From Macrotis lagotis (taxonomy: Eukaryota > Chordata > Mammalia > Peramelemorphia > Peramelidae), in assembly GCF_037893015.1 (NCBI RefSeq), contig NC_133658.1, positions 148,798,390 through 148,862,389 on the forward strand: DNA of 64,000 nucleotides, written 5' to 3'. A program made the position numbers and the translations under genes. The notes under the pieces were generated by a model. The model did no database searches and was not told where the DNA came from. It worked only from the letters and a program-made list of their open reading frames with translations. Position 1 is the stretch's first letter. Every line of letters starts with the position of its first letter. This document shows positions 1 to 64,000 of this stretch, piece after piece.

Positions 1-1180
1 TTCCCCTATTGACTATTGCTTTCTACAATACTTTCTCAGTGTTGATTCAGGGTGCCTAGGTAAAGTCTTACTTTTCTCATTTGGGTTGCCAATTATGAAG
101 CCAGGAGAATGATTTGAGTGAAGGGGCTTGCAAAGATAGGCAGGAGTTCAATTATCAGTGAAAAAAGCTCTCTGATTCAGTAGGGGAAGAAAAATTACAA
201 TTTAATTCACAGTTCTTTGAGGAGGTAGTAAGGTAAAGAATGTGAGTTAAGAACATAGTAAAATGGGAGAAAGAGCTGGAAGGCACTGATCCTCTCTAGG
301 GGGATTAGCAGCTGCTGTGACAGAATGACAGAAGCCATCTTGAGAGGGTGAGTAATAAGGAAAGACGTAGGAGCATGAGAGGTTACCTGGGGGATCGCAC
401 TCCCTAAGAACAGGCTAGCTTCACTAGAAGACAAGCAACTCAAGTGAGTGGAGGGTAAGTTTTTAAGGAGTATGTAGGGAAATGTGGGCAGCATAGATGT
501 AGATAGAAGGGCAGGTAGCTCAGAGAGTAGAGATGAGGCAATGAAGGATATGGGACAGTAGCTCAAAGACTTAATGCTTTCTTTCAGGACAGGGATCCAT
601 TGCTTTGTTGATAGGGTTTCAGGGAGTGGCAAGGTACTTTACTGAAAGTTTATTAACCTCATCCCAATAGCTTGAACAATGGGATGGGATGGGGTAGGGG
701 AAGATACATGATCAGTTCAGAGGGAATACATTAATTATAAAATATATTTCCCTTCCCAATATTTCCTCTACTTTATAGGGGCAGTGTCATACCAGTGTCA
801 TACTCCCCAAGTGTAGGTGTGGCTGTCTATATATTAAGTCCAAACCAAATACCTAGTTTATGTCTAGGAAAGGTCCATGGACTAGCCAGAGACATTGGGG
901 GAAAAAAAAACTCCTTAATGAGTATAACAATGTAAAATATTAAAAGTCAGTTCAATGAGAAGCTCATTATAGTCAATAGACAATAGGAAGGTAAAATAGG
1001 AAAAGGGGAATCTGATATACAGCTCAGGCATCCACACTGGCAGAAGATAATTCACTTAAGGGCAGGGTTGGATTTGGGGATCACGAAGACACAGATTCAT
1101 TCAGCAGAAAGGAAGTACTCTAGTAGGAAGGACTGATATTCCTGGAGGGGAAGGTATGGTCAAAGTCCTCTTCTGAAAGT
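1..1180. other. no recognised feature
   Basis: AT-rich sequence without a repeat or exon I recognise. A 141-codon minus-strand open frame (207-632) is hydrophobic, matches no known domain, and shows no promoter or splice context, so it is treated as chance. Confidence 0.5.
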
Positions 1181-1490
1181 GGTGTAGATAGATTATTGGC
1201 CTTGGAGTCAGGAGAACAGTAGTTCAAATCCAGCCTCAGACATTTGACACTAGTTGTGTGACTTTGAGCAAGTCACTTAACTCTGATTGCCTCACATCCA
1301 GACCATCTCCAGTCATCCTGATCTATATCTGGTCACTGGACCCAGATGGCTCTCTGGAGGAGAAAGTGAGGTTGGTGACTTAGCATAGCCCTCCTCCCTT
1401 CAAATCCAATTTACATGCTTGATATAGTATCACTTCCATGGTGTCATGGTCTTTGAGAATGAAGGACAAACACCAGCATCAGCATCATCT
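1181..1490 (+). mobile_element. marsupial SINE with RTE-like 3' tail
   Basis: The head is tRNA-SINE-like: 'CCTTGGAGTCAGGAG', then 'GTTCAAATCCAGCCTCAGACA' cut short of the B box region, then 'GCAAGTCACTTAACTC'. The second half differs from the common SINE and ends in 'GAATGAAGGACAAACACCAGCA', which resembles the 3' end of RTE-clade LINEs. This suggests RTE-mediated mobilisation (Mar1/WALLSI-like; name from recall). No clear target duplication was found. Confidence 0.75.
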
Positions 1491-1784
1491 TATAAAGTAC
1501 TGTAGTTTTGGATGGCCTTTTTGGAGCTGATTTGCATATCAGCATCAATGCAAAATGTTATTTTTGGGAGGGGTTTTTTATCGGGAGGAAAAACAAGCTG
1601 GTGGTAGACAAAATATAATTTCAGCTATATCTACCTTTGAAAAATGTTTTGTCAGTTTTTTTTAAATGAGTGCATTCTATAAACTTATATCTTCCCTTAA
1701 GGGGAGACAGACATGATGTCCTCAAAACTATCAAGTCAATAGCTTCTATAAGCTACAACCTTAAGACCACTATAGTTCTAGATG

Positions 1785-1925
1785 ACAAATTAGGAAATTG
1801 AAACAAACAGAAATTAAATGATTTACCTTGTATCACACAGCTAATAAGTATATGAGCCAAATTTGAAACAAAATTTTCCTTTTCTCCAGGTGCAGTACTC
1901 TAGTCACTATATTCCTTAGCTGTAC
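1785..1925 (-). mobile_element. MIR-type SINE fragment
   Basis: Degenerate complement of a MIR core and head: 'AGGAAATTGAAAC', 'CACACAGCTAATAAG' and a final 'GTAGTCACTATATTCCTTAGC'-like segment in the usual order for a minus-strand copy. Confidence 0.55.
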
Positions 1926-2035
1926 ATATTTTGTCTTATTAATAACTATTACTTGAAAGCAACATAAAAGGACCAGTGACTAGGAGAAGTGAGATTAGGT
2001 GGGGCATCATTAAGAAGACAGAAAAAGGGAAGATA

Positions 2036-2255
2036 AAAATAATAGCTAACATATATGTAGCCTTTGAAAGTTTCCAAATGACAATTTTGTCTTGTATAAT
2101 CCTCACAACAGCCCAGGAGATAGGTAATGCAAATATCACTATTTTACAGATAAGAAAACTCAGGTTCAAAGTGATGAAGTAACTTATCAAAGCACTGTTA
2201 GTGTGATTCCAAAATACAGTTGGAAGCCAGGTCATTCCTGACTGCATATGCTAAG
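2036..2255 (-). mobile_element. MIR-type SINE
   Basis: Contains the reverse MIR signature: 'AATCCTCACAACAGCCC', 'TTTTACAGATAAGAAAACTCAGG' in spaced order, then a decayed tRNA-like head near 2220-2250. Confidence 0.7.
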
Positions 2256-2289
2256 GACCAGTTTCACAGCTTTACCTCAGGTAAAGGTT

Positions 2290-2482
2290 GTGGTGGTATG
2301 ATGGAAAGAGAAGTAGAAAGAACACTGTCTTTAGACTCAAATGGCCCAAGTTTCAGTTGTACTTTTAATGCTAATTATTGTGTAATCTTAGTCAATTATT
2401 ATTATTTTTGGGTTGCAGTTTCCTTTTCTATAAAAAGAAGGAATTATACCAGATCTCTTATTTCCACTCTAGCTTTAAACAC
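2290..2482 (+). mobile_element. MIR-type SINE (marsupial variant)
   Basis: Head 'TGATGGAAAGAG', a decayed core, then a 3' part 'GGAATTATACCAGATCTC' followed by 'CACTCTAGCTTTAAA', the diverged 'GGACTAGATGACCTC...CCAGCTCTAAA' tail of marsupial MIR relatives. Confidence 0.6.
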
Positions 2483-2744
2483 AGTGGACAGTGATTCTAC
2501 ATGATCCTGCTGTGATTGGAGAAAATACTCCTTGTCCCACTCTCTTTTTTCGTATAAGTGCATCATTTTCAGGTTCCTGGAATCATTTGAGATCTACTCA
2601 AATTTTTGAAGTTTGAGGGCCTATTACATATTTACTTATGATATAAAGTGGTATAAACTTGTGGTTCTATTGGTATTAGGAACTTCTGGGGGAGGAAAAT
2701 TTTTTCTACAAATTCAGGTTTTTACAGTCCTGCCCCCTATAATT

Positions 2745-2882
2745 TACTTGTCTAGTGAACAAAGACTGGCTTCTCTGGGGTCACACGGTCAGTTTGCACC
2801 AGAGCAGGATTTCAATCCCAATCTTACTGACTTCAAGAATAGATCTCTATCCACAATGCCACACTGCCCTCCAGCAGCCTAT
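2745..2882 (-). mobile_element. degenerate tRNA/MIR SINE head
   Basis: Reverse-complement SINE order: 'GGGGTCACACGGTCAG', 'GATTTCAATCCCAATCTTACTGA', 'CTCTATCCACAATGCCAC'. The last motif is the complement of a 'GTGGCACAGTGGATAGAG'-like head. Confidence 0.6.
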
Positions 2883-3299
2883 GTATGAAGAAAACTGACC
2901 TTTTATCAGTTGAAAATTCAGACATTTTTGAATTGGAAGATTTCGCTTTATGCCTGGGAAGGAATTTTAATAGACTTATCTCTGGAGATTAACCTCCAGG
3001 ATTGGAGTAGGCCTTCTATGAACCTTTGAGATTTATGGAGATTACTCACACACAAATACATACTAAAAGTGAAATCTCTACTTGTGCATACACACACAGA
3101 ACTACAAGCAAAAAGAAACATTCATCTAAAATAAACTTACAAAATAAACTTAGTTTACTGGAATACACTTGACAGAATCTCTCAAGGATTTACCTTTCTG
3201 AATAACAAAAACAAAAATGGGAAAAATCCAGGCTAGAGCTAGATCTATTCAGAAGTTGTTGAATGTTCAGATCTAAAGGACAGTTATTAATAGTTAATA
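2883..3299. other. no recognised feature
   Basis: Simple AT-rich sequence with a few CA runs; nothing assignable. Confidence 0.5.
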
Positions 3300-4154
3300 G
3301 TTATTAATGTCAACTGGGAAGATGAACTCTGAGTACTTCTGGGATTGATCTGACTCTGTACTATTTGACATTTTTATTATAAATTTGGGGAAGGCATAGA
3401 TGTTAGACATGCCAATTCTACTAATGACATAAAAAGCAGGAGATTCCTGAGTGCATTAGATGATCATCAGGATCCAAAAAGACCCTGAGAGGTTAGAATA
3501 ATAGGTCAAGTTGTGGAAGATGAAACTGAATAGGTATAAATATAAAATCCCGCACTAGGATTAAAAAACAAATTCTCTTCACAAGAATGGAGCATGGACT
3601 AGGCAACATGTTTTTTCCCCTTTCTTTTTCTTTTTAGAAAAAAGACCTAAAGTTTGGTGACCTACAAACCCAGTCAGCAAGAAGCAATGACATAACATAG
3701 AAATAACAACAAAAAGTCAGAGCAATCTTGGTTTGTATTAAATAAATAATAACACCCAGAAAAAAAGAGAGGAGAGAGTCTCTTTGTGTTCTCATCAGTT
3801 CACATTGGAGTATTACGTTTAGCTCTAACTCTTCAAGATTGTATTATATAAGGATCCATTAGATTCTCATAAAGCATCTAATAGAGCATAGAGTAAAGAA
3901 GATGGAGGGAGGACATATACTTGTGAATTTATATACTTGAGGACTGCCATATGGACAATGTGGTAGAGATCATATAACTTTTAGATGCATATAGTTTGAG
4001 ATAGGACAATAACAACAGAAACAATAGCAACTGACTTGAGATGAATATAGATGTTGCTTATCAGTATATCACTATCAGAAAAGGACATGAGTCCTGGCTT
4101 GTGTGTGAAGTGGTTACGGTACTAGGATGAAAGCAGGTGGTTTAGTAAGTCTAG

Positions 4155-4199
<45 letters not shown>

Positions 4200-4345
4200 A
4201 TCTATCTATCTATCTATCATCTATCTGTCTGTCTATTTTTTACAGTTAAGGAACTATGATCATTCAGCATGGAAAAGAAAAGGTTGATTTATGACTTAAT
4301 CCCTTCTACCTCTACTTTTTTTTAATTTTCAAGCATATGAAGTGG
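3300..4345 (+). mobile_element. CR1/L3-type LINE fragment (3' coding part)
   Basis: Several stretches follow the order expected at the 3' end of CR1/L3 ORF2. These are a 'CAGGATCCAAAAAGACCCTGA' block near 3468, then 'TAAATATAAAATCCCGCACTAGGATTAAAA' (split here, near 3536-3566), 'AATGGAGCATGGACTAGGCAA' (3585), 'TCACATTGGAGTATTACGTT' (3800), and 'GCATGGAAAAGAAAAGGTTGA' (4267). The frame is destroyed. A TATC microsatellite interrupts it at 4155-4235. Orientation is sense on the plus strand. Confidence 0.7.
4155..4235. repeat. (TATC)n microsatellite
   Basis: About 20 tetramers with a few ATC interruptions and TGTC ends. Confidence 0.97.
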
Positions 4346-4364
4346 TCTCTGCAATGTAACAAAT

Positions 4365-4475
4365 GATTCATAAGACCTTAGGCAAATCATTTCATTTCTC
4401 TAGTCTTCAAGTTTCCTCATCTGCAAAATAATGAAGTTGGACTTGAAGATCTCGAAGGCCACTTCCTGTTCTATT
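4365..4475 (+). mobile_element. MIR-type SINE 3' part
   Basis: 'CTTAGGCAAATCATTTCATTTC', 'TTTCCTCATCTGCAAAATAATG', 'GTTGGACTTGAAGATCTCGAAGG' in order: the core and tail of a marsupial MIR relative lacking its head. Confidence 0.75.
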
Positions 4476-4671
4476 AGCTTAAACAATTCTTGGTCCTTGG
4501 GGAACTCTGCCAATGATTAGTTGGTGAACTCAGTTCAATTACTAACACTGGGCCATGGTTTACAGGCTCATTGAATATTTAACCTTTGGTACCCTTAGTT
4601 ATGCTCTAATAATGCTGTGAGACTAATATAACTTTCCTTGTCCACATTTAGATTCTAAACTATCAAAAAGA

Positions 4672-4885
4672 ACTAGGTAGACAGAGTAATGGATAGAACA
4701 GTGTATCTAGATAAGGCATCCTGAGTTAAAATACAGGTTCGCACATTAGCTGTATGGTCCTGGGCAAGTCATTTCCATGCCTCAATTTCTCCATCAGTAA
4801 AATGGGGTCAATAATAGCTCCTTAAGTTATTATGAAAGTGAAAAGAAATAAAAGCACTTCATACAGTAGGATCTTAATAAAAAAA
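4672..4885 (+). mobile_element. MIR SINE, near complete
   Basis: The head 'AGTAATGGATAGAACAG' is followed by 'TGGTCCTGGGCAAGTCATTTCC', 'CAATTTCTCCATCAGTAAAATGGGG', 'TCAATAATAG', 'TTATTATGAAAGTG' and 'AAAGCACTTCATACAGTAGGATCTTAATAAA', which track the whole MIR consensus. Confidence 0.85.
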
Positions 4886-5536
4886 ACATGTTTCCTTTCT
4901 TCCACATAAACTCCAGGGTCTCTGTTTCCCCCTATCAGTGGATATGGAAAAGGAAGGATAGCCTGGACATCTTGTATATGAAGATGATCAAATTTTGCTT
5001 TGTGGTTGTCAGTCAATGGAACTCACCTCCAGAATTCTCTGGTGTCCCTGTAAACATCTGGAACAGACTGCGTTGTCTCTGCCATTCCCTGGCATATCTC
5101 AAGAAGAGGGGGCTGAGAAGGACTTCTGAGTGACAATAAGTCCATAGAGCTCTTGAGAAGTGCTAAGTACAGTAATTTGTTGTAATGACTCAAATTTAAA
5201 ACAATAACCCAGAGGCATAATAGCATGAGCCAAGAATACCTACTGTATGTGATGGGTCGTTAATGGGAATGAACGGCTTGATTTGGTGGCAGAGTATTTT
5301 CAAATGGATTTCACTCTAGATGGATACCGTGGAGTGCCAGTGCTAAGTTTTCTATCAGGGTTAATTTGGACCACTTCCTCTCTGCCTATAGAGAGCTATT
5401 CAGCTGATGGAGACCCTTTATTGCTGTACTTTCCCCATGACTGGAAGCAAATATCAGAAGCAGCTCTCTCATGTCCTCCACTCCCTTCCCTTCCCCTCCC
5501 TCTCTGTCTGTGGCAAAGGCATTTTGGAAGGGGTGG
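4886..5536. other. no recognised feature
   Basis: Mixed-composition DNA. Short open frames on both strands (60-140 codons) overlap each other and run into the purine tract, so none is called. Nothing else assignable. Confidence 0.45.
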
Positions 5537-5753
5537 GGGAGAAGAGAGAGAGAAAGAGGAGAGAGAAAGAGAGACAGAGAGAGACAGAGAGACAGAGAGG
5601 GAGGGAGAGGGGGAGGGAGAGACAGAGAGAGAGATAGAGACAGGGGAGGGAGGGACAGAGGGACAGAGGGAGGGAGAGAGAGACAGACAGAGGCAGACAG
5701 AGAAATAAGAGATACAAGAGAGACAGGAGACAGACAGGAGAAAGAGGAGAGGG

Positions 5754-5814
<61 letters not shown>

Positions 5815-5820
5815 TGAAAA
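5537..5820 (+). repeat. polypurine tract ending in (AG)n
   Basis: About 280 nt with almost only A and G on the plus strand (GAGA, GACAGAGA and GGGAGG variants), ending in a pure (AG)n run of roughly 50 nt at about 5760-5811. Open frames on either strand here are low-complexity artefacts. Confidence 0.95.
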
Positions 5821-5924
5821 TAAACAAATAGCAGCAGTTGGAACAGGAACGTTTTAGACAGACATGCATAAACAGAAATAGACCTAACAACTCTGCATAG
5901 AATCAGCAAAACAGAGCTAGCTTG

Positions 5925-6112
5925 AAGATGATTTCATCTAATCACTTAATTTTTTTCTATCTGGGAAACTGAGACCTAGAGTGCAATTCCCAAAGTTCAC
6001 AGGATAGTTTTTTGTTTGTTCGGTTTGTTGTTGTTAGTTTTTTGCAGATCTGGGACTAGAACTCATTCTTCTTGACCTCCAGTTTTGGATTCTTCATATT
6101 GTCCTATATTGT
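5925..6112 (-). mobile_element. MIR-type SINE, interrupted
   Basis: 'GGGAAACTGAGACCTAGAG' and 'TTCCCAAAGTTCACAGGATAG' are separated from 'GATCTGGGACTAGAACTCATTC' by a T/G-rich insert (about 6008-6042). The order fits a minus-strand MIR. Confidence 0.65.
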
Positions 6113-6405
6113 CTCCCTCTTTTCTTCTGCCTCGTTCTTGCTCTAACACATCCACATTGTGAATATCCAAAATCCATGTTCCCAGTCTTTGGGGAAGTTA
6201 ATTTAGTTTCATTTTGGAGTTTGCACTTTAAGAGCCCAGACTAGTTTTTTGATTAGTGTAAAGTAACCCACTTATCCATTTTATCAACTAGTTGTATGCA
6301 GACTATGCTTTGCCTTCATATCCCAACCAACCTGCTGCCTGCTGTGCCCTCCACTGCTCTTTCCATCTTTCTCTAGGTACCATAATCAAATAAAAAATAA
6401 CATTT

Positions 6406-6587
6406 TGTGTCAGCTAGGTGGCACAGTGGATAGAGCACCGACCCTGGAGTCAGGAGTACCTGAGTTCAAATCTAGCCTCAAACACTTAATAATTACCTAG
6501 TTGTGTGGCCTTCATGCCACTTAACCCCATTGCCTTGCAAAAACTAAAATAAATAAACAAACAAATAAATAAATGAAAAAATAAAAT
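6406..6587 (+). mobile_element. marsupial tRNA-derived SINE, full length
   Basis: Starts at 'GTGTCAGCTAGGTGGCACAG' and includes 'TGGAGTCAGGAGTACCTGAG', 'GAGTTCAAATCTAGCC' (B-box region), 'CACTTAATAATTACCTAG' and 'CCATTGCCTTGCAAAAAC', then a long A-rich tail with TAAA units. It is flanked by the direct repeat AAAATAACATTT at 6394-6405 and 6588-6599, a 12-bp target-site duplication, typical of L1-mediated insertion. Confidence 0.93.
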
Positions 6588-6700
6588 AAAATAACATTTC
6601 CATAAAGGACTTGAGAATGTCCTCTATATAGTAGCTCATCATATCTTTGATTCCTTAGATCAAAGCTCCCTTCCTTCACCACCTGTATGTGGAATATAAA

Positions 6701-6708
<8 letters not shown>

Positions 6709-6736
<28 letters not shown>
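6709..6736. repeat. (TA)n microsatellite
   Basis: Pure alternating TA run of about 14 dimers. Confidence 0.95.
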
Positions 6737-6739
<3 letters not shown>

Positions 6740-7285
6740 CAGAATATAATAGTTTTTTAAGGATATAAGCTTTTCATTTTTAAATATTTTTGTCTCCAAC
6801 ATTTATCAGGGTATCTGGCATATAAAAAAATTTAACAAATCCTTTCCATTCATGTATGCATTTATTCACTCATCCACCCATCCATTTACACATGCATAGG
6901 ATGCATCTTTTTCAATTTGCTTGAAACAGCTTGCATGATTCAAAGTCCAGTGCTGGATCTGTATGTTTTCCCTCTTAATTCATTTTTTCATTTCCAACTC
7001 ATTCCTCTAGGCACTTCTTACAGATGCCCAGTCTTTTCATGATGCCAAATGGACCACTCCAGCAATGGCCATGCCAACTTTCAACTTTCTTTAACCCATC
7101 AAAACTACTGTTTCCTCAGTTATTTGTCACATAGGAGAACAAATTAACTGATAATTATTCATATTTCTATAACTCTAACATAAGACTTTCTATACCACCT
7201 TATGAGGTAGGTATTACATTTATATACATACATACACACATATATGAAATAAATATAATGAATAAATGCAATCTTTGTTGGATTT
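6737..7285. other. no recognised feature
   Basis: AT-rich, with an imperfect CATC/CACC patch near 6860-6885 and TACA repeats near 7220. No gene or transposon recognised. Confidence 0.45.
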
Positions 7286-7440
7286 AGGAAGACAAGTGAT
7301 TCCCTCAAGGTCATGTAGGTAGTAGGTGGCTTTTTTTTTAAATGACATTTAGCATTCCAAAATTTCAGTGGTATTAAACATTAAAACTCAGATCTGAAAT
7401 TAGATTTCCTTATTCCAAATCCAATGCCCTTTCACATATA
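7286..7440 (-). mobile_element. degenerate MIR-type SINE
   Basis: 'GTGATTCCCTCAAGGTCATGTAGGTAG' (in parts) and 'CTCAGATCTGAAATTAGATTTCC' plus 'CAAATCCAATGCCCTTTC' give the reverse MIR head order, with a T-rich insertion between. Confidence 0.55.
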
Positions 7441-7635
7441 ACCAAACTGTACATTATATAAATGATCAAATAATTATGTAATTACCATGGCTTACTATGC
7501 CAAAATGTGAAACATTTTGAAAGAGATAATTTAGTTATTGAAAAAAAATAAATTTCTAATGTATGAATTTCAGATAGTGTATCCAGAAGGTAGAAATTTG
7601 GAGTGATTAAATTACATAATTTGGTAGAGATATGA

Positions 7636-7835
7636 TGGTAAGTGTTTAACAACTGACTCTCTGAAAACCCAAGATCCCTGCATTATTAATATTTTCTCTG
7701 TCCCTTTAAGTCTAGAAATCTATATAACAATCAATCAAGCCTTGTTTGCCAATTTCTATATTATAAATACTCACATTGAAAATTTAACACTCCATTCTTC
7801 TGATTAGAGACCTGACTTGTTAGGCTTGGATCCAG
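7636..7835 (+). mobile_element. unassigned interspersed repeat, copy A
   Basis: Shares an ordered set of blocks with 13670-13872 and 25738-25960: 'GTTTAACAACTGACTCT', then 'AATATTTTCTC', 'TTTAAGTCTAGA', 'AATCAA', 'CCAATTTC', and 'AATACTCACATTGAAAATTT'. No coding frame or tRNA head is seen. It could be a decayed hAT-like DNA element; I cannot assign it. Confidence 0.6.
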
Positions 7836-8210
7836 TACACCCTAAGTCATTTACTGCTCTCAGCTGTCATAGCATGCATTGGTAGTTCAAAGATATTTCT
7901 ATAAAGATTACCTTTTCCCCTAGAATTGGCCATACTTTGCCTTAACCACCAATTTTCCAGGCCCCCTCTCCCATTTTAACTACTTCTTTATTCCTCAGCT
8001 TTCACCTCAACATTTCTTTATCCTGTTCTTCTCTTTGCATTTTTTATTAGATCTTCCCATTAAGTCAAAAGACGGCTTTATAGGAACTCAGGATTAGAAG
8101 GAATCATATAGTTCTTCTAATGTTTCTCTCTTTGACATATGGGGAAACTAAAAGAAGGAAGAAAGGAGGAAAGAGAAAGAAAGGTCTTCTGACCCCCAAT
8201 AAAAATATTC
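7836..8210. other. mostly unassigned; possible MIR scrap
   Basis: The last ~80 nt ('GACATATGGGGAAACTAAAAG' near 8137) may be a minus-strand MIR remnant; the rest is not recognised. Confidence 0.4.
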
Positions 8211-8218
8211 ATCAAGTG

Positions 8219-8272
8219 CTTTGGGCAAGCCACTTAACCCCACTGCCTTGCAAAAACCTAAAAAAACCATAT
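8219..8272 (+). mobile_element. 5'-truncated tRNA-SINE
   Basis: Only the 3' end remains: 'TTGGGCAAGCCACTTAACCC' and 'CACTGCCTTGCAAAAACCTA' plus an A-rich tail. The direct repeat ATCAAGTG at 8211-8218 and 8273-8280 brackets it, which supports truncation at insertion rather than later deletion. Confidence 0.85.
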
Positions 8273-8280
8273 ATCAAGTG

Positions 8281-8955
8281 ATTACTTGGCAATGTGACTG
8301 CTTCATGAACCTTCAGTCAGAGACTGGGTAATGTTAGATCACAAGATTTTGAACTAGACAGGTGCAGGTCCAGAGACTTTCAGAGTTCAGTCCATTCCCC
8401 ACTGGAATAAAGGCTAGAATTTATAAAGCACTGATGAGACTGAGGTCCAGGAAGTGGAAATGATTCACTCTCTTCCCCTGAGGAATGAAGGATGAGTGAA
8501 CACTAGTTTTCCAGAGTTCCTAGAGTTCTCTACCATTTTTGTTTCTGGGAGAAAATGGAAAAGTAAAGTTAAGCTCTATTTTTAATGAAGATCTCCAGAT
8601 TCTCAATTCAGATTGCACCAGGCAACAATTTGTTTGCTAAATGAAAACCAGCTGGCTATTGAAAGAAATAAATTTATTGGGAATTAGCTGTCATGTGTTG
8701 GGTGTATATTTACTACCTGGTTGTCAAACCTCAGTGAATCTGTGTTAAATAATATTTTTTAATTATCATGCAAAAATATGAACCATTAATCACAAATTAA
8801 AGATATTTGCAAAACTTTAATTCATCATATCATCAATTATCTTTACCTTCATCTTTTCTGGTGATCCCTTTTGGAGAAAGAGGCTCAGCACATAGTCTTA
8901 GACATAGAACTCTCATATCTCTTAGCAGTAGCAATCTGAACTGAAGAACCCAGGA
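8281..8955. other. non-repetitive interval
   Basis: No transposon recognised. 8580-8830 is rich in TAATT/ATTA cores and could be a conserved noncoding element, but that is only a compositional hint. Confidence 0.35.
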
Positions 8956-8959
8956 CCAA

Positions 8960-9129
8960 AGAGAGCTGGGTTTGGAATCAAAGAACCTGACTTCAAATCT
9001 TTACTCTTTCAGTTAACTATCTATGCGATCTTGGGCAAGTCAAATATGCCTTTCTGGGCATCAGCTTTTCATCTGCAGAATGAGGTGGGAAGAGAAAGCT
9101 AGGTGCTTTCTAACTCTAAATCTATGATC
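8960..9129 (+). mobile_element. MIR-type SINE (marsupial variant)
   Basis: 'GAGAGCTGGGTTTGGAATCA', 'GACTTCAAATC', 'GATCTTGGGCAAGTCAAATATG', 'CATCTGCAGAATGAGG' and the tail 'CTTTCTAACTCTAAATCTATGATCC' occur in consensus order. Confidence 0.85.
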
Positions 9130-9140
9130 CCATAATCTTC

Positions 9141-9300
9141 CTTTTTTTTTTAGTTTTTTTTTTCTTGCAAGGTAAATGGGGTTAAGTGGCTTGCCCAAAG
9201 CCACACAGCTAGGTAATTATTAAGTGTCTGAGGTCGGATTTGAACTCAGGTACTCCTGACTCCAGGGCCACTCTATCCACTGTGCCACCTAGCCACTCCT
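9141..9300 (-). mobile_element. marsupial tRNA-derived SINE, full length
   Basis: Reverse complement of the common SINE: T-rich tail, 'CTTGCAAGGTAAATGGGG', 'GCCACACAGCTAGGTAATTA', 'GATTTGAACTCAGGTACTCC' and 'CTCTATCCACTGTGCCACC'. Perfect 11-bp target-site duplication CCATAATCTTC at 9130-9140 and 9301-9311. Confidence 0.95.
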
Positions 9301-9311
9301 CCATAATCTTC

Positions 9312-10720
9312 TACCATTCTTTTCTCTATTATCTCTTTTCCTCTCCATTATAAGACTAAACATTTGTAACTGGAAACTTGAGGAGATTCAGGCTGATAAC
9401 CTCTCTGTTTTTGAGCTAACAGATGATGATGACAGGGGAAATCAATTCCCAGGCCAGAACAGAGTGGGGGTAGTGCCCTGAGAAGAGACCTGAAATGATT
9501 AGTAGGAGAACTGGATCCTAGATCTACTTCTATTATAGAAAGTTGAGAAACCTTGAATGAGCCCCTTCTGTGCAAAATATACAAGTAAAGTCGCTCCCAA
9601 CTCTGACAATCCATGGGTCTATTATTTATTTCTGTCCTCTAGAAACCTCTGTCCATCTTCATAATAAAGGGTTCTAAAAACTCTAGAAAACTATTGTTCC
9701 CTCCTCCTCCATCATCCTTCAGTAGAAGAAAGCAAGGCATTTCTACTTCTGGGACCTCAGTCTCCTCATCTCTAAAGTGTCACATAAAACTTGCTAATAT
9801 CAAATGAGAAATGAGTTGGCAATGGTGGTCTTTGTTGCCTCCATCATCTAGTTCCCTGAATGTGTCTTGTCCTGCAACATTTGGTCATTTCAGAAGGGGA
9901 ATTTAAAATGGTCCCTGAATCTTCCTCTGGGGTGTATCAGCATTCTCTTACTCTGTAATGCTTTTCCCCTTCCACCCATATGGATTTTACATTCCATCCC
10001 ATGCCTTCCTCACTTAGCAATTACATGCTCAGCATGCACATCGGAAATGTTTGCGTTGGTAACAAATGCTCTGAGGGTTAATTATCATCCTACGCTACAG
10101 AAGGCCCTTGCACAGGGCCTTATAGACAGCAATGATTCCTCCTCTCATTTGCTTTGCCATGTGGTCTGAGCATATGCCTGCTTGGAGCAGTGTGGGGCCA
10201 CTAAAGCCCCCTCTCCTTCTCATGCTTCACTGCTATGGAAGATGTGGGCAGTCATCTCTCACTCAATCGAGTTCAGCAGGACTAAAGTCTTCCTGGATTG
10301 GGGCACTGATTGTCCACCTATGGAAGCTGGGGAAAGAGAGGGAGCAATGGGGACTAAAGAGTCTCCCATTGCCCCCCAAAACCCCCAACAGGATGAAATG
10401 TCCCTGGGAAATGTCAAAAAAAAGACCTAGTCTGATCCCTTGTACCTAGAAGAGCTGCTCGATGCCTATCATCTAGGAAAAATAAGTTAACATTTTAAAG
10501 ATTAATGACTCAAAGGTGGTAGATATTGCAGAAAGCAGAAGAGAGTGAAGGAGCAACACTGCTGGGAAAATGAACCCTTCCCTTTCCCTAATACATAGCT
10601 ATTTCCAGGATTTCAGAAAAGACCAGGTTATAAGTAACACAGCTGGGGAAATGATATCTATTACCTTCTGAAGAAAGTCCAATAGTGTGAGTCCTCCTAG
10701 GGTTCAACCACTTTTTTTTC
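9312..10720. other. mostly non-repetitive interval
   Basis: A possible MIR remnant lies near 9745-9785. Plus-strand frames of 82-105 codons overlap at 9867-10449, but there is no recognisable domain and they overlap in different frames, so I call none. Nothing else seen. Confidence 0.4.
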
Positions 10721-10724
10721 CCTC

Positions 10725-10862
10725 TTTGATGATTTTGATAATTGTATTTCAATATAATTGGTTTCCTTTGCAACTCTACATATTTTATTTTATATGTTTA
10801 AAATTATTCTGAGGAAGAGGTCCATAGGCTTCATCAGGCACAAAAATGATCAAGAATCTCTG
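10725..10862 (-). mobile_element. hAT-like nonautonomous element fragment
   Basis: 'TTTCAATATAATTGGTTTCCTTTGCAACTC' (in parts) and 'GAAGAGGTCCATAGGCTTCATC' are the reverse complement of the element seen at 40405, 45335 and 47652. The family name is uncertain; four copies in the window show it is dispersed. Confidence 0.65.
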
Positions 10863-10944
10863 TTAGAGGATGCCACACTAGGATCTAGTCATCGCCCAAT
10901 AGAGCCAATAGAAAGTTTCCAGATCATGTCATATAAATAATAGG

Positions 10945-11175
10945 TTGAATAACAGGGAGGGGTCTTAGAAATAATTTAACCTAACTTTCACTTTACAGAT
11001 AAAGAAACTAGTCTGTCAAAATCTTGAGGGCCAGGGACTGTTATCAACTCTGTCTTCCCTAGAGAAACTAAAAGATTGTATGAATAAAACTGAGAGCCAA
11101 AGAATTTAGTGACTTGACTAAAGTCACATAGTGACTGAACTAGGAAGAGAATTAAGGCATTCTAATTGCTTGCCA
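10945..11175 (-). mobile_element. MIR-type SINE, interrupted
   Basis: 'ACTTTCACTTTACAGATAAAGAAACTAG' (in parts) and, after an insert of about 90 nt, 'GACTTGACTAAAGTCACATAG' and 'AAGGCATTCTAATTGC' in minus-strand MIR order. Confidence 0.65.
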
Positions 11176-12070
11176 AGTATAGTCCATATAAGTTTCCATC
11201 TCCCTCTCTCATATGAGTCTTGGTTTCTAGCACAAAACTACAGCTCTCCTTCAGTGTTCTAGGAAGTGTTTCTTTTTGTGCAAGATTATCAGCCAAAAAT
11301 TGGTTATCTAGTGTAAGTAGCTTTTAGAAAGGAGTATTTATTAAGTTGGAACTTTAAAAGCAGCTGATAAAAAATATCTTTCCAAATGTGACATTCCAAA
11401 TACAAGTAAAGTTCAGGGAAGTGTGGGCTCAAACTTAGAGAATACATGTAATGAAAAGATAATTCATCACTTTTAATTGTTAGACTCCTATGTTCCCATC
11501 CATGGAGTATTCCTTACATTTTCTTTAAGCATGATGAATTTATATTTATTGTTTCCTTGGTTCCCAATTATTGCCACCTCCTACTGTCCTGGAGGTAGAG
11601 GGTTGGAGGGAACAGAGGACAATTTTAGGATGCTGATGGGAAGATGGGAAAACCAAAATCCTCTGGACTTGTTGAAACTAAGGCCATCCTCCAATAAAAT
11701 GGGGGGGGGGGAGGAGACTAAGAAGTAATCAAAGCTTCTTCTTTTCCTCTCCTACATCCCTGCTAGTTCCTTCTCAGAAGTTTTGGCTAAAACTCCACAT
11801 TACCTCTACTTTCTGGAATGCCTGGATTCCAGCTAACTTGATGCATTTATAAAGAATATGTAGGGCCTTATGAAATCCCTTAGTCAACTGGAAGAGGCTT
11901 CCTATCTGTCCCAATATCTGGTCATTTCGCTTAATTTGATTGCTTTTGAAGACTTTTCACACTTAGTCTAATGACTATTATTAATTGATTGATTGAGTCA
12001 TATCCTTACCCTAATTAAGCTATCAAGGCTGAAATAGTGTGGGGCTGTTTCAACCCCATATTTACACCAG
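11176..12070. other. no recognised feature
   Basis: Includes a short G homopolymer at about 11701-11711. An 83-codon plus-strand frame (11477-11728) ends across this run and shows no domain. Nothing else assignable. Confidence 0.45.
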
Positions 12071-12074
12071 AATC

Positions 12075-12465
12075 ATAGAAATTTAGAGCTTGATGGGATT
12101 CTAGCATCCCAAACTGAAAAAGAATCCTTATTACAATGCCACAAAAATATTCATCAAAACTTTTATGTGAAGACCTCCAATGATGAGGAATCTATTATCT
12201 TCATTTCACTTTTGAATCACTTTAAATTTTAGGAAATTTTTTCTAATATTGATCTTAAATTTATCTCTTTGTTGCTTCCATTCTTTATTCTTGTTCTATC
12301 TTCTGGATCATGCAAACTAAGCCTAATTTTTCTTCCACATTTCAGCCTGTTTTATTGAATGTCCCAAATACTTTACCAGATCTTCCTACAGCATGAACTA
12401 TCAAGTCTTAACCATTCTCATTGCTCTGCTCTGGACAAGCTACTCTACCACACTAGAGAATGTGA
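12075..12465 (-). mobile_element. CR1/L3-type LINE fragment
   Basis: The plus strand reads as the complement of the CR1/L3 3' region: 'AGACCTCCAATGATGAGGAAT', 'AATTTTTTCTAATATTGATCTTAAATTTATC' (in parts), 'GTTGCTTCCATTCTTTATTC', 'CTTCCACATTTCAGCC', and 'CATTGCTCTGCTCTGGACAAGC', all in consensus order. Confidence 0.8.
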
Positions 12466-13205
12466 AATTTAGCCCAGATTAGACATGAATTGTTTAGAAA
12501 AAGTAATATGGGAAAGGGGAATAGGGAAAGGAGAGTTGGTATTTTGGTAGGGAGATGATTTCACATTATAATGGGGTTTTTCCTCTCACCTATTTGCTTG
12601 ATTTCTTGCTCTGCCTGCTCCCATATTCACTCAATATCATTCCTTCTCCTTCAGGTATGTTACCCAAGAGATTAAGCTTTCAAACAAGTTTCACAGAAGC
12701 TAGGAAGAAGTTGTTTCTAATTCACCAGGCTAGACTGGTGGGAGGTCCTACTGCCTTCTCATCCCTGTCTTGCCTGCTGCAGGACCATGGGAGAACTGAC
12801 AGTTTGCTTGGACAACCCCCAGCAGCCAACATGTCAGCACTGGACAGTGTATGAAAAATCAATTTGAATAACAATGTCAGCAGCCTTTGCCCAAATCGCA
12901 AGATCCATAGAAATCAGAGAACAGTCCCTCACCATAATCTCATAAATCATCCCTGGGAGAGCTGTCACAGTCAAGACCTGTGGAGGCTGACTATCTGCTT
13001 AGCCAAACATCAAATGCAGCCGACACACTGGGTTTGCTTTGCCCAGCTCTCGACCCACCTCTTCTTGGGGCAGCTGAAATGCAGGAAAGGGAAACAGAAG
13101 GGTTTTCAGAGTCCTCTTTTAGGGGAATTATCTCTGGGCTATGCAACTCTTTCCATTAGGACAGGCATTTTTTTTGCTCTGGCATTTGGGAGAGTGAAAG
13201 AAGCA
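12466..13205. other. non-repetitive interval
   Basis: Somewhat higher GC than the surroundings. Two adjacent open frames, 99 and 162 codons (12555-12854, 12864-13352), show no domain, no codon bias I can argue from, and the second runs into a MIR copy, so neither is called. Confidence 0.4.
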
Positions 13206-13345
13206 AAGTGGGAAGTGGTACTAATGGGTAGAGATTTGGTCAACATGGGTTCAAATTCTGCCTCTGGCACAGACTCCTCTTTTATGATTCTGGATAAATT
13301 ATTTAACCTCCCAGAATCTTCAATCAGTTTTCTAGAGAAGATTAT
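13206..13345 (+). mobile_element. MIR-type SINE 5' half
   Basis: 'ACTAATGGGTAGAGATTTGG', 'GGGTTCAAATTCTGCCTCTG', 'GATTCTGGATAAATTATTTAACC', 'CAGAATCTTCAATCAGTTTTC' match the head and core of MIR. Confidence 0.75.
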
Positions 13346-13669
13346 CTATTAGAGAATGATAGCAGAGTCTCATTGTGAAAGAAGTTTCTTTACCAGAAAA
13401 ATTCCCTAAAATTATGAAAGTCCAAGGGAGAAGGAAAGAAAAAATTTAGGGAGAAGAAGATCAGAAGTGAGAGATCAGAAAGTGAGTCGGGGTTTAGATG
13501 CTCCCTTTTAGGGACTTGGAATTCCCCCTATCTCTCCAGGGATTGTCAAGGTTTAGCAAATCCCAGTGGTGAACCTGAAGAGTCCACCAAAAATAAATAG
13601 GAGTAATAGGATAATGAAAAACTAAATATATATCCTACATTGAACAAGGGATCCTGGGTTAGGAACAGT
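13346..13669. other. no recognised feature
   Basis: Purine-rich patches only. Confidence 0.45.
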
Positions 13670-13872
13670 GCCATGCTGGCAAAATGTTTAACAACCAACT
13701 CTGAAAAAATGTTTTAAGTTTAATCTGATAACTTAATATTTTCTCCTTCATTTTCTTAAGTCTAGATAATCAACCAAGCAATAAGTCAATCTCTGATTCC
13801 CAGCAATTTCAGAGGTGTAAATGCTTACATGGAAATTTTATTAATTGGCTAATTGAAGCTGACTTGAGAACA
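13670..13872 (+). mobile_element. unassigned interspersed repeat, copy B
   Basis: Same ordered blocks as the copies at 7636 and 25738: 'GCTGGCAAAATGTTTAACAAC', 'AATATTTTCTCC', 'TTCTTAAGTCTAGATAATCAA', 'GTAAATGCTTACATGGAAATTTT'. Confidence 0.6.
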
Positions 13873-13884
13873 CTTGTCTGTTTT

Positions 13885-14012
13885 CTCATCCTAGCTGCCC
13901 TGCTAATTAGGCATGTGATCCAGGGCAAATCATTCTATAACTTTATTTTAATATCTGTAAGATATCTAAGGAACCTTTTAGCTCTAAATTCTTTTATTCT
14001 AACTCCAGATTC
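13885..14012 (+). mobile_element. MIR-type SINE fragment
   Basis: 'GCATGTGATCCAGGGCAAATC', 'ATCTGTAAGATATCTAAGGAACC', 'TTTTAGCTCTAAATTC' correspond to the core and tail of the marsupial MIR relative. Confidence 0.7.
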
Positions 14013-14074
14013 CTTTTGAGATACAAGAACCTACCAATGATTTATCATAATAAGGGCAGCTCATGAGAACCTAA

Positions 14075-14228
14075 GCTACACACATCTTCAAAGCATCTTT
14101 CTCCTATCATCCCTAAGAAGTAAAGTATCATTATGCTCATTTTATTGGCTAAGTAACTGTGACAGCTTCACATAGTTCATAAGTAACAGATGTATTAGAA
14201 TACAGGTCTTATGACTCTAACAAGTTCT
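14075..14228 (-). mobile_element. MIR-type SINE
   Basis: 'CTTCAAAGCATCTTTCTCC', 'CTCATTTTATTGGCTAAG', 'GCTTCACATAGTTCATAAGTAAC', 'CAGGTCTTATGACTC' follow the minus-strand MIR order. Confidence 0.65.
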
Positions 14229-14447
14229 TTTCAGTAAACCCCATTTCATTGCTTTTCCCCAGACTTCTTTATTTCAATGGATTTGGGACTTAATCAATAT
14301 TGACAGTCCTTCCAATGGTGTAGGATCTACTCTACAGCTTCCCATTACCTGTATCTTTTATCTGTTAAGCTTTTCCAGGACAAGTCACTTAAATTCACTG
14401 TCATTAAAATAAATTAACAAGTGAACTAACCCATCTTCCTCCAATAA

Positions 14448-14655
14448 GAAGAGCTGATATTTGTAAAGTTCTAGTAAGTTTGCAAAGGGCTTCATGGACA
14501 TTATTTGATCTGAGCACATTAATAGCCCTGTCAATATGGCAGATATTTTTAGACTCATTTTATCCATGAGAAAACTGAGGCTTGGCTATAGTAGTAATAA
14601 ATACTTAAAGGCATTTTGAATAGAATCTTCCTGATTCTGAATCCGGTGCTTGTTT
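14448..14655 (-). mobile_element. MIR-type SINE
   Basis: 'GATATTTGTAAAGTTCTAG', 'GCAAAGGGCTTCATGG', 'CATTATTTGATCTGAGCAC', 'CTCATTTTATCCATGAGAAA', 'CTGAGGCTTGGC', 'ATCTTCCTGATTCTGAATCC' match a minus-strand copy with its 3' extension. Confidence 0.75.
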
Positions 14656-14744
14656 ATGACAGAGCTTCAAAAATAATCAATCAGATTTCATGGCTATTAT
14701 CTGTTTGCTGGGGTGGGCTTGGTCTCCATGGTTGCCACACAACA

Positions 14745-14893
14745 AAAGGGAGAAGGTTCCCATTTTTACCACTTATTTGTTGTGTGATCTTGGGTGAGTC
14801 TTTTCTTTTCTCTGCCTCAATGTCCTCATCAGTCAATGGAGGAAGTTGGATAAGATGATTTCTAAGACTCCATAGGATTCTAGACCTATGACT
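14745..14893 (+). mobile_element. MIR-type SINE (marsupial variant)
   Basis: 'GTTGTGTGATCTTGGGTGAG', 'TGCCTCAATGTCCTCATCAG', 'GTTGGATAAGATGATTTC' and 'AAGACTCCATAGGATTCTAGACC' give core plus tail. Confidence 0.8.
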
Positions 14894-14989
14894 ATATAGT
14901 ACTGAACTATAAAAAGGGAGAGGCAGGCACAAGGAATAGGAGTAGAACTGAATCAGTAGGGAGCATAAGATGAATGATGATAAAATATG

Positions 14990-15207
14990 ATGATAATAAT
15001 TCACAGACTGTGTCATGGTTTGTAAAATACTTTCCACACTTTTTTTCATTATAGTCTCAGCTCATTCCTATTAGGTAGGAGCTGTACTCATTTTCCTCAT
15101 TTAGAAATGAAGAAACTGAGGGTCAGGGTTAAGGGACTTATCTAAGGTCATATAGTATGTGTTGTAGGGAAGATTTGAACTCAGGTCTTAATGACTCCAA
15201 GTCCAGT
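14990..15207 (-). mobile_element. MIR-type SINE
   Basis: 'CTCATTTTCCTCATTTAGAAATG', 'AAGAAACTGAGGGTCAGGG', 'AAGGTCATATAGTATGTG', 'AGATTTGAACTCAGGTCTTAATGAC' in minus-strand order. Confidence 0.8.
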
Positions 15208-15284
15208 TGAATATACCAAGATGTTCAAGACTGAGCCCATCTACCACATTCCTTTGAATTACATAGGTCATAGGTCATAGAATA

Positions 15285-15425
15285 ATAATAACACTAAGGC
15301 TAGGAGGGACCTCAGAGGCATCTAAATCTAACCTCCAACATTTTACAGGTATGAAAACTAGGTTACATGCTGGACTCTGGACCTCATGGCTTCAAATCCA
15401 GCACACTGTTCACTGAACTATCTTA
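15285..15425 (-). mobile_element. MIR-type SINE
   Basis: 'GCTAGGAGGGACCTCAGAGGC', 'AACCTCCAACATTTTACAGG', 'GCTTCAAATCCAGCACACTGTTC' match the tail, core and head of a minus-strand marsupial MIR. Confidence 0.75.
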
Positions 15426-16464
15426 ACTTCACATTTGCCTTTGACAGAGGACTTAGACAGGGCTCAGTGGGGAGAATACTAGCATCCTCATTGTTCCCTC
15501 TTAATTGTGTTCGGACACTGGCTGGGCCACAGTGAACAGATCTGAGTGTCTCACCCTGGAATCCTAGCTTGAGTTAAAAAATAATTTTGAGCCAAACTGT
15601 GACACCTAAATCTATTGCAAATGTCAGTGGCTGGGCCTGGAGCCAGAGCTGTGATCTCCCTCATGTCAATAAATCCTTGAAGTTCCCTCTCCCTTGGAAA
15701 CCCAGATTTCTTCTGATGGTGCTGCTTTCTACCCCAGGCTGCCTTTTCATGAGTAATTTCTTTTAACCTGAGGATCACAGCTGTGAGCTGTGATGAAAAA
15801 AAGATTTCTTCCAGGCTGGGGCTGGAAAATGCAAACTAAAGAAGCAGCAGTAGGCTGAGGGGGGGAAAAAAGAAAAGAAAAAGAAATGGCCAATGGATGG
15901 AAAGTTGTAAGGTCAGCAGGGAAGGCTCAGGCAGGTTCCTGCATTTTCCCTTCAGATATTTTTCATACATGGTAGAGGGGCATTGAGCTTATCAGGAGAC
16001 ACTGGTTTCATGTAAATGAGGGACAGAGGAGGTTTCAGCTGGCTTCATCTTTAGGGTGATCCTCATGCTTCAGAGGATGGTCCGAGATGTGATACAACCA
16101 GCTCTGGGGACTGAGCCAGGGCAGGAAGGAGGAGTGCCCAAGTAGGACCTTTCCTGTTGGGCTTCTGCCCAGGAGCTGGAGATAGGCCCTGGGGAGGGAG
16201 AGGTTTTTGATTGTCTTCCTCCTGAGGGAATGCACTGTCAACTGCCTGCCATGAATCTCATTGGCCCTGTTTGTACAGAGCAGTCTGAGGCTGTGAGAGA
16301 GAGATAAAAAGTCTCCAAATTAAAAGGAGGGAATTGAATGATTCCATATTGGGTTTCAGACATCCACTTTTGCCCTAGTAGTCCCACTGTCTCTAAAAAA
16401 GAATGCATGGTCATTGCTAGCCTCAGTTTTCAGAAAGGTGAACTGCTACATTTCCACTGGGAAG

Positions 16465-16465
<1 letters not shown>
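15426..16465. other. non-repetitive interval, candidate conserved noncoding DNA
   Basis: No repeat recognised over about 1 kb. At 15775-15793 there is an imperfectly spaced palindrome with 8-bp arms (TCACAGCT/AGCTGTGA, 3-nt centre) that contains a CAGCTG E-box. Short frames (60-75 codons) have no domains. Conservation cannot be judged from one sequence. Confidence 0.35.

Positions 16466-16519
<54 letters not shown>
16466..16519. repeat. (TG)n microsatellite
   Basis: About 26 uninterrupted TG dimers. Confidence 0.98.
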
Positions 16520-16520
<1 letters not shown>

Positions 16521-16544
16521 TCAATATGACCAAAGCCTCTAGAG

Positions 16545-16650
16545 GGATGAAATACAGATATTAACCCTACTTGATGGATGAGAAACAGAAAACCAGAGAT
16601 TTAGTCCAGGAACACATATCTATAAGAAGCTTTAGAAACTATCTAACCTA
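16545..16650 (-). mobile_element. MIR-type SINE fragment
   Basis: 'CTACTTGATGGATGAGAAACAG' and 'GAGATTTAGTCCAGGAACAC' resemble the minus-strand MIR core; short and decayed. Confidence 0.5.
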
Positions 16651-16654
16651 ACTT

Positions 16655-16862
16655 GAAGTCAGCAAGACTTGAGTTTGAATTTTGCCTCAAACATTTACTA
16701 GTTGTGTAATCTTGGACCAAGTTCTGGGTTTTATTTTCTCCATCTATAAACTGTTGATAATAATAGTACTTTCTTTCTAGAGCTGTTGTGAGAAGCAAAT
16801 GAGATATCTAAAAAGTAATTTGAAATTATTAAAATGTCATTTAAATGTTTATTATTATTAAT
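16655..16862 (+). mobile_element. MIR SINE, near complete
   Basis: 'AAGTCAGCAAGACTTGAGTT', 'CAAACATTTACTAGTTGTGT', 'CTCCATCTATAAACTG', 'TTGATAATAATAGTAC', 'GAGCTGTTGTGAGAAGCAAA', 'ATGTTTATTATTATTA' follow the MIR consensus from B box to tail. Confidence 0.85.
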
Positions 16863-17225
16863 TTTACCAATAAAAGAACTGGGATCCATTAAGGTACCCA
16901 ATAATTCAGACTGAATTAATATCCTTTGAAATATTTTGTTGTCCTTCAGACAACCAATATAGAGGAACCCACCATGATTGAATTTAACCCAGAGTGGTCT
17001 TTTGGGTATTATTATACAACCAATGCAAAAGAGACATTCTTGAAAAGATGAGCTGGAATTTGAACAAATAGTATCATATTTTAAATGCCTTAGATGATCT
17101 TGTAATAAATTAATTCTATTCTGAAATATAATAGAATAGATAGAGGGATTCGAACTATGATTTTATTGGTAAAGGGAAAAAGAAAACTCCCTCTATGAAC
17201 ATTGATCAGAAAGGTTTTTGGCATC
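16863..17225. other. no recognised feature
   Basis: AT-rich; nothing assignable. Confidence 0.5.
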
Positions 17226-17345
17226 TTAAAGGTGTTTTTCCCTAGGGTTCACCCAGTTAGTAAATGTCTGAGGTTAGACTTTGATGAAGATCCTCTGGAC
17301 TCCAGAGCCAGTGCTATATGTACTGTGCTACCTACCAGTCCCATC
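17226..17345 (-). mobile_element. degenerate tRNA-SINE
   Basis: 'CAGTTAGTAAATGTCTGAGG', 'TGGACTCCAGAGCCAGTGC' and 'GTACTGTGCTACC' are a decayed reverse complement of the common SINE, lacking its 3' tail. Confidence 0.7.
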
Positions 17346-17367
17346 TTAAAATTCTAAAGAGTTGCTT

Positions 17368-17585
17368 AGAGCAGTGACTTCAAACTCAAAAAGATCTAGG
17401 GGGACACTATTTAAAACATAAGACTCACTATTTAAAACATAAGATTCCCTGCTGGCTGCATATTGATTTAGAAAACCATATATTAATATTATCTATAATT
17501 TATTGTTCTCTTATTTATTTTGCTAAATATTAAATCATTATATTTTAATTTGTTTCTGCCTCACTCAGGAGGCTTCATTTATCCC
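17368..17585 (+). mobile_element. hAT-like element fragment with internal tandem duplication
   Basis: 'CAGTGACTTCAAACTCAAAAAG', 'GCTGGCTGCATATTGATTTAGAAAACC' (in parts), 'ATTAATATTATCTATAATTTATTG' and 'ATTTTAATTTG' resemble a common hAT-type element that starts 'CAGTGGTGTCAAACTCAAA'. A 22-nt unit containing ACTATTTAAAACATAAGA is duplicated in tandem at about 17406-17449. Family assignment is from recall. Confidence 0.6.
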
Positions 17586-17589
17586 TGCT

Positions 17590-17705
17590 GTGTTTAATAC
17601 CTTGAATCTTAAGAATATTATAAGGTTAAGTGATTTTCTCACAACTACACAGCCAATATATGTTAGAAAAATGAATTAAACTCAGGTCTTCCAAGTTTCA
17701 AGGAG
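17590..17705 (-). mobile_element. SINE/MIR fragment
   Basis: 'AAGTGATTTTCTCACAACTACACAGCC' (in parts), 'AAACTCAGGTCTTCCAAG' match the minus-strand core/B-box region. Confidence 0.6.
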
Positions 17706-17814
17706 AGCAAATGATAAATCAAAGAGACCCTTAATTTGTCTTTTCCATAAAAACAGATTTCTGGAGAGCAGACTTACCTCCAGAGCAGACTAACAACCAT
17801 GTTCAACTTGTTTC

Positions 17815-18365
17815 TTTTTTTTTCTTTTAAAATGATGATTAATAAACATTTAAAATATTTTCTTTTTTAATATATTTTCCTACCCATTGAGTCATTTCTT
17901 AAAACAATAAAAAAAGAGAAAAAAGAAAAGACATAAAAGGGAAGTATTTCATCAGAAATTAAGCAACATGTTAACTGAGTCTGATGGCATATGAAATATT
18001 CCATACCTATAGTTTCCCCACTTCTTGACCAAAGGGAAAGTGGTACATTTCCTCATATCTTTTTTTAGGGAAAAGTATTATCATTTTAATTACATAGTAT
18101 TCAGTTCCTTTTTTTCCCTTTCCCAATTTCATCCTTATAGTCATGATATAAATTGTTTTCTAATTCTGCTTTCTTTATTCTTCATCATTTCATAGAAATC
18201 TCATGCTTCTCTGGATTCTTTTATTTATTATTTTTGATAGGACGATGATATTCTATTATATTCATGTGCCACTATTTGTAAGCCATTTACCAATTGACAG
18301 ATTTTTCCCCCCATCTCTTTGCTATGATTCTCAATTGTTTCTAAAACTAACAATATGGCCTCAGG
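17815..18365 (-). mobile_element. old L1 3'-region fragment
   Basis: The plus strand carries antisense L1 ORF2/3' text: 'GATATTCTATTATATTCATG', 'GCCACTATTTGTAAGCC', 'ATTTACCAATTGACAG' and 'TTTGCTATGATTCTCAATTG' parallel the C-terminal coding and 3' region of the intact-length L1 at 28150-28260. The first 250 nt (T-rich 3' part) are less certain. Confidence 0.6.
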
Positions 18366-18379
18366 GACCATACATGTAA

Positions 18380-18565
18380 CTCCCTGGCCTGGAGTCAACT
18401 TAAGTGAAAAATGTAGTAAAAAACAAGAGCCTAAGATTGCTATCTAGCTGCATGACTTTGAGCAACTCATTCAACCTTTCTCAACTTCTACTTCATCACT
18501 AAAATTGGGGTACTAATATTTGTACAGCTTCCTTCATTAGCTATCGTGGCAGAGGGACTTTGTTT
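18380..18565 (+). mobile_element. MIR-type SINE
   Basis: 'CCTGGCCTGGAGTCAACTTAAG', 'GCTGCATGACTTTGAGCAAC', 'CAACTTCTACTTCATCACTAAAATTGGGG' (in parts), 'ACTAATATTTGTACAGC' in plus-strand order. Confidence 0.75.
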
Positions 18566-18589
18566 CATGAATTGCTACAAAAAAATGTG

Positions 18590-18985
18590 ATTTCTTCTCC
18601 CATCCATGCACCATGATCCAATATTAGGAGCTTCCTTGATGTTTCTTGAATGTTTCATCTCCCACCTACAGTTTTCACTGACTATAATCCATTCTGGTAA
18701 TTCTCTCCTCATCTCCACCTCCAGCCTTTCCTGATTTCTTATAAGTTTTAGCTAGTCTCATCTTCTGCAAAAGGTCATTACAGTCCTTAATCTTAGCACT
18801 TCCCATCTGAGATAATTCCCAATTTATCTTTGTTTTGTACATATTTGCATAGCTGTTTTCATCTTGTCTACCAACTAGACTGTGAGTTCCTTGAAATCAG
18901 ACACTATCATTTTAACTTTTTTTTGTAACCCCTAATTCTTAGTAGAGGGTCTGATACATACTAGGAGTTCAATAAATGCTAATGA
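18590..18985 (+). mobile_element. L2 LINE 3' end
   Basis: 'CTGATTTCTTATAAG' and the terminal block 'ACTAGACTGTGAGTTCCTTG', 'AAATCAGACACTATC', 'ATACTAGGAGTTCAATAAATGC' are the L2 3' untranslated end in sense orientation. Confidence 0.85.
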
Positions 18986-19845
18986 ACTTGACCATTCTCC
19001 TTATTTTTTAAATGTCAAGGTGCTTCAAATACCATAAATACTATTTGGAAAAGTATTCTACAGATGTAAGCTATTTTTATAAGTCACAATGGTTGAGCTG
19101 ACACAAACAATAGAAAAAGAGGGGGAAAGTCTCACAATGAAACAGGGGAAGCTTTGTTTCTTCCTCCCCCTCTTCCTTCTACAGACAGTACAGCTCTTGA
19201 TTGGTTCTGAGAATCTAATAAGAGCAATGCCTACCTGACTGGATGGATATGTAAGAGTAGGGGAGGAGAGAAGGGGCAAAGAGAGGAAGAAGGGAGGGGA
19301 GAGTAGGAAGGGGGAAGGAGGGGACTTTAGGTTGTATTAGCTTCCTGTTGCCATTTATCTGCACTGTGTGAGTGTGTGGGCACTAACCTTTTCTCTTTAT
19401 TACCATAGTGTTTGATTCCATGAAGAACTTCCTTAGCTGAATACCAGGATTCCGGGTCAACAGTTTCCCTTTAAAGTAATTCTCTTCTTGGAAGGAGACC
19501 CAGCAGGGAGATCCTTAAGCAGTCCAAATCTAATGGAACCTGCAGCGATTAAACAGGGAGATAGCAGGAGAGTTGGGGAGCAGCAAACATTTTATTTGAG
19601 TTTATTTCATCTGAAGCTATAGGCTTATAAAGAAACTTTGGCGGTCACAGGAGTTTAGCACCTGGTATTTGAAGCACTGTGGATTTATTGAGTGTTTCCT
19701 GTTAAAAAAATTTTTTTAAGCACAAACTGCACTTACGAAGCCAGGGTAATGGAGTAGAAATAAAAGGGTCTGGCAATTGCTGGTAGGAAAGAGCCACAAA
19801 GACAGCTGGAGAACTTGGTGGATAGTCTAAGAGAGGAAGCAATGT
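18986..19845. other. no recognised feature
   Basis: Non-repetitive apart from a GGGA-rich stretch at 19258-19325. Two short minus-strand frames (60-73 codons) show no domain. Confidence 0.45.
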
Positions 19846-19847
19846 AT

Positions 19848-20010
19848 GACAGAAAGATGCCAGATTAGGAGTCATGGGTCCTGGGTTCAAATCCTAGCTT
19901 TACTGATTTGCAGGCTGTGAGATTTTGAGTAAACCATTTCACAGTTTGGGGGCCTCATTTCCTTTGTTTTTAAAATGAGGGACTTGATACCCTTCCAACT
20001 CTACATCTGT
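19848..20010 (+). mobile_element. MIR-type SINE (marsupial variant)
   Basis: 'GAAAGATGCCAGATTAGGAGTC', 'GGGTTCAAATCCTAGC', 'TGTGAGATTTTGAGTAAACC', 'TTTTTAAAATGAGGGACTTG', 'CCTTCCAACTCTACATCTG' in order. Confidence 0.85.
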
Positions 20011-20214
20011 AACTCTGATTTTATCTACCCCTCACACACATACACACACAGATGAAGAAAATGTCTCTGAGACAGGATAGAAGAAAAAAATAGGGGGAAA
20101 AAAGAAGTCAATTTAGAGTGAAAGAAGGGAAGAGGAAAGAATTCAGGGGAAAAAGTAATTAACTGGACAAAAAAGAAGATAATGTTTTCCTTTTTTGTCC
20201 CATAAAATAAAAAT

Positions 20215-20790
20215 GTTTGAAACATCCGTTCTTTTTTATGTTTTTGATATCTTCTGTTTATTTCATCACCAGAGTAATTCTAAGTATCCTTCCCCCTTCC
20301 TTACAGCCACCCCATATGTCAAATAGAATTTTTTATTGGGGGGGGGTGTCAATAGAACTGATTGATAAAGGGAAATATGCAAAAAAGTGGGCAATGTGTG
20401 ACACCTATGAACATCCCAGTTCTACAAAGGAGTAGGTTGGAGGTTTCTTCTCATATCTGTTCATTCATTTTGCTTGATCTTTTTAAGTCTGTTAAATTTA
20501 CATTTGATTTTTGGGTGTCTAGTTGTTCTTTCCATTTCCATTGTTCTAGTTACTGTGTGTGTGTGTGTGTGTGTATGTATCTACACAGTATATGTGGTCA
20601 TTCCTTTGCCAGTTTGAGAGGTATTGGGTCAAACCTCAGGGCTGTTTATTTTAACATTTCTTTTATTATTAATGATTTGGAATGTTTTCATGTGATTGTA
20701 AATACTTTGAAATTCTTTTGAAAATTGTTCAGATCTTTGGGCCATTTATCTATTGAGGAATGACTTGATCTTAGACAAATTGATGGTTTA
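20215..20790 (-). mobile_element. old L1 fragment
   Basis: The segment from about 20600 reads antisense to L1 ORF2 C-terminal coding DNA: 'TTTGAGAGGTATTGGGTCAAA', 'CTTTTATTATTAATGATTTGG', 'TCATGTGATTGTAAATAC', 'GGGCCATTTATCTATTGAGGAATG' (in parts). It parallels 28495-28650 in the full-length L1. The part before 20550 is assigned only by adjacency. A (TG)n run sits at 20554-20574. Confidence 0.65.
20554..20574. repeat. (TG)n microsatellite
   Basis: Ten pure dimers. Confidence 0.95.
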
Positions 20791-20854
20791 TTAATACTTT
20801 CATATATATATAATATATAATACACACATATCACAATAGAATCCCATTCAACAG

Positions 20855-21290
20855 TCATTTATTATGAACCTTTTTTATATAGTTCATTGGGTTAGGTGCC
20901 AGAAAATCAAAGACTTAATGAGAAATAGTCTCTGCCTTCAAGAAGCTTACTTTCTACCCTGCTGTCAAGAAGGGTGGCCACAACATTTAGACAAATATAT
21001 AATATAATATAATATAATATAATATAATATAATATAATATAATATAATATAATATAATATAATATAATATAATATAATATATAATAGTTGAAGAGAATGG
21101 ATGATACTTTAACAAATATGGAGATATGGAAAATTTTCTATTGGAAATTGTATAAAAGATGAACCTTTAAGGAAAGGGGGTTCTAAGAGGTGATAGTGAG
21201 AAAGGAATGCATTCTAAGAATGGAGGGCAGGCTGTATGAAGACACAAATGTGGGAAATAGAAAAGAGCAGAATAAAAATTAGAAAATTCA
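20855..21290 (-). mobile_element. L2 LINE 3' end
   Basis: 'GTCATTTATTATGAACC', 'GTTAGGTGCCAGAAAATC', 'CTGCCTTCAAGAAGCTTAC' are the complement of the L2 3' end. After a pentanucleotide array the repeat resumes with 'GGGGGTTCTAAGAGGTGATAG' and 'AGAAAGGAATGCATTC'. Confidence 0.7.
20995..21087. repeat. (AATAT)n pentanucleotide array
   Basis: About 17 near-perfect copies of AATAT inserted within an L2 copy. Confidence 0.97.
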
Positions 21291-21960
21291 TTACCTATGA
21301 TTGTGATTGCATTTCTCTTTCCAAGGTTTAATATTTGTTGAAGTATAAAGATATACTCTCTTTATAAGCCTAGTAAATGAAAGATGCTTATGTTCCTTGT
21401 GTCTATTTAAATTTTCTAGTCTTGTATTTTACAGTAGGAAGCAGACTCAAGTATTTTCATGTTCTAACACCCCTGATCGAGGCCCAGGATCTTAATTAAA
21501 CAAATAATTACCCTTCACAATAAAAGTATGCATCAAAGAAAAATTAATTAATTTGCTACTTTTTCCCTGTTGTAGCCCTTAGAAACTGTTGAGGGCAGTC
21601 TTTATATATGCATATGAATATTTCATTTTTCCTCTTCCTTTTTTCATTCCTTTCCATGCCACTCAATGTGATGGTTAATACAGGTCTATTACATACTTGA
21701 ACTGATTATTTTATGCTCACCCATATTTAGCCTATACAACTTTTTTATTTAACCAAACATGAATTCAAAACAATAAACATATAACCTTTTGTTTTATTTG
21801 TAGTCTTGAGGGATTGTCTATGTAATGTCCATTGATCATTCTTACTACCTGGTCTACTTAATGTCTCTCATAAGATAATATGGACAGACACATGTGTATA
21901 TGCATATGTTTTACATGCATACATATGTTATATTCATATATAAAAGCAGTTTATCAATGA
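21291..21960. other. no recognised feature
   Basis: AT-rich; nothing assignable. Confidence 0.5.
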
Positions 21961-21962
21961 CT

Positions 21963-22032
21963 GCAATAATTATCTATGTGGCCTTGGGCAAGCCACTTAA
22001 CCCTATTTGCCTTACAAAAACCTAAAAAAAAT
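21963..22032 (+). mobile_element. 5'-truncated tRNA-SINE
   Basis: 'CAATAATTATCTATGTGGCC', 'TTGGGCAAGCCACTTAACCC', 'ATTTGCCTTACAAAAACCTA' and an A-run: the last ~70 nt of the common SINE. Confidence 0.88.
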
Positions 22033-22555
22033 TGTCTTGTAATTTTCTTCATGTTGTGGGAGATAAATTGAGTCAGAAACTATATCTCAGGCTTATTCTT
22101 TCAGTACCAACTTCCTCCTCCCCCACTGCACCTCCCAAAAGATGCTTCTTATAGAACAACATTGATAGAGTTTGAACTCTGAGTAGTAGTGATTGTTTCG
22201 AAAGCCATGTCCTCCTTACCTTCTCCTCTTTGTATCATAGTTAAGCAATCTTTCTAAACTTGGGAGGGCAATGAATATAGGTATCAGTCAGGGTCCTATT
22301 AAAGTCAATCATTTATTGCTTTTTTAATGCTTTTATTATGGCCATTAGTACCATGAAGGATGAAACAGTGGAAATTCTCTTCCTCACAGCAGGAGCTCAG
22401 GACCAATCAAGGCTTAAATATATTGTTGCTTATAATCAAGATACAGGATTTTGTTTAAACCAACAAATTAGCATGCTTCTAAATAAACTTATTTAAAAAA
22501 TCTTGATACATGAATTTTCTAATTACTCTTACAGATATAACTGTTAGAAGGAATG
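22033..22555. other. no recognised feature
   Basis: Nothing assignable. Confidence 0.5.
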
Positions 22556-22556
22556 T

Positions 22557-22599
<43 letters not shown>

Positions 22600-22616
22600 A
22601 CGCGCGTGTGCATGTG
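22557..22616. repeat. (TG)n with CACGCGCG core
   Basis: About 20 TG dimers followed by CACGCGCGTGTGCATGTG, an alternating purine-pyrimidine stretch. Confidence 0.96.
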
Positions 22617-22669
22617 TTAGGAGAAGTGGTTTTAGTGGATGAAAAACCATTCTGAACTCTTAGGCAAGA

Positions 22670-22795
22670 GAGACAACTTTCTTGTTATTAGATGTGGGTA
22701 TTTGGGTGAATCACTTATTCTCTCTTAGTCTCTATTTTCTCATCTGTAAAATGGAAACTATAATACTTGGAAATCTTAATATGTTATGTAAAATT
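22670..22795 (+). mobile_element. MIR-type SINE 3' half
   Basis: 'GGTGAATCACTTATTCTCTC', 'CTATTTTCTCATCTGTAAAATGG', 'AACTATAATACTTGG' match MIR core and tail. Confidence 0.75.
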
Positions 22796-23690
22796 ATCTA
22801 TTGTTATATATTTAATACATGATATATGATTTCATTATTTCACTACAAATATGTTTTAGTACAATTCAATAGAAGTAATTTTTTCTTTAAATCAGATGAC
22901 TTAAATTAGTTGATTTATTATTTATTACTACTATTATTAAATTAAAGTTATTTAATTATATTAAAGTTACTTATTACAGAGGTGAAGGCTTACTAGTCAT
23001 GCTTCCCTTTCCCCTGCCCCTTCTACTGTCATTCTTAACTTTATGGTTCTTGCTATATTCATACAAAGCATATGGAAGGTCAATTCAAATCCAGATGTAG
23101 AAATAAGAATTTGTTCTGAACTTTAGTTCTTATTCGTCTTAGGTGAGATACTCTCCAGGCACAGTCAAGGACTTTGGGTTGAGATACATGCAGGAATGTG
23201 CTGAAACTAGCTCTAACCCTAAGTTTTCAGTGTAAACATTTACATTTTTTTTCTGCTAAGGGCCATTTAAATATTTATAACATCATTTATGGGCTATATT
23301 TGGTCAAAACATTTGATTAATTCACCACTAAAAAGCTCATAAATTTATTGAATTTTGAGTCTTTCTAGACTAATGTAACCTGCAGTTGGAAGTTCCCTTC
23401 CCCTGATTTACACCTTAGAAATTAGCATTCTCTACATATCAGGATTTGATCTATTACTTTGTTGATTGTTGTTGATTGATTCAAATTAATCTAGCATACC
23501 CCTGTACTGCTCTATAGTCATTGATTGAGTTCAGCAGAAGGCTTAGGGAATGAAGTCAGCACCAGACTGGTGGCCCGACAATGGTAGGCAAGTAATAATA
23601 AAAACTGGCATTATATATCCAGGTTTGCAAAGTGATCCATTCATATCTATAGCTATGTCCACATCAGTATCTATATATCTATAAATATCT
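22796..23690. other. no confident feature
   Basis: AT-rich. 23245-23345 ('CTAAGGGCCATTTAAATATTT', 'GGGCTATATTTGGTC') might be a hAT-like scrap; too short to call. Confidence 0.4.
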
Positions 23691-24728
23691 ATTTCCTTCC
23701 TTCTTTCCTTCCTTTTTCTTTCTCCTTCCTTCTCTTTCTCCTTTCTTCCTTCTCTTTCTTTCTCCTCCCTCCCTTCTCTTTCTTTCTCCTCCCTTCCTTC
23801 TCTTTCTTTCTCCTTTTTCCTTCTCTTTCTCCTTCTTTCCTTCTTCTTTCCCCCTCTCTCTTTCTTTCCCTGTCTCTCTTTCTTTCCCTGTCTCTCTTTC
23901 TTTCCCTTTCTCTCTTTCTTTCCCTCTCTCTCTTTCTTTCCCTCTTTCTTTCCTTCTTTCTTTCTTCCTTCCTTCTTTTCTTTCTCTTTCTTTCTTCCTT
24001 CCTTCCTTCTTTTCTTTCTCTTTTGTTCTTTCTTCCTCCTTTTCTTTCTCTTTTGTTCTTTCTTCCTTTTTTCTTTTTCTTTCTTCCTTCTTTCTTTCTT
24101 TCTTTCTTTCCTTCCTTCTTTCTTTCCTTCCTTCTTTCCTTCTTTCCTTCCTTCTTTCCTTCTTTCCTTCTTTCTTTCTTTCTTTCCTTCCTTCTTTCTT
24201 TCCTTCCTTCTTTCCTTCTTTCCTTCCTTCTTTCCTTCTTTCTTTCTTTCTTTCCTTCCTTCTTTCTTTCCTTCCTTCTTTCCTTCTTTCTTTCTTTCTT
24301 TCCTTCCTTCTTTCTTTCCTTCCTTCTTTCCTTCTTTCCTTCCTTCTTTCCTTCTTTCTTTCTTTCTTTCCTTCCTTCTTTCTTTCCTTCCTTCTTTCCT
24401 TCTTTCCTTCCTTCTTTCCTTCTTTCCTTCCTTCTTTCTTTCCTTCCTTCTTTCCTTCTTTCCTTCCTTCTTTCCTTCTTTCCTTCCTTCTTTCCTTCTT
24501 TCCTTCCTTCTTTCCTTCTTTCTTTCTTTCTTTCCTTCCTTCTTTCTTTCCTTCCTTCTTTCCTTCTTTCCTTCCTTCTTTCCTTCTTTCTTTCTTTCTT
24601 TCCTTCCTTCTTTCTTTCCTTCCTTCTTTCTTTCCTTCCTTCTTTCCTTCTTTCCTTCTTTCTTTCTTTCTTTCCTTCCTTCTTTCTTTCCTTCCTTCTT
24701 TCTTTCCTTCCTTCTTTCCTTCTTTCCT

Positions 24729-24778
<50 letters not shown>

Positions 24779-24788
24779 TTTCTTTCTC
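23691..24788. repeat. 1.1-kb (CTTT/CTTC)n pyrimidine array
   Basis: Almost pure C/T on the plus strand. The first ~400 nt are patchy, with an 18-nt unit CCCTGTCTCTCTTTCTTT repeated about four times (23868-23945) and a 29-nt near-duplicate around 24008-24065. From about 24085 the array is TTTC/CTTC tetramers with a higher-order pattern: a 68-nt block recurs identically at 24187-24254, 24303-24370 and 24535-24602. The long open frames on both strands are translation of the repeat. Confidence 0.98.
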
Positions 24789-25004
24789 TGAGCTTCACAT
24801 CATCCTTGGATGTTTGCCTGTCTTCCCAATTTCTATCCCCAGGATAGCTTTTATTTGTCAAATCCAACTGAAGCAAAGGAGCTTCAGGAAGACATCATGA
24901 GGACATGGCATGTGAGCAAGACCTTAAAGCATGGGTAGAGCTTAATAGATTAGATTAGTAAATGAAAAAATATTGCATGATTTGTGGCATGAATACAATA
25001 CTTC

Positions 25005-25152
25005 TGACAAGTGATTACTCAGTCTTTGCATGGAGATCTCTTATGACAGGGAACTCACTATCTTCCAAGGCAAGATATTATATATTTGCATACCACTAAA
25101 TGCTTGGGACATTTCTTCCCCTTGCTTCAAGCCTAAATTGCCATCCATACAT
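25005..25152 (-). mobile_element. CR1/L3-type LINE fragment
   Basis: 'GGAGATCTCTTATGACAGGGAACTC' (in parts), 'ACTATCTTCCAAGGCAAG' and 'TTGCTTCAAGCCTAAATTGCC' parallel the antisense CR1/L3 3' region. Confidence 0.75.
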
Positions 25153-25269
25153 AAGGAAAATTAACTGACAGCCATGTGAAGAATGTAGTAGAAAGGATAT
25201 GAATTATAAGAAACAAGTTCATATGGTAAAACAACAGTTAAGTTGTGAGATCTGGTAAGGATTTAAAGA

Positions 25270-25375
25270 TACATCATCAAGTACTTTCACATGTCATTCA
25301 GGAGACCCAGATTCTGATCCTAGTTCTAGCACTAATTTTCTGTATGACCTTCAGAAGATCACTTAACTTCTTTTC
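25270..25375 (+). mobile_element. MIR-type SINE
   Basis: 'CATTCAGGAGACCCAGATTC', 'GATCCTAGTTCTAGCAC', 'TGTATGACCTTCAGAAGATC', 'ACTTAACTTC': head and B-box region. Confidence 0.7.
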
Positions 25376-25439
25376 ATATATATATATTTTTATCATCTCT
25401 GAGTTTAGTTCAGCTTTGTAATTTCTACCTTGCTATTCC

Positions 25440-25735
25440 CATATTTATGAGGCATTCTTCCATCTAATCAATCAATCAGTTAATAAGCATTTATTAAGAG
25501 ACTGCTATGTACCAAGTACTGGAGAAACAAATACACTGGAGGAATTCAAATACAAAGACAATCCCTAAATGAACAGAACTTAAATTCTAATGAGAGAAGT
25601 AACAAGGACACATATAAGTACATAGAGAATAAACATAAAGAGAACAAATACAAATAAAGACAAGTTAAATGCAGGGTAGAATGGAAGGGGCAAATCTTAT
25701 AAGGAATGGAGTGTCAATCACTTTGTCAATTTGGC
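25440..25735 (-). mobile_element. L2 LINE 3' end
   Basis: 'AATAAGCATTTATTAAGAGAC', 'TGCTATGTACCAAGTACTGGAG', 'ACTTAAATTCTAATGAGAGAAG', 'GTACATAGAGAATAAAC' match the complement of the L2 3' end and its upstream part. Confidence 0.75.
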
Positions 25736-25737
25736 TG

Positions 25738-25960
25738 GATCCAAGGGTGTGCTAGTGAATGTTTGAAAACTGACTGTCCAAAAAAAATTGTACATAGGAC
25801 ACACTTTTTATTTTAATCTTCATTATTGACATTTTCTCCACCATCTTCTTAAGTCTGGACAATCAATTTTCTTTGTAACATTTGTCAATTTATTAAGTAT
25901 AAAGTATCACACTGAAAATTTTCACATTCAAGTTCTTGGCCTTAGCAGATCATTGGTACT
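25738..25960 (+). mobile_element. unassigned interspersed repeat, copy C
   Basis: Shares with 7636 and 13670: 'GTGTGCTAGTGAATGTTTGAAAACTGACT' (in parts), 'TTTTAATCTTCATTATTGACATTTTCTCC' (in parts), 'TTCTTAAGTCTGGACAATCAA', 'GTATCACACTGAAAATTTT'. This copy is the longest and best defines the family. Confidence 0.6.
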
Positions 25961-26059
25961 GAGTAGGGAAGTAGAATAAAATACAATTAAGGAACAAAAG
26001 TAGACTAGGGCAAGATTGGGAAGGATATTTCTTTTAACTGTTTCAAGTGGTAGATGATG

Positions 26060-26296
26060 AGATAGATATTTATATACCACTTTAAAGTTCATAAATCCCT
26101 TTACAAATATTATATTGTTTTATTCTTACAACAACCTAGAGGTGGGTATTTTTAAAAATATACTCATTATATAGAATTGAGGAAACTGATGCAGGTAGAG
26201 ATTAAGTGACTTGTTCAGTGACATATAATAAATATATAAGCTTGATTTTGAACTCAGATCTTCCTGACTCCAGATCCAGTAGCTATCTTCTAGTTG
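26060..26296 (-). mobile_element. MIR SINE, near complete
   Basis: 'AAAGTTCATAAATCCCTTTAC', 'TTTATTCTTACAACAACC', 'ATTGAGGAAACTGATGCAG', 'GACTTGTTCAGTGACATA', 'TTTGAACTCAGATCTTCCTG', 'GACTCCAGATCCAGTAGC' in minus order. Confidence 0.85.
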
Positions 26297-26319
26297 TTTT
26301 TAGATTAGTGGAATAGTGG

Positions 26320-26492
26320 AAAAACTTTAATAACCCAGTCCTGTATAAACAAGAGAATATTAATAACTTGGGAAAAAATTCCTATTTGACAAGAAATACT
26401 GGGAAAAATGGAAAGCTGTTTGGAAGAAACCAGATATAGACTATTGTAAGAGATACAATAATAAGCTCAAATATATATTAGATCTAAAAGTG
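26320..26492 (+). mobile_element. old L1 ORF2 fragment, plus strand
   Basis: 26380-26450 encodes, with breaks, FDKKYWEKWKAVWKKPD-like text. This corresponds to FDKNCWENWKLVWKKLRLD in the full-length minus-strand L1 near 28990-29060. Orientation is opposite to the L1 sequence that follows. Confidence 0.65.
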
Positions 26493-26529
<37 letters not shown>

Positions 26530-26530
26530 G
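26493..26530. repeat. (TATC)n microsatellite
   Basis: Nine tetramers at the junction between two oppositely oriented L1 pieces. Confidence 0.97.
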
Positions 26531-26559
26531 TTTTTTATATATTTTTCTACCTCCTGAAT

Positions 26560-27626
26560 CCACCATCTCTCCATCATGTACTTTATGGAACTGTACTTGG
26601 TTTTATTTTGTTAACTAAAGTTTACAAGTCCCTCAAATCTTCCCGCCTTCCAGATTTGTTATTATATAAATTAGTCTCTAAGTCTACTCACTCTATCCTT
26701 CACCAATCCACAAAAGTCTTTTACAGGCTTTTGCAAATCCATTCCTATTCTCTCCTTTGCCCACCTTCCATTTACTTTCTACAACACAACACATTCCCTC
26801 ACATATACATACCAAAATTTATTAAGCCATTCCCCAAGCTATGGCAGCACCTCCTTCTTTCATCATTTATCAATTGGAGAATGGCTTTTATTCTTATAAA
26901 TTTGAATTAGAATCCTGTATGACTTAGAAATGAATTCTTTAGCAGAGAAACATGCTGCAAAGATTTCACCCCACCTTTCTTTCTCTTTTTTGGTTTATAA
27001 GCCTGTTCTCCGATTCAGAGATGTGACAGGTAGCTTTAACCATGCTCCTCTAATTTGTTTATGTCATCTTTTATTTCTAAATTACTTATTTTTAACTTGT
27101 CTTGGTATAGGGTGTGAGGGTGTGAGAAAGTGGTCTATACTTATTTTCTGCTAGATGTTTTTTCAATTTTTCTAACAGTATTTATGGAATAGTGAGTTCT
27201 TGCCCTTGTATCTGGGATCTCTGGATTTGTCAAATATGGCTAGAGTTCTCATTTACTTCTATATATTATGTAATTTATCTGTTCCACTGATCAGCCACTT
27301 CATTTCTTACCCAGTATCAAACTGTTGTAATGATTACAGATTTGTATTATAGTTTGAGATCTGGTACTTTCCAGGCCTCCTTCCTCTCCAACTTTTTTCA
27401 TTAATTCTCTTATATTCTTGACCTTTTGTTCTTTTTTTCCTAGCTTTCCAAAGTAATTCTTTCTTAGTTTTATTGGTATAACACATAAGTTAATTAGTTT
27501 AGACAATGAATTCTTTGATAGTTTGGTGATCTAGCACTTAAGAAAATTAATTTAGTTAATGTTGGCATTTTTATTTTATTTATTGGCTTTGTTTACTCAT
27601 GAGCAATGAGGATTTATCCAATTATT
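26560..27626 (-). mobile_element. old L1 (3' portion of a U6-L1 chimera), left part
   Basis: The plus strand is antisense to L1 ORF2. 'TATACATACCAAAATTTATTAAG' and 'CATTCCCCAAGC' match 28158-28190 of the full-length L1, and 'CTTACCCAGTATCAAACTG' with 'GATTACAGATTTGTATTATAG' matches 29165-29210. It is highly decayed. It continues, after the younger L1 insertion, at 34445-34607 and 34799-34969. Confidence 0.8.
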
Positions 27627-27643
27627 TAGATATGTTTTTATTT
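27627..27643. repeat. target-site duplication of full-length L1, left
   Basis: TAGATATGTTTTTATTT, identical over 17 bp to 34428-34444. It abuts the A-rich 3' end of the element (T-rich on this strand). Confidence 0.95.
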
Positions 27644-28017
27644 TTATTTTTTAATTTAATTTTTATTAAAGATATTATTTGAGTTTTACATTTCCCCCCC
27701 AATCTTGCTTCCCTCCCCCCCTCCCCCCCACAGAGAGCACTCTGTCAGTCTTTACTTGGTTTCCATGTTGTACCTTGATCCAAATTGGGTGTGATGAGAG
27801 AGAAATCATATCCTTAAAGAGAAGAGAAGTCTAAGAGGTAACAAGATCAGACAATAAGCTATCTGTTTTTTTCTAAATTAAAGGGAATAGTCCTTGCACT
27901 TTGTTCAAACTCCACAGCTCCTTGTCTGGATACAGATGGTACTCTCCTTTGCAGACAGCCAAAAATTGTTCCCGATTGTTGCCCTGATGGAATGAGCAAG
28001 TCCTTCAAGGTTGAACA
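27644..28017 (-). other. L1 3' UTR with G-rich tract and poly(A) signal
   Basis: The sense strand carries a run of several G tracts (complement of 27693-27731), a feature conserved in mammalian L1 3' UTRs and able in principle to form a G-quadruplex. AATAAA lies at the complement of 27662-27667, shortly before the A-rich terminus. Confidence 0.85.
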
Positions 28018-31000
28018 TCACTCCCATGTTGCTGTTAGGGTGTACGGTGTTTTTCTGGTTCTGCTCATCTCACTCAGCATCAGTTCATGCAAATCCCTCC
28101 AGGTTTCCCTGAAATCCCGTCCCTCCTGGTTTCTAATAGAACAATAGTGTTCCATGACATACATATACCACAGTTTGGTAAGCCATTCCCCAATTGAAGG
28201 ACATTTACTTGATTTCCAATTCTTTGCCACCACAAACAGGGCTGCTATGAATATTTTTGTACAAGTGATGTTTTTACCCTTTTTCCTCATCTCTTCAGGG
28301 TATAGACCCAGTATTGGTATTGCTGGGTCAAAGGGTATGCACATTTTTGTTGCCCTTTGGGCATAGTTCCAAATAGCTCTCCAGAAGGGTTGGATGAGTT
28401 CACAGCTCCACCAACAGTGTAATAGTGTCCCAGATTTCTCACATCCCTTCCAACAATGATCATTATCCTTCCTGGTCATACTGGCCAATCTGAGAGGTGT
28501 GAGGTGGTACCTCAGAGAAGCTTTAATTTGCATTTCTCTAATAATTATTGATTTAGAGCATTTTTTCATATGGCTATAGATTACTTTGATCTCCTCATCT
28601 GTAAATTGCCTTTGCATATCCTTTGACCATTTGTCAATTGGGGAATGGCTTTTTGTTTTAAAAATATGACTCAGTTTTCCATATATTTTAGAAATGAGTC
28701 CTTTGTCAGAATCATTAGTTGTAAAGATTGTTTCCCAATTTACTACATTTATTTTGATCTTGGTTACATTGGTTTTATCTGTGCAAAACCTTTTTACTTT
28801 AATGTAATCAAAATCATCTAATTGGATTTTGGTGATGTTCTCCAACTCTTCCTTAGTCATAAACTGTTCCGCTTTCCATAGATTTGACAGGTAGAGACTA
28901 GTCCTTGATCTTCTAATTTGCTTATAGTATTGTTTTTTATGTCTATGTCCTGTAACCATTTGGATCTTATCTTGGTAAAGGGTGTGAGGTGTTGGTCTAA
29001 TCTAAGTTTCTTCCATACTAACTTCCAATTTTCCCAGCAATTTTTATCAAAGAGGGAGTTTTTATCCCAGTGGCCAGACTCTTTGGGTTTATCAAACAGC
29101 AGATTACTATAATCATCTCCTGCTTTTACACCTAGTGTATTCCACTGGTCCACCACTCTATTTCTTAGCCAATACCAAACAGTTTTGATGATTGATGCTT
29201 TATAACATAATTTTAGATCAGGTAGGGCTAAGCCACCTTCTTTTATACTTTTTTTCATTAAGTTAGCTCCTGGAAATTGTTGACTTTTTATTTCTCCATA
29301 TGAATTTACTTACAATTTTTTCTAACTCATTAAAGTAATTTTTTTGGAATTTTGATTGGTAGGGCACTAAACAGATAGTTTAGTTTTGGTAGAATTGTCA
29401 TTTTTATCATATTAGCTCCACCTATCCATGAGCAGTTGATATTTGCCCAGTTATTTAAATCTAATTTAATTTGTGTGAGTAGTGTTTTATAATTGTTTTC
29501 AAAAAGATTGTGTCTGGCAAATAGACTCCCAAATATTTTATATTGTTTGAGGTTACTTTGAATGGGATTTCTCTTTCTAGCTCTTCCTGCTGTTTCTTGC
29601 TAGACATATATAGAAAAGTTGAGGATTTATGAGGGTTTATTTTATAACCTGCAACTTTGCTAAAATTGCTAATTGTATCCAGTAGTTTTTTAGATGATTT
29701 CTTGGGATTCTCTAGGTAGACCATCAAGTCATCTGCAAAGAGTGAGAGTTTTGTCTCTTTATTCCCAATTCTAATTCCTTTAATTTCTTTTTCTTCTCTA
29801 ATTGCTGCTGCTAACATTTCTAATACAATATTAAATAGTAGTGGTGATAATGGGCATCCTTGTTTCACCCCTGATCTTATTGGGAATGCCTCTAGCCTCT
29901 CCCCATTGAATATAATGCTTGTTGATGGTTTCAGATAGACACTGCTAATTATTTTAAGGAACAGTCCATTTATTCCTTCACTCTCTAGTGTTTTTAATAG
30001 GAATGGATGCTGTATTTTGTCAAAAGCTTTTTCAGCATCTATTGATATGATCATATGATTTCTGATAGGGTTGTTGATATAATTGAGCATACTAACAGTT
30101 TTCCTAATATTGAACCAAACCTGCACTCCTGGAATACATCATACATGATCATAATGTATTATCCTAGTGATAACTTGCTGTAATCATTTTGCTAAGATTT
30201 TATTTAGGATTTTTGCATCTATATTCATCAGGGAGATAGGTCTATAATTTTCTTTCTCTGTTTTAACTTTTCCTGGTTTAGGTAACAGTACCATATTGGT
30301 TTTGTAGAAAGAGTTAGGCAGAGTTCCATCTTTCCCTATTTTTCCAAACAGTTTATATAGGATTGGAACCAATTGTTCTTTAAATGTTTGGTAGAATTCC
30401 CTTGTGAATCCATCAGGCCCTGGAGATTTTTTTTTTAGGGAGTTCAGTAATGGCTTGTTGAATTTCTTTTTCTGAGATAGGGTTGTTTAGGTATTTAATC
30501 TCTTTTTCATTTAACCTGGACAACTTATATTTTTGTAAATATTCATACGTTTCACTTAGATTATCAAATTTATTGGCATAGAGTTGGGCAAAATAATTTC
30601 GAATTATTACTTTAATTTCCTCCTCATTGGTGGTGAGTTCACCTTTTTCATTTATGATACTAGCAATTTGGTTTTCTTCTTTCTTTTTTTTAATCAAATT
30701 GATCAGAGGTTTATCAATTTTATTGGTTTTTTTCATAATACCAACTTTTGGTTTTATTTATTAATTCAATAGTTTTTTTGCTTTCAATTTTATTAATTTC
30801 TCCTTTAATTTTTAGAATTTCTAATTTGGTACTTAATTGGGGATTTTTGATTTGTTCTTTCTCTAATTTTTTCAGTTGCATGTTTAGTTCATTGATTTCC
30901 TCTTTCTCCAATTTATTCATATAAGCATTTAGAGCTATAATATATCCCCTGAGTGTTGCTTTGAATGAATCCCATAGGTTTTGGTATGTTGTTTCATTAT

Positions 31001-31830
31001 TATCATTATCTAGGATAGAATGGTTAATTCTTTGTATAATTTTTTTTTTGGTCCACTCATTTTTTAAAATGAGGTTATTCAGTTTCCAATTTGTTCTGGG
31101 TCTATATCTCCTTGGCCCAGTATTGCATATAACTTTTCTTCCATTATGACCTGAGAAAGATGTATTCACTATTTCTGCCTTTCTGCAGTTGATCATTGGG
31201 TTTTTATGTCCTAGTACATGGTCAATTTTTGTATAAGTTCCATGCACTGCAGAGAAAAAGGTATATTCCTTCCTATCCCCATTAAGTTTCCTCCATAAGT
31301 CTACCATATCAAATTTTCTAACAATCTATTTACCTCCCTAATTTCTTTCTTGTTTGTTTTATGATTCGACTTATCTAGATCTGATAGTGGGAGGTTGAGT
31401 TCTCCCACTAGTAGAGTTTTGCCTTCTGTGTCTTCCTGTAATTCTTTCAGCTTCTCCTCTAAGAATTTGGGTGCTGTCCCACTGGGTGCATATATATTTA
31501 ATATTGAAATGACTTTATTGTCTATGGTACCTTTTAGGAGGATAAAGTTTCCTTCCTTATCTCTTTTTACGCTATTTATTTTTGCTGCTGCTTTGTCTGA
31601 GATAAGGATTGCTACCCCTGCTTTTTTTACTTCTGCTGAAGCAAAATATATTTTGCTCCAACCTTTTATCTTTACTCTATTTGTATCTCTCTGCTTCAAA
31701 TGAGTTTCTTGTAAGCAGCATATTGTAGGATTCTGGTTTTTAATCCACTCTGCTATTTGCTTACATTCTAAGGGAGAGTTCATCCCATTCACATTCAAGG
31801 TTATGATTACTAATTCTTTATTGCCCTCTG
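28018..31830 (-). pseudogene. L1 ORF2 (endonuclease-reverse transcriptase), broken
   Basis: About 1,270 codons in the ancestral frame. The N-terminal APE-like endonuclease is readable from TLNVNGMNSP through CCLQETHL, but the usual GDFN motif reads GELN (31400-31402) and the SDH motif reads SGH (31149-31151). The reverse transcriptase retains [10 protein letters not shown] and FADD (29728-29739). The C-terminus has the cysteine cluster CWKGCEKSGTLLHCWWSC (CX3CX7HX4C) and ends MCIPFDPAIP... to TLTATWE at 28018. Lesions: frameshifts near 31311, in A-runs at 30727-30733 and 30427-30436, near 29510, 29339-29345, about 29262, and between 28857 and 28959; in-frame TGA at 30184-30186 and 30139-30141. 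No ATG is evident at the expected N-terminus (GNKELVIITLN), so the start is approximate. Confidence 0.93.
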
Positions 31831-32603
31831 TGCTATCTTCCCTCTGTTCTTATTTTTCCCCTTCCCCCTCTTTTATCCATATTCCCCAGTCTTTTGTTTC
31901 TCAAAACCACCCCTTCAGTGTTTTCGCCCTCCTATATCACATCCTCCCCTTTCCCTTTTTCTCTTTTCCCTTCCCTTCCTTTTGTTATTTCCCCTTATTT
32001 CCCCCAATCCTCTTCCCTTTCTCCATACCCCCTCCCCTTTTCCCCTTTTAATACTTGAAAGGTTAGATGTTTTAGAAGTTAACTGAGTATGTGTAGGTTG
32101 ACTTTAAGACAAATCTGATGAGGAGAAGATTCAGGTGTTTCTCCTCTGCTCCCTTCTTCCCCACTATTACCATAGGTTTTTTGTACCTTAGTGTAATGAG
32201 ATTTCCCCCTTCAATCACCTCCCTCCTCCCGTCTCTTTCCTGTCCCCCTTTTTAGGGCGGTAGTGTTTTTTTTTAGATCCTTCTGTCTAAATCATAGAAA
32301 ATTCTGAGTGTCCTTCCCTTCTAGTTCTGTACATTCTGTCGAATAGAGTCAAAATTCCTGAGAGTTATTAGAGTCTTTCTCCCAAGTGGGGTTAAAGACA
32401 ATTACATCCCATTAGATAGTAGTCTCATGGATACGTCATGAATGTCCATCATTTCTGGCTGGGTGTATTCTCTCTGTTAATGTTACATTTCTCAAGTTTT
32501 ATGAGAATCTTTTTTTTTTTACCCCCATGCTGGGGTTTAGCCAATTTCAACTTACTGGATTGCATTTTTTTTTCCTTTTACTGCCCCCCCTTTTTTTACC
32601 TTT
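31831..32603 (-). other. L1 inter-ORF spacer, purine-rich
   Basis: About 770 nt between ORF1 stop and ORF2 start. The ORF2-proximal 250 nt are strongly purine-rich in the sense direction. No sustained frame joins the two ORFs. Human L1 has only a few tens of bases here. Confidence 0.75.
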
Positions 32604-33663
32604 TCATGTGTCTCTTGAACCTCCTGTTTGATGCCCAAATTTTCTGTTTATCTCTGATCTTTTCATCAGAAATTTTTGGAATTCTTCCATTTCATTAAAT
32701 GTCCACCTTTTTCCCTGGAAGAGAAGGCTCAGCTTTGCGGGAAAGTAGATTCTTGGCTGCATTCCAAGCTCCCTTGATCTTCAAAATATCTCATTCCAGG
32801 CCCTTCGATCCCTTAAAGTTGATGCAGCCAGGTCCTGTGTGATCCTTACTGTGGCTCCTTGATATTTAAATTGTTTCTTTCTGGCTGCTTGCAGGATTTT
32901 CTCTTTTATCTGATAGTTCTGCAGTTTGGCCACAACATTCTTTGGTGTTTTCATTTTAGGATCTTTTTCTGGTGGGGATCGATGTACTCTTTTAATAACT
33001 ACTTTGTCCTCCAATTCCATGATATCAGGGCAGTTTTCCATCACTAGATCTTTTAGTATTAAGTCTAGGCTTTTTTCCTCTTCAATGTTTTCAGGAAGTC
33101 CTATAATTTTCAGGTTGCCCCTCTTCGATCTATTCTCGAGGTCAGTGGTTTTGTTTATGAGGTATTTTACATTTGCTTCTATTTTTTTCTGTTTTTTGAT
33201 TTTGTTTAACTGACTCTTGCTGTCTCATGGAATCATTAGTTTCTGTAGACTCCATTATTTTTTGGGGGGAGGAATTTTCTTCATTAACCTTTTGCAACTC
33301 CTTTCCCAATTGGTCAATTCTACTTTTGAAAGAGCTTTCCATTTGACCAATTGAGGTTTTGAGAGCATTAATTTCTTTTTGCATCTGCTCGTTTGAGGAT
33401 CTGAGAGAATTATTCTCATTTTGTAATTGTCTAATTGATGATATGAGAGATTTATTCTCTTTTTGTGTTTGTCCAATTGTACTTTCTAAGGTATTAATTG
33501 TCTCTCCCAAATTTTTAAGCTCCTTCCTTATTTCTTCAAGGAAGTCTTTCTGTGCTGGAGATCAGATTGTATTCTCCTCAGAGGTTCCAGGTCTCTCTGA
33601 GTTGGGGTCTTTCCCTTCCAGGAATTTTTCTATGGATCCACCTTTCCACTGACCCTTCTTCAT
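32604..33663 (-). pseudogene. L1 ORF1 (RNA-binding chaperone), broken
   Basis: The ancestral ORF1 has 352 codons, starting ATG at 33661-33663 (MKKGQWKGGS) and ending in SRDT-stop at 32604-32606. Roughly residues 55-150 form a coiled coil with heptad-like text (INTLESTIGQ, LISSIRQLQNENNSL, MQKEINALKTSIGQM). Residues from about 185 (RGNLKIIGLPE) match the L1 RRM, then a C-terminal domain (IKRVHRSP, ITQDLAAS, IYFPAKLSLLFQGK). L1 ORF1p forms trimers that coat L1 RNA. Lesions: TGA at codon 34 (33562-33564), one extra A in a 7-nt run (33182-33188), TGA at 32781-32783. Confidence 0.93.
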
Positions 33664-34427
33664 TATGCTAAGACCTTGAGTTGGGGGGGGGGGAGGCTGG
33701 TTCACCTGGGCTTGAGATCGCTGAAGGCTTTAGTGAGTGCAGTTTCTCTGGCTGGCTAGTAGGAAGTGCTGGTTGCCTTCTCTGGGGTGTCTGTGACCTT
33801 GGTTTGCCTGAAGGCAGGAGTTGGAACTATTGAATTCTTTTGCCTTCAATCAATGGTGGGCTTTACCCGGGCCTGAGGTGATTCCTCAGCTGGGCTGGTT
33901 CTTCTGCTCACACACCTGGGCCTGAGGCAGAAGTAATTTGCCTTTGTTTGAGGAGAGGCCTCTGTGCAATGGAGGCGTGCCCTCAGAGTTTCTCAGACCC
34001 GAGAAGCCCAGGGATGGTGTCTGCCATTCTCCTGCACTAGAATACTTCCCCCCAGCCTGGTCCCCGAGCTCCAGGGGGACAGCACCAACACCAGTGCCTC
34101 TGCTTCCCCGTGGACCCAAGCCCTCTTCATCCAGCCCCACCTCTGATCCAGCAGGTCCGGCTCTCAGGCCCTCAGACTCCCAGTTCCAATTCAGCTGTTA
34201 ATCTGGTTGATGGGGCGATCCTCTCTTGGAGCCCAGACTCACCCACTCGAATTCGTCCAAGGCTGCTGCCGGAGACAAATCCTGAGGTAGCTGTTCTTTC
34301 TCCTGGCTTTTCTTTCTGGATTTTCTGGATCGGATTTCTTTTAAGAGGTTTGTTTCATGTGATAGATGGGGAAGAGATCAGGAGACTTTAGAACTGTGCC
34401 TGTCTTCTCTCCACCATCTTGGCCGGC
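33664..34427 (-). promoter_or_regulatory. L1 5' UTR / internal promoter region
   Basis: About 760 nt, distinctly more GC-rich than the surroundings, from the intact 5' end to the ORF1 ATG. In L1 elements this region holds the internal Pol II promoter. A C-rich homopolymer (G-run on the plus strand near 33684-33694) lies close to ORF1. Short frames in it are not supported as genes. Confidence 0.8.
34414..34421 (-). promoter_or_regulatory. YY1-like site at L1 5' end
   Basis: CAAGATGG lies within the first 15 nt of the element (GCCGGCCAAGATGGTGG). Human L1 has a YY1 site of the same core at the same place, where it sets the transcription start. Confidence 0.65.
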
Positions 34428-34444
34428 TAGATATGTTTTTATTT
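34428..34444. repeat. target-site duplication of full-length L1, right
   Basis: TAGATATGTTTTTATTT, identical to 27627-27643. Confidence 0.95.
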
Positions 34445-34607
34445 ATATAAAGAGTGTTTTATAATTATCTTCAAAAAGTTCCAACTTATTTTGGAAGGTA
34501 GACTCAAGTATTTTATACTATTTGAATTTTTAAAAACCCCTAATCTTATTGGAAAAGTCCATCTTTAGTTTATTCTCATTTCAAATAATGCTGGCTCTTA
34601 GTTTTAG
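34445..34607 (-). mobile_element. old L1, middle part
   Basis: 'AGTGTTTTATAATTATCTTCAAAAAG' (in parts) matches 29481-29512 of the full-length L1, and 'AGGTAGACTCAAGTATTTTATAC' matches 29520-29545. It resumes exactly where the left part stops at 27626. Confidence 0.85.
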
Positions 34608-34624
34608 AAATATACTATTTATCA

Positions 34625-34781
34625 GGGCAGCTAGGAGTCATAGTGGGTAAAACACTGGCCCTAGAGTCAGGAGCACCTGAGTTCAAATTTGACCTCAGAT
34701 GCTTAATAATTATCTAGCTGTGTGACCTTGGACAAGTCACTTAATCCCATTGCCTTGCAACCCTCCCCCCCAAAAGAAAAT
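34625..34781 (+). mobile_element. marsupial tRNA-derived SINE inside old L1
   Basis: 'GGGCAGCTAGGAGTCATAGTGG', 'CTAGAGTCAGGAGCACCTGAG', 'TCAAATTTGACCTCAGATGC', 'TTAATAATTATCTAGC', 'CCCATTGCCTTGCAACCC' and a short A-rich tail. Perfect 17-bp target-site duplication AAATATACTATTTATCA at 34608-34624 and 34782-34798. Confidence 0.95.
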
Positions 34782-34798
34782 AAATATACTATTTATCA

Positions 34799-34969
34799 TT
34801 TGAAGAAAGGTTCGATTTATGCCAATGTGGTCTAGTTTTTTTTAAAGGAAAGAATGATGTATGTTATCAAAAGATTTTATACATCTATTGATATAATTAT
34901 GACTTTTGTTATTAATCTGGTCAATTATGTTTATAGATTTCCTATTATAAACTAGTCTTATTTTCCTGG
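34799..34969 (-). mobile_element. old L1, 5'-truncated end (RT region)
   Basis: 'TTATCAAAAGATTTTATACATC' and 'ATTGATATAATTATG' align with 30017-30060 of the full-length L1 (the [11 protein letters not shown] coding stretch). The L1 homology stops at the U6 sequence. Confidence 0.8.
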
Positions 34970-35061
34970 AAAAATATGGAATGTTTTTCAAATTTGCATA
35001 TTATTCTTGCACACGGACCATGCTAATCTTTGTATCATTTCAATTTTAGTATACATGGTGT
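34970..35061 (-). pseudogene. U6 snRNA pseudogene fused to L1
   Basis: The plus strand reads as the complement of U6: AAAATATGGAATG, AAATTTGCATATTATTCTTGC, ACGGACCATGCTAATCTT, TGTATCATTTCAATTTTAGT. It covers nearly all of U6 except about the first 11 nt, which are lost or diverged. Several substitutions and a small gap after the GATTAGCATGG core mark it as a pseudogene. Its 3' T-run abuts the 5'-truncated L1 in the same orientation, the arrangement of U6-L1 chimeras formed by template switching during L1 reverse transcription. Confidence 0.88.
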
Positions 35062-35089
35062 CAAAAATGGATGTTTAGTTTGAAAAGCT

Positions 35090-35405
35090 AAACAGAGTTT
35101 GCGTTCAACTCTGGAAGCAAAAGGAAGTCACTTTAGTTTTCTGTCTTTTGAGGAGGGGAGTAAAATGGACAGATATTACCTTAAGGAAAATAGCTTTGGA
35201 AACCTAGGTGACAAAAAACCTAGGTGATAGGCAATGAGGGCCTGAAAAAAGGAGGTAGTTATCTGAGTAGAGAGAAGAGGTTGGATGTGAGAAATGGTAT
35301 GGAGGTAAAAAACAACCAAAATTTGGCAGCTGTGTATGAGAAGCGCTATGGATAGTGCTGAAGGTATCATTTCCAGGGCCAGTCAGTGAATGTAGACAAT
35401 GCAGG
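35090..35405 (-). mobile_element. L2 LINE ORF2 fragment
   Basis: 'AGTCACTTTAGTTTTCTGTC', 'GGAGGGGAGTAAAATGGACAG', 'GCAATGAGGGCCTGAAAAAAG', 'GAGAGAAGAGGTTGGATGTG', 'AAATTTGGCAGCTGTG' are antisense to the L2 ORF2 C-terminal region. Confidence 0.7.
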
Positions 35406-36135
35406 GAGAAATTTGCTGCATCTTCACACTGAATGGAATTTCCAAAACCCTTCCCCTCCTCCTATTTTGTCTTTTTAAGTTTTCTGTGGAGGTTTTCTCC
35501 TAAACAAGAAGTCATGAAATCCTAACAGATCCAAGCCACAATATCCTCTAGCTCCTGGAAAACTTGTCCAAGGACCTGACAGGCTAGTTTTAGTACTAGT
35601 ATTTATTGTCTTTTTCAAGTCTTGGCCCAGAGCCTAGAGCCTGGTAATGCTGGGTGAGTGATTAGACATGGGACCCTCATGCATCTAACTTAAAAATCTC
35701 AATTACACCAGAAAGAGGGTTCAGTGTAACGTATGGGGTCCTGGGGACAGTCGTGTAAATAACAAACAAGGGCACTTGCTGTGATCCATTGTCCATCCCA
35801 TGAGTGGCCAGGCAGCCCTGGTCTGGGCATGGTCCCAAGCTAGCATGTGAGAAGCTGCAGGTCCATCAGATGGCAGCATCAGCCAGCTGTACAATTCTAA
35901 CACACTTGCCCTTCAGTCCTCCTCCAGAAATCATTAATTGCCACTTTCTGGGCAAATACTTAATGCAAAGAATATGACAAAAGCCCCCCTTTCACTGGGA
36001 TGACAAAAGAGTTGCTTAGAAAGTGGTAATAATGGGATAACTAGATTGCTCAAAGAGAAAGCTGGTTCCTATCAAAAAAGATTATGATGGTTTAATTTGG
36101 GGGTATCCCCTTTCTCAAAATGATAGTTAAATAAC
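35406..36135. other. no recognised feature
   Basis: Non-repetitive as far as I can see; a 60-codon frame has no domain. Confidence 0.45.
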
Positions 36136-36137
36136 TA

Positions 36138-36290
36138 TTAATAATATTAGAGTTGTGAGGCATCTTGGATTTTCTCTTCTATCTTTCCTCTCATTTTATA
36201 GAAGAGGAAAGAATTCCAGCGATGTCATATAAGCAAATTAGTAGTAGAGCTGAAGAAGACATACTGATTTTTTTCCATACTTGATGATCT
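36138..36290 (-). mobile_element. MIR-type SINE fragment
   Basis: 'CTCTCATTTTATAGAAGAGGAAAG', 'AAGCAAATTAGTAGTAGAGCTG' in minus order. Confidence 0.6.
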
Positions 36291-36361
36291 ACCTATTAGT
36301 CAGGTTTCTATAAACTAGTTGAGTTTTTAGAAGTTGCTTTCTCTCTGTTCTGAGAAATCTA

Positions 36362-36560
36362 ACTTCTGGATGTGGTAGAAGGAGCACTGCACTAAGAGTG
36401 AACCAACCTAAGCCCAAAACTTGCTTCTTGCTAACTTTGTGATCACAGGTAACCCATCTTCATCAATCTAGTTCTCATTTTCCTAATCTGGAAAAAGAGA
36501 TTTGTTTAAGAATGATCTCTAAGGGTTTTGCCCCTTATCCTCAAATCCCATCATTCTTAT
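36362..36560 (+). mobile_element. MIR-type SINE (marsupial variant)
   Basis: 'GATGTGGTAGAAGGAGCACTG', 'TGTGATCACAGGTAACCC', 'CTCATTTTCCTAATCTGG', 'GAATGATCTCTAAGGGTTTTG' show head, core and tail. Confidence 0.75.
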
Positions 36561-36689
36561 ATCTATAAATGTTGATTCAAAAAAATTAACCTTGTTGCAC
36601 CTACATCTCCTCTGTCAAATTGGGAGGTAGAACTGGCTGATCCCTAAGGGCACTAATATTCAGTATGATTAAAAGAGACACAGAGGCCA

Positions 36690-36855
36690 CTTCTATTCAG
36701 CTGAATTAAATGAGTATTTATTGAGCCACTACCCTATGCCTAGCCCTTGGTATGAAGTCCTATGGGGGACACCAACAGAGTAGAAAATATCATTTCTGTC
36801 TTGAGAGATATTTGCAGTCCAGTTGTGAAGCATAGATGTGTAAGGAGTCAAAATG
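36690..36855 (-). mobile_element. L2 LINE 3' end
   Basis: 'GAGTATTTATTGAGCCACTAC', 'CCTATGCCTAGCCCTTGG' and 'TTGCAGTCCAGTTGTG' match the complement of the L2 terminus. Confidence 0.7.
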
Positions 36856-37635
36856 ACTCTACCCCATTTTAGCTGTCAATAACTTAACTGGGTGAGCACA
36901 TGTCTCAACCAGTCAATCAAAAGGCTTTACACTAAAAAAAAAAGAGACCTTCAAATAAGAATGCTGTACACATATTATATATTCAATAGAATGATAAAAT
37001 CTTACCCTGTCCCAGAACCCAAGGGTCATCCATAAATTATCAAGGAAATTTAGCAAGGAGGTATGTTCCAGAAACTGGAGCATGTGGCTTTCCAATATGT
37101 TCCTGAGGAGGAACCAACTAGGAAGATGAAGGGGAAAGGAGAGAAACCTATTCCTTGTTCTTAGCCAGGTCTTCTCTCATCCCTCTTTGACTAGAAGAAT
37201 GCCTTTCAGCTTTAAAGTGTTCAAAGGATGTTGGACTCTTATCTTCTCATCAACATCCCAAACTGACATTCCCTGGATCAACTTGTGGCAGTGTTGGCAT
37301 TATGAGATGCCAAGAGCAGTCTAGACCTATGACTCTACAAGGAGACCACTGAAGTGATTGTACCATGTTTAAGAGAAACTCCCTGAATGGGAGAAATCTT
37401 CAAGTAACTAGGAACTGGGGGTTACCTGTTAGCCCCATATATATTCTCCAAACCTGAGTTCACTTTCCCCAGGAATATATCTATCCATCTATCATCTCTA
37501 TCTCTATCCAGTTTTGAAAAAAATGTATCATAGACTTTGGGGAGGGGGATATTTTATAGCAATTGTTTTTAATCAATTATAAATATCCCTTTCTAAAAGC
37601 TACTTAAGATTTGTTAGTAATTTTCAGTATTTAGT
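36856..37635. other. no recognised feature
   Basis: Nothing assignable; minor ATCT runs near 37485. Confidence 0.45.
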
Positions 37636-37794
37636 TTTTTTTTAGTTTTTTTTTTTGGCAAGGCAAATGGGGTTAAGTGGTTTGCCCAAGTCCACACAGC
37701 TAGGTAATTATTAAGTGTCTGAGGCCAGATTTGAACTCAGGTACTCCTGACTCCAGGGCCGGTGCTCTATCCATAGTGCCACCTAGCCTCCCCG
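37636..37794 (-). mobile_element. marsupial tRNA-derived SINE, full length
   Basis: T-rich tail, 'GGCAAGGCAAATGGGG', 'GTCCACACAGCTAGGTAATTA', 'GATTTGAACTCAGGTACTCC', 'GGGCCGGTGCTCTATCC', 'TGCCACCTAGCC'. I did not find a convincing target duplication. Confidence 0.93.
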
Positions 37795-38099
37795 GTTAAT
37801 AAGTTTCAACCATCAATCTTGAGCAAGAGCACACTAATGGAGGTGCAAGTCAATAATACTAGAGAAAGCTACCTCATTTCCCCTTAGTGTTACCCCCTAG
37901 AATCCTGAGTGGAGGATGCAGCCAGCTTATCTCCAGGAACCCACCTCTTAAGTGGGAGTAGAAAGTTGGGATGAGGATATCTTAGAACTTACATAGGTTA
38001 CAAGTATACAAATGGAGAAGGCATCTGGGCTACTCTTCATGGAGTTGAAAGGGATGAGAGTTCATGCTTAGCTCCATGGGTGCTACATGAGGAAATACA

Positions 38100-38230
38100 T
38101 TACTTACTATTTGTTGAACTTGGGTGTATCATTAAACCTCTCTGGGCTTTTAATTTCCTCATTAGTAAAATTAATGGATTAACCTAGATGGCCTATAAAA
38201 TCTCTTTCAGCTCCAAATCTATTCAAATAT
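38100..38230 (+). mobile_element. MIR-type SINE 3' half
   Basis: 'TTAAACCTCTCTGGGC', 'TAATTTCCTCATTAGTAAAATTAATGG', 'AACCTAGATGGCC', 'TCTCTTTCAGCTCCAAATC'. Confidence 0.8.
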
Positions 38231-40128
38231 ATGTATTAGAGGTCATGGATAGGAGTATATCTAGTCATTATTAAGGCTACTGACAGGAGAGACTGAAGTA
38301 TTGAAAGGAAGAAAAGAGTTAATTTAAAGAGAATGGTGATAATTATGAGAGAGAAGACTGCAGGTTCTGCCCTCAATTTACATGTGGAGATAATATAGAA
38401 AAGCTATCAGATATCCCTTCTTGTGGGCTCATTCTATGGCATGTTGGGACCCCAGGAAGTATTTAACTGCATCTCCCCTCAGGGTTCTAAGGAATGAGAG
38501 AATTCACTAAGATGGTACAGTAAGAAGAGTTGTCACATTTCAGAAATTTGTGATACACTCTCAGACATGTATGTGATAGAGTCTAGAAGAATATGGGCTC
38601 AAACTTAGAAAGTATGTTTGATAAAGAAATTCACCTTTGGTGGAATTTTACAAGGACCCTTATTTTCAAGGAGTCTGGCAGAGACTAAATACGCCTAAAT
38701 GTGAACCTCTCTGATTATTAGATTGATTTTGTAACTCAGTCTAAGAGACAGGTGTGCTCAGCTAATGAAATATCAGGGTTAGACCTGTTGATTCCTTATA
38801 TCAATTGAGGCTGAGGGAGTAAGGCACTTTTCTTAGACTAGAAAACCCTCTAGACTGTCCTCATCTTGCCTGCATGAGGCAAACAAGACAGAGATGCTCC
38901 AGAGGTGAGAGCAGAAGAATGAATGAATGATAAGAAGTTGGACTGAGAGACAGTGAGTTTGAGCTCATATAACATCCTTTGACTCATCCGAAGCAACAAT
39001 CCCACAAGGGACTTAGGGAGGCTTCCATTAGAATGCCCTGAACCTGCAAAGCTTTTAAGTGATAAAGTGACATTGTTTACATACAACTTTGGGATGTTTG
39101 CTTATTCAAGGATTTGTTGTGCTTGTTTCCTTTTAATATTGTGAGTTGATCTCAATATATTGCAGGGTAGATATAATTAAAATATTTTTTCAGAGTTTCC
39201 TGAAAAGGAGGTGCTATGAGTCAAAGGAGTGATAAAATCCCCAAACTATAACCAGGTTCTTGTTTCATGAGTCTGTGACATAAGAATTAGAAAATTTCCG
39301 AGTTTCATATTACTTATTTCAGTAAGACATGAGTGGTACAACTACCACATATGTTTTTTGGTTATTTGTAGTTTATTTTTTTTCTGCCCTCTGGTACATG
39401 TTCAGAAACAGACTTCTACATACTTTTGGTGACTGAGATAACAAACCCCCATTTTCCCTAGTCCCCAAGTGTATAGTCACTTCAACCTGAAATCACCTAA
39501 ATTCTCCTTTTGGTGTCTCTTTTTGCTACCCTCCACCTCTACCAGACTCTCCTTTTGAGGATGCTAAATTCCTAGAACTGAATCTTTTAAATAATATGTT
39601 CTATGTGACCTTTCTAGTTTTTATCAAGTCCTGGAGGGTCTCTGGAATTTTCTTAATAACTTTCTTTCTCTCAACACCTCAGCAAAGTTCCAAGTTTCTT
39701 CACAATTTCAACTAATAGTCTTCCAAATTTAATATCATCCTAGGGTTCCCTAATCCTTGTAAGAGTTCTCACAATTTTTATTGTAGGACATCTTCCAGTA
39801 ATGCACCTACTGACCTCTGATTTCTATTTTTCTCTTTGCCTTCATTCACTTAAGTGTGAATGACCTTAAATCTCTGGTATATGCTGGATGAATTCAGTTA
39901 AATTGATACTTTCTCTCAGCTTTTTAAAGTGAGAGTGAAAGATGTTCCATCAATTAAAAACCTCTTTATCTTCCTTTTCTCCATGATCACTTATGTCTAT
40001 TTTTGCAAAGGACTTCTGGAAACAAGGTCTTAAAATCATAAAGGAACTTTAGGTCCTGTGCCAGGCTGGTGGCAGGGATATTTTAGGGCAGGTAGACTCT
40101 AAGTGGTGTTTTTTTTTCAGTCAAGCCA
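38231..40128. other. no recognised feature
   Basis: Largest interval without an assignable repeat in this half of the window. Short frames (60-80 codons) show no domain; no promoter or splice pattern could be argued. Confidence 0.4.
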
Positions 40129-40129
40129 A

Positions 40130-40270
40130 CTGGACAGATGCCCATTTAGCCTGTATCTACAGAAGAGTCTTCTCATACTCAACCTCAAATGGAAAATTCA
40201 TTGTATAAGGAGGGAATTGGACTAGATGACCTCCAATGCTTTTCATAACTCTTTAAACATGATCCTAAGA
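40130..40270 (+). mobile_element. MIR-type SINE tail
   Basis: 'CTCAACCTCAAATGGAAAATTC', 'GAATTGGACTAGATGACCTCC' and 'ATGATCCTAAGAACC' match the tail of the marsupial MIR relative. Confidence 0.6.
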
Positions 40271-40404
40271 ACCCCCATACGATGAAGTTACTGTCACAAA
40301 GAATAAAAGAGACAGAAATTTTGGTTTGCAAAAAAAAAAATTAAAGCGTTCTATAAAAATTCTGCAAAGAATTCTACAGATAGAAGTAGCCTCGGAAACC
40401 ATCT

Positions 40405-40622
40405 AATGCATGGGGTCTTTAATATTTTTGTGTGTCACAAACACTTTTGGCATTCTGGTGAAGCCTAGAGTCCCCTTCTAGGAATTATGTTTTTAATTGC
40501 ACAAAATTAAAAAATCCAGTATTACAAAGGAAACCAATTATTGTGGAATATAGTTATCAACATATTACCAAACTAAGTTCATGAATCCCAGGTTAATTAA
40601 GAACCTCTGATTGAATGTAACC
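40405..40622 (+). mobile_element. hAT-like nonautonomous element
   Basis: 'TTGTGTGTCACAAACACTTTTGGC', 'ATTCTGGTGAAGCC', 'ATTATGTTTTTAATTGCAC', 'ATTACAAAGGAAACCAATTA', 'CATGAATCCCAGGTTAA' share order with 45335 and 47652. The ends (GGGTCTTTAA... and ...TTAAGAACCTCTG) look like diverged terminal inverted repeats. Confidence 0.7.
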
Positions 40623-40742
40623 CAGTCTTTTTAAAGATGGAGAAACTGAGACCCAGAGATGGGGCCAACTTAACCCAGATTACATAGATCAAAGAACTAT
40701 GACTAAAACTCCAATACTCATTCTACTGTATTACTCTACTTC
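40623..40742 (-). mobile_element. MIR-type SINE
   Basis: 'TTTTAAAGATGGAGAAACTGAG', 'ACCCAGAGATGGGGCC', 'CAGATTACATAGATCAAAG' in minus order. Confidence 0.75.
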
Positions 40743-40764
40743 CTTCCTTCTTTCCCTGCCTCTA

Positions 40765-40905
40765 ATTATAAGCTTTTCTGTTTATAATTTCCCTGAGACT
40801 TGGTTTCCACATCCTCAAATAGGGATAAAAATATCTAGCTTCCTATCTCACAGAATTGGTACGAAGATTAAATAAGACAATGTCCATGAAGATGCTTTGA
40901 CATTT
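40765..40905 (+). mobile_element. MIR SINE 3' part
   Basis: 'GAGACTTGGTTTCCACATCC', 'TCAAATAGGGATAAAAATATC', 'TCACAGAATTGGTACGAAG', 'ATTAAATAAGACAATG' follow MIR. Confidence 0.75.
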
Positions 40906-41229
40906 TCAAGTGCTGAAGTTGAACATAATAAATCTCCAGTTTCATGTGAATTAATCTTTCTTTGTTATACACTATAATGGAAATGCTTGTTTTGTTCCAC
41001 GAATTAAAAATATTAAATAAAAATAAAAAAAGAAAGAAATCTGCCAAGTGCTGACTACATATTAGCAAGCCAACTTCTTATTCTAGTTATTAATGACCTG
41101 ACCTCCATGCTCAGCTCCTTCTATTATTTCAACCTTATCTCCTTGATAGTACGTACATTCAAAGGGTGCCCCTATTGGTCTCTCCATTTTGCTTCAGAGA
41201 AGGTTGAGTTTCAGATCTAGGTGATTTTG
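40906..41229. other. no recognised feature
   Basis: Nothing assignable. Confidence 0.5.
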
Positions 41230-41365
41230 CTATTATGTGTGGAAAGGACACTGAGCATGCTAGTAGGACACCTGATTTCCAAGCCTAGAAGATTATATAA
41301 GTTATCTCCGAGCTTCAGTTTCCTCATCTGTAAAATGAAGAGGATATCACTCCAATGACCTAACT
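41230..41365 (+). mobile_element. MIR-type SINE
   Basis: 'GGAAAGGACACTGAGCATGC', 'GAGCTTCAGTTTCCTCATCTG', 'TAAAATGAAGAGGATATC'. Confidence 0.75.
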
Positions 41366-41972
41366 CATAGGGTAAAGGCAAGCAAACTACTTGGGATCCA
41401 TCTAAGTAATTGGATGCACGAACCTTGGGAGGGTTCCATCTTCCTGGTTTGTCATTGCTCTTTAAGAGTACCATTCTCCTCTAGATCTTCCAGGTGTTGC
41501 CAGATATTACTGCTAGGTCCACTGAGAATTTTCTTATTTTTTTTCCTTTTCTTAAGGCTACTGGGCAGGACTAATATGCAGTAAAACTGATTTGTGCACT
41601 CTCCAGCTCTGGCTGAGAACAACAGGCCTGCACATTAGTGGGGAGGTATTTAATGGATGATTTATAAGATGTTGGAGATAAAACTTGAAAGATACATGGG
41701 CAGCAGTGAGGTGCAACATTCTTGAGGGGCCGAGAACATTAAGTACTTGATTGGCTGAGATGATTTAGAGGGCAGCCCAGGGCAGGCGATCTGATATTGG
41801 TATGTTACTATGGTGGCTCCTCTCTCGACAGCTTCAGCCCAGGCAGGTTGCAGAGCTGGGGAAGATAGCAGTTCAGCCAGAGCCCCTAACAATAGCATCA
41901 ATAGTGGTTTTTGTGGTCTGTGAGTCACAAGATGCTCCCTTCCACCATTCTGGGTAGAGATCTCAAGACTAA
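41366..41972. other. no recognised feature
   Basis: Nothing assignable; a 106-codon minus-strand frame (41662-41982) has no domain and ends in a MIR tail. Confidence 0.4.
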
Positions 41973-41974
41973 AT

Positions 41975-42065
41975 GAGATCATATAATATCAGAGGAGATA
42001 ATATTTGTAAAGTACTTATCATAGTCCCTAGCACATAATAGATGCTATACAAATATCAGTTTTTA
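41975..42065 (+). mobile_element. MIR SINE 3' end
   Basis: 'AATATTTGTAAAGTACTTATC', 'ATAGTCCCTAGCACATAATAG', 'ATGCTATACAAATATCAG' is the MIR terminus. Confidence 0.8.
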
Positions 42066-42107
42066 CAATCATCATCATCTTCATGTACCCTGATAAAAAT
42101 TCTTTTC

Positions 42108-42256
42108 TGAAGATTTCTTTTACGAGGTATTGGGGTTGGTTAAGTGACTCGCCCAAGGTCACACAGCTAGGTAATTATTAAGTGTCTGTATTTGGACTCA
42201 GGTCCTTCTGACTACAGGACCAGTGCTCTATGCACTGTGGCATCTAGCTGCCCCCT
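42108..42256 (-). mobile_element. marsupial tRNA-derived SINE, diverged
   Basis: 'GGTTAAGTGACTCGCCC', 'GGTCACACAGCTAGGTAATTA', 'GACTCAGGTCCTTCTGAC', 'CCAGTGCTCTATGCACTGTGG', 'CATCTAGCTGCCCCC'. More substituted than the copies with clear duplications, so probably older. Confidence 0.9.
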
Positions 42257-43189
42257 TTTCTGAAAATCTTTAAGAAGTGGATCAGAAGATTTTAGTACAA
42301 GAGACTGACTTTCTCTCATTTGCTTTAATTCAACAAACACGGGTTAGGTCCCTCCAAAACTAGCATGAGCTATATTAACACCTAAACCAGATAGTATTAG
42401 GAGGTTGTAATGGTGGGAGAGAGGAAGGGAGAATCAAAAAATGTAATTTGGAATTCACTAGCTGGGGGTACAAAGTTCCTGGAAATACTATATGGCATCC
42501 AAGAAACTGAAGGCTAGAGTTTGTGTATGTTGGGTGGCCTCTAAATTTTTTTGTTCTAGGGCAAGAAGACCCTAGTAGTGTCATATTAATTATGGTCCTG
42601 GACATATATTACAGATATGATTCTATGACCAGTATTGGGAACCTTTGTTTTCAAAATACTTTATCTATAAGGAGCTATGACATATATGCAAATAATTGAT
42701 ACAAAATAGAATATGGAAAGTAAACCAAAGAGGTACAGATAATTTGAAACACCACTCTATTATTTACAAAGTGTTTCCTACTATTTTGAACTGGCCACGG
42801 GACAGTGGCATAAGATGATCCCATCGTGAGAATAAGGGAAGCAGACAAACCGAGGGCTTTCATAAAGTGGTAGAAGAATTCAAGAACATACTACAGTGCA
42901 GTGCTTTCAATAGGACAAGATAAAATAGTACCAAATCAGAAGGATTTTGATTGAGTGAGAGGTTGAAGGTTAGGGAAGAAGGACCATGGTTCAGTGGAAA
43001 GAGTATAGGCTTTGGCATCACAGGAGTTGTGCAAGAGGGGCAGAGTAGTGTGATGATGATGATGATGGTAAAACTAGAATTAATATCATAATTTAAAGAT
43101 TGAAACACATTTTATATGTGCATACATACATACCTCTGTATGCATATATAATTGTATGTATATATGTACATATATATATACATATGTGT
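42257..43189. other. mostly unassigned
   Basis: A MIR-like scrap near 42985-43030 ('CATGGTTCAGTGGAAAGAG') and a TA/CA-rich patch at 43120-43190; otherwise nothing. Confidence 0.45.
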
Positions 43190-43375
43190 ATTCTCTTATT
43201 TGATCCATATAACAATGTCTTGATATTGGGACTATTAATATAAACTCATTTTACAGATGGAGAAATTGAGGTTTAGAGAGGGTACTTGATTTTCTCAGGA
43301 CTACTAGGTATATCTGAGAAGTCTAGATTTTCCTAATTCCAAGTCTGATGCTCTCTCCATTGGATAGATGGCTAA
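43190..43375 (-). mobile_element. MIR SINE
   Basis: 'TTTGATCCATATAACAATG', 'AAACTCATTTTACAGATGGAG', 'AAATTGAGGTTTAGAGAGGG', 'CAAGTCTGATGCTCTCTCC' in minus order. Confidence 0.85.
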
Positions 43376-43394
43376 TATAATTAATAGATTTCTG

Positions 43395-43530
43395 GACTTT
43401 GACTCAACAAGACTTGATTCTGAAATAGTCATTAGTTGCGTGATGTTGAGAAAGTTCTGTTCTTTCACAGTTCCCTCTTCTATAAAATGAGAGGTTTGGA
43501 TTTGATGACTTCTAAGATGTCTTCAAGGGA
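43395..43530 (+). mobile_element. MIR-type SINE (marsupial variant)
   Basis: 'TGACTCAACAAGACTTGATTC', 'TATAAAATGAGAGGTTTGGATTTG' (in parts), 'CTTCTAAGATGTCTTC'. Confidence 0.75.
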
Positions 43531-43850
43531 CTCTAAGTGGTATAGTGAATAGCTTGTTGGATCTGAAGTCAGGAAGACTCATTTTCCTGCATTCAAATCT
43601 GAACTAGGCTAATTTCTAGCTGTGTGATCCAGGGCAAGTCACTTTACCCTTTTTGGCTCAATTTCCTCACCTGTAGATTGAAAAGTTTAGATCTGATGAC
43701 TTCTAAGGTGCCTTTCAGGCTTAAATCTGAGATTTCACCATTTGCTATTTGTCATTTAACATATCTGGGCTTCAGTTTTATCATCTGTAAAATGAAGGAT
43801 ATAGGATTAGAGGGTCTTTGAGGTCCTTTCTTTCTTGATTAAAGGATGAA
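43531..43850 (+). mobile_element. two tandem MIR-type SINE copies
   Basis: The first runs 43531-43735: 'GTGGTATAGTGAATAGC', 'TTCAAATCTGAACTAGGC', 'GGGCAAGTCACTTTACCC', 'TTCCTCACCTGTAGATTG'. A second, headless copy follows: 'GGGCTTCAGTTTTATCATCTG', 'TAAAATGAAGGATATAGG'. With 43395-43530 this makes three same-strand copies in a row. Confidence 0.8.
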
Positions 43851-44109
43851 CCTTAATGAGCTTAAGGTTCCTATAATGACAGAGTTCTCATATCAGGAAA
43901 GGCTTTTTTGAGGAAATAACATTTAACTTGGGCCTTCATATATAGGACTTCACCTGATGAAAGTGGGACTTTCAATAGGGGAAAGGGTGAAGCCCAGGTA
44001 AAGAAAACTGAGCAAAGTCATGAAGATGAAATAATTCAGGTTGCATATGGGTAATTGGCAATAGTATAGTTTTGACAAAAAATGCAAATACAAGCCATAG
44101 AAGAATAGA

Positions 44110-44265
44110 TTTAGAGATTGGACCCAACACCTTCATTTTATAGATGACGAAAATGATACCTAATAAGGTAAAGTGACTTGCTCAAAGTCATATAGTAAGT
44201 CATTAAGGGAGCAAGAATTTAAATTTGTATCCTTTGCTCAAAATCCAGCATTCTTTCCATTACCT
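44110..44265 (-). mobile_element. MIR SINE within L2
   Basis: 'CATTTTATAGATGACGAAAATG', 'GTGACTTGCTCAAAGTCATATAG', 'AAAATCCAGCATTCTTTCC' in minus order. Confidence 0.8.
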
Positions 44266-44377
44266 TATCAAGAAAGGACAACACAGTACTTAGGACCAGA
44301 TTAGGGTGGGCCTTGACTGCTTGGGATAAGAAGTATGTATTTTATCCTTAGGACAATGGGGACTTGCTGAAAGTTTA
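44206..44377 (+). repeat. inverted duplication, left arm
   Basis: About 170 nt that align, reverse-complemented, with 45136-45304 at roughly 85% by eye. The arm spans a MIR head (44206-44265) joined to an L2 piece (44267-44362). The same MIR-L2 junction is present in the other arm. Confidence 0.8.
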
Positions 44378-44689
44378 TGTTTAGATTGATGGGATCATAC
44401 TTTTGCATTAGGAAGATTGTCTGGATGTGAAAGATAGATGATGGAGGAGCTATACTGAAGACAGCAAAATCAATTAGGAAAGAGACATTTAGGGTTTGAA
44501 TTAGGGTAGGCTAACATGGGAATGACTCTCTCCTCCAAGGGATTCTCTGTTCTTCTCTTTCCTTCCTTTTCCTTCCCTTTCTTTCTGCTCCATCTCCAAC
44601 CAAAATACTGCTAAGGGATGTTAGTTAATAAAAATACTTATTTGCATTTGAACAATTAGGTGACACAAGGGACAGGGTGCCAGGCAGAC

Positions 44690-44762
44690 TAATCTGGTGT
44701 TTTTGTCAAAAAAAAAATAAGGTCATGAAGAGTTGACTGAAATGACTCAATAACAATGAAGA
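44690..44762 (+). mobile_element. 3' end of RTE-tailed SINE
   Basis: 'AAGGTCATGAAGAGTTGACTG', 'AAATGACTCAATAACAATG' match the terminus of the copies at 53435 and 55262. Confidence 0.75.
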
Positions 44763-44794
44763 CCTGAAAGTTCTTTTAAGACTAAAAGGAGTGA

Positions 44795-44935
44795 GGGGCA
44801 GCTAGGTGGTACAGTGGATAGGGTACCAGCCCTAGAGTCAGGAGGACCTGAGTTCAAATATGACCTCAGACAATGATTACCTAGTTCTGTGACCTTGGGC
44901 AAGTCATTGCCTGGCCAAAAAACAAATAAAAAGAT
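44795..44935 (+). mobile_element. marsupial tRNA-derived SINE, full length
   Basis: 'GGGGCAGCTAGGTGGTACAG', 'TGGATAGGGTACCAGCCC', 'GAGTCAGGAGGACCTGAGTTC', 'GATTACCTAGTTCTGTGACC', 'TTGGGCAAGTCATTGCC' and an A-rich tail. It lies in the spacer of the inverted duplication. Confidence 0.93.
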
Positions 44936-45135
44936 TGAAAAGGGTGAACACATATCCAGTGGTGGGGTATAAGGCATTTCCTAGACAGGATATTTTTCTG
45001 GACAATGCCACTTCTCATGGTGTTTGTATTCTACCTCCTTACTGAACTCACTTGTCTCCTGTTTCTGGTGCACACTTCAGAATCAAACTGTCCCTTAGAT
45101 CATAGGTCTAGAAAACAAGCAAATTAGTGTGGTGG

Positions 45136-45304
45136 AAAAAATGCTAGCAGGTCCCCATTGTCCTTAGGATAAAATATATACTTCTTATCCCAAGCAAAGC
45201 TCACCCTAAACTGGCCCTAAGAACCATGTTATCCTTTCTTGATGGGGAAGTAGAAAGAATGCTGAATTTTGGGTCAGAGGATACAAGTTTGAATTCTTGC
45301 TCCC
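45136..45304 (-). repeat. inverted duplication, right arm
   Basis: Reverse complement of 44206-44377. Contains L2 in sense (45152-45243, 'GTCCTTAGGATAAAATATATAC') joined to a MIR head ('GTAGAAAGAATGCTGAATTTTG'). Confidence 0.8.
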
Positions 45305-45334
45305 TACTAGATCCCTTAAAAACAGGGGATCAGA

Positions 45335-45575
45335 TTCTGGGTTTCTTAACTTTTTTTAAAATTATGGACCCTTTTGGCATCCTGGTAAAGTCGTTGAACC
45401 TTCTTTTGGGATTAAGTTTTTAAATGCATAAAAAAATAAATAGGATTACAAAGGAAGTCAATTATTTTGAAATAATTATATAATTCCTCCCCCTTCCTGA
45501 ATCTGCCCCTCCCCATCCAAGCGAATAGTCTTTGAAATCTACCTGGATCTTGAACCCCAGATTAAGAACCACAGG
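45335..45575 (+). mobile_element. hAT-like nonautonomous element
   Basis: 'GGGTTTCTTAAC', 'ATGGACCCTTTTGGCATCCTGG', 'TTAAGTTTTTAAATGCATAA', 'AGGATTACAAAGGAAGTCAATTA' (in parts), 'GAACCCCAGATTAAGAACCAC'. Ends GTTTCTTAAC/ATTAAGAACC are inverted. A C-rich insertion of about 45 nt (45486-45525) is specific to this copy. Confidence 0.72.
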
Positions 45576-46162
45576 ACCAGATATCATTATGGTTCTTTTC
45601 AATTCTGAATCTCTGATCCTTTGATTTGCACCTCCTATTCCCAACCTCTTCACCTAAAAATTCATGCTAAGACAGGAGTGGGTCTAAGATAACTTTTATC
45701 AACCAAGGAGCAACCTGTTAAATTTTCATTGTGAGCATTTAAACTACAGAAACTGAACTGGAAAATCCTATGTAATAGGGCTTGATTTACTGCTCTGTAG
45801 ATTGATCAGACTTACAAAAATGTTGGAGAAAATTATATTTGTCATATGTACATTTCCCCCTCAGAGAACTGGTTGTCACACAATTACCAGGTCCCTCCTG
45901 ATGATGTCTGTCTTAAAGAACAGTCTTCCTTCTACCCAAATCAATTGAAATTTGATGGTCAAAGTCTAATTTACACCCAGCCCTTTCAGAAAAAACTAAG
46001 TAAATAAGGTCACCAACAATAATAAAGGTATGGAATATGTTCTCAATAAGCCAACTCCATTTAAAATGTGTTTTCAATAAGCCAATTCCATTTTCTCTTA
46101 GGTCCAGAACAAGTCAGTCCTTACACCCATGTCTTAGTATCTCCCAGGTCACTTCCTCTGCT

Positions 46163-46164
<2 letters not shown>
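45576..46164. other. no recognised feature
   Basis: A short near-duplicate, 'AATAAGCCAA..TCCATTT', occurs at about 46044-46063 and 46076-46095. Otherwise nothing. Confidence 0.45.

Positions 46165-46219
<55 letters not shown>
46165..46219. repeat. (CA)n microsatellite
   Basis: About 27 pure dimers. Confidence 0.98.
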
Positions 46220-46225
<6 letters not shown>

Positions 46226-46454
46226 TAGAGCTTGGAAGAAATAATCAGACCAAGAAACAACAACTTTATAACTGTTGGAAGGGAGGGATTGAGATAGATA
46301 GCCAAGAGTGACCCTCTTCTGAAAATTACAGCCACACTGTCTTTGATACCATAGTCTTTTTTTCTTTTAGGACAGCAAAGGGCTTTCGAGAGACCATCAT
46401 TATCATCCTCAAGGAACTTTTATGGCACTGTGCTCAAGGACCCAGGTGAGACCC

Positions 46455-46720
46455 TGGGGGATGCAATAATATTTAAGAGCCAAATGCTGTGTAAAGAACT
46501 CATGATCTAGTTGGGGAGACAGAAACATAAGAGAGATTACAATACAAGGTAGTGGAAAGGACAATTGGATGCTACAGGCTCATAGGTTTACAAGAGAAAG
46601 GGTCAGTATTGGAAGACTTAAGGGAGTAGTTGGGAGTTGATTTAAACATTAAAGAATAGCTAAGAATCCTATTTATGTAGTGTTTTCAGGTGTACTAAAG
46701 GTTTGGAGAAGGAGTTAGGG
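46455..46720 (-). mobile_element. L2 LINE fragment
   Basis: 'CAAATGCTGTGTAAAGAAC', 'TGATCTAGTTGGGGAGACAG', 'AGTTGGGAGTTGATTTAAAC' are decayed complements of the L2 3' region. Confidence 0.55.
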
Positions 46721-46784
46721 GAGTGTTAAGGAGGAGAGAAAGTTTCTAGGAATACCTGGTAGTCATAAAAGAGTAAAAAAAGTT

Positions 46785-46897
46785 AAAAGTGACTTTGGGA
46801 AAATATTTCAAACTGCACCTCAGTTTCCTTTTCTGTAATTTTAGGAAATGAGACTAGATAGTTTCTGAGGGCCTTAACAGCCCTAAATCAACGAGAC
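46785..46897 (+). mobile_element. MIR-type SINE tail
   Basis: 'AAAAGTGACTTTGGGAAAATATTTC' (in parts), 'CCTCAGTTTCCTTTTCTGTAA', 'GAGACTAGATAGTTTC', 'GGCCTTAACAGCCC'. Confidence 0.75.
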
Positions 46898-46929
46898 TTC
46901 TAGAAGGAGGTATTGTTTGATCAAGAAAA

Positions 46930-47035
46930 CTAAATCCAGAGATGAAGTGGACATACCCCAAGATTCCCCACTTTCTATAGGGTCAAAGCCAAAATCAGAC
47001 CCAAATAAGTTGACTCTCACTCTGCTGTTTCAGCT
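46930..47035 (-). mobile_element. MIR/SINE fragment
   Basis: 'AAATCCAGAGATGAAGTGGAC', 'GTCAAAGCCAAAATCAGACCC', 'CTCTCACTCTGCTGTTTCAGC' resemble a decayed minus-strand MIR. Confidence 0.45.
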
Positions 47036-47650
47036 ACTTGAATAGGAAATTTGGGGAGGAGGGGAAGAAACACAAGAGTCAGGAAGAGCAAAGGCAAGGT
47101 TGATTGATTTTGAACACAGGCTGAAGAATTAGGATTGGTGTTTTTCCTCACTCCTTTCTGACTTCTTTGATCTGAGGCTTGGCTTTCTCCCCAAGACCCC
47201 CCCCCCTTGTACCGGATGCCTGACAGCAGGAGTGCTGAGTCATGTCCTTGAATGGGGGGTATGCATACTGATGCTCAGGGGGAAGCTACCATGCATTTAG
47301 CTGTTTTCCTTCTTTCCATTTGGGGCTTTGCAACCCCTGGGACCAGGCTTTATTGGTACTTCCCAGGTAATGAATGGAGAACACTTGGGCTGCTCTGAGA
47401 GAATGCTATTCACCTGGGGGGGTTACTCACCCCCAGGGTGGCTAGGCTTGGCTGTGGGGCTAAGGAAAATTGATTACCTGATCTGATTCAGGTCTGATAA
47501 AGGCAAAAGGTGCTCTTGCCTTTGTGTCAAGCAAAGACATTCTCTGATTCTCTTAAACCTCAAGGATATTTGAGACCTCATCCCCATTCTTACTATTTTT
47601 TTGCCCAGCCACCAACCTGAAATATTATTATGGCACATTTATACCAGAGA
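47036..47650. other. non-repetitive interval
   Basis: Relatively GC-rich (a C-run at 47199-47208), no recognised repeat or exon. Confidence 0.4.
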
Positions 47651-47651
47651 C

Positions 47652-47835
47652 TTCTTAACATTTGATTGTTTTAGTAAAACCTATGGACTCCTTAGTAAAA
47701 TGTTTTTAAATTCACAGGATTGTGACAGAAACCAATCATTCTGAATATAGATATCAAAATATTTTTAAAAAATCAAATTCTCTAAAAATATATATCCATG
47801 AACTGCTGTGGACCTCAGGTTTAAAAAAATCAAAG
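47652..47835 (+). mobile_element. hAT-like nonautonomous element
   Basis: 'AAACCTATGGACTCCTTAG', 'AAAATGTTTTTAAATTCACAGG', 'AAACCAATCATTCTGAATATAG', 'GATATCAAAATATTTTTAAAAAA' (in parts), 'TGTGGACCTCAGGTTTAA'. Confidence 0.7.
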
Positions 47836-48049
47836 AACATTGCTCTAAATAATCAAGAAAAAATATTTCTGCATTGTTGAAAAGGGAGGTGGATGTTAGA
47901 AAGTTCATTTTCCCATTGTCTTTTTTTGAAAAAGAAAAAAATTCTTATTGATCCCTACAGCTAAGAGACACCAATCTAGCTTTTAAGGTTGACTTCATAT
48001 TCTTCTTCTTAATGGACTTCTGTGTTCAAGTCAAACTGTTCTAAGCTGT

Positions 48050-48365
48050 TGTTTCTTTGTACACATTGTACCCATGCTTAGAATGTTCTCTTCTTTCCCC
48101 AATCTCTTAGACAGTTTCTTACAAGGCTTAGTTCAAATGCTCTAACAAATGAAGCCTTTCCTAATGACTTTGTATTTTTGTATGTACTATATGCATTATC
48201 TATTTACTTATTTGCATACATTCCCTACTCCTACTCCCCTTTCCCAGTAGGCTAAAAGTTCCATGATGGCAAGCTCTGTTTGTTTCTCTGTCTCCCCCCA
48301 CTCCCAGGTATCTCCATGCCTAATACACTTAGGTATTAGGAGGTGTTTAATAAATGCAGATAGAA
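48050..48365 (+). mobile_element. L2 LINE 3' end
   Basis: 'CATGCTTAGAATGTTCTCTTC', 'TTACAAGGCTTAGTTCAAATGC', 'AATGAAGCCTTTCCTAATGAC', 'AGTAGGCTAAAAGTTCC', 'GGAGGTGTTTAATAAATGCAG' form a clean sense-strand L2 terminus. Confidence 0.88.
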
Positions 48366-48840
48366 TTGGACTGATTGACCCAATGAATCTCAAGCTTTTT
48401 TTTAATGGATCAATACTCTTTATTGTTGAGTAATCATGGCACACTGATCATTTAAATAGGCAACACTACAATAGAGTCAGGGAGTCCTCAGTTTCCTTTC
48501 AATGAGATTAACCATTTTTGTTGGTTCTTCAGAAGTTCAAGGTTTGACTTGATTCAGATCTAATGTATATGTGTAAATATGTGTGTAAAAAGTTTTTTTT
48601 TAATTTCATGGTTTCTTTTCTTATATCATGTATGCCAGCTCAGAATAATTTATATTAATAATATTTTTATATTTTCTTTTGTATGCACAAACACAACACC
48701 CAAAATATATAACAGTGAAACTTATGGTACTAGGGGACACCTTTTGAGAATCCTTTAATCTCATCTAATTCTTTCATTTAACAGATGTAGAAAGTCTAAC
48801 CATCCATGCAGTTTGAGGTAGGAAAGTACCATGATAGCAA
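48366..48840. other. mostly unassigned
   Basis: AT-rich; a MIR scrap may lie at 48755-48800. Confidence 0.45.
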
Positions 48841-48844
48841 ATTA

Positions 48845-49155
48845 TGGGAGGAAATATTTGCATTTATTATATGTTAGGAACTTTACAGATATTAATTAAT
48901 ACAAATAAAATTGGAATGATTGTCTGACCCAATGGATCTGAAACCATTTTTTTTATTATGGCACAATATCTTATTTGATATTCACAACAACCCTGTGAGA
49001 AAATGTTATTATTATTCTTATTTTACAATTGAGGAAAATGAAGCAGAGATAGGGTAAGTAACTTGGCCAGGGTCACACAGCTGGCAAGTACCTGAGGAAG
49101 GATTTGTACCAAGGTCTTCTGATTCTAAATCTGGTGTCCTGTCCATTAAACCAAA
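48845..49155 (-). mobile_element. MIR SINE, long copy
   Basis: 'CATTTATTATATGTTAGGAAC', 'TATTCACAACAACCCTGTGAG', 'TATTTTACAATTGAGGAAAATG', 'GCCAGGGTCACACAGCTGGC', 'GTCTTCTGATTCTAAATCTGG', 'CCTGTCCATTAAACC'. An A/T insert of about 60 nt splits its 3' part near 48900-48955. Confidence 0.85.
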
Positions 49156-51215
49156 CTTCCCCTCTTTCTCTCTCTCTTTCTTTCCTCCTCCCTGCATCAT
49201 TTAAAACACACCAGCACTAGAGACAAGCAGATTCAACATTGCTTTGGTTTCTTTGTTGATTAGTCCAGGCCATCTCTGATTAAACTATCCTTATTAAATC
49301 TCTATCAGTACTCTGTACTGACTCAGTCTTCTATTTGCCACCACTATGGCTCCAGGGTATCTACCCAGGGTAAAGAATTCCTATGGTCAAGCTAAGTTTC
49401 CCAAACTCTTGACTGAGGGACACCACAGACATGTCTGCAGGTTCTCTTGATGATTTGGAGCTGGTGAAGGCACTTCAAAGTTCATCATACTGCAGCGAGT
49501 GAGGAGGAGGGAGGAAAGGAGAGGTGAGTGATTGGAACAGAAGACACCAGTAAGGGGAGCAGCATCACTAGTAAGATCCATTCCCTCTCCCCCACCCCAT
49601 CCCCTTGGAGGCTCAGGCTTGTGATTTTTAGCTTAGCTATTTACTCTTCTTATGCCTCAATATCCCTATTGGTCAAACAAGGATCAAAGGATTAAATTCT
49701 CTCTCTAAGGCAGATAGATGCTTAGCACATCACAGCTAATAAGAGTGATTATGAAACTCTCTACATGCATAAAGCACTAGTGACTGTCTTGATAAGGAAA
49801 ACATTCAACTGAACTCTTTTTTGCAGGAGGATTACATCCCCAAATCACAGTGTCCTGACTCAACAGCCTTTTTTTTGGTGCCAACTTTGGGTTTGATCAT
49901 ACCTTTCCAGATATCCTGGAGCCAGACAGCATCAATATTGGGGAGGCTCTCTAATCGACAAGCCAGGGTCATGATAAACTCCAGTCATGAGGCTCATTCA
50001 ATTTCCATTCCCCTCTCTTTCTCAAACTGTCTCACTGCCCCCCAAACCCAGCCAGACCTTCTTACCAACCTGGAGTCTTAATCAAGGGGAGCAATTATAG
50101 AACAACTGAACAACAAATCGAGATCAATACAGAGACTCAGCTGTCTACAAGAAAAAAAAAATTATGATCCTTGACTGGGTTATGCTTACCAGCCAAGAAG
50201 TGAAGTAATACAGAGCAACCCCCCCCCAGACTAGCCTCGATCAATCCTAGCATTTTATTACTCGGCTCTATCCCCCTTGCTTTCCTGGACCCCTCCCCCC
50301 AATTCCCTTACCTTTCCTCCATCTTATTAGAGCCCAATCTCCAAGGAAAATATTGCACTTGTTATCAAATTTTAGAAAGAGAATTTATGGCAAAGGCAGA
50401 TTGATTTAAAGCCTCCTTCTAAGAGGGGAGCAGGGAGGTGGAAAGGTAAATTTTGCTGCGTCTTTCAGATTGGTCCCTTTGCTTATCTCCTCATTTTATG
50501 ACATAATCTGTTGTAACATTACCCAGGGTCCTCTGGGCTGAGGTTCGTTGCCTGGCATTAGATAAGGGGGAGATATTGTCTGGGTGTAAAGTTTAAAGCC
50601 CGTGGCAAGGGCTCATTTTTCTCATTTCAGGCTAGGGAGAAAGGATATAAAATGAAAAGCAAGCAATCAATAAAGAAGAAAGATAGAGATCTTTCCCCAA
50701 AAGCAGGAGGAGGGGGAAAAGGAACCCCACATCTCCCTGACTGACTTCTAGCTAATACTTTAAACAGACTGATAATGAGTCAGAGGTTTTTTTTTTCTTT
50801 ATTTCTTTCTTTTTTGATCTTGAAGGGGAAGCAAAAAGAAGTCCCTCAAATCTGGATAATGGCAGGCATCTTTTGCACAGGGAGAGCTTTCCTTTGGGAC
50901 TTCTCTTGGTTTGTGTTTATAATAAAGGCCTAGTGACTGCTTTCCTACAGAAGAGGTGTGTTAGGATGGGGGTGTTGTAGGGGGAATTGTGAAAATGTGA
51001 TCACAATCAAATTTAAATGCAATGATATTTGTTAAGCTACTTCAACAGCTGCTCCTGAGAAAAGAAGAGAAATTAAAGTCAAAAGATGCTCATGGGTTAA
51101 TATAGGGTTTATGAAGGACCAGTCTGCTTTAAGAGCTAAACAGTCATTCGGTGGTTAGAAAATCAATATTTTACTAAGGAACAGTATGAAAAGCCACAAA
51201 TATACTCCCAGTTAA
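49156..51215. other. mostly non-repetitive; candidate conserved noncoding DNA
   Basis: Only a weak MIR-like patch at about 49620-49680. 50380-50960 includes AGATAAGG-type GATA motifs (50562) and TATAAAATGAAAAG, without repeat signatures. Frames up to 86 codons show no domain. No exon is supported. Confidence 0.35.
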
Positions 51216-51219
51216 ATGA

Positions 51220-51780
51220 ACTTCAGCCACACAATTCACATTGTATAAAGACCATAATGATCAATCATTGCATAAACATTATTTAAGCACCTACTATAAG
51301 CCAGGTATATTGTTAAGCAATGGAGATTCAAAAATAGGCAAAAGGCAGTTCTGGTCTTCAAGAAGCTTACGATTTAATGGGGTAGGAAAAATCAAACAAA
51401 TACACACAAAACGAAAGCTGTATACATATTAAACAGGAAATTCATAAAGGGAAAAATACAGTAATTAAGGAGGTTGGAGAAGACTTCTGGTAGGTGGAAT
51501 TGTAGCTGGAACTTAAAAGAAACCAGGGAGATCAGAAGAGAAGAAAGAATATTTCAGGCATGAAGGACAATCAGAGAAAATGGTAGGAGCTAACAGATGG
51601 AAGGTCTTGTTTGTTGAGGTGCAAGACCAATAATGTCCCTGGATTGAAGAGTATGTGTGGGGGGGGTAATAATTGGCAGGAAAACCATATTTTACTATAC
51701 CAAAAGGGGATCTGATCACTATGTAGGGAGGCTACACATTTGTCAGTAGCTCTGATATATGTTTTTGATCCTAAGTACCT
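51220..51780 (-). mobile_element. L2 LINE 3' region, long copy
   Basis: 'AACATTATTTAAGCACCTAC', 'TATAAGCCAGGTATATTG', 'CTTCAAGAAGCTTACGATTTAATGG' (in parts), 'GAAGACTTCTGGTAGGTGG', 'AATTGTAGCTGGAACTTAAAAG', 'ATATTTCAGGCATGAAGGAC'. It covers the terminus and about 450 nt of upstream antisense sequence. Confidence 0.78.
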
Positions 51781-51794
51781 CACATATCTCTAAA

Positions 51795-51900
51795 TCTAGC
51801 TGAATAATGAACTCCAGGAAAGTGGCTTGCTCATTTTTATATCTTCAGGTACTCCGAATAGATCTTACACAAACCACTCAAACTGAGACTGAAAGCTTGA
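51795..51900 (+). mobile_element. L2 LINE terminus
   Basis: 'GAATAATGAACTCCAGGAAAG', 'CTCATTTTTATATCTTCAGG', 'GCTTGAATGAATAAATGAA' is a sense L2 3' end; its terminal TGAA repeats run into the ATGG array. Confidence 0.6.
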
Positions 51901-51972
51901 ATGAATAAATGAATGGATGGATGGTTGAATGGATGAGTCAATTGGATGGATGAATGGATGGCTGGATGGACA
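51900..51972. repeat. imperfect (ATGG)n array
   Basis: ATGG/AATG tetramers with interruptions, likely expanded from the L2 tail. Confidence 0.9.
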
Positions 51973-52462
51973 AATGGTCCTAGGGTCCCTAATTATCATC
52001 TCTAGAAGGTTGCCCAGTGGGATATTATATCCTTTGGAGAGATTCAAGCTCACGAAATTTGAAAAAAGGAAGGTGGTTAGTAAACTTACCGAACAATTAC
52101 ATATGGCAAACAACAGCCCAAAACATGCAATTTCTTCCCAAATAGGCTATTTACCATCCATCACACAGTTCTTGGAGGGAGAAGGAAACATGTAATTCTG
52201 AACTCACTCAGATTTCAAAACAGGAAAGCCAAAGAAAACAAATAGTGTGGGATCAGAGAATCTGGAAGTCAGAAGACCTTGCTGCTTCTTCAAGAACATC
52301 TCCCAGTACAGATAGGACTGAACTTCTGTTCCAGCCAGAGTAGATAACTCACTGAGTTTGGCTCAGTCACATTGCTATATTTATAATTTTCTCATGGGAT
52401 TCTTTACTACTTTGAATTCTTTATCCTTTTCTTTTATCTCATAGTCATGGGATTTAAAGCAG
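51973..52462. other. no recognised feature
   Basis: Nothing assignable. Confidence 0.5.
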
Positions 52463-52464
52463 GA

Positions 52465-52625
52465 GGGGAATTTTGAGAATGTTTAATCTAGTCTCTCATT
52501 TTACAAAGAAAGATTCTAAGTTCCAGAGAGGGGAAGGGACATTTCTAAGCTCATGTATCTAGAAAGTAGGAGAGAAAGGATTTGAACCCACATCCTATAA
52601 CCCCAACTTCAGTTGTCTTTCCTCT
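52465..52625 (-). mobile_element. MIR-type SINE
   Basis: 'GTTTAATCTAGTCTCTCATTTTAC' (in parts), 'GATTCTAAGTTCCAGAGAGG', 'GATTTGAACCCACATCC' in minus order. Confidence 0.75.
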
Positions 52626-52711
52626 AGAGATGAACTAAGCTCGTGAAAGTCATAAAACTAAGTTCATTCAAATTTGTGATGTAATTTCAACTAGGCTCTT
52701 AACTCAGCCAG

Positions 52712-52937
52712 GCAATTCTTTTGTTATTATTGTCTTTCAGTTATGTCTGACTCTTCTTGACTTCATTAGGGTTTTCTTGGCATAAATACTGGAGTGTTTT
52801 GCCATTTCCTTTTCCAGGTTTTTTTTATAAATGAGGAAACTGGCAAAGAAGGTTAAGTGCTACTAAATGTCTAAGGCTATACTTGAATTTAAGTCTTCCT
52901 GACTTTAGGCCTGGCACTCTATCCAATGAACCATCAA
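52712..52937 (-). mobile_element. RTE-tailed marsupial SINE
   Basis: 'TTGTTATTATTGTCTTTCAG', 'TTATGTCTGACTCTTCTTGAC', 'GGGTTTTCTTGGCATAAATAC', 'TGGAGTGTTTTGCCATTTCC', 'AAGTCTTCCTGACTTTAGGC', 'GGCACTCTATCCAATGAACC'. The first part is the complement of an RTE/BovB-like 3' tail; the last is a tRNA-like head. Confidence 0.88.
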
Positions 52938-52939
52938 TT

Positions 52940-53435
52940 TGCTATTCAACATATTGTTTTATGTCTTTCTAGTTCATTCCCTACCCCAATTCTTCACAAC
53001 TGCACCTCTAAATGCCTCTCATCATAACTCCATAACTCTTTCTCCCACCTTCTCAGTTGAAAACTTTGCTTCATAATTCATTGAAAAAGTCAGTCATTCC
53101 AATGACTCTTCTCTTCTCTCTTCTCTTCCTCATCTTCTTATATCAGTTAGAACCCTTCTGCCAGTATTTCTTCCTTCACTCTTATGTCCCATGTGAAGAG
53201 GAATTTCTTATCAAAGCAAACTGAAATCATATCCATGCTCCCTCATTTCATTCCATCTTATCTTCTCCAGTATATTGAGCCTTTTTTCATTTCTACTTGC
53301 TTACCAATCTTCAATCTTTTCTGGCTCCTTCCCTGCCATCTCTAAAACATGCCCAAGTCTCCTGCATTCTCAAAAAAACCTTCATTTGATCTGATCATCC
53401 CACACTAACTACTCTCCTACCTCTTCTTCTTCTTC
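52940..53435 (+). mobile_element. L2/CR1-clade LINE ORF2 fragment
   Basis: 'CCAAGTCTCCTGCATTCTC', 'AAAAAACCTTCATTTGATCTG', 'CATCCCACACTAACTACTCTCC' resemble the ORF2 segment ahead of the RT NYRPIS region in L2. The frame is decayed. Confidence 0.55.
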
Positions 53436-53817
53436 CCATCATAGAATACCTGCTTTGAAATCAGAAAGACTCCTCTTCCTCTGTTCAAATCTGATCTCAG
53501 TCACTTACTGGTTGTGTGACCCTAGTAAATCACTTCACCCAATTTTCTCATTTGTAAAATGAACTTGAGAAAGAAATAGCTAACCACTCTAGTACCTTTA
53601 CCAAGAAAACCACAAATCACACCCAATTTGGATCGAGGTACAACATGGAAACAAAGTAAAGACTGACGGAGTGCTATCTGTGGGGTGGGGGGAGGGAAGC
53701 AAGATTGGGGGAAAAATGTAAAACGCAAATAATATCTTTAATAAAAGTTAAAAAAAGAAAACCACAAATAAAATAAAGAAAAGTTATTAAACAACTGAAC
53801 AACAACAATTGAACTCT
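53435..53817 (+). mobile_element. RTE-tailed marsupial SINE, split by L1
   Basis: Body 53435-53617 ('AGAATACCTGCTTTGAAATC', 'GTTCAAATCTGATCTCAGTC', 'GTAAAATGAACTTGAGAAAG', 'CCTTTACCAAGAAAACCAC'). After an L1 insertion the tail resumes at about 53770 with 'AAACAACTGAACAACAACAA'. Confidence 0.88.
53618..53754 (+). mobile_element. 5'-truncated L1 3' UTR (young family)
   Basis: 'CACACCCAATTTGGATCGAGG', 'TACAACATGGAAACAAAG', 'GACTGACGGAGTGC', a GGGG-rich stretch, 'AAGCAAGATTGGGGG', 'AATAATATCTTTAATAAA'. It is nearly identical to the complement of 27660-27795 in the full-length L1. The 15-bp direct repeat AAGAAAACCACAAAT at 53603-53617 and 53755-53769 is its target-site duplication, so this plus-strand copy is only about 137 nt. 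Confidence 0.95.
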
Positions 53818-54009
53818 TATTTAAGGAAGTAGGAAAGCAGTAAGTGGGGGCCACAATGACAACAAAAATTAGATAGGTATTTTCTTTTTGAGAAGGCACT
53901 TATTAAATGCTTGATGATTAACTTACTGACTCAAAGACCAGAACTATCTGACTCTGTGCTTTCTTTTCTCATCAGTATTCACTCTCCCAAATTATAAGTT
54001 CATCTAATT

Positions 54010-54160
54010 GTAAATGTTCTATTCCAACCTGCTTATTTTACAAATGAAGGAAATTATTCTAGGATATGTTGTGGCCTTATTCAGGTCACATAGATAATTA
54101 AGTCACAAAGAAGATATTTAAATACAAATCTTCTAATTCTAAGCCAAAGAAAGGTTTTCT
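54010..54160 (-). mobile_element. MIR-type SINE
   Basis: 'CTTATTTTACAAATGAAGG', 'TATTCAGGTCACATAGATAATTAAG' (in parts), 'CAAATCTTCTAATTCTAAGCC'. Confidence 0.7.
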
Positions 54161-55025
54161 GGAGTAGATCACCTTGTATAATTGGAGATGGGAAGAACTG
54201 AAGAAGTGAAAAGAAGTAGGGTGAGTGTTTCTAGCAGTTGTGTATATAGAGCAGATGGGCAAGGGATTTCTGAGAGGATATATAAATGCTCAAAGGATCC
54301 CAAGTCAGGAAGTTCATTACTCATAGGCGTGCAATTTTGAGGTTCCCTTGAACTACAATTTCATAGGTATATGATGGAGGTTCAGATATACTGTGGAATA
54401 TGTACACTGATTGGAAACCCAGATTGTTGGGTCTCTGACTTTCTATCTGATTGTTGTCACTGGGCAAATTCATAGAAACTGAGTAGGTTTTCCTTGGGGA
54501 ATTTCATCAGTGAGTGAACTGGACTGAGATCCCTTTCCCTTTGTCGACCACAAAGGCATTATGATTAAGGAAAGTTTACTAACTTTACATACCTAGATTA
54601 GATGAAGTTTGCTAAAATTTGATAATTTGTTAGCCTTGAATTTATAATCTTAAATGTAGCTGACCAGGTCAGTTATTTGTTTTATAACAACTTTATGCTA
54701 TAAAAGTAGGTCAAATATGGAGTCATTTCAGATAACATGAATAAAGGTTCTGGGCAAATTTAGACTTGATAGCAGGGGAAAATTTACTAATGATTGGTGA
54801 AATTAGTACAATGGACTTCAACTTTAGATTCTCAAGCAAAGATTTAACAATCACTTGATAAGTATGTTATAAAAGAAATTTGGGAAATGGCTTGAATTAT
54901 ATGGTGGCCAAGGAATTTAAGTCTTGTGATTCTGTGAATAAAGAAAAGAATTGTGTGAGATAAATACAACTAGTTCAGGATCTATATTTTTGACTTGAGC
55001 AAAGGATTTGAGATTACTTAATTTC
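54161..55025. other. no recognised feature
   Basis: AT-rich; nothing assignable. Confidence 0.5.
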
Positions 55026-55029
55026 AATG

Positions 55030-55255
55030 AGTTAAACTGACCCTTTTGTCATTTCATGCATATAGCATTCCATCTTCCACTTGTCTCTTAGTACTCATTT
55101 CTCATCTTCATTTCGTAAGATCAATAGTTTTTTCAGATGAAAGCATAAATGCCACTTTTTACATGATATATTTTCTGATTCTCCTAAGCTGCTTTGTCCT
55201 CTCCCCTTCAAAAAAAAATTTCCTGTGTTTATTTTGTATAGAGGTAGAAATTAGA
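55030..55255 (+). mobile_element. L2 LINE fragment
   Basis: 'AAAGCATAAATGCCACTTTTTAC' (in parts), 'ATTTTCTGATTCTCCTAAGCTGC', 'TTATTTTGTATAGAGG' follow the sense L2 3' region, where 'GCCACCTCCT...CCTGATTCCCC' is typical. Confidence 0.6.
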
Positions 55256-55261
55256 CAAAGG

Positions 55262-55522
55262 CAGTTTAGATGACTCAGCTGATAGTGTCAGGCCTGGAAT
55301 CAATGAGACTTGAGTTCAAATATTACCTCGGATTCCTTCTTACTAGCTATGTGATATTGGGAATGTCACTTAACCTGTTTGATTCAGTCTTCCCATCTGT
55401 AAAATGAGCTTGAGAAAGAAACTGCAAACTATTTCAGCATCTTTGTCAAGAAAACTCCAACTGAGGACATAAAGAGTTGGACATAACTAAAAAATGACTT
55501 AATGACAACAGCAACAAGGTCA
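55262..55522 (+). mobile_element. RTE-tailed marsupial SINE, near complete
   Basis: Head 'TGACTCAGCTGATAGTGTC', B-box region 'GAGTTCAAATATTACCTCGG', core 'CCATCTGTAAAATGAGCTTG', then 'GAAACTGCAAACTATTTCAGC', 'TTTGTCAAGAAAACTCC', 'AAGAGTTGGACATAACTAAA' and the tail 'GACAACAGCAACAA'. Confidence 0.92.
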
Positions 55523-55639
55523 TCTATGAAGAAAAAAAAGCAGTCTGAATTTGAACCATGTCCTTTAACAGAACCCATGTTCTTTCTACTGTAATCTTAT
55601 GGAATGATAAAGCATCAATTTGTATAGATTTATGAATGT

Positions 55640-55991
55640 CAGTCCAATGTATTTAAACTTAATTTAGTCATTATTATTGAAGACACAGAAGAACTTGATC
55701 AGAGAAGTAATATGATCATATTTTTGCAAAAGGAAAACTAATAAGTCAGAGAGAAAACTAAAGGAAATAAATAGAGAAGTTGGAATGAGCACAAAGAAAC
55801 TGAAAAATAGAATGGACAAGACTTAGCCTCTTTGGATATAGATGTGAAATAAGAAGAATCAAAAATAAACTTCAAACTTCCAAATAGGAAGAAGAATCAA
55901 AGATAAACTCCAAAATGAGAGAGATTCTCATTGGCAGAAAGGGAAGTCAGAAGGAGGAACTTGTTTAGGAGGAAAGATAATACATTTTTAA

Positions 55992-56036
<45 letters not shown>

Positions 56037-56520
56037 TATATACATATATATATGTATATAATGAGTTTAAGGTATCAGCCCTGGTGGAGATAGCCAGAGG
56101 TTCAGGTCTGGATCTCAGGAAAGACCTCTAAAACTAGAGACAGAGATTTGGGAGTCATCTGTTTTGAAGCAACAGCTGAAGAGGTGAGAACTAATGACAT
56201 TGAATGACATTGTCAAAAGAAAGAATCTAGAGAGAAGGGAAAAAAGAGGGTAAGAGGGATGAAGAGAGGCACAAAACTTTGAGCATTAGGAGGATGCAGA
56301 AAAGAAAGGAAGTCAGTGAGAGAATGAAAGAAGAAATAGAGAAATAAGAGAAGGTTAAATAAAGTATGGTGTTTCAGAAGTCAAAGAAAAATGGAATGGG
56401 AAGAAAATAGGAAAGTCAATACTATCAAATACTGTAGAGGGGGCAAGAAGGGGAAATGGGAGGTTATTACTAATGGGGTGATCAGAAAGTTATTAGTAAC
56501 ATTAAACAAGTGAATTCTAG
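55640..56520 (-). mobile_element. L2-like LINE, antisense, long decayed copy
   Basis: 'GAAGTAATATGATCATATTTTTGC', 'GGAAAACTAATAAGTCAG', and after a TA array 'GGTTCAGGTCTGGATCTCAGG', 'GAGATTTGGGAGTCATCTG', 'AGTCAAAGAAAAATGGAATGG', 'CAATACTATCAAATACTGTAGAGG' (in parts) follow the antisense order I recall for L2 ORF2. Family call is tentative. Confidence 0.55.
55999..56060. repeat. (TA)n array with TG/CA interruptions
   Basis: Alternating TA over about 60 nt with ATGTAT and ATACATAT breaks. Confidence 0.95.
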
Positions 56521-56644
56521 TGTAGATAAAAAGATCTCTCTCTTTCTTACTATCCAAATTTTGGATCTTAAAGCAAGTTATTCCTAGTCTTTGCTGAGTC
56601 AGAAGAAACGATATCTTTTCCCATGACATACTATTTAGTATCAT

Positions 56645-56820
56645 GAAATTTAGAACTAGTTGGAAGGGGGGACCTTAGAAGTCAACTAGTCTAACTTTTC
56701 CTTTTTTAGCTGAAGCAATGAAGTCTCAAGAAAGGTTAAGTGATTTGTCCAAGATCACATAGCAGTATTTGAATCCAGGTCCTCTGATACCAACTTCAGT
56801 GTTCTTTCAGTTGAAAGAAC
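56645..56820 (-). mobile_element. MIR-type SINE (marsupial variant)
   Basis: 'GGGGACCTTAGAAGTCAAC', 'TAGTCTAACTTTTCCTTTTT', 'GATTTGTCCAAGATCACATAG', 'TTTGAATCCAGGTCCTCTG' in minus order. Confidence 0.82.
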
Positions 56821-57139
56821 AATACTAAGATTTGATTTCCTTTAATTTAGTAGATTTCCTTGTGGTTCCTGAAGGAGCAGTTTCTAATTCTATTAAGATA
56901 TTGTTTATTTTTCCATTATTCAGGATGATTTTCCTGTTGCATATTGCATGCTTTTTTAATTATACTAGTTTATGATGTCCTAATTGTCTATGAAGAGCCT
57001 GGGAATAGGACTTGCATAAATAAGTCCACTATTATTAATATTGACAATAATTATTCCATCCTTCGGGGAGTTCTTACTTCAAAGAGTCAGGGGAGTTTTA
57101 ATTCACCACAGTATATGAAGGAAGCACTACTAGACTGAA

Positions 57140-57285
57140 TCAGGAGACCTGGGTTATTCTGTAGGCAATAGGGATCCATTGAAGGGATTTAAGCAGAGGT
57201 GTGACACGTACAGAGAAGAAATATGATGAGATTTGATCATTTAACTCCTCTGCTTAAAAATTCTTCAGGAGCTCCATATGAAATA
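57140..57285. mobile_element. L2 foldback: antisense then sense L2 scraps
   Basis: 57160-57210 reads antisense L2 ('GGCAATAGGGATCCATTG', 'TTTAAGCAGAGGTGTGACAC'). 57235-57285 reads the same part in sense ('TTGATCATTTAACTCCTCTGC', 'TTAAAAATTCTTCAGGAGCTCC'). TTTAAGCAGAGG (57188-57199) and CCTCTGCTTAAA (57247-57258) pair perfectly. Confidence 0.7.
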
Positions 57286-57410
57286 ACTTGACTCTGCTGC
57301 TGACATATCCTAAGCAAATAATTTAGCTCTTTTGACCTCCATTTCCCCATGTGTAAAATAAGAACATTGGACTGGATAACGTTGGAGGCCTCTTTAAGTT
57401 TTATGTTGCT
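57286..57410 (+). mobile_element. MIR-type SINE tail
   Basis: 'AGCTCTTTTGACCTCCATTTCC', 'CCATGTGTAAAATAAGAAC', 'TTGGACTGGATAACG', 'AGGCCTCTTTAAG'. Confidence 0.78.
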
Positions 57411-58095
57411 GTTATTCTAATTAATTTCGATTTTTGGCAAATGTCTTCCATTCTTGGATCTAATTTTCCTTGCCTGAAAAATGAGTGGGTTGTTTTACAT
57501 GACATCTGAGGACCCTTGGGGCTCATTCTAACCAAACAATCTGAAGGCTTAAGGTCAGCAGTAAGAAAGGCAAAAGTGAGTCTTGGAGACTGGGGAGGGG
57601 GTGTCTCCTCCTGATTAGGGGCCGCATTTCCATCTGTAGGGTGATAGGTTTTGAGGTATGTCTTATATTTGTGAGCTAGAGCTTGTTCCTGCTGGAATAA
57701 AGAAACAAATTACCTTAGAGGAATAATTGAAATCATTAATAGCCACAAACAAATGTGTCTATTCTGCAAGTAATTTGCAGTAACATTTTGTAATTGATAG
57801 TCATTTTTAGTAATTAAACACTAAGTAATTCATTTGCCAAGCTGTGAAGACATTTTATGACCATTCCTTGGTGTTCCCACAGCAAATCTTAATTACTTAG
57901 TCCTGGTCCCATGAATATTTCTGTCATTTCTTTTAAAAAAAGAAAAGAAAGGAAAAAAAGGAAAAAATAAGCTATTCTTGGTAAATCCCACCAGTGGTGC
58001 TGTTTTCTTGAATTCCAAGAAAATCAAGACCGAATCTATCATTTAGTCAAAAGTGAATGCATTTAGAAATGAATTCAATCTATACAAAATATGAA
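57411..58095. other. non-repetitive interval, candidate conserved noncoding DNA
   Basis: 57700-57930 is dense in homeodomain-type cores (TAATTG, TAATTA, CATTAA, AGTAATT) and has no repeat signature. No open frame of note. Confidence 0.4.
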
Positions 58096-58099
58096 TTGA

Positions 58100-58158
58100 A
58101 TGGATGGATGGATGCTTGGATGGATGGATGGATGGATGGATGGATGGATGGATGGATG
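58100..58158. repeat. (GGAT)n microsatellite
   Basis: Around 13 tetramers with one GCTT break. Confidence 0.96.
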
Positions 58159-58385
58159 AATTGATGTATGAATGGGCACATATTAAGTGCCAACTATGTG
58201 ACAACATAGCTGAGTGCTAGAGAAAAAAGAAAAGCAAGATAGTTCCTGTGCTTAATTAGTTCATGTTTAAAGAAGGAGGATATAACACACATAACAGGGT
58301 CCAGCTACAAGAAGGACAAAAAGGGTTGGTAATCTAAAAAGTGAATCACTGCAAGATGAATGACAGGACCCATAAAGCGTTAAAT
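58159..58385 (-). mobile_element. L2 LINE 3' end
   Basis: 'GGCACATATTAAGTGCCAAC', 'TATGTGACAACATAGCTGAG', 'TTAATTAGTTCATGTTTAAAG' form a decayed antisense L2 terminus; the GGAT array likely grew from its tail. Confidence 0.65.
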
Positions 58386-58890
58386 TGTATTGGTGGGTGA
58401 GATACAGTCCCTAGGATCTGGAGGATTTAGTAGCAATAGGTCAGATGACAGAGACTTTTTACTCTCCTTACTGATATTTGCTGTTCACTTACCTACCCAG
58501 GGGAAAGGAGCCCCGAGTCCTAAAATGGCTGGATGGTTGGGGCATAAAGCAACCTGTGTGGAGATAGTTTATCCAGATGCTATCTGGACCACTGGGACTG
58601 GAAATTCTATCTTCCCCACCCAGACACTTTTCAAAGTTTTTTCAAAGTTTTTCAATCTTACAATCTACAAGTTTAGCACATTGATTTGTAGATTGTAAGC
58701 ACTTTTTAAAAATGTTGGATGAGGATTATTCCTTAATAATTTGTTAGCTGTGTTCTATCAGAACAGCATTTGACACTATCTATAACCCTCTCTAGGTTTT
58801 TGTGACATGCTCTTCTCCATTTTCTCCTCTTATTTGTCTGGATCATATCAGTCTCCTTTGCTACTTCTTCATTCAGGCTATGGTCACTAA
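58386..58890. other. unassigned, with a hairpin
   Basis: No repeat family recognised. A perfect 14-bp inverted repeat lies at 58657-58670/58686-58699. A 102-codon plus frame (58390-58698) covers it but has no domain. Confidence 0.45.
58657..58699. repeat. perfect 14-bp inverted repeat
   Basis: CTTACAATCTACAA and TTGTAGATTGTAAG separated by 15 nt. Confidence 0.95.
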
Positions 58891-58892
58891 CT

Positions 58893-59041
58893 TTTTTTTA
58901 GGTTGTTGCAAGGCAATGGGGTTAAGTAGCTTGCCCAAGGCCACACAGCTAGGTAATTCTTAAGTGTCTGAGGTCAAATTTGAACTCAGATCCTCTTGAC
59001 TCCAGGACCAGTGCTCTATCCACTGCTCCACCTAGCCATCC
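58893..59041 (-). mobile_element. marsupial tRNA-derived SINE, full length
   Basis: 'GTTGCAAGGCAATGGGG', 'GGCCACACAGCTAGGTAATTC', 'TTGAACTCAGATCCTCTTGAC', 'CCAGTGCTCTATCCACTGC', 'CCACCTAGCC'. A possible short duplication (GTCACT) is too weak to rely on. Confidence 0.94.
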
Positions 59042-59149
59042 CTGTCACTTATTTTTCCAGTGCTTTGTTCTATCCCCTTTCTCATTTTGATCTGCATCCT
59101 CACCTTTGTCTACTAATTTCCCAGGCTTCCTTTCAGACTCAGTCAGTTG

Positions 59150-59390
59150 GCTATGCTAAGTGCTGATACAAGAGAGAACAAAGAAATTCTGCTATCAAAG
59201 TGCCCCAGTCTAATGGGTGAGATAATGTGCAAACATCTATGTATAAACAAGCTATCTATAGGATAAATTGGAGATAATCAACATAGGTAAGGTAGTAGTA
59301 TTAGGGATGATTGGGAAATGCTTTTTTTTTGGTAAGAGAGGGTATTTTAGCTGGGACATGAAGCTAGACAACTTATATTTCATCTCCTGC
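59150..59390 (-). mobile_element. L2 LINE fragment
   Basis: 'GCTATGCTAAGTGCTGATAC', 'GCCCCAGTCTAATGGGTGAG', 'GTATAAACAAGCTATC', 'TATTTTAGCTGGGACATGAAG' in antisense order. Confidence 0.65.
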
Positions 59391-59539
59391 AATGATCTTT
59401 CCCTCCTCTCCCAGAGATCAATGCCTTTCCTTTTCAGATTGCCTTCCACTTACTCTTTCTATATATTCTATGTACCTAGTGACTTAAACGTTAGCTCAAT
59501 TAGAATGTATACACATTGAGGTTGAGGAACCAGTTTTGG

Positions 59540-59575
59540 GGTGTGTGTGTGTGTTTGTGTGTGTGTGTGTATGTG
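59540..59575. repeat. (TG)n microsatellite
   Basis: TG dimers with a single TT break and an ATG end. Confidence 0.93.
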
Positions 59576-59744
59576 TTCTCAGGCTCTATCACATTATGAG
59601 TACATGATGAATTCTGGTTAAAAGGTTGATTAACCATTATTTCTGGATAAATCCCCATATCCAGAGAGAGTTCCTTTAAGAACAAAACTCTCAGTAAAGG
59701 AACTCCTTCTAGCAATGTAGATCATATCCCTATATCCAAAGAAC

Positions 59745-59985
59745 CCTCCTTTAAGAACAAATAGTGTTGACTTAGGATTGCATCTTCAGTGATATAAAGC
59801 TCTCAGCAAAAGAACTTCCTCTAACAATGCAGATTGGCAACTTTTCTGTAATGAATAGCTTTAAATAGCAGTTTTATGATAGCAAAAAGTTAAATGACTG
59901 TTCAAAGGTCATACAGCAGTATGTATCAGAATTGGGATATCGAATACTTCTGGAGTCAGCTCTCTCAGTCCACTAGTCCATGTTG
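59745..59985 (-). mobile_element. CORE-type SINE fragment
   Basis: 'TCCTCTAACAATGCAGATTGG', 'GCAACTTTTCTGTAATG', 'AAGGTCATACAGCAGTATG', 'CAGAATTGGGATATCGAATAC', 'GGAGTCAGCTCTCTCAGTCC' follow a minus-strand SINE with a 3' block that differs from MIR. Confidence 0.6.
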
Positions 59986-60274
59986 CTTCTGCAAGCTTTC
60001 CATGACAACAAAGAAAAAAACCCAATCAAAATCAAATGACATAGGATCAAACCATTGCACATGCAATACCTAGAGTGAGGAAGGTGATAGCCACAGACTA
60101 CTCTTTGCTCTTATCAGGCATCGTTATCACATTCTTAGGAAGGTCAACGGTTAGGGTAGGATTGGAAAACATTGCAGAAGATTGATTGAAAGAAATAGGG
60201 TTGAATGTGGATTTGAGGTGGGAGGCTTAAGACAGGGAATTTTAAGCATGTGGATTATGCAAAAATGAAAGGGA

Positions 60275-60434
60275 CTGAGGCAGCTAGGTGGTGCAGTGGA
60301 TAGAGCATCGGTCCTGGAGTCAGGAGGACCTGAGTTCAAATCCTACCTCAGATGCTTAATAACTGCCTGGCTGTGTGACCTTGGGCAAGTCACTTAACCT
60401 ATTGCCTTAAATAAACAAAAAAATTTAAAGATAA
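60275..60434 (+). mobile_element. marsupial tRNA-derived SINE, full length
   Basis: 'GAGGCAGCTAGGTGGTGCAG', 'TGGATAGAGCATCGGTCC', 'GGAGTCAGGAGGACCTGAG', 'AACTGCCTGGCTGTGTGACC', 'GGCAAGTCACTTAACC', A-rich tail. 14-bp target-site duplication AAAAATGAAAGGGA at 60261-60274 and 60435-60448. Confidence 0.95.
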
Positions 60435-61429
60435 AAAAATGAAAGGGATTGCATTAGAAGTAATGAGTAGTCTCTGGAATGTCAAGCAGATGCTGGAAGA
60501 AAAAGAACTCTCATTCATTCAGGTTTGAGTTAGTCATGATGATTTCTGAGGTTTCTTCCAGTTCTGAGATTTTAGAGCTTTCATCTTGTCATTAGAATCA
60601 AGATTTTAGTAGAAATTACAGGTGGATCTGCTGTCCTCCTTAATAATAGCAGTAATACTTATCTCCAGAGGGCAACATTCTCCAACAGGTTTGCCCTCTT
60701 TATTTTATCCTTGCCATGGCAACTTTAGAGTAGGGTCCATTTTACCAACTAACAAGCTTCCCCTCTGTGCCCATACTCCTCACTGTGGCACAGACAGAGC
60801 TCACAGATGACAATTAATATATAAAACCACTTTAGCTTCTCCAGCTCCTGCCAGACCTGACCTCCCCATAGCTGTGCTCAATTGACTGGCTCCAACCTGT
60901 TTATCAGTCTAAGACATTCTTTTAATATAGCAATCTGCAAAGGTCTCAGATGAAAAGGCTTCACCCGCCCCCTTTCTGGGCCTGACATAATTAGCTGCGT
61001 CTCGGCTCCACCTTCTATTCTCTCATTTAATGAGCAATGCCAGTTCTGAATCACTTTAAAGGAGTGTGCTGGGGCCCTTTGGTATCAATTAAAAACAACC
61101 ACTTTCTAAGGCATAAACCGTAACAAGCACAGAGCCGGTAAAAAGAATAATCTACTGATTCCTGGGCCGGATAACGAACTACACAGAGCAGTTTGCTGTG
61201 AACTGTCTCACCCCTTTCAAGGAGAAGAGAAAATATACAGTGCACATACTCATACACATACATACATACATAGAAGCATGTATGCACTCATGCATGCAAG
61301 TATGAAATAATGCCTTGTTGCTAGGTGGCAGAGTCTTTGCTTCAGGGCTGATATGCCACAGACACTTGGGCGAAGTCCAACCACCAAGTCCCTTATGAAC
61401 ATTATATATTTCAACTTGCTTTCAGTCAT
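60435..61429. other. non-repetitive interval, candidate conserved noncoding DNA
   Basis: No repeat from about 60600 to 61250. 60750-61160 is richer in GC and CpG than its surroundings (for instance CACCCGCCCCC at 60963, CTGCGTCTCGG near 60995, GGGCCGGATAACG near 61162). No frame with a recognisable domain. Confidence 0.4.
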
Positions 61430-61715
61430 AAATCTCTTTGTTTCTTTCTCTCTCTCCCTTTCCCTCTTCCCTCTTCTCTTTTCCCCCTCCCTTTCTCCCT
61501 CTTCCTGTCTCCCTCCCCTCCTCTTTTTTCTCTTTTCCTCCCCTTTCTCTCTCCTTCCTTCCTCCTTTCTTCATCTTTTTCCCTTTTCCCTCCATTTCTC
61601 TCTCCCCCCTTTGCTCTCTCTCTCATCTTCCTTACTTCTTTCTTCCCTTCCTCCATCTCTCTCTTTTTATCTCTCTTTGTTCTTGCCTCTTTCTCTCTAT
61701 TTCCCAATGTTCTCT
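61430..61715. repeat. polypyrimidine tract
   Basis: About 285 nt of nearly pure C/T, irregular (TCTC, CCCT, TTCC mixtures) rather than a simple microsatellite. The overlapping frames on both strands are low-complexity. Confidence 0.93.
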
Positions 61716-61894
61716 CCAGGAAAGTCCTATATAGCACCAGTGAGAATTTGATTTAAAAAATGCAGTTTGAGCATCATATGATGCTGCAACTATCTTTTTC
61801 CTCTCCCAAAATAAGTTGGAAATTTTTTCCCCCAGAAGGGGATGACAAGCAGAAAGTCAAAGACTTCATTATTCTTTGTATTTTCTAGGAAAAC

Positions 61895-62130
61895 AAATTT
61901 GATTATTATAGAACATTGGAGTTGGATGGAATCCAAAGGTCATCCATACCAATCTGTATTAGCAAAAATATCTTCTGTATAACTCACTTGACAAGTGGTA
62001 ATTCAACCTCTGTTTGAAGAGAAACCTACAGCAATGAGAAACCAACCACCTTTCCAGGCAGCCCATTCCTCTTTTAGATTGCTCTAATTGTGGTTTCTTT
62101 TTTTTTTCTCCTTAAATCCTGGAACTTCTA
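61895..62130 (-). mobile_element. CR1/L3-type LINE fragment
   Basis: 'TCATCCATACCAATCTG', 'CAACCTCTGTTTGAAGAG', 'ACCACCTTTCCAGGCAGCCC', 'ATTCCTCTTTTAGATTGCTCTAATTG' (in parts) match the antisense CR1/L3 3' region. Confidence 0.82.
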
Positions 62131-63485
62131 TGCCCTGTGCCTAGCTATCTGGGGTCAAGATGAGATGAACTAGAATTTACCTTTGTTTAAATATTATAAG
62201 TAATGAGAATATAGATGTTTTTGCAGAGTCTGAAATGAAGGCTTTGTTACTTAGTGTTATAGCTTGCTTTAAAACCCCTGAATAGCAAATACATGGAGAT
62301 AGGCAGCATTGCCCCTGGTACTAGTCTTTACTGAATTTACTTTTGATGAAACTTGGAAAGAGGTAAAGTATTGTCCTTGACTTCTCCAGTCTTTTCTTTT
62401 TAGAACTTCCATAACATTGGAGTTAAACTTGACATATATTAATAACTCTTTGTCTTTATTGCTCATATCTCAATGTTGCCAATTTTTGTCCCCCCAACAT
62501 CTTTTGCATCCTTCCATTTCTCTTTACTCACACAGCTTCTGCTCTAGTTCAAGTTCTTTTCATGTCTTTACTAGATTCTAGAGAGGTTCCTAATCTAATC
62601 TCTAAAGAGAATTCCTTTGCTGAAGTAGGAGTGAGCTGTGGCTGTGAAGGGAGTCATTAAGAACTTTTGCCTGAAAGTCATCTCAGAGCAGAAAACTTGG
62701 ACACATGTCTGCTGCTTCAAGTTGTATTCACTACTCAAGGACTGAAGGGATTTCAAAGAAAAGATCAACTCTTTCCCTAAACTTCTGTTTTTGTGCCTTT
62801 CTTATTAGCACACTAAAATATAATCTGTTGTATCTTTACCCAAATATTTCCTATATTTCTCTCACAAGAGACCCCTCTAAGTAAAATGTGATTATTAATG
62901 TAAATTAATCTGATTCTGGGTCGGGGGATCAAGAAGAGGATTAGACATTTTCTGTCTGATCCTCACAACTTTTCAACCTCTTCAAAATAGACATTATGTG
63001 AAAGAAATAAAGAAATTTTATCTGAATTCATGATCTAGGATCTCTAGAACTCCAACAAGGTATAAAGCTGATGTACAAAAAGCAAGACTACTCTTTAACT
63101 CTTCTGAAGGTCATTCAGCATCAACTCACCCTCACAACTCACTGTTCTCTTCTTGTAGCAGCTGAATCTCATGTATGAATCAAAGCTCAACTCTTCACAC
63201 TTGTCTCCCTTCTCCCAGTGCCTTGGAGATCTGAAATCCAAACAGAATCAATTTTCTTAGGTTACAACAGCAGCAAGGGGGAACTACTCCATGCTACAAC
63301 AGAGAGAATGAAGGGAGGGAAAAGGAAGAATAAAAATCCTCCCAAATTCTCCCCCCCAAAAAAACTACTAGAAAACCACCTCAGAATAGATCTAGGAGCA
63401 GGAAAGCAGCTTACCAACTTGGCAGGAAAAATTTCTCTCACTGAGGTAGGAAGGGAGCAAAGTCTAAAACAATAAGTATTGGTAG
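62131..63485. other. no recognised feature
   Basis: Non-repetitive as far as I can tell; possibly the flank of the element that carries the tandem repeat at 63486. Frames up to 99 codons show no domain. Confidence 0.4.
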
Positions 63486-64000
63486 CCAGCCTGCAGCAAG
63501 GCTCCAAGCTCAGGATAATCCAACAGCAAGGGCCTGCCCTCCTGCAAGCTAGAGCCCCCAAGATAAGTGAGAAGTCTGCTCAGGGCAGCAAGGTCCCACT
63601 GCAGTCCCCCAACCCAAGCACAAGTCACCATAAAAGCCTTGACCCCATTGTTGATCATTAGTGAAGCTCTTATGTAGGGCTCCACCTTTAGGGTACATCA
63701 GCAACAAAATTTCTCCTCCAGGGCCTGCTAACAAGAGATGCCCTGTTTCCATAGCGACACAGCAGCAAGGTTGTACACTTGGGTCAAGCCAGCAATAAGT
63801 TCCCTCTTCCAGGTTGAGTCTTCAGAAAGACTCAGTTACAATAGGAACCCAGCATAAAGGCCCCATCTTTGGAGCACGTCAGCAGATAAGCTTCATATTC
63901 ATGGGAGGTCAACAGGGAGACCCCACTCCCCAAAACAAGTCAAAAGGATCATCTACTCTCCAGTGAAAGCAAACAGCTAAGTCCAGCTAAATCAGCAGTG
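63486..64000. repeat. degenerate ~30-bp tandem repeat, continues past window
   Basis: About 15 imperfect units. Each starts with a GCAGCAAGG-like block and ends with a GTCA/CCCA-like block, e.g. units beginning at about 63750 (GCAGCAAGGTTG), 63853 (GCATAAAGGCCC) and 63883 (GCAGATAAGC). Most units are 30 or 31 nt; a few near the start look longer, probably fused or eroded. No known family comes to mind. Confidence 0.75.

Follow-up and report, generated by a model that had tools for sequence, protein, structure and literature searches.

The locus described here is, with a probability of about 0.82, an ancient U6/L1 chimeric pseudogene that arose from one L1 integration and was later split by two insertions. 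It lies in a window of 64,000 nucleotides (the whole stretch of DNA that was analysed), where a U6 snRNA copy and a 5′-truncated L1 share the minus orientation and abut at the T-run of U6, and where a 6.8-kb L1 and a SINE are nested in the L1 part. A single integration of U6 together with L1 is the best reading of this arrangement, not a proven one. The features of the locus, in window positions from left to right, are as follows.

26299..26492, plus strand: separate L1 ORF2 fragment in opposite orientation, adjoining the (ATCT)n
26493..26529, no strand: (ATCT)n microsatellite, at what is presumably the 3′ end of the old L1
26530..26676, minus strand: presumed 3′ UTR and A-rich tail of the old L1, placed by position
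about 26677..27647, minus strand: 3′ piece of the old L1 (ORF2 C-terminal part), aligned to the younger L1 over 26732–27643
about 27648..34427, minus strand: younger 6.8-kb L1 inserted in the old L1, target-site duplication (TSD) 27627–27647 / 34428–34448
34428..34624, minus strand: middle piece of the old L1, with homology to the younger L1
34625..34781, plus strand: SINE inserted in the old L1, TSD 34608–34624 / 34782–34798
34799..34969, minus strand: old L1, 5′-truncated, ORF2 reverse transcriptase (RT) region, adjoining the U6 T-run and starting at about human ORF2p I567/P568
34970..35072, minus strand: U6 snRNA pseudogene (Rfam RF00026), ending in TTTTT

When the whole 64 kb was searched with cmscan against 4227 Rfam families, the sole match at or above the gathering score was RF00026 (62.1 bits, E 3e-13, model 1–105, window 35072–34970 on the minus strand). 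The U6 copy that the earlier note had placed at 35061 to 34970 and called nearly complete is thus present, but the 5′ end of the model match lies 11 nt further, and homology is secure only from 35053, that is, from U6 position 21, from where it runs leftwards. The 5′ extension anchored at this position stops at U6 position 9 (window 35065), and a score as high is reached at 285 of 2000 sites taken at random from the window (14%), which is not above chance. That is to say, the Rfam match spans the full U6 model, yet the first ~20 nt are uncertain and the 5′ end is not securely full length. By the Rfam match and the base alignment the 3′ end is complete and its T-run intact.

Compared base by base with the vertebrate U6 sequence, the copy is identical at 78 of 98 aligned bases (~20% diverged) and lacks nine U6 bases, three of them within the ACAGAGA region; transitions make up 16 of the 20 substitutions, and 6 substitutions lie at CpG. 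It therefore looks like an old pseudogene. The likeness of the 75 nt upstream of U6 to a U6 gene promoter was equalled at 300 of 1000 random sites, or at 205 of 1000 from another start, and no TATA-like hexamer within one mismatch was found at −40 to −15. A copy derived from RNA would be expected to have such a flank. That U6 was once a true gene was also considered and was rejected, since the 5′ flank resembles the U6 promoter no better than chance.

The junction between the two parts is direct. The T-run of U6 passes without interruption into sense-oriented, 5′-truncated L1 ORF2 sequence on the same strand, as the earlier note had described: homology to the 6.8-kb L1 in minus orientation reaches 34971 and stops there (blastn), so that the end of L1 homology and the end of U6 are about 1 nt apart. 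Right after the T-run the sequence is CCAGGAAAATAAG, and the homologous place in the younger L1 reads ATTCCAGGAGTG. A 2-nt TT overlap is possible at the joint (younger L1 ..ATTCCAGGA versus old L1 ..TTTTTCCAGGA), and the last two T of the run may be assigned either to U6 or to L1. At the homologous place the peptide of the younger L1 aligns with human L1 ORF2p from residue 567 (I-P-G); in human ORF2p numbering, taken over through the younger L1, the old L1 thus starts with the P codon (P568), or with I567 if the shared T are counted, and the truncation point falls inside the reverse transcriptase region. The joint itself has no A-run.

In the old L1, seven of eight stretches match the younger L1 in order, with 65–71% identity; the piece next to U6 matches at 66% (E 4e-16 in blastn, 3e-8 in tblastn), and the 3′ piece was traced to 26677 by tblastn (E 2e-4), its final bases being one TSD copy of the younger L1. 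The eighth stretch, 26535–26680, could be matched to the younger L1 only weakly and out of order, so the 3′ UTR of the old L1 is presumed. Three gaps, of about 427, 91 and 316 bp, appear in the old L1 when it is set against the younger one. The ~427-bp and 91-bp gaps are in the 3′ piece, and the ~316-bp gap, which in the younger L1 holds the RT FADD motif, is tied to the middle piece. The two cuts that the earlier note had seen in this L1 are real, but these three losses come in addition to them. The term "retrogene" used there is an overstatement in view of the lost ORF2 stretches and of the three nucleotides missing from the ACAGAGA region, and nothing seen at the locus suggests a present function. 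As a separate observation, the 427-bp gap begins (26837–26857) in one arm of an 18-nt perfect inverted repeat, which in the younger L1 lies at 28180–28197 / 28634–28651, and ends near the other arm; this may point to a hairpin-related deletion.

The two insertions are bounded by their own duplications, identical at 20 of 21 positions for the younger L1 and at 17 of 17 for the SINE. Since both elements are nested in the old L1, both are younger than it, and the age order proposed earlier, with the chimera first and both insertions later, is supported by this nesting. The younger L1 is apparently full length, as judged from its size and 5′ end; its ORFs are broken into pieces, and its RT piece matches human L1 ORF2p with E 5e-82. 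A 42-bp tandem repeat of 3.3 copies is located at 33343–33479 in its ORF1 region. The SINE is presumably WSINE1-like; its look, together with the earlier note's mention of a marsupial L1 consensus, suggests that the window comes from a marsupial.

Further L1 pieces occur elsewhere in the window. On the plus strand, 53616–53760 aligns over 149 columns (89%) with the 6.8-kb L1 at its 3′ end and is probably a short 5′-truncated relative of it. On the minus strand, two old pieces, 18156–18306 and 20595–20780, match the younger L1 in its 3′ part; they agree in orientation and order and are possibly one split copy.

An L1 that was already in place when U6 arrived should resume to the right of 35072. 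Smith-Waterman alignments with shuffles, made to the expected or a wider L1 region, gave z of only 0.2, −0.5 and −0.8 in three tests on that side, versus 12.6, 7.3 and 10.5 for three old L1 stretches that served as positive controls. Over 35073–36500, blastn (E up to 10) gave one 18-bp match to L1 (E 9.7) and tblastn (E up to 5) no match. Around U6 alone no TSD above chance was found either, 231 of 400 random sites being as good. An independent insertion of U6 into an older L1 is therefore hardly credible: nothing in these searches spoke for it, no L1 is detected past U6, there is neither an above-chance duplication of U6 itself nor an A-run at the joint, and the proposal is already contradicted unless the far-side L1 was deleted up to U6. 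Neither of the two signs of a separate U6 insertion that the earlier note had named was thus encountered.

The duplication that was sought at both ends of the whole unit did not stand out from chance. Random sites did as well as the best positionally constrained candidate, AAACTA/AAACTA, in 134 of 400 cases, as a wider candidate in 102 of 400 and as the unconstrained best in 214 of 300; as a control, the same script found the TSD of the younger L1 at 19/20 and that of the SINE at 17/17. A duplication around the whole unit is absent or, at such an age, decayed. That no above-chance TSD unites U6 and L1 speaks for a sequential course, in which a U6 copy was already there, an L1 landed immediately 3′ of it, and the truncated 5′ end of this L1 came to lie at the T-run by chance. 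However, such a course demands a chance hit at most a nucleotide or two from the end of U6 and in the same orientation. The L1 endonuclease prefers T-runs in target-primed reverse transcription (TPRT), and this preference would place the 3′ end of an antisense L1 at the run, not the 5′ end of a sense one. The 5′ flank does not support a former true U6 gene, though an older U6 retrocopy could have been there. On balance, the sequential course is rather improbable.

The plus-strand L1 fragment in the left flank was recognised by tblastn (26373–26441, E 1e-5) and by Smith-Waterman alignment (z 7.7, core 26301–26441), the remainder to 26492 being assigned by eye; it was not found to resume to the right of U6 (z −0.3 and −1.2, Smith-Waterman with shuffles). 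A twin-priming inversion was considered for 26299–26492 and was rejected, because the fragment sits past the L1 3′ end and duplicates a region that is kept in the minus-strand L1. If the fragment was the insertion target, a deletion is needed, since its continuation is not found right of U6; one has to assume either a partial deletion of the target site or a later rearrangement of the left end. Because the left flank is a 3′-cut L1 for which no counterpart was found on the right, it is conceivable, if unlikely, that an older plus-strand L1 received the chimera by endonuclease-independent or deletion-associated integration, with no TSD made and part of the target lost. The same unexplained fragment, together with the three gaps in the old L1, could be taken to mean that an unrelated U6 and L1 were joined by deletion or rearrangement; but the joint lies at the natural 3′ end of U6 with the T-run intact, which makes such an origin very unlikely.

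The chimera formed in one L1 integration remains the best explanation. The two parts, their common orientation, their contact at the T-run, the lack of detected L1 past U6 and the order of nesting are observed, and one integration and the way of joining are inferred; the lack of an above-chance duplication, the insecure 5′ end of U6, the presumed 3′ UTR and the plus-strand fragment in the left flank speak against it. The course of events would be as follows. In target-primed reverse transcription the L1 reverse transcriptase would start on the 3′ end of the L1 RNA, and cDNA synthesis would then pass to the oligo(U) 3′ end of U6 snRNA, either through a jump between templates or through an earlier ligation of U6 to a truncated L1 RNA. 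U6 and, behind it, an L1 truncated near ORF2 codon 567/568 would thereby arrive in one insertion; the unit would then have decayed by point mutation and deletion and been split by the younger L1 and by the SINE. The earlier note had attributed the chimera to template switching. The chimera itself is probable, but its joining mechanism cannot be narrowed to template switching alone, because the same product is also ascribed to a ligation of the RNAs ahead of reverse transcription (PMC13174262).

Template switching or RNA ligation has been put forward as the source of U6/L1 chimeras, a class known from the literature, and one catalogue gives 180 U6/LINE-1 loci, in which U6 is typically full length and in sense orientation and L1 is often 5′-truncated; in the human cases described there, U6 lies 5′ of a 5′-truncated L1, in sense in 98.3% (PMC13174262). 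It has been reported by Doucet et al. (2015) that marsupials also have such chimeras, and Table 2 of that paper lists 5 repeat-associated U6 copies for the opossum, 2 for the wallaby and 0 for the Tasmanian devil (PMC4476161). In two of the opossum copies the partner is given as an RTE-type element (PMC4476161), so some repeat-associated U6 copies may have a partner other than L1. The locus is of the same kind as this marsupial set, which was restricted by selective parameters (PMC4476161), and a copy as old as the present one would probably fall outside them.

Unlike the mammalian chimeras as described in these two papers (PMC4476161, PMC13174262), the present one has no TSD above chance, its U6 is ~20% diverged with an uncertain 5′ end, two later insertions split the unit, and an opposite L1 fragment lies past the L1 3′ end. 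Like them (PMC4476161; Law and Burns 2026, PMC13174262), it has a sense U6 5′ of a 5′-truncated L1, with the joint at the T-run. The T-run is complete, which agrees with the account of Doucet et al. that internal initiation on U6 was not seen for such chimeras (PMC4476161). The locus thus belongs to a known class and, neat nesting aside, is ordinary within it; the view of the mechanism is left unchanged. Its nested insertions could make it a relative-age marker for an old L1 lineage, and it is a further, apparently old, example, probably from a marsupial, of the preference of L1 for U6 as a partner.
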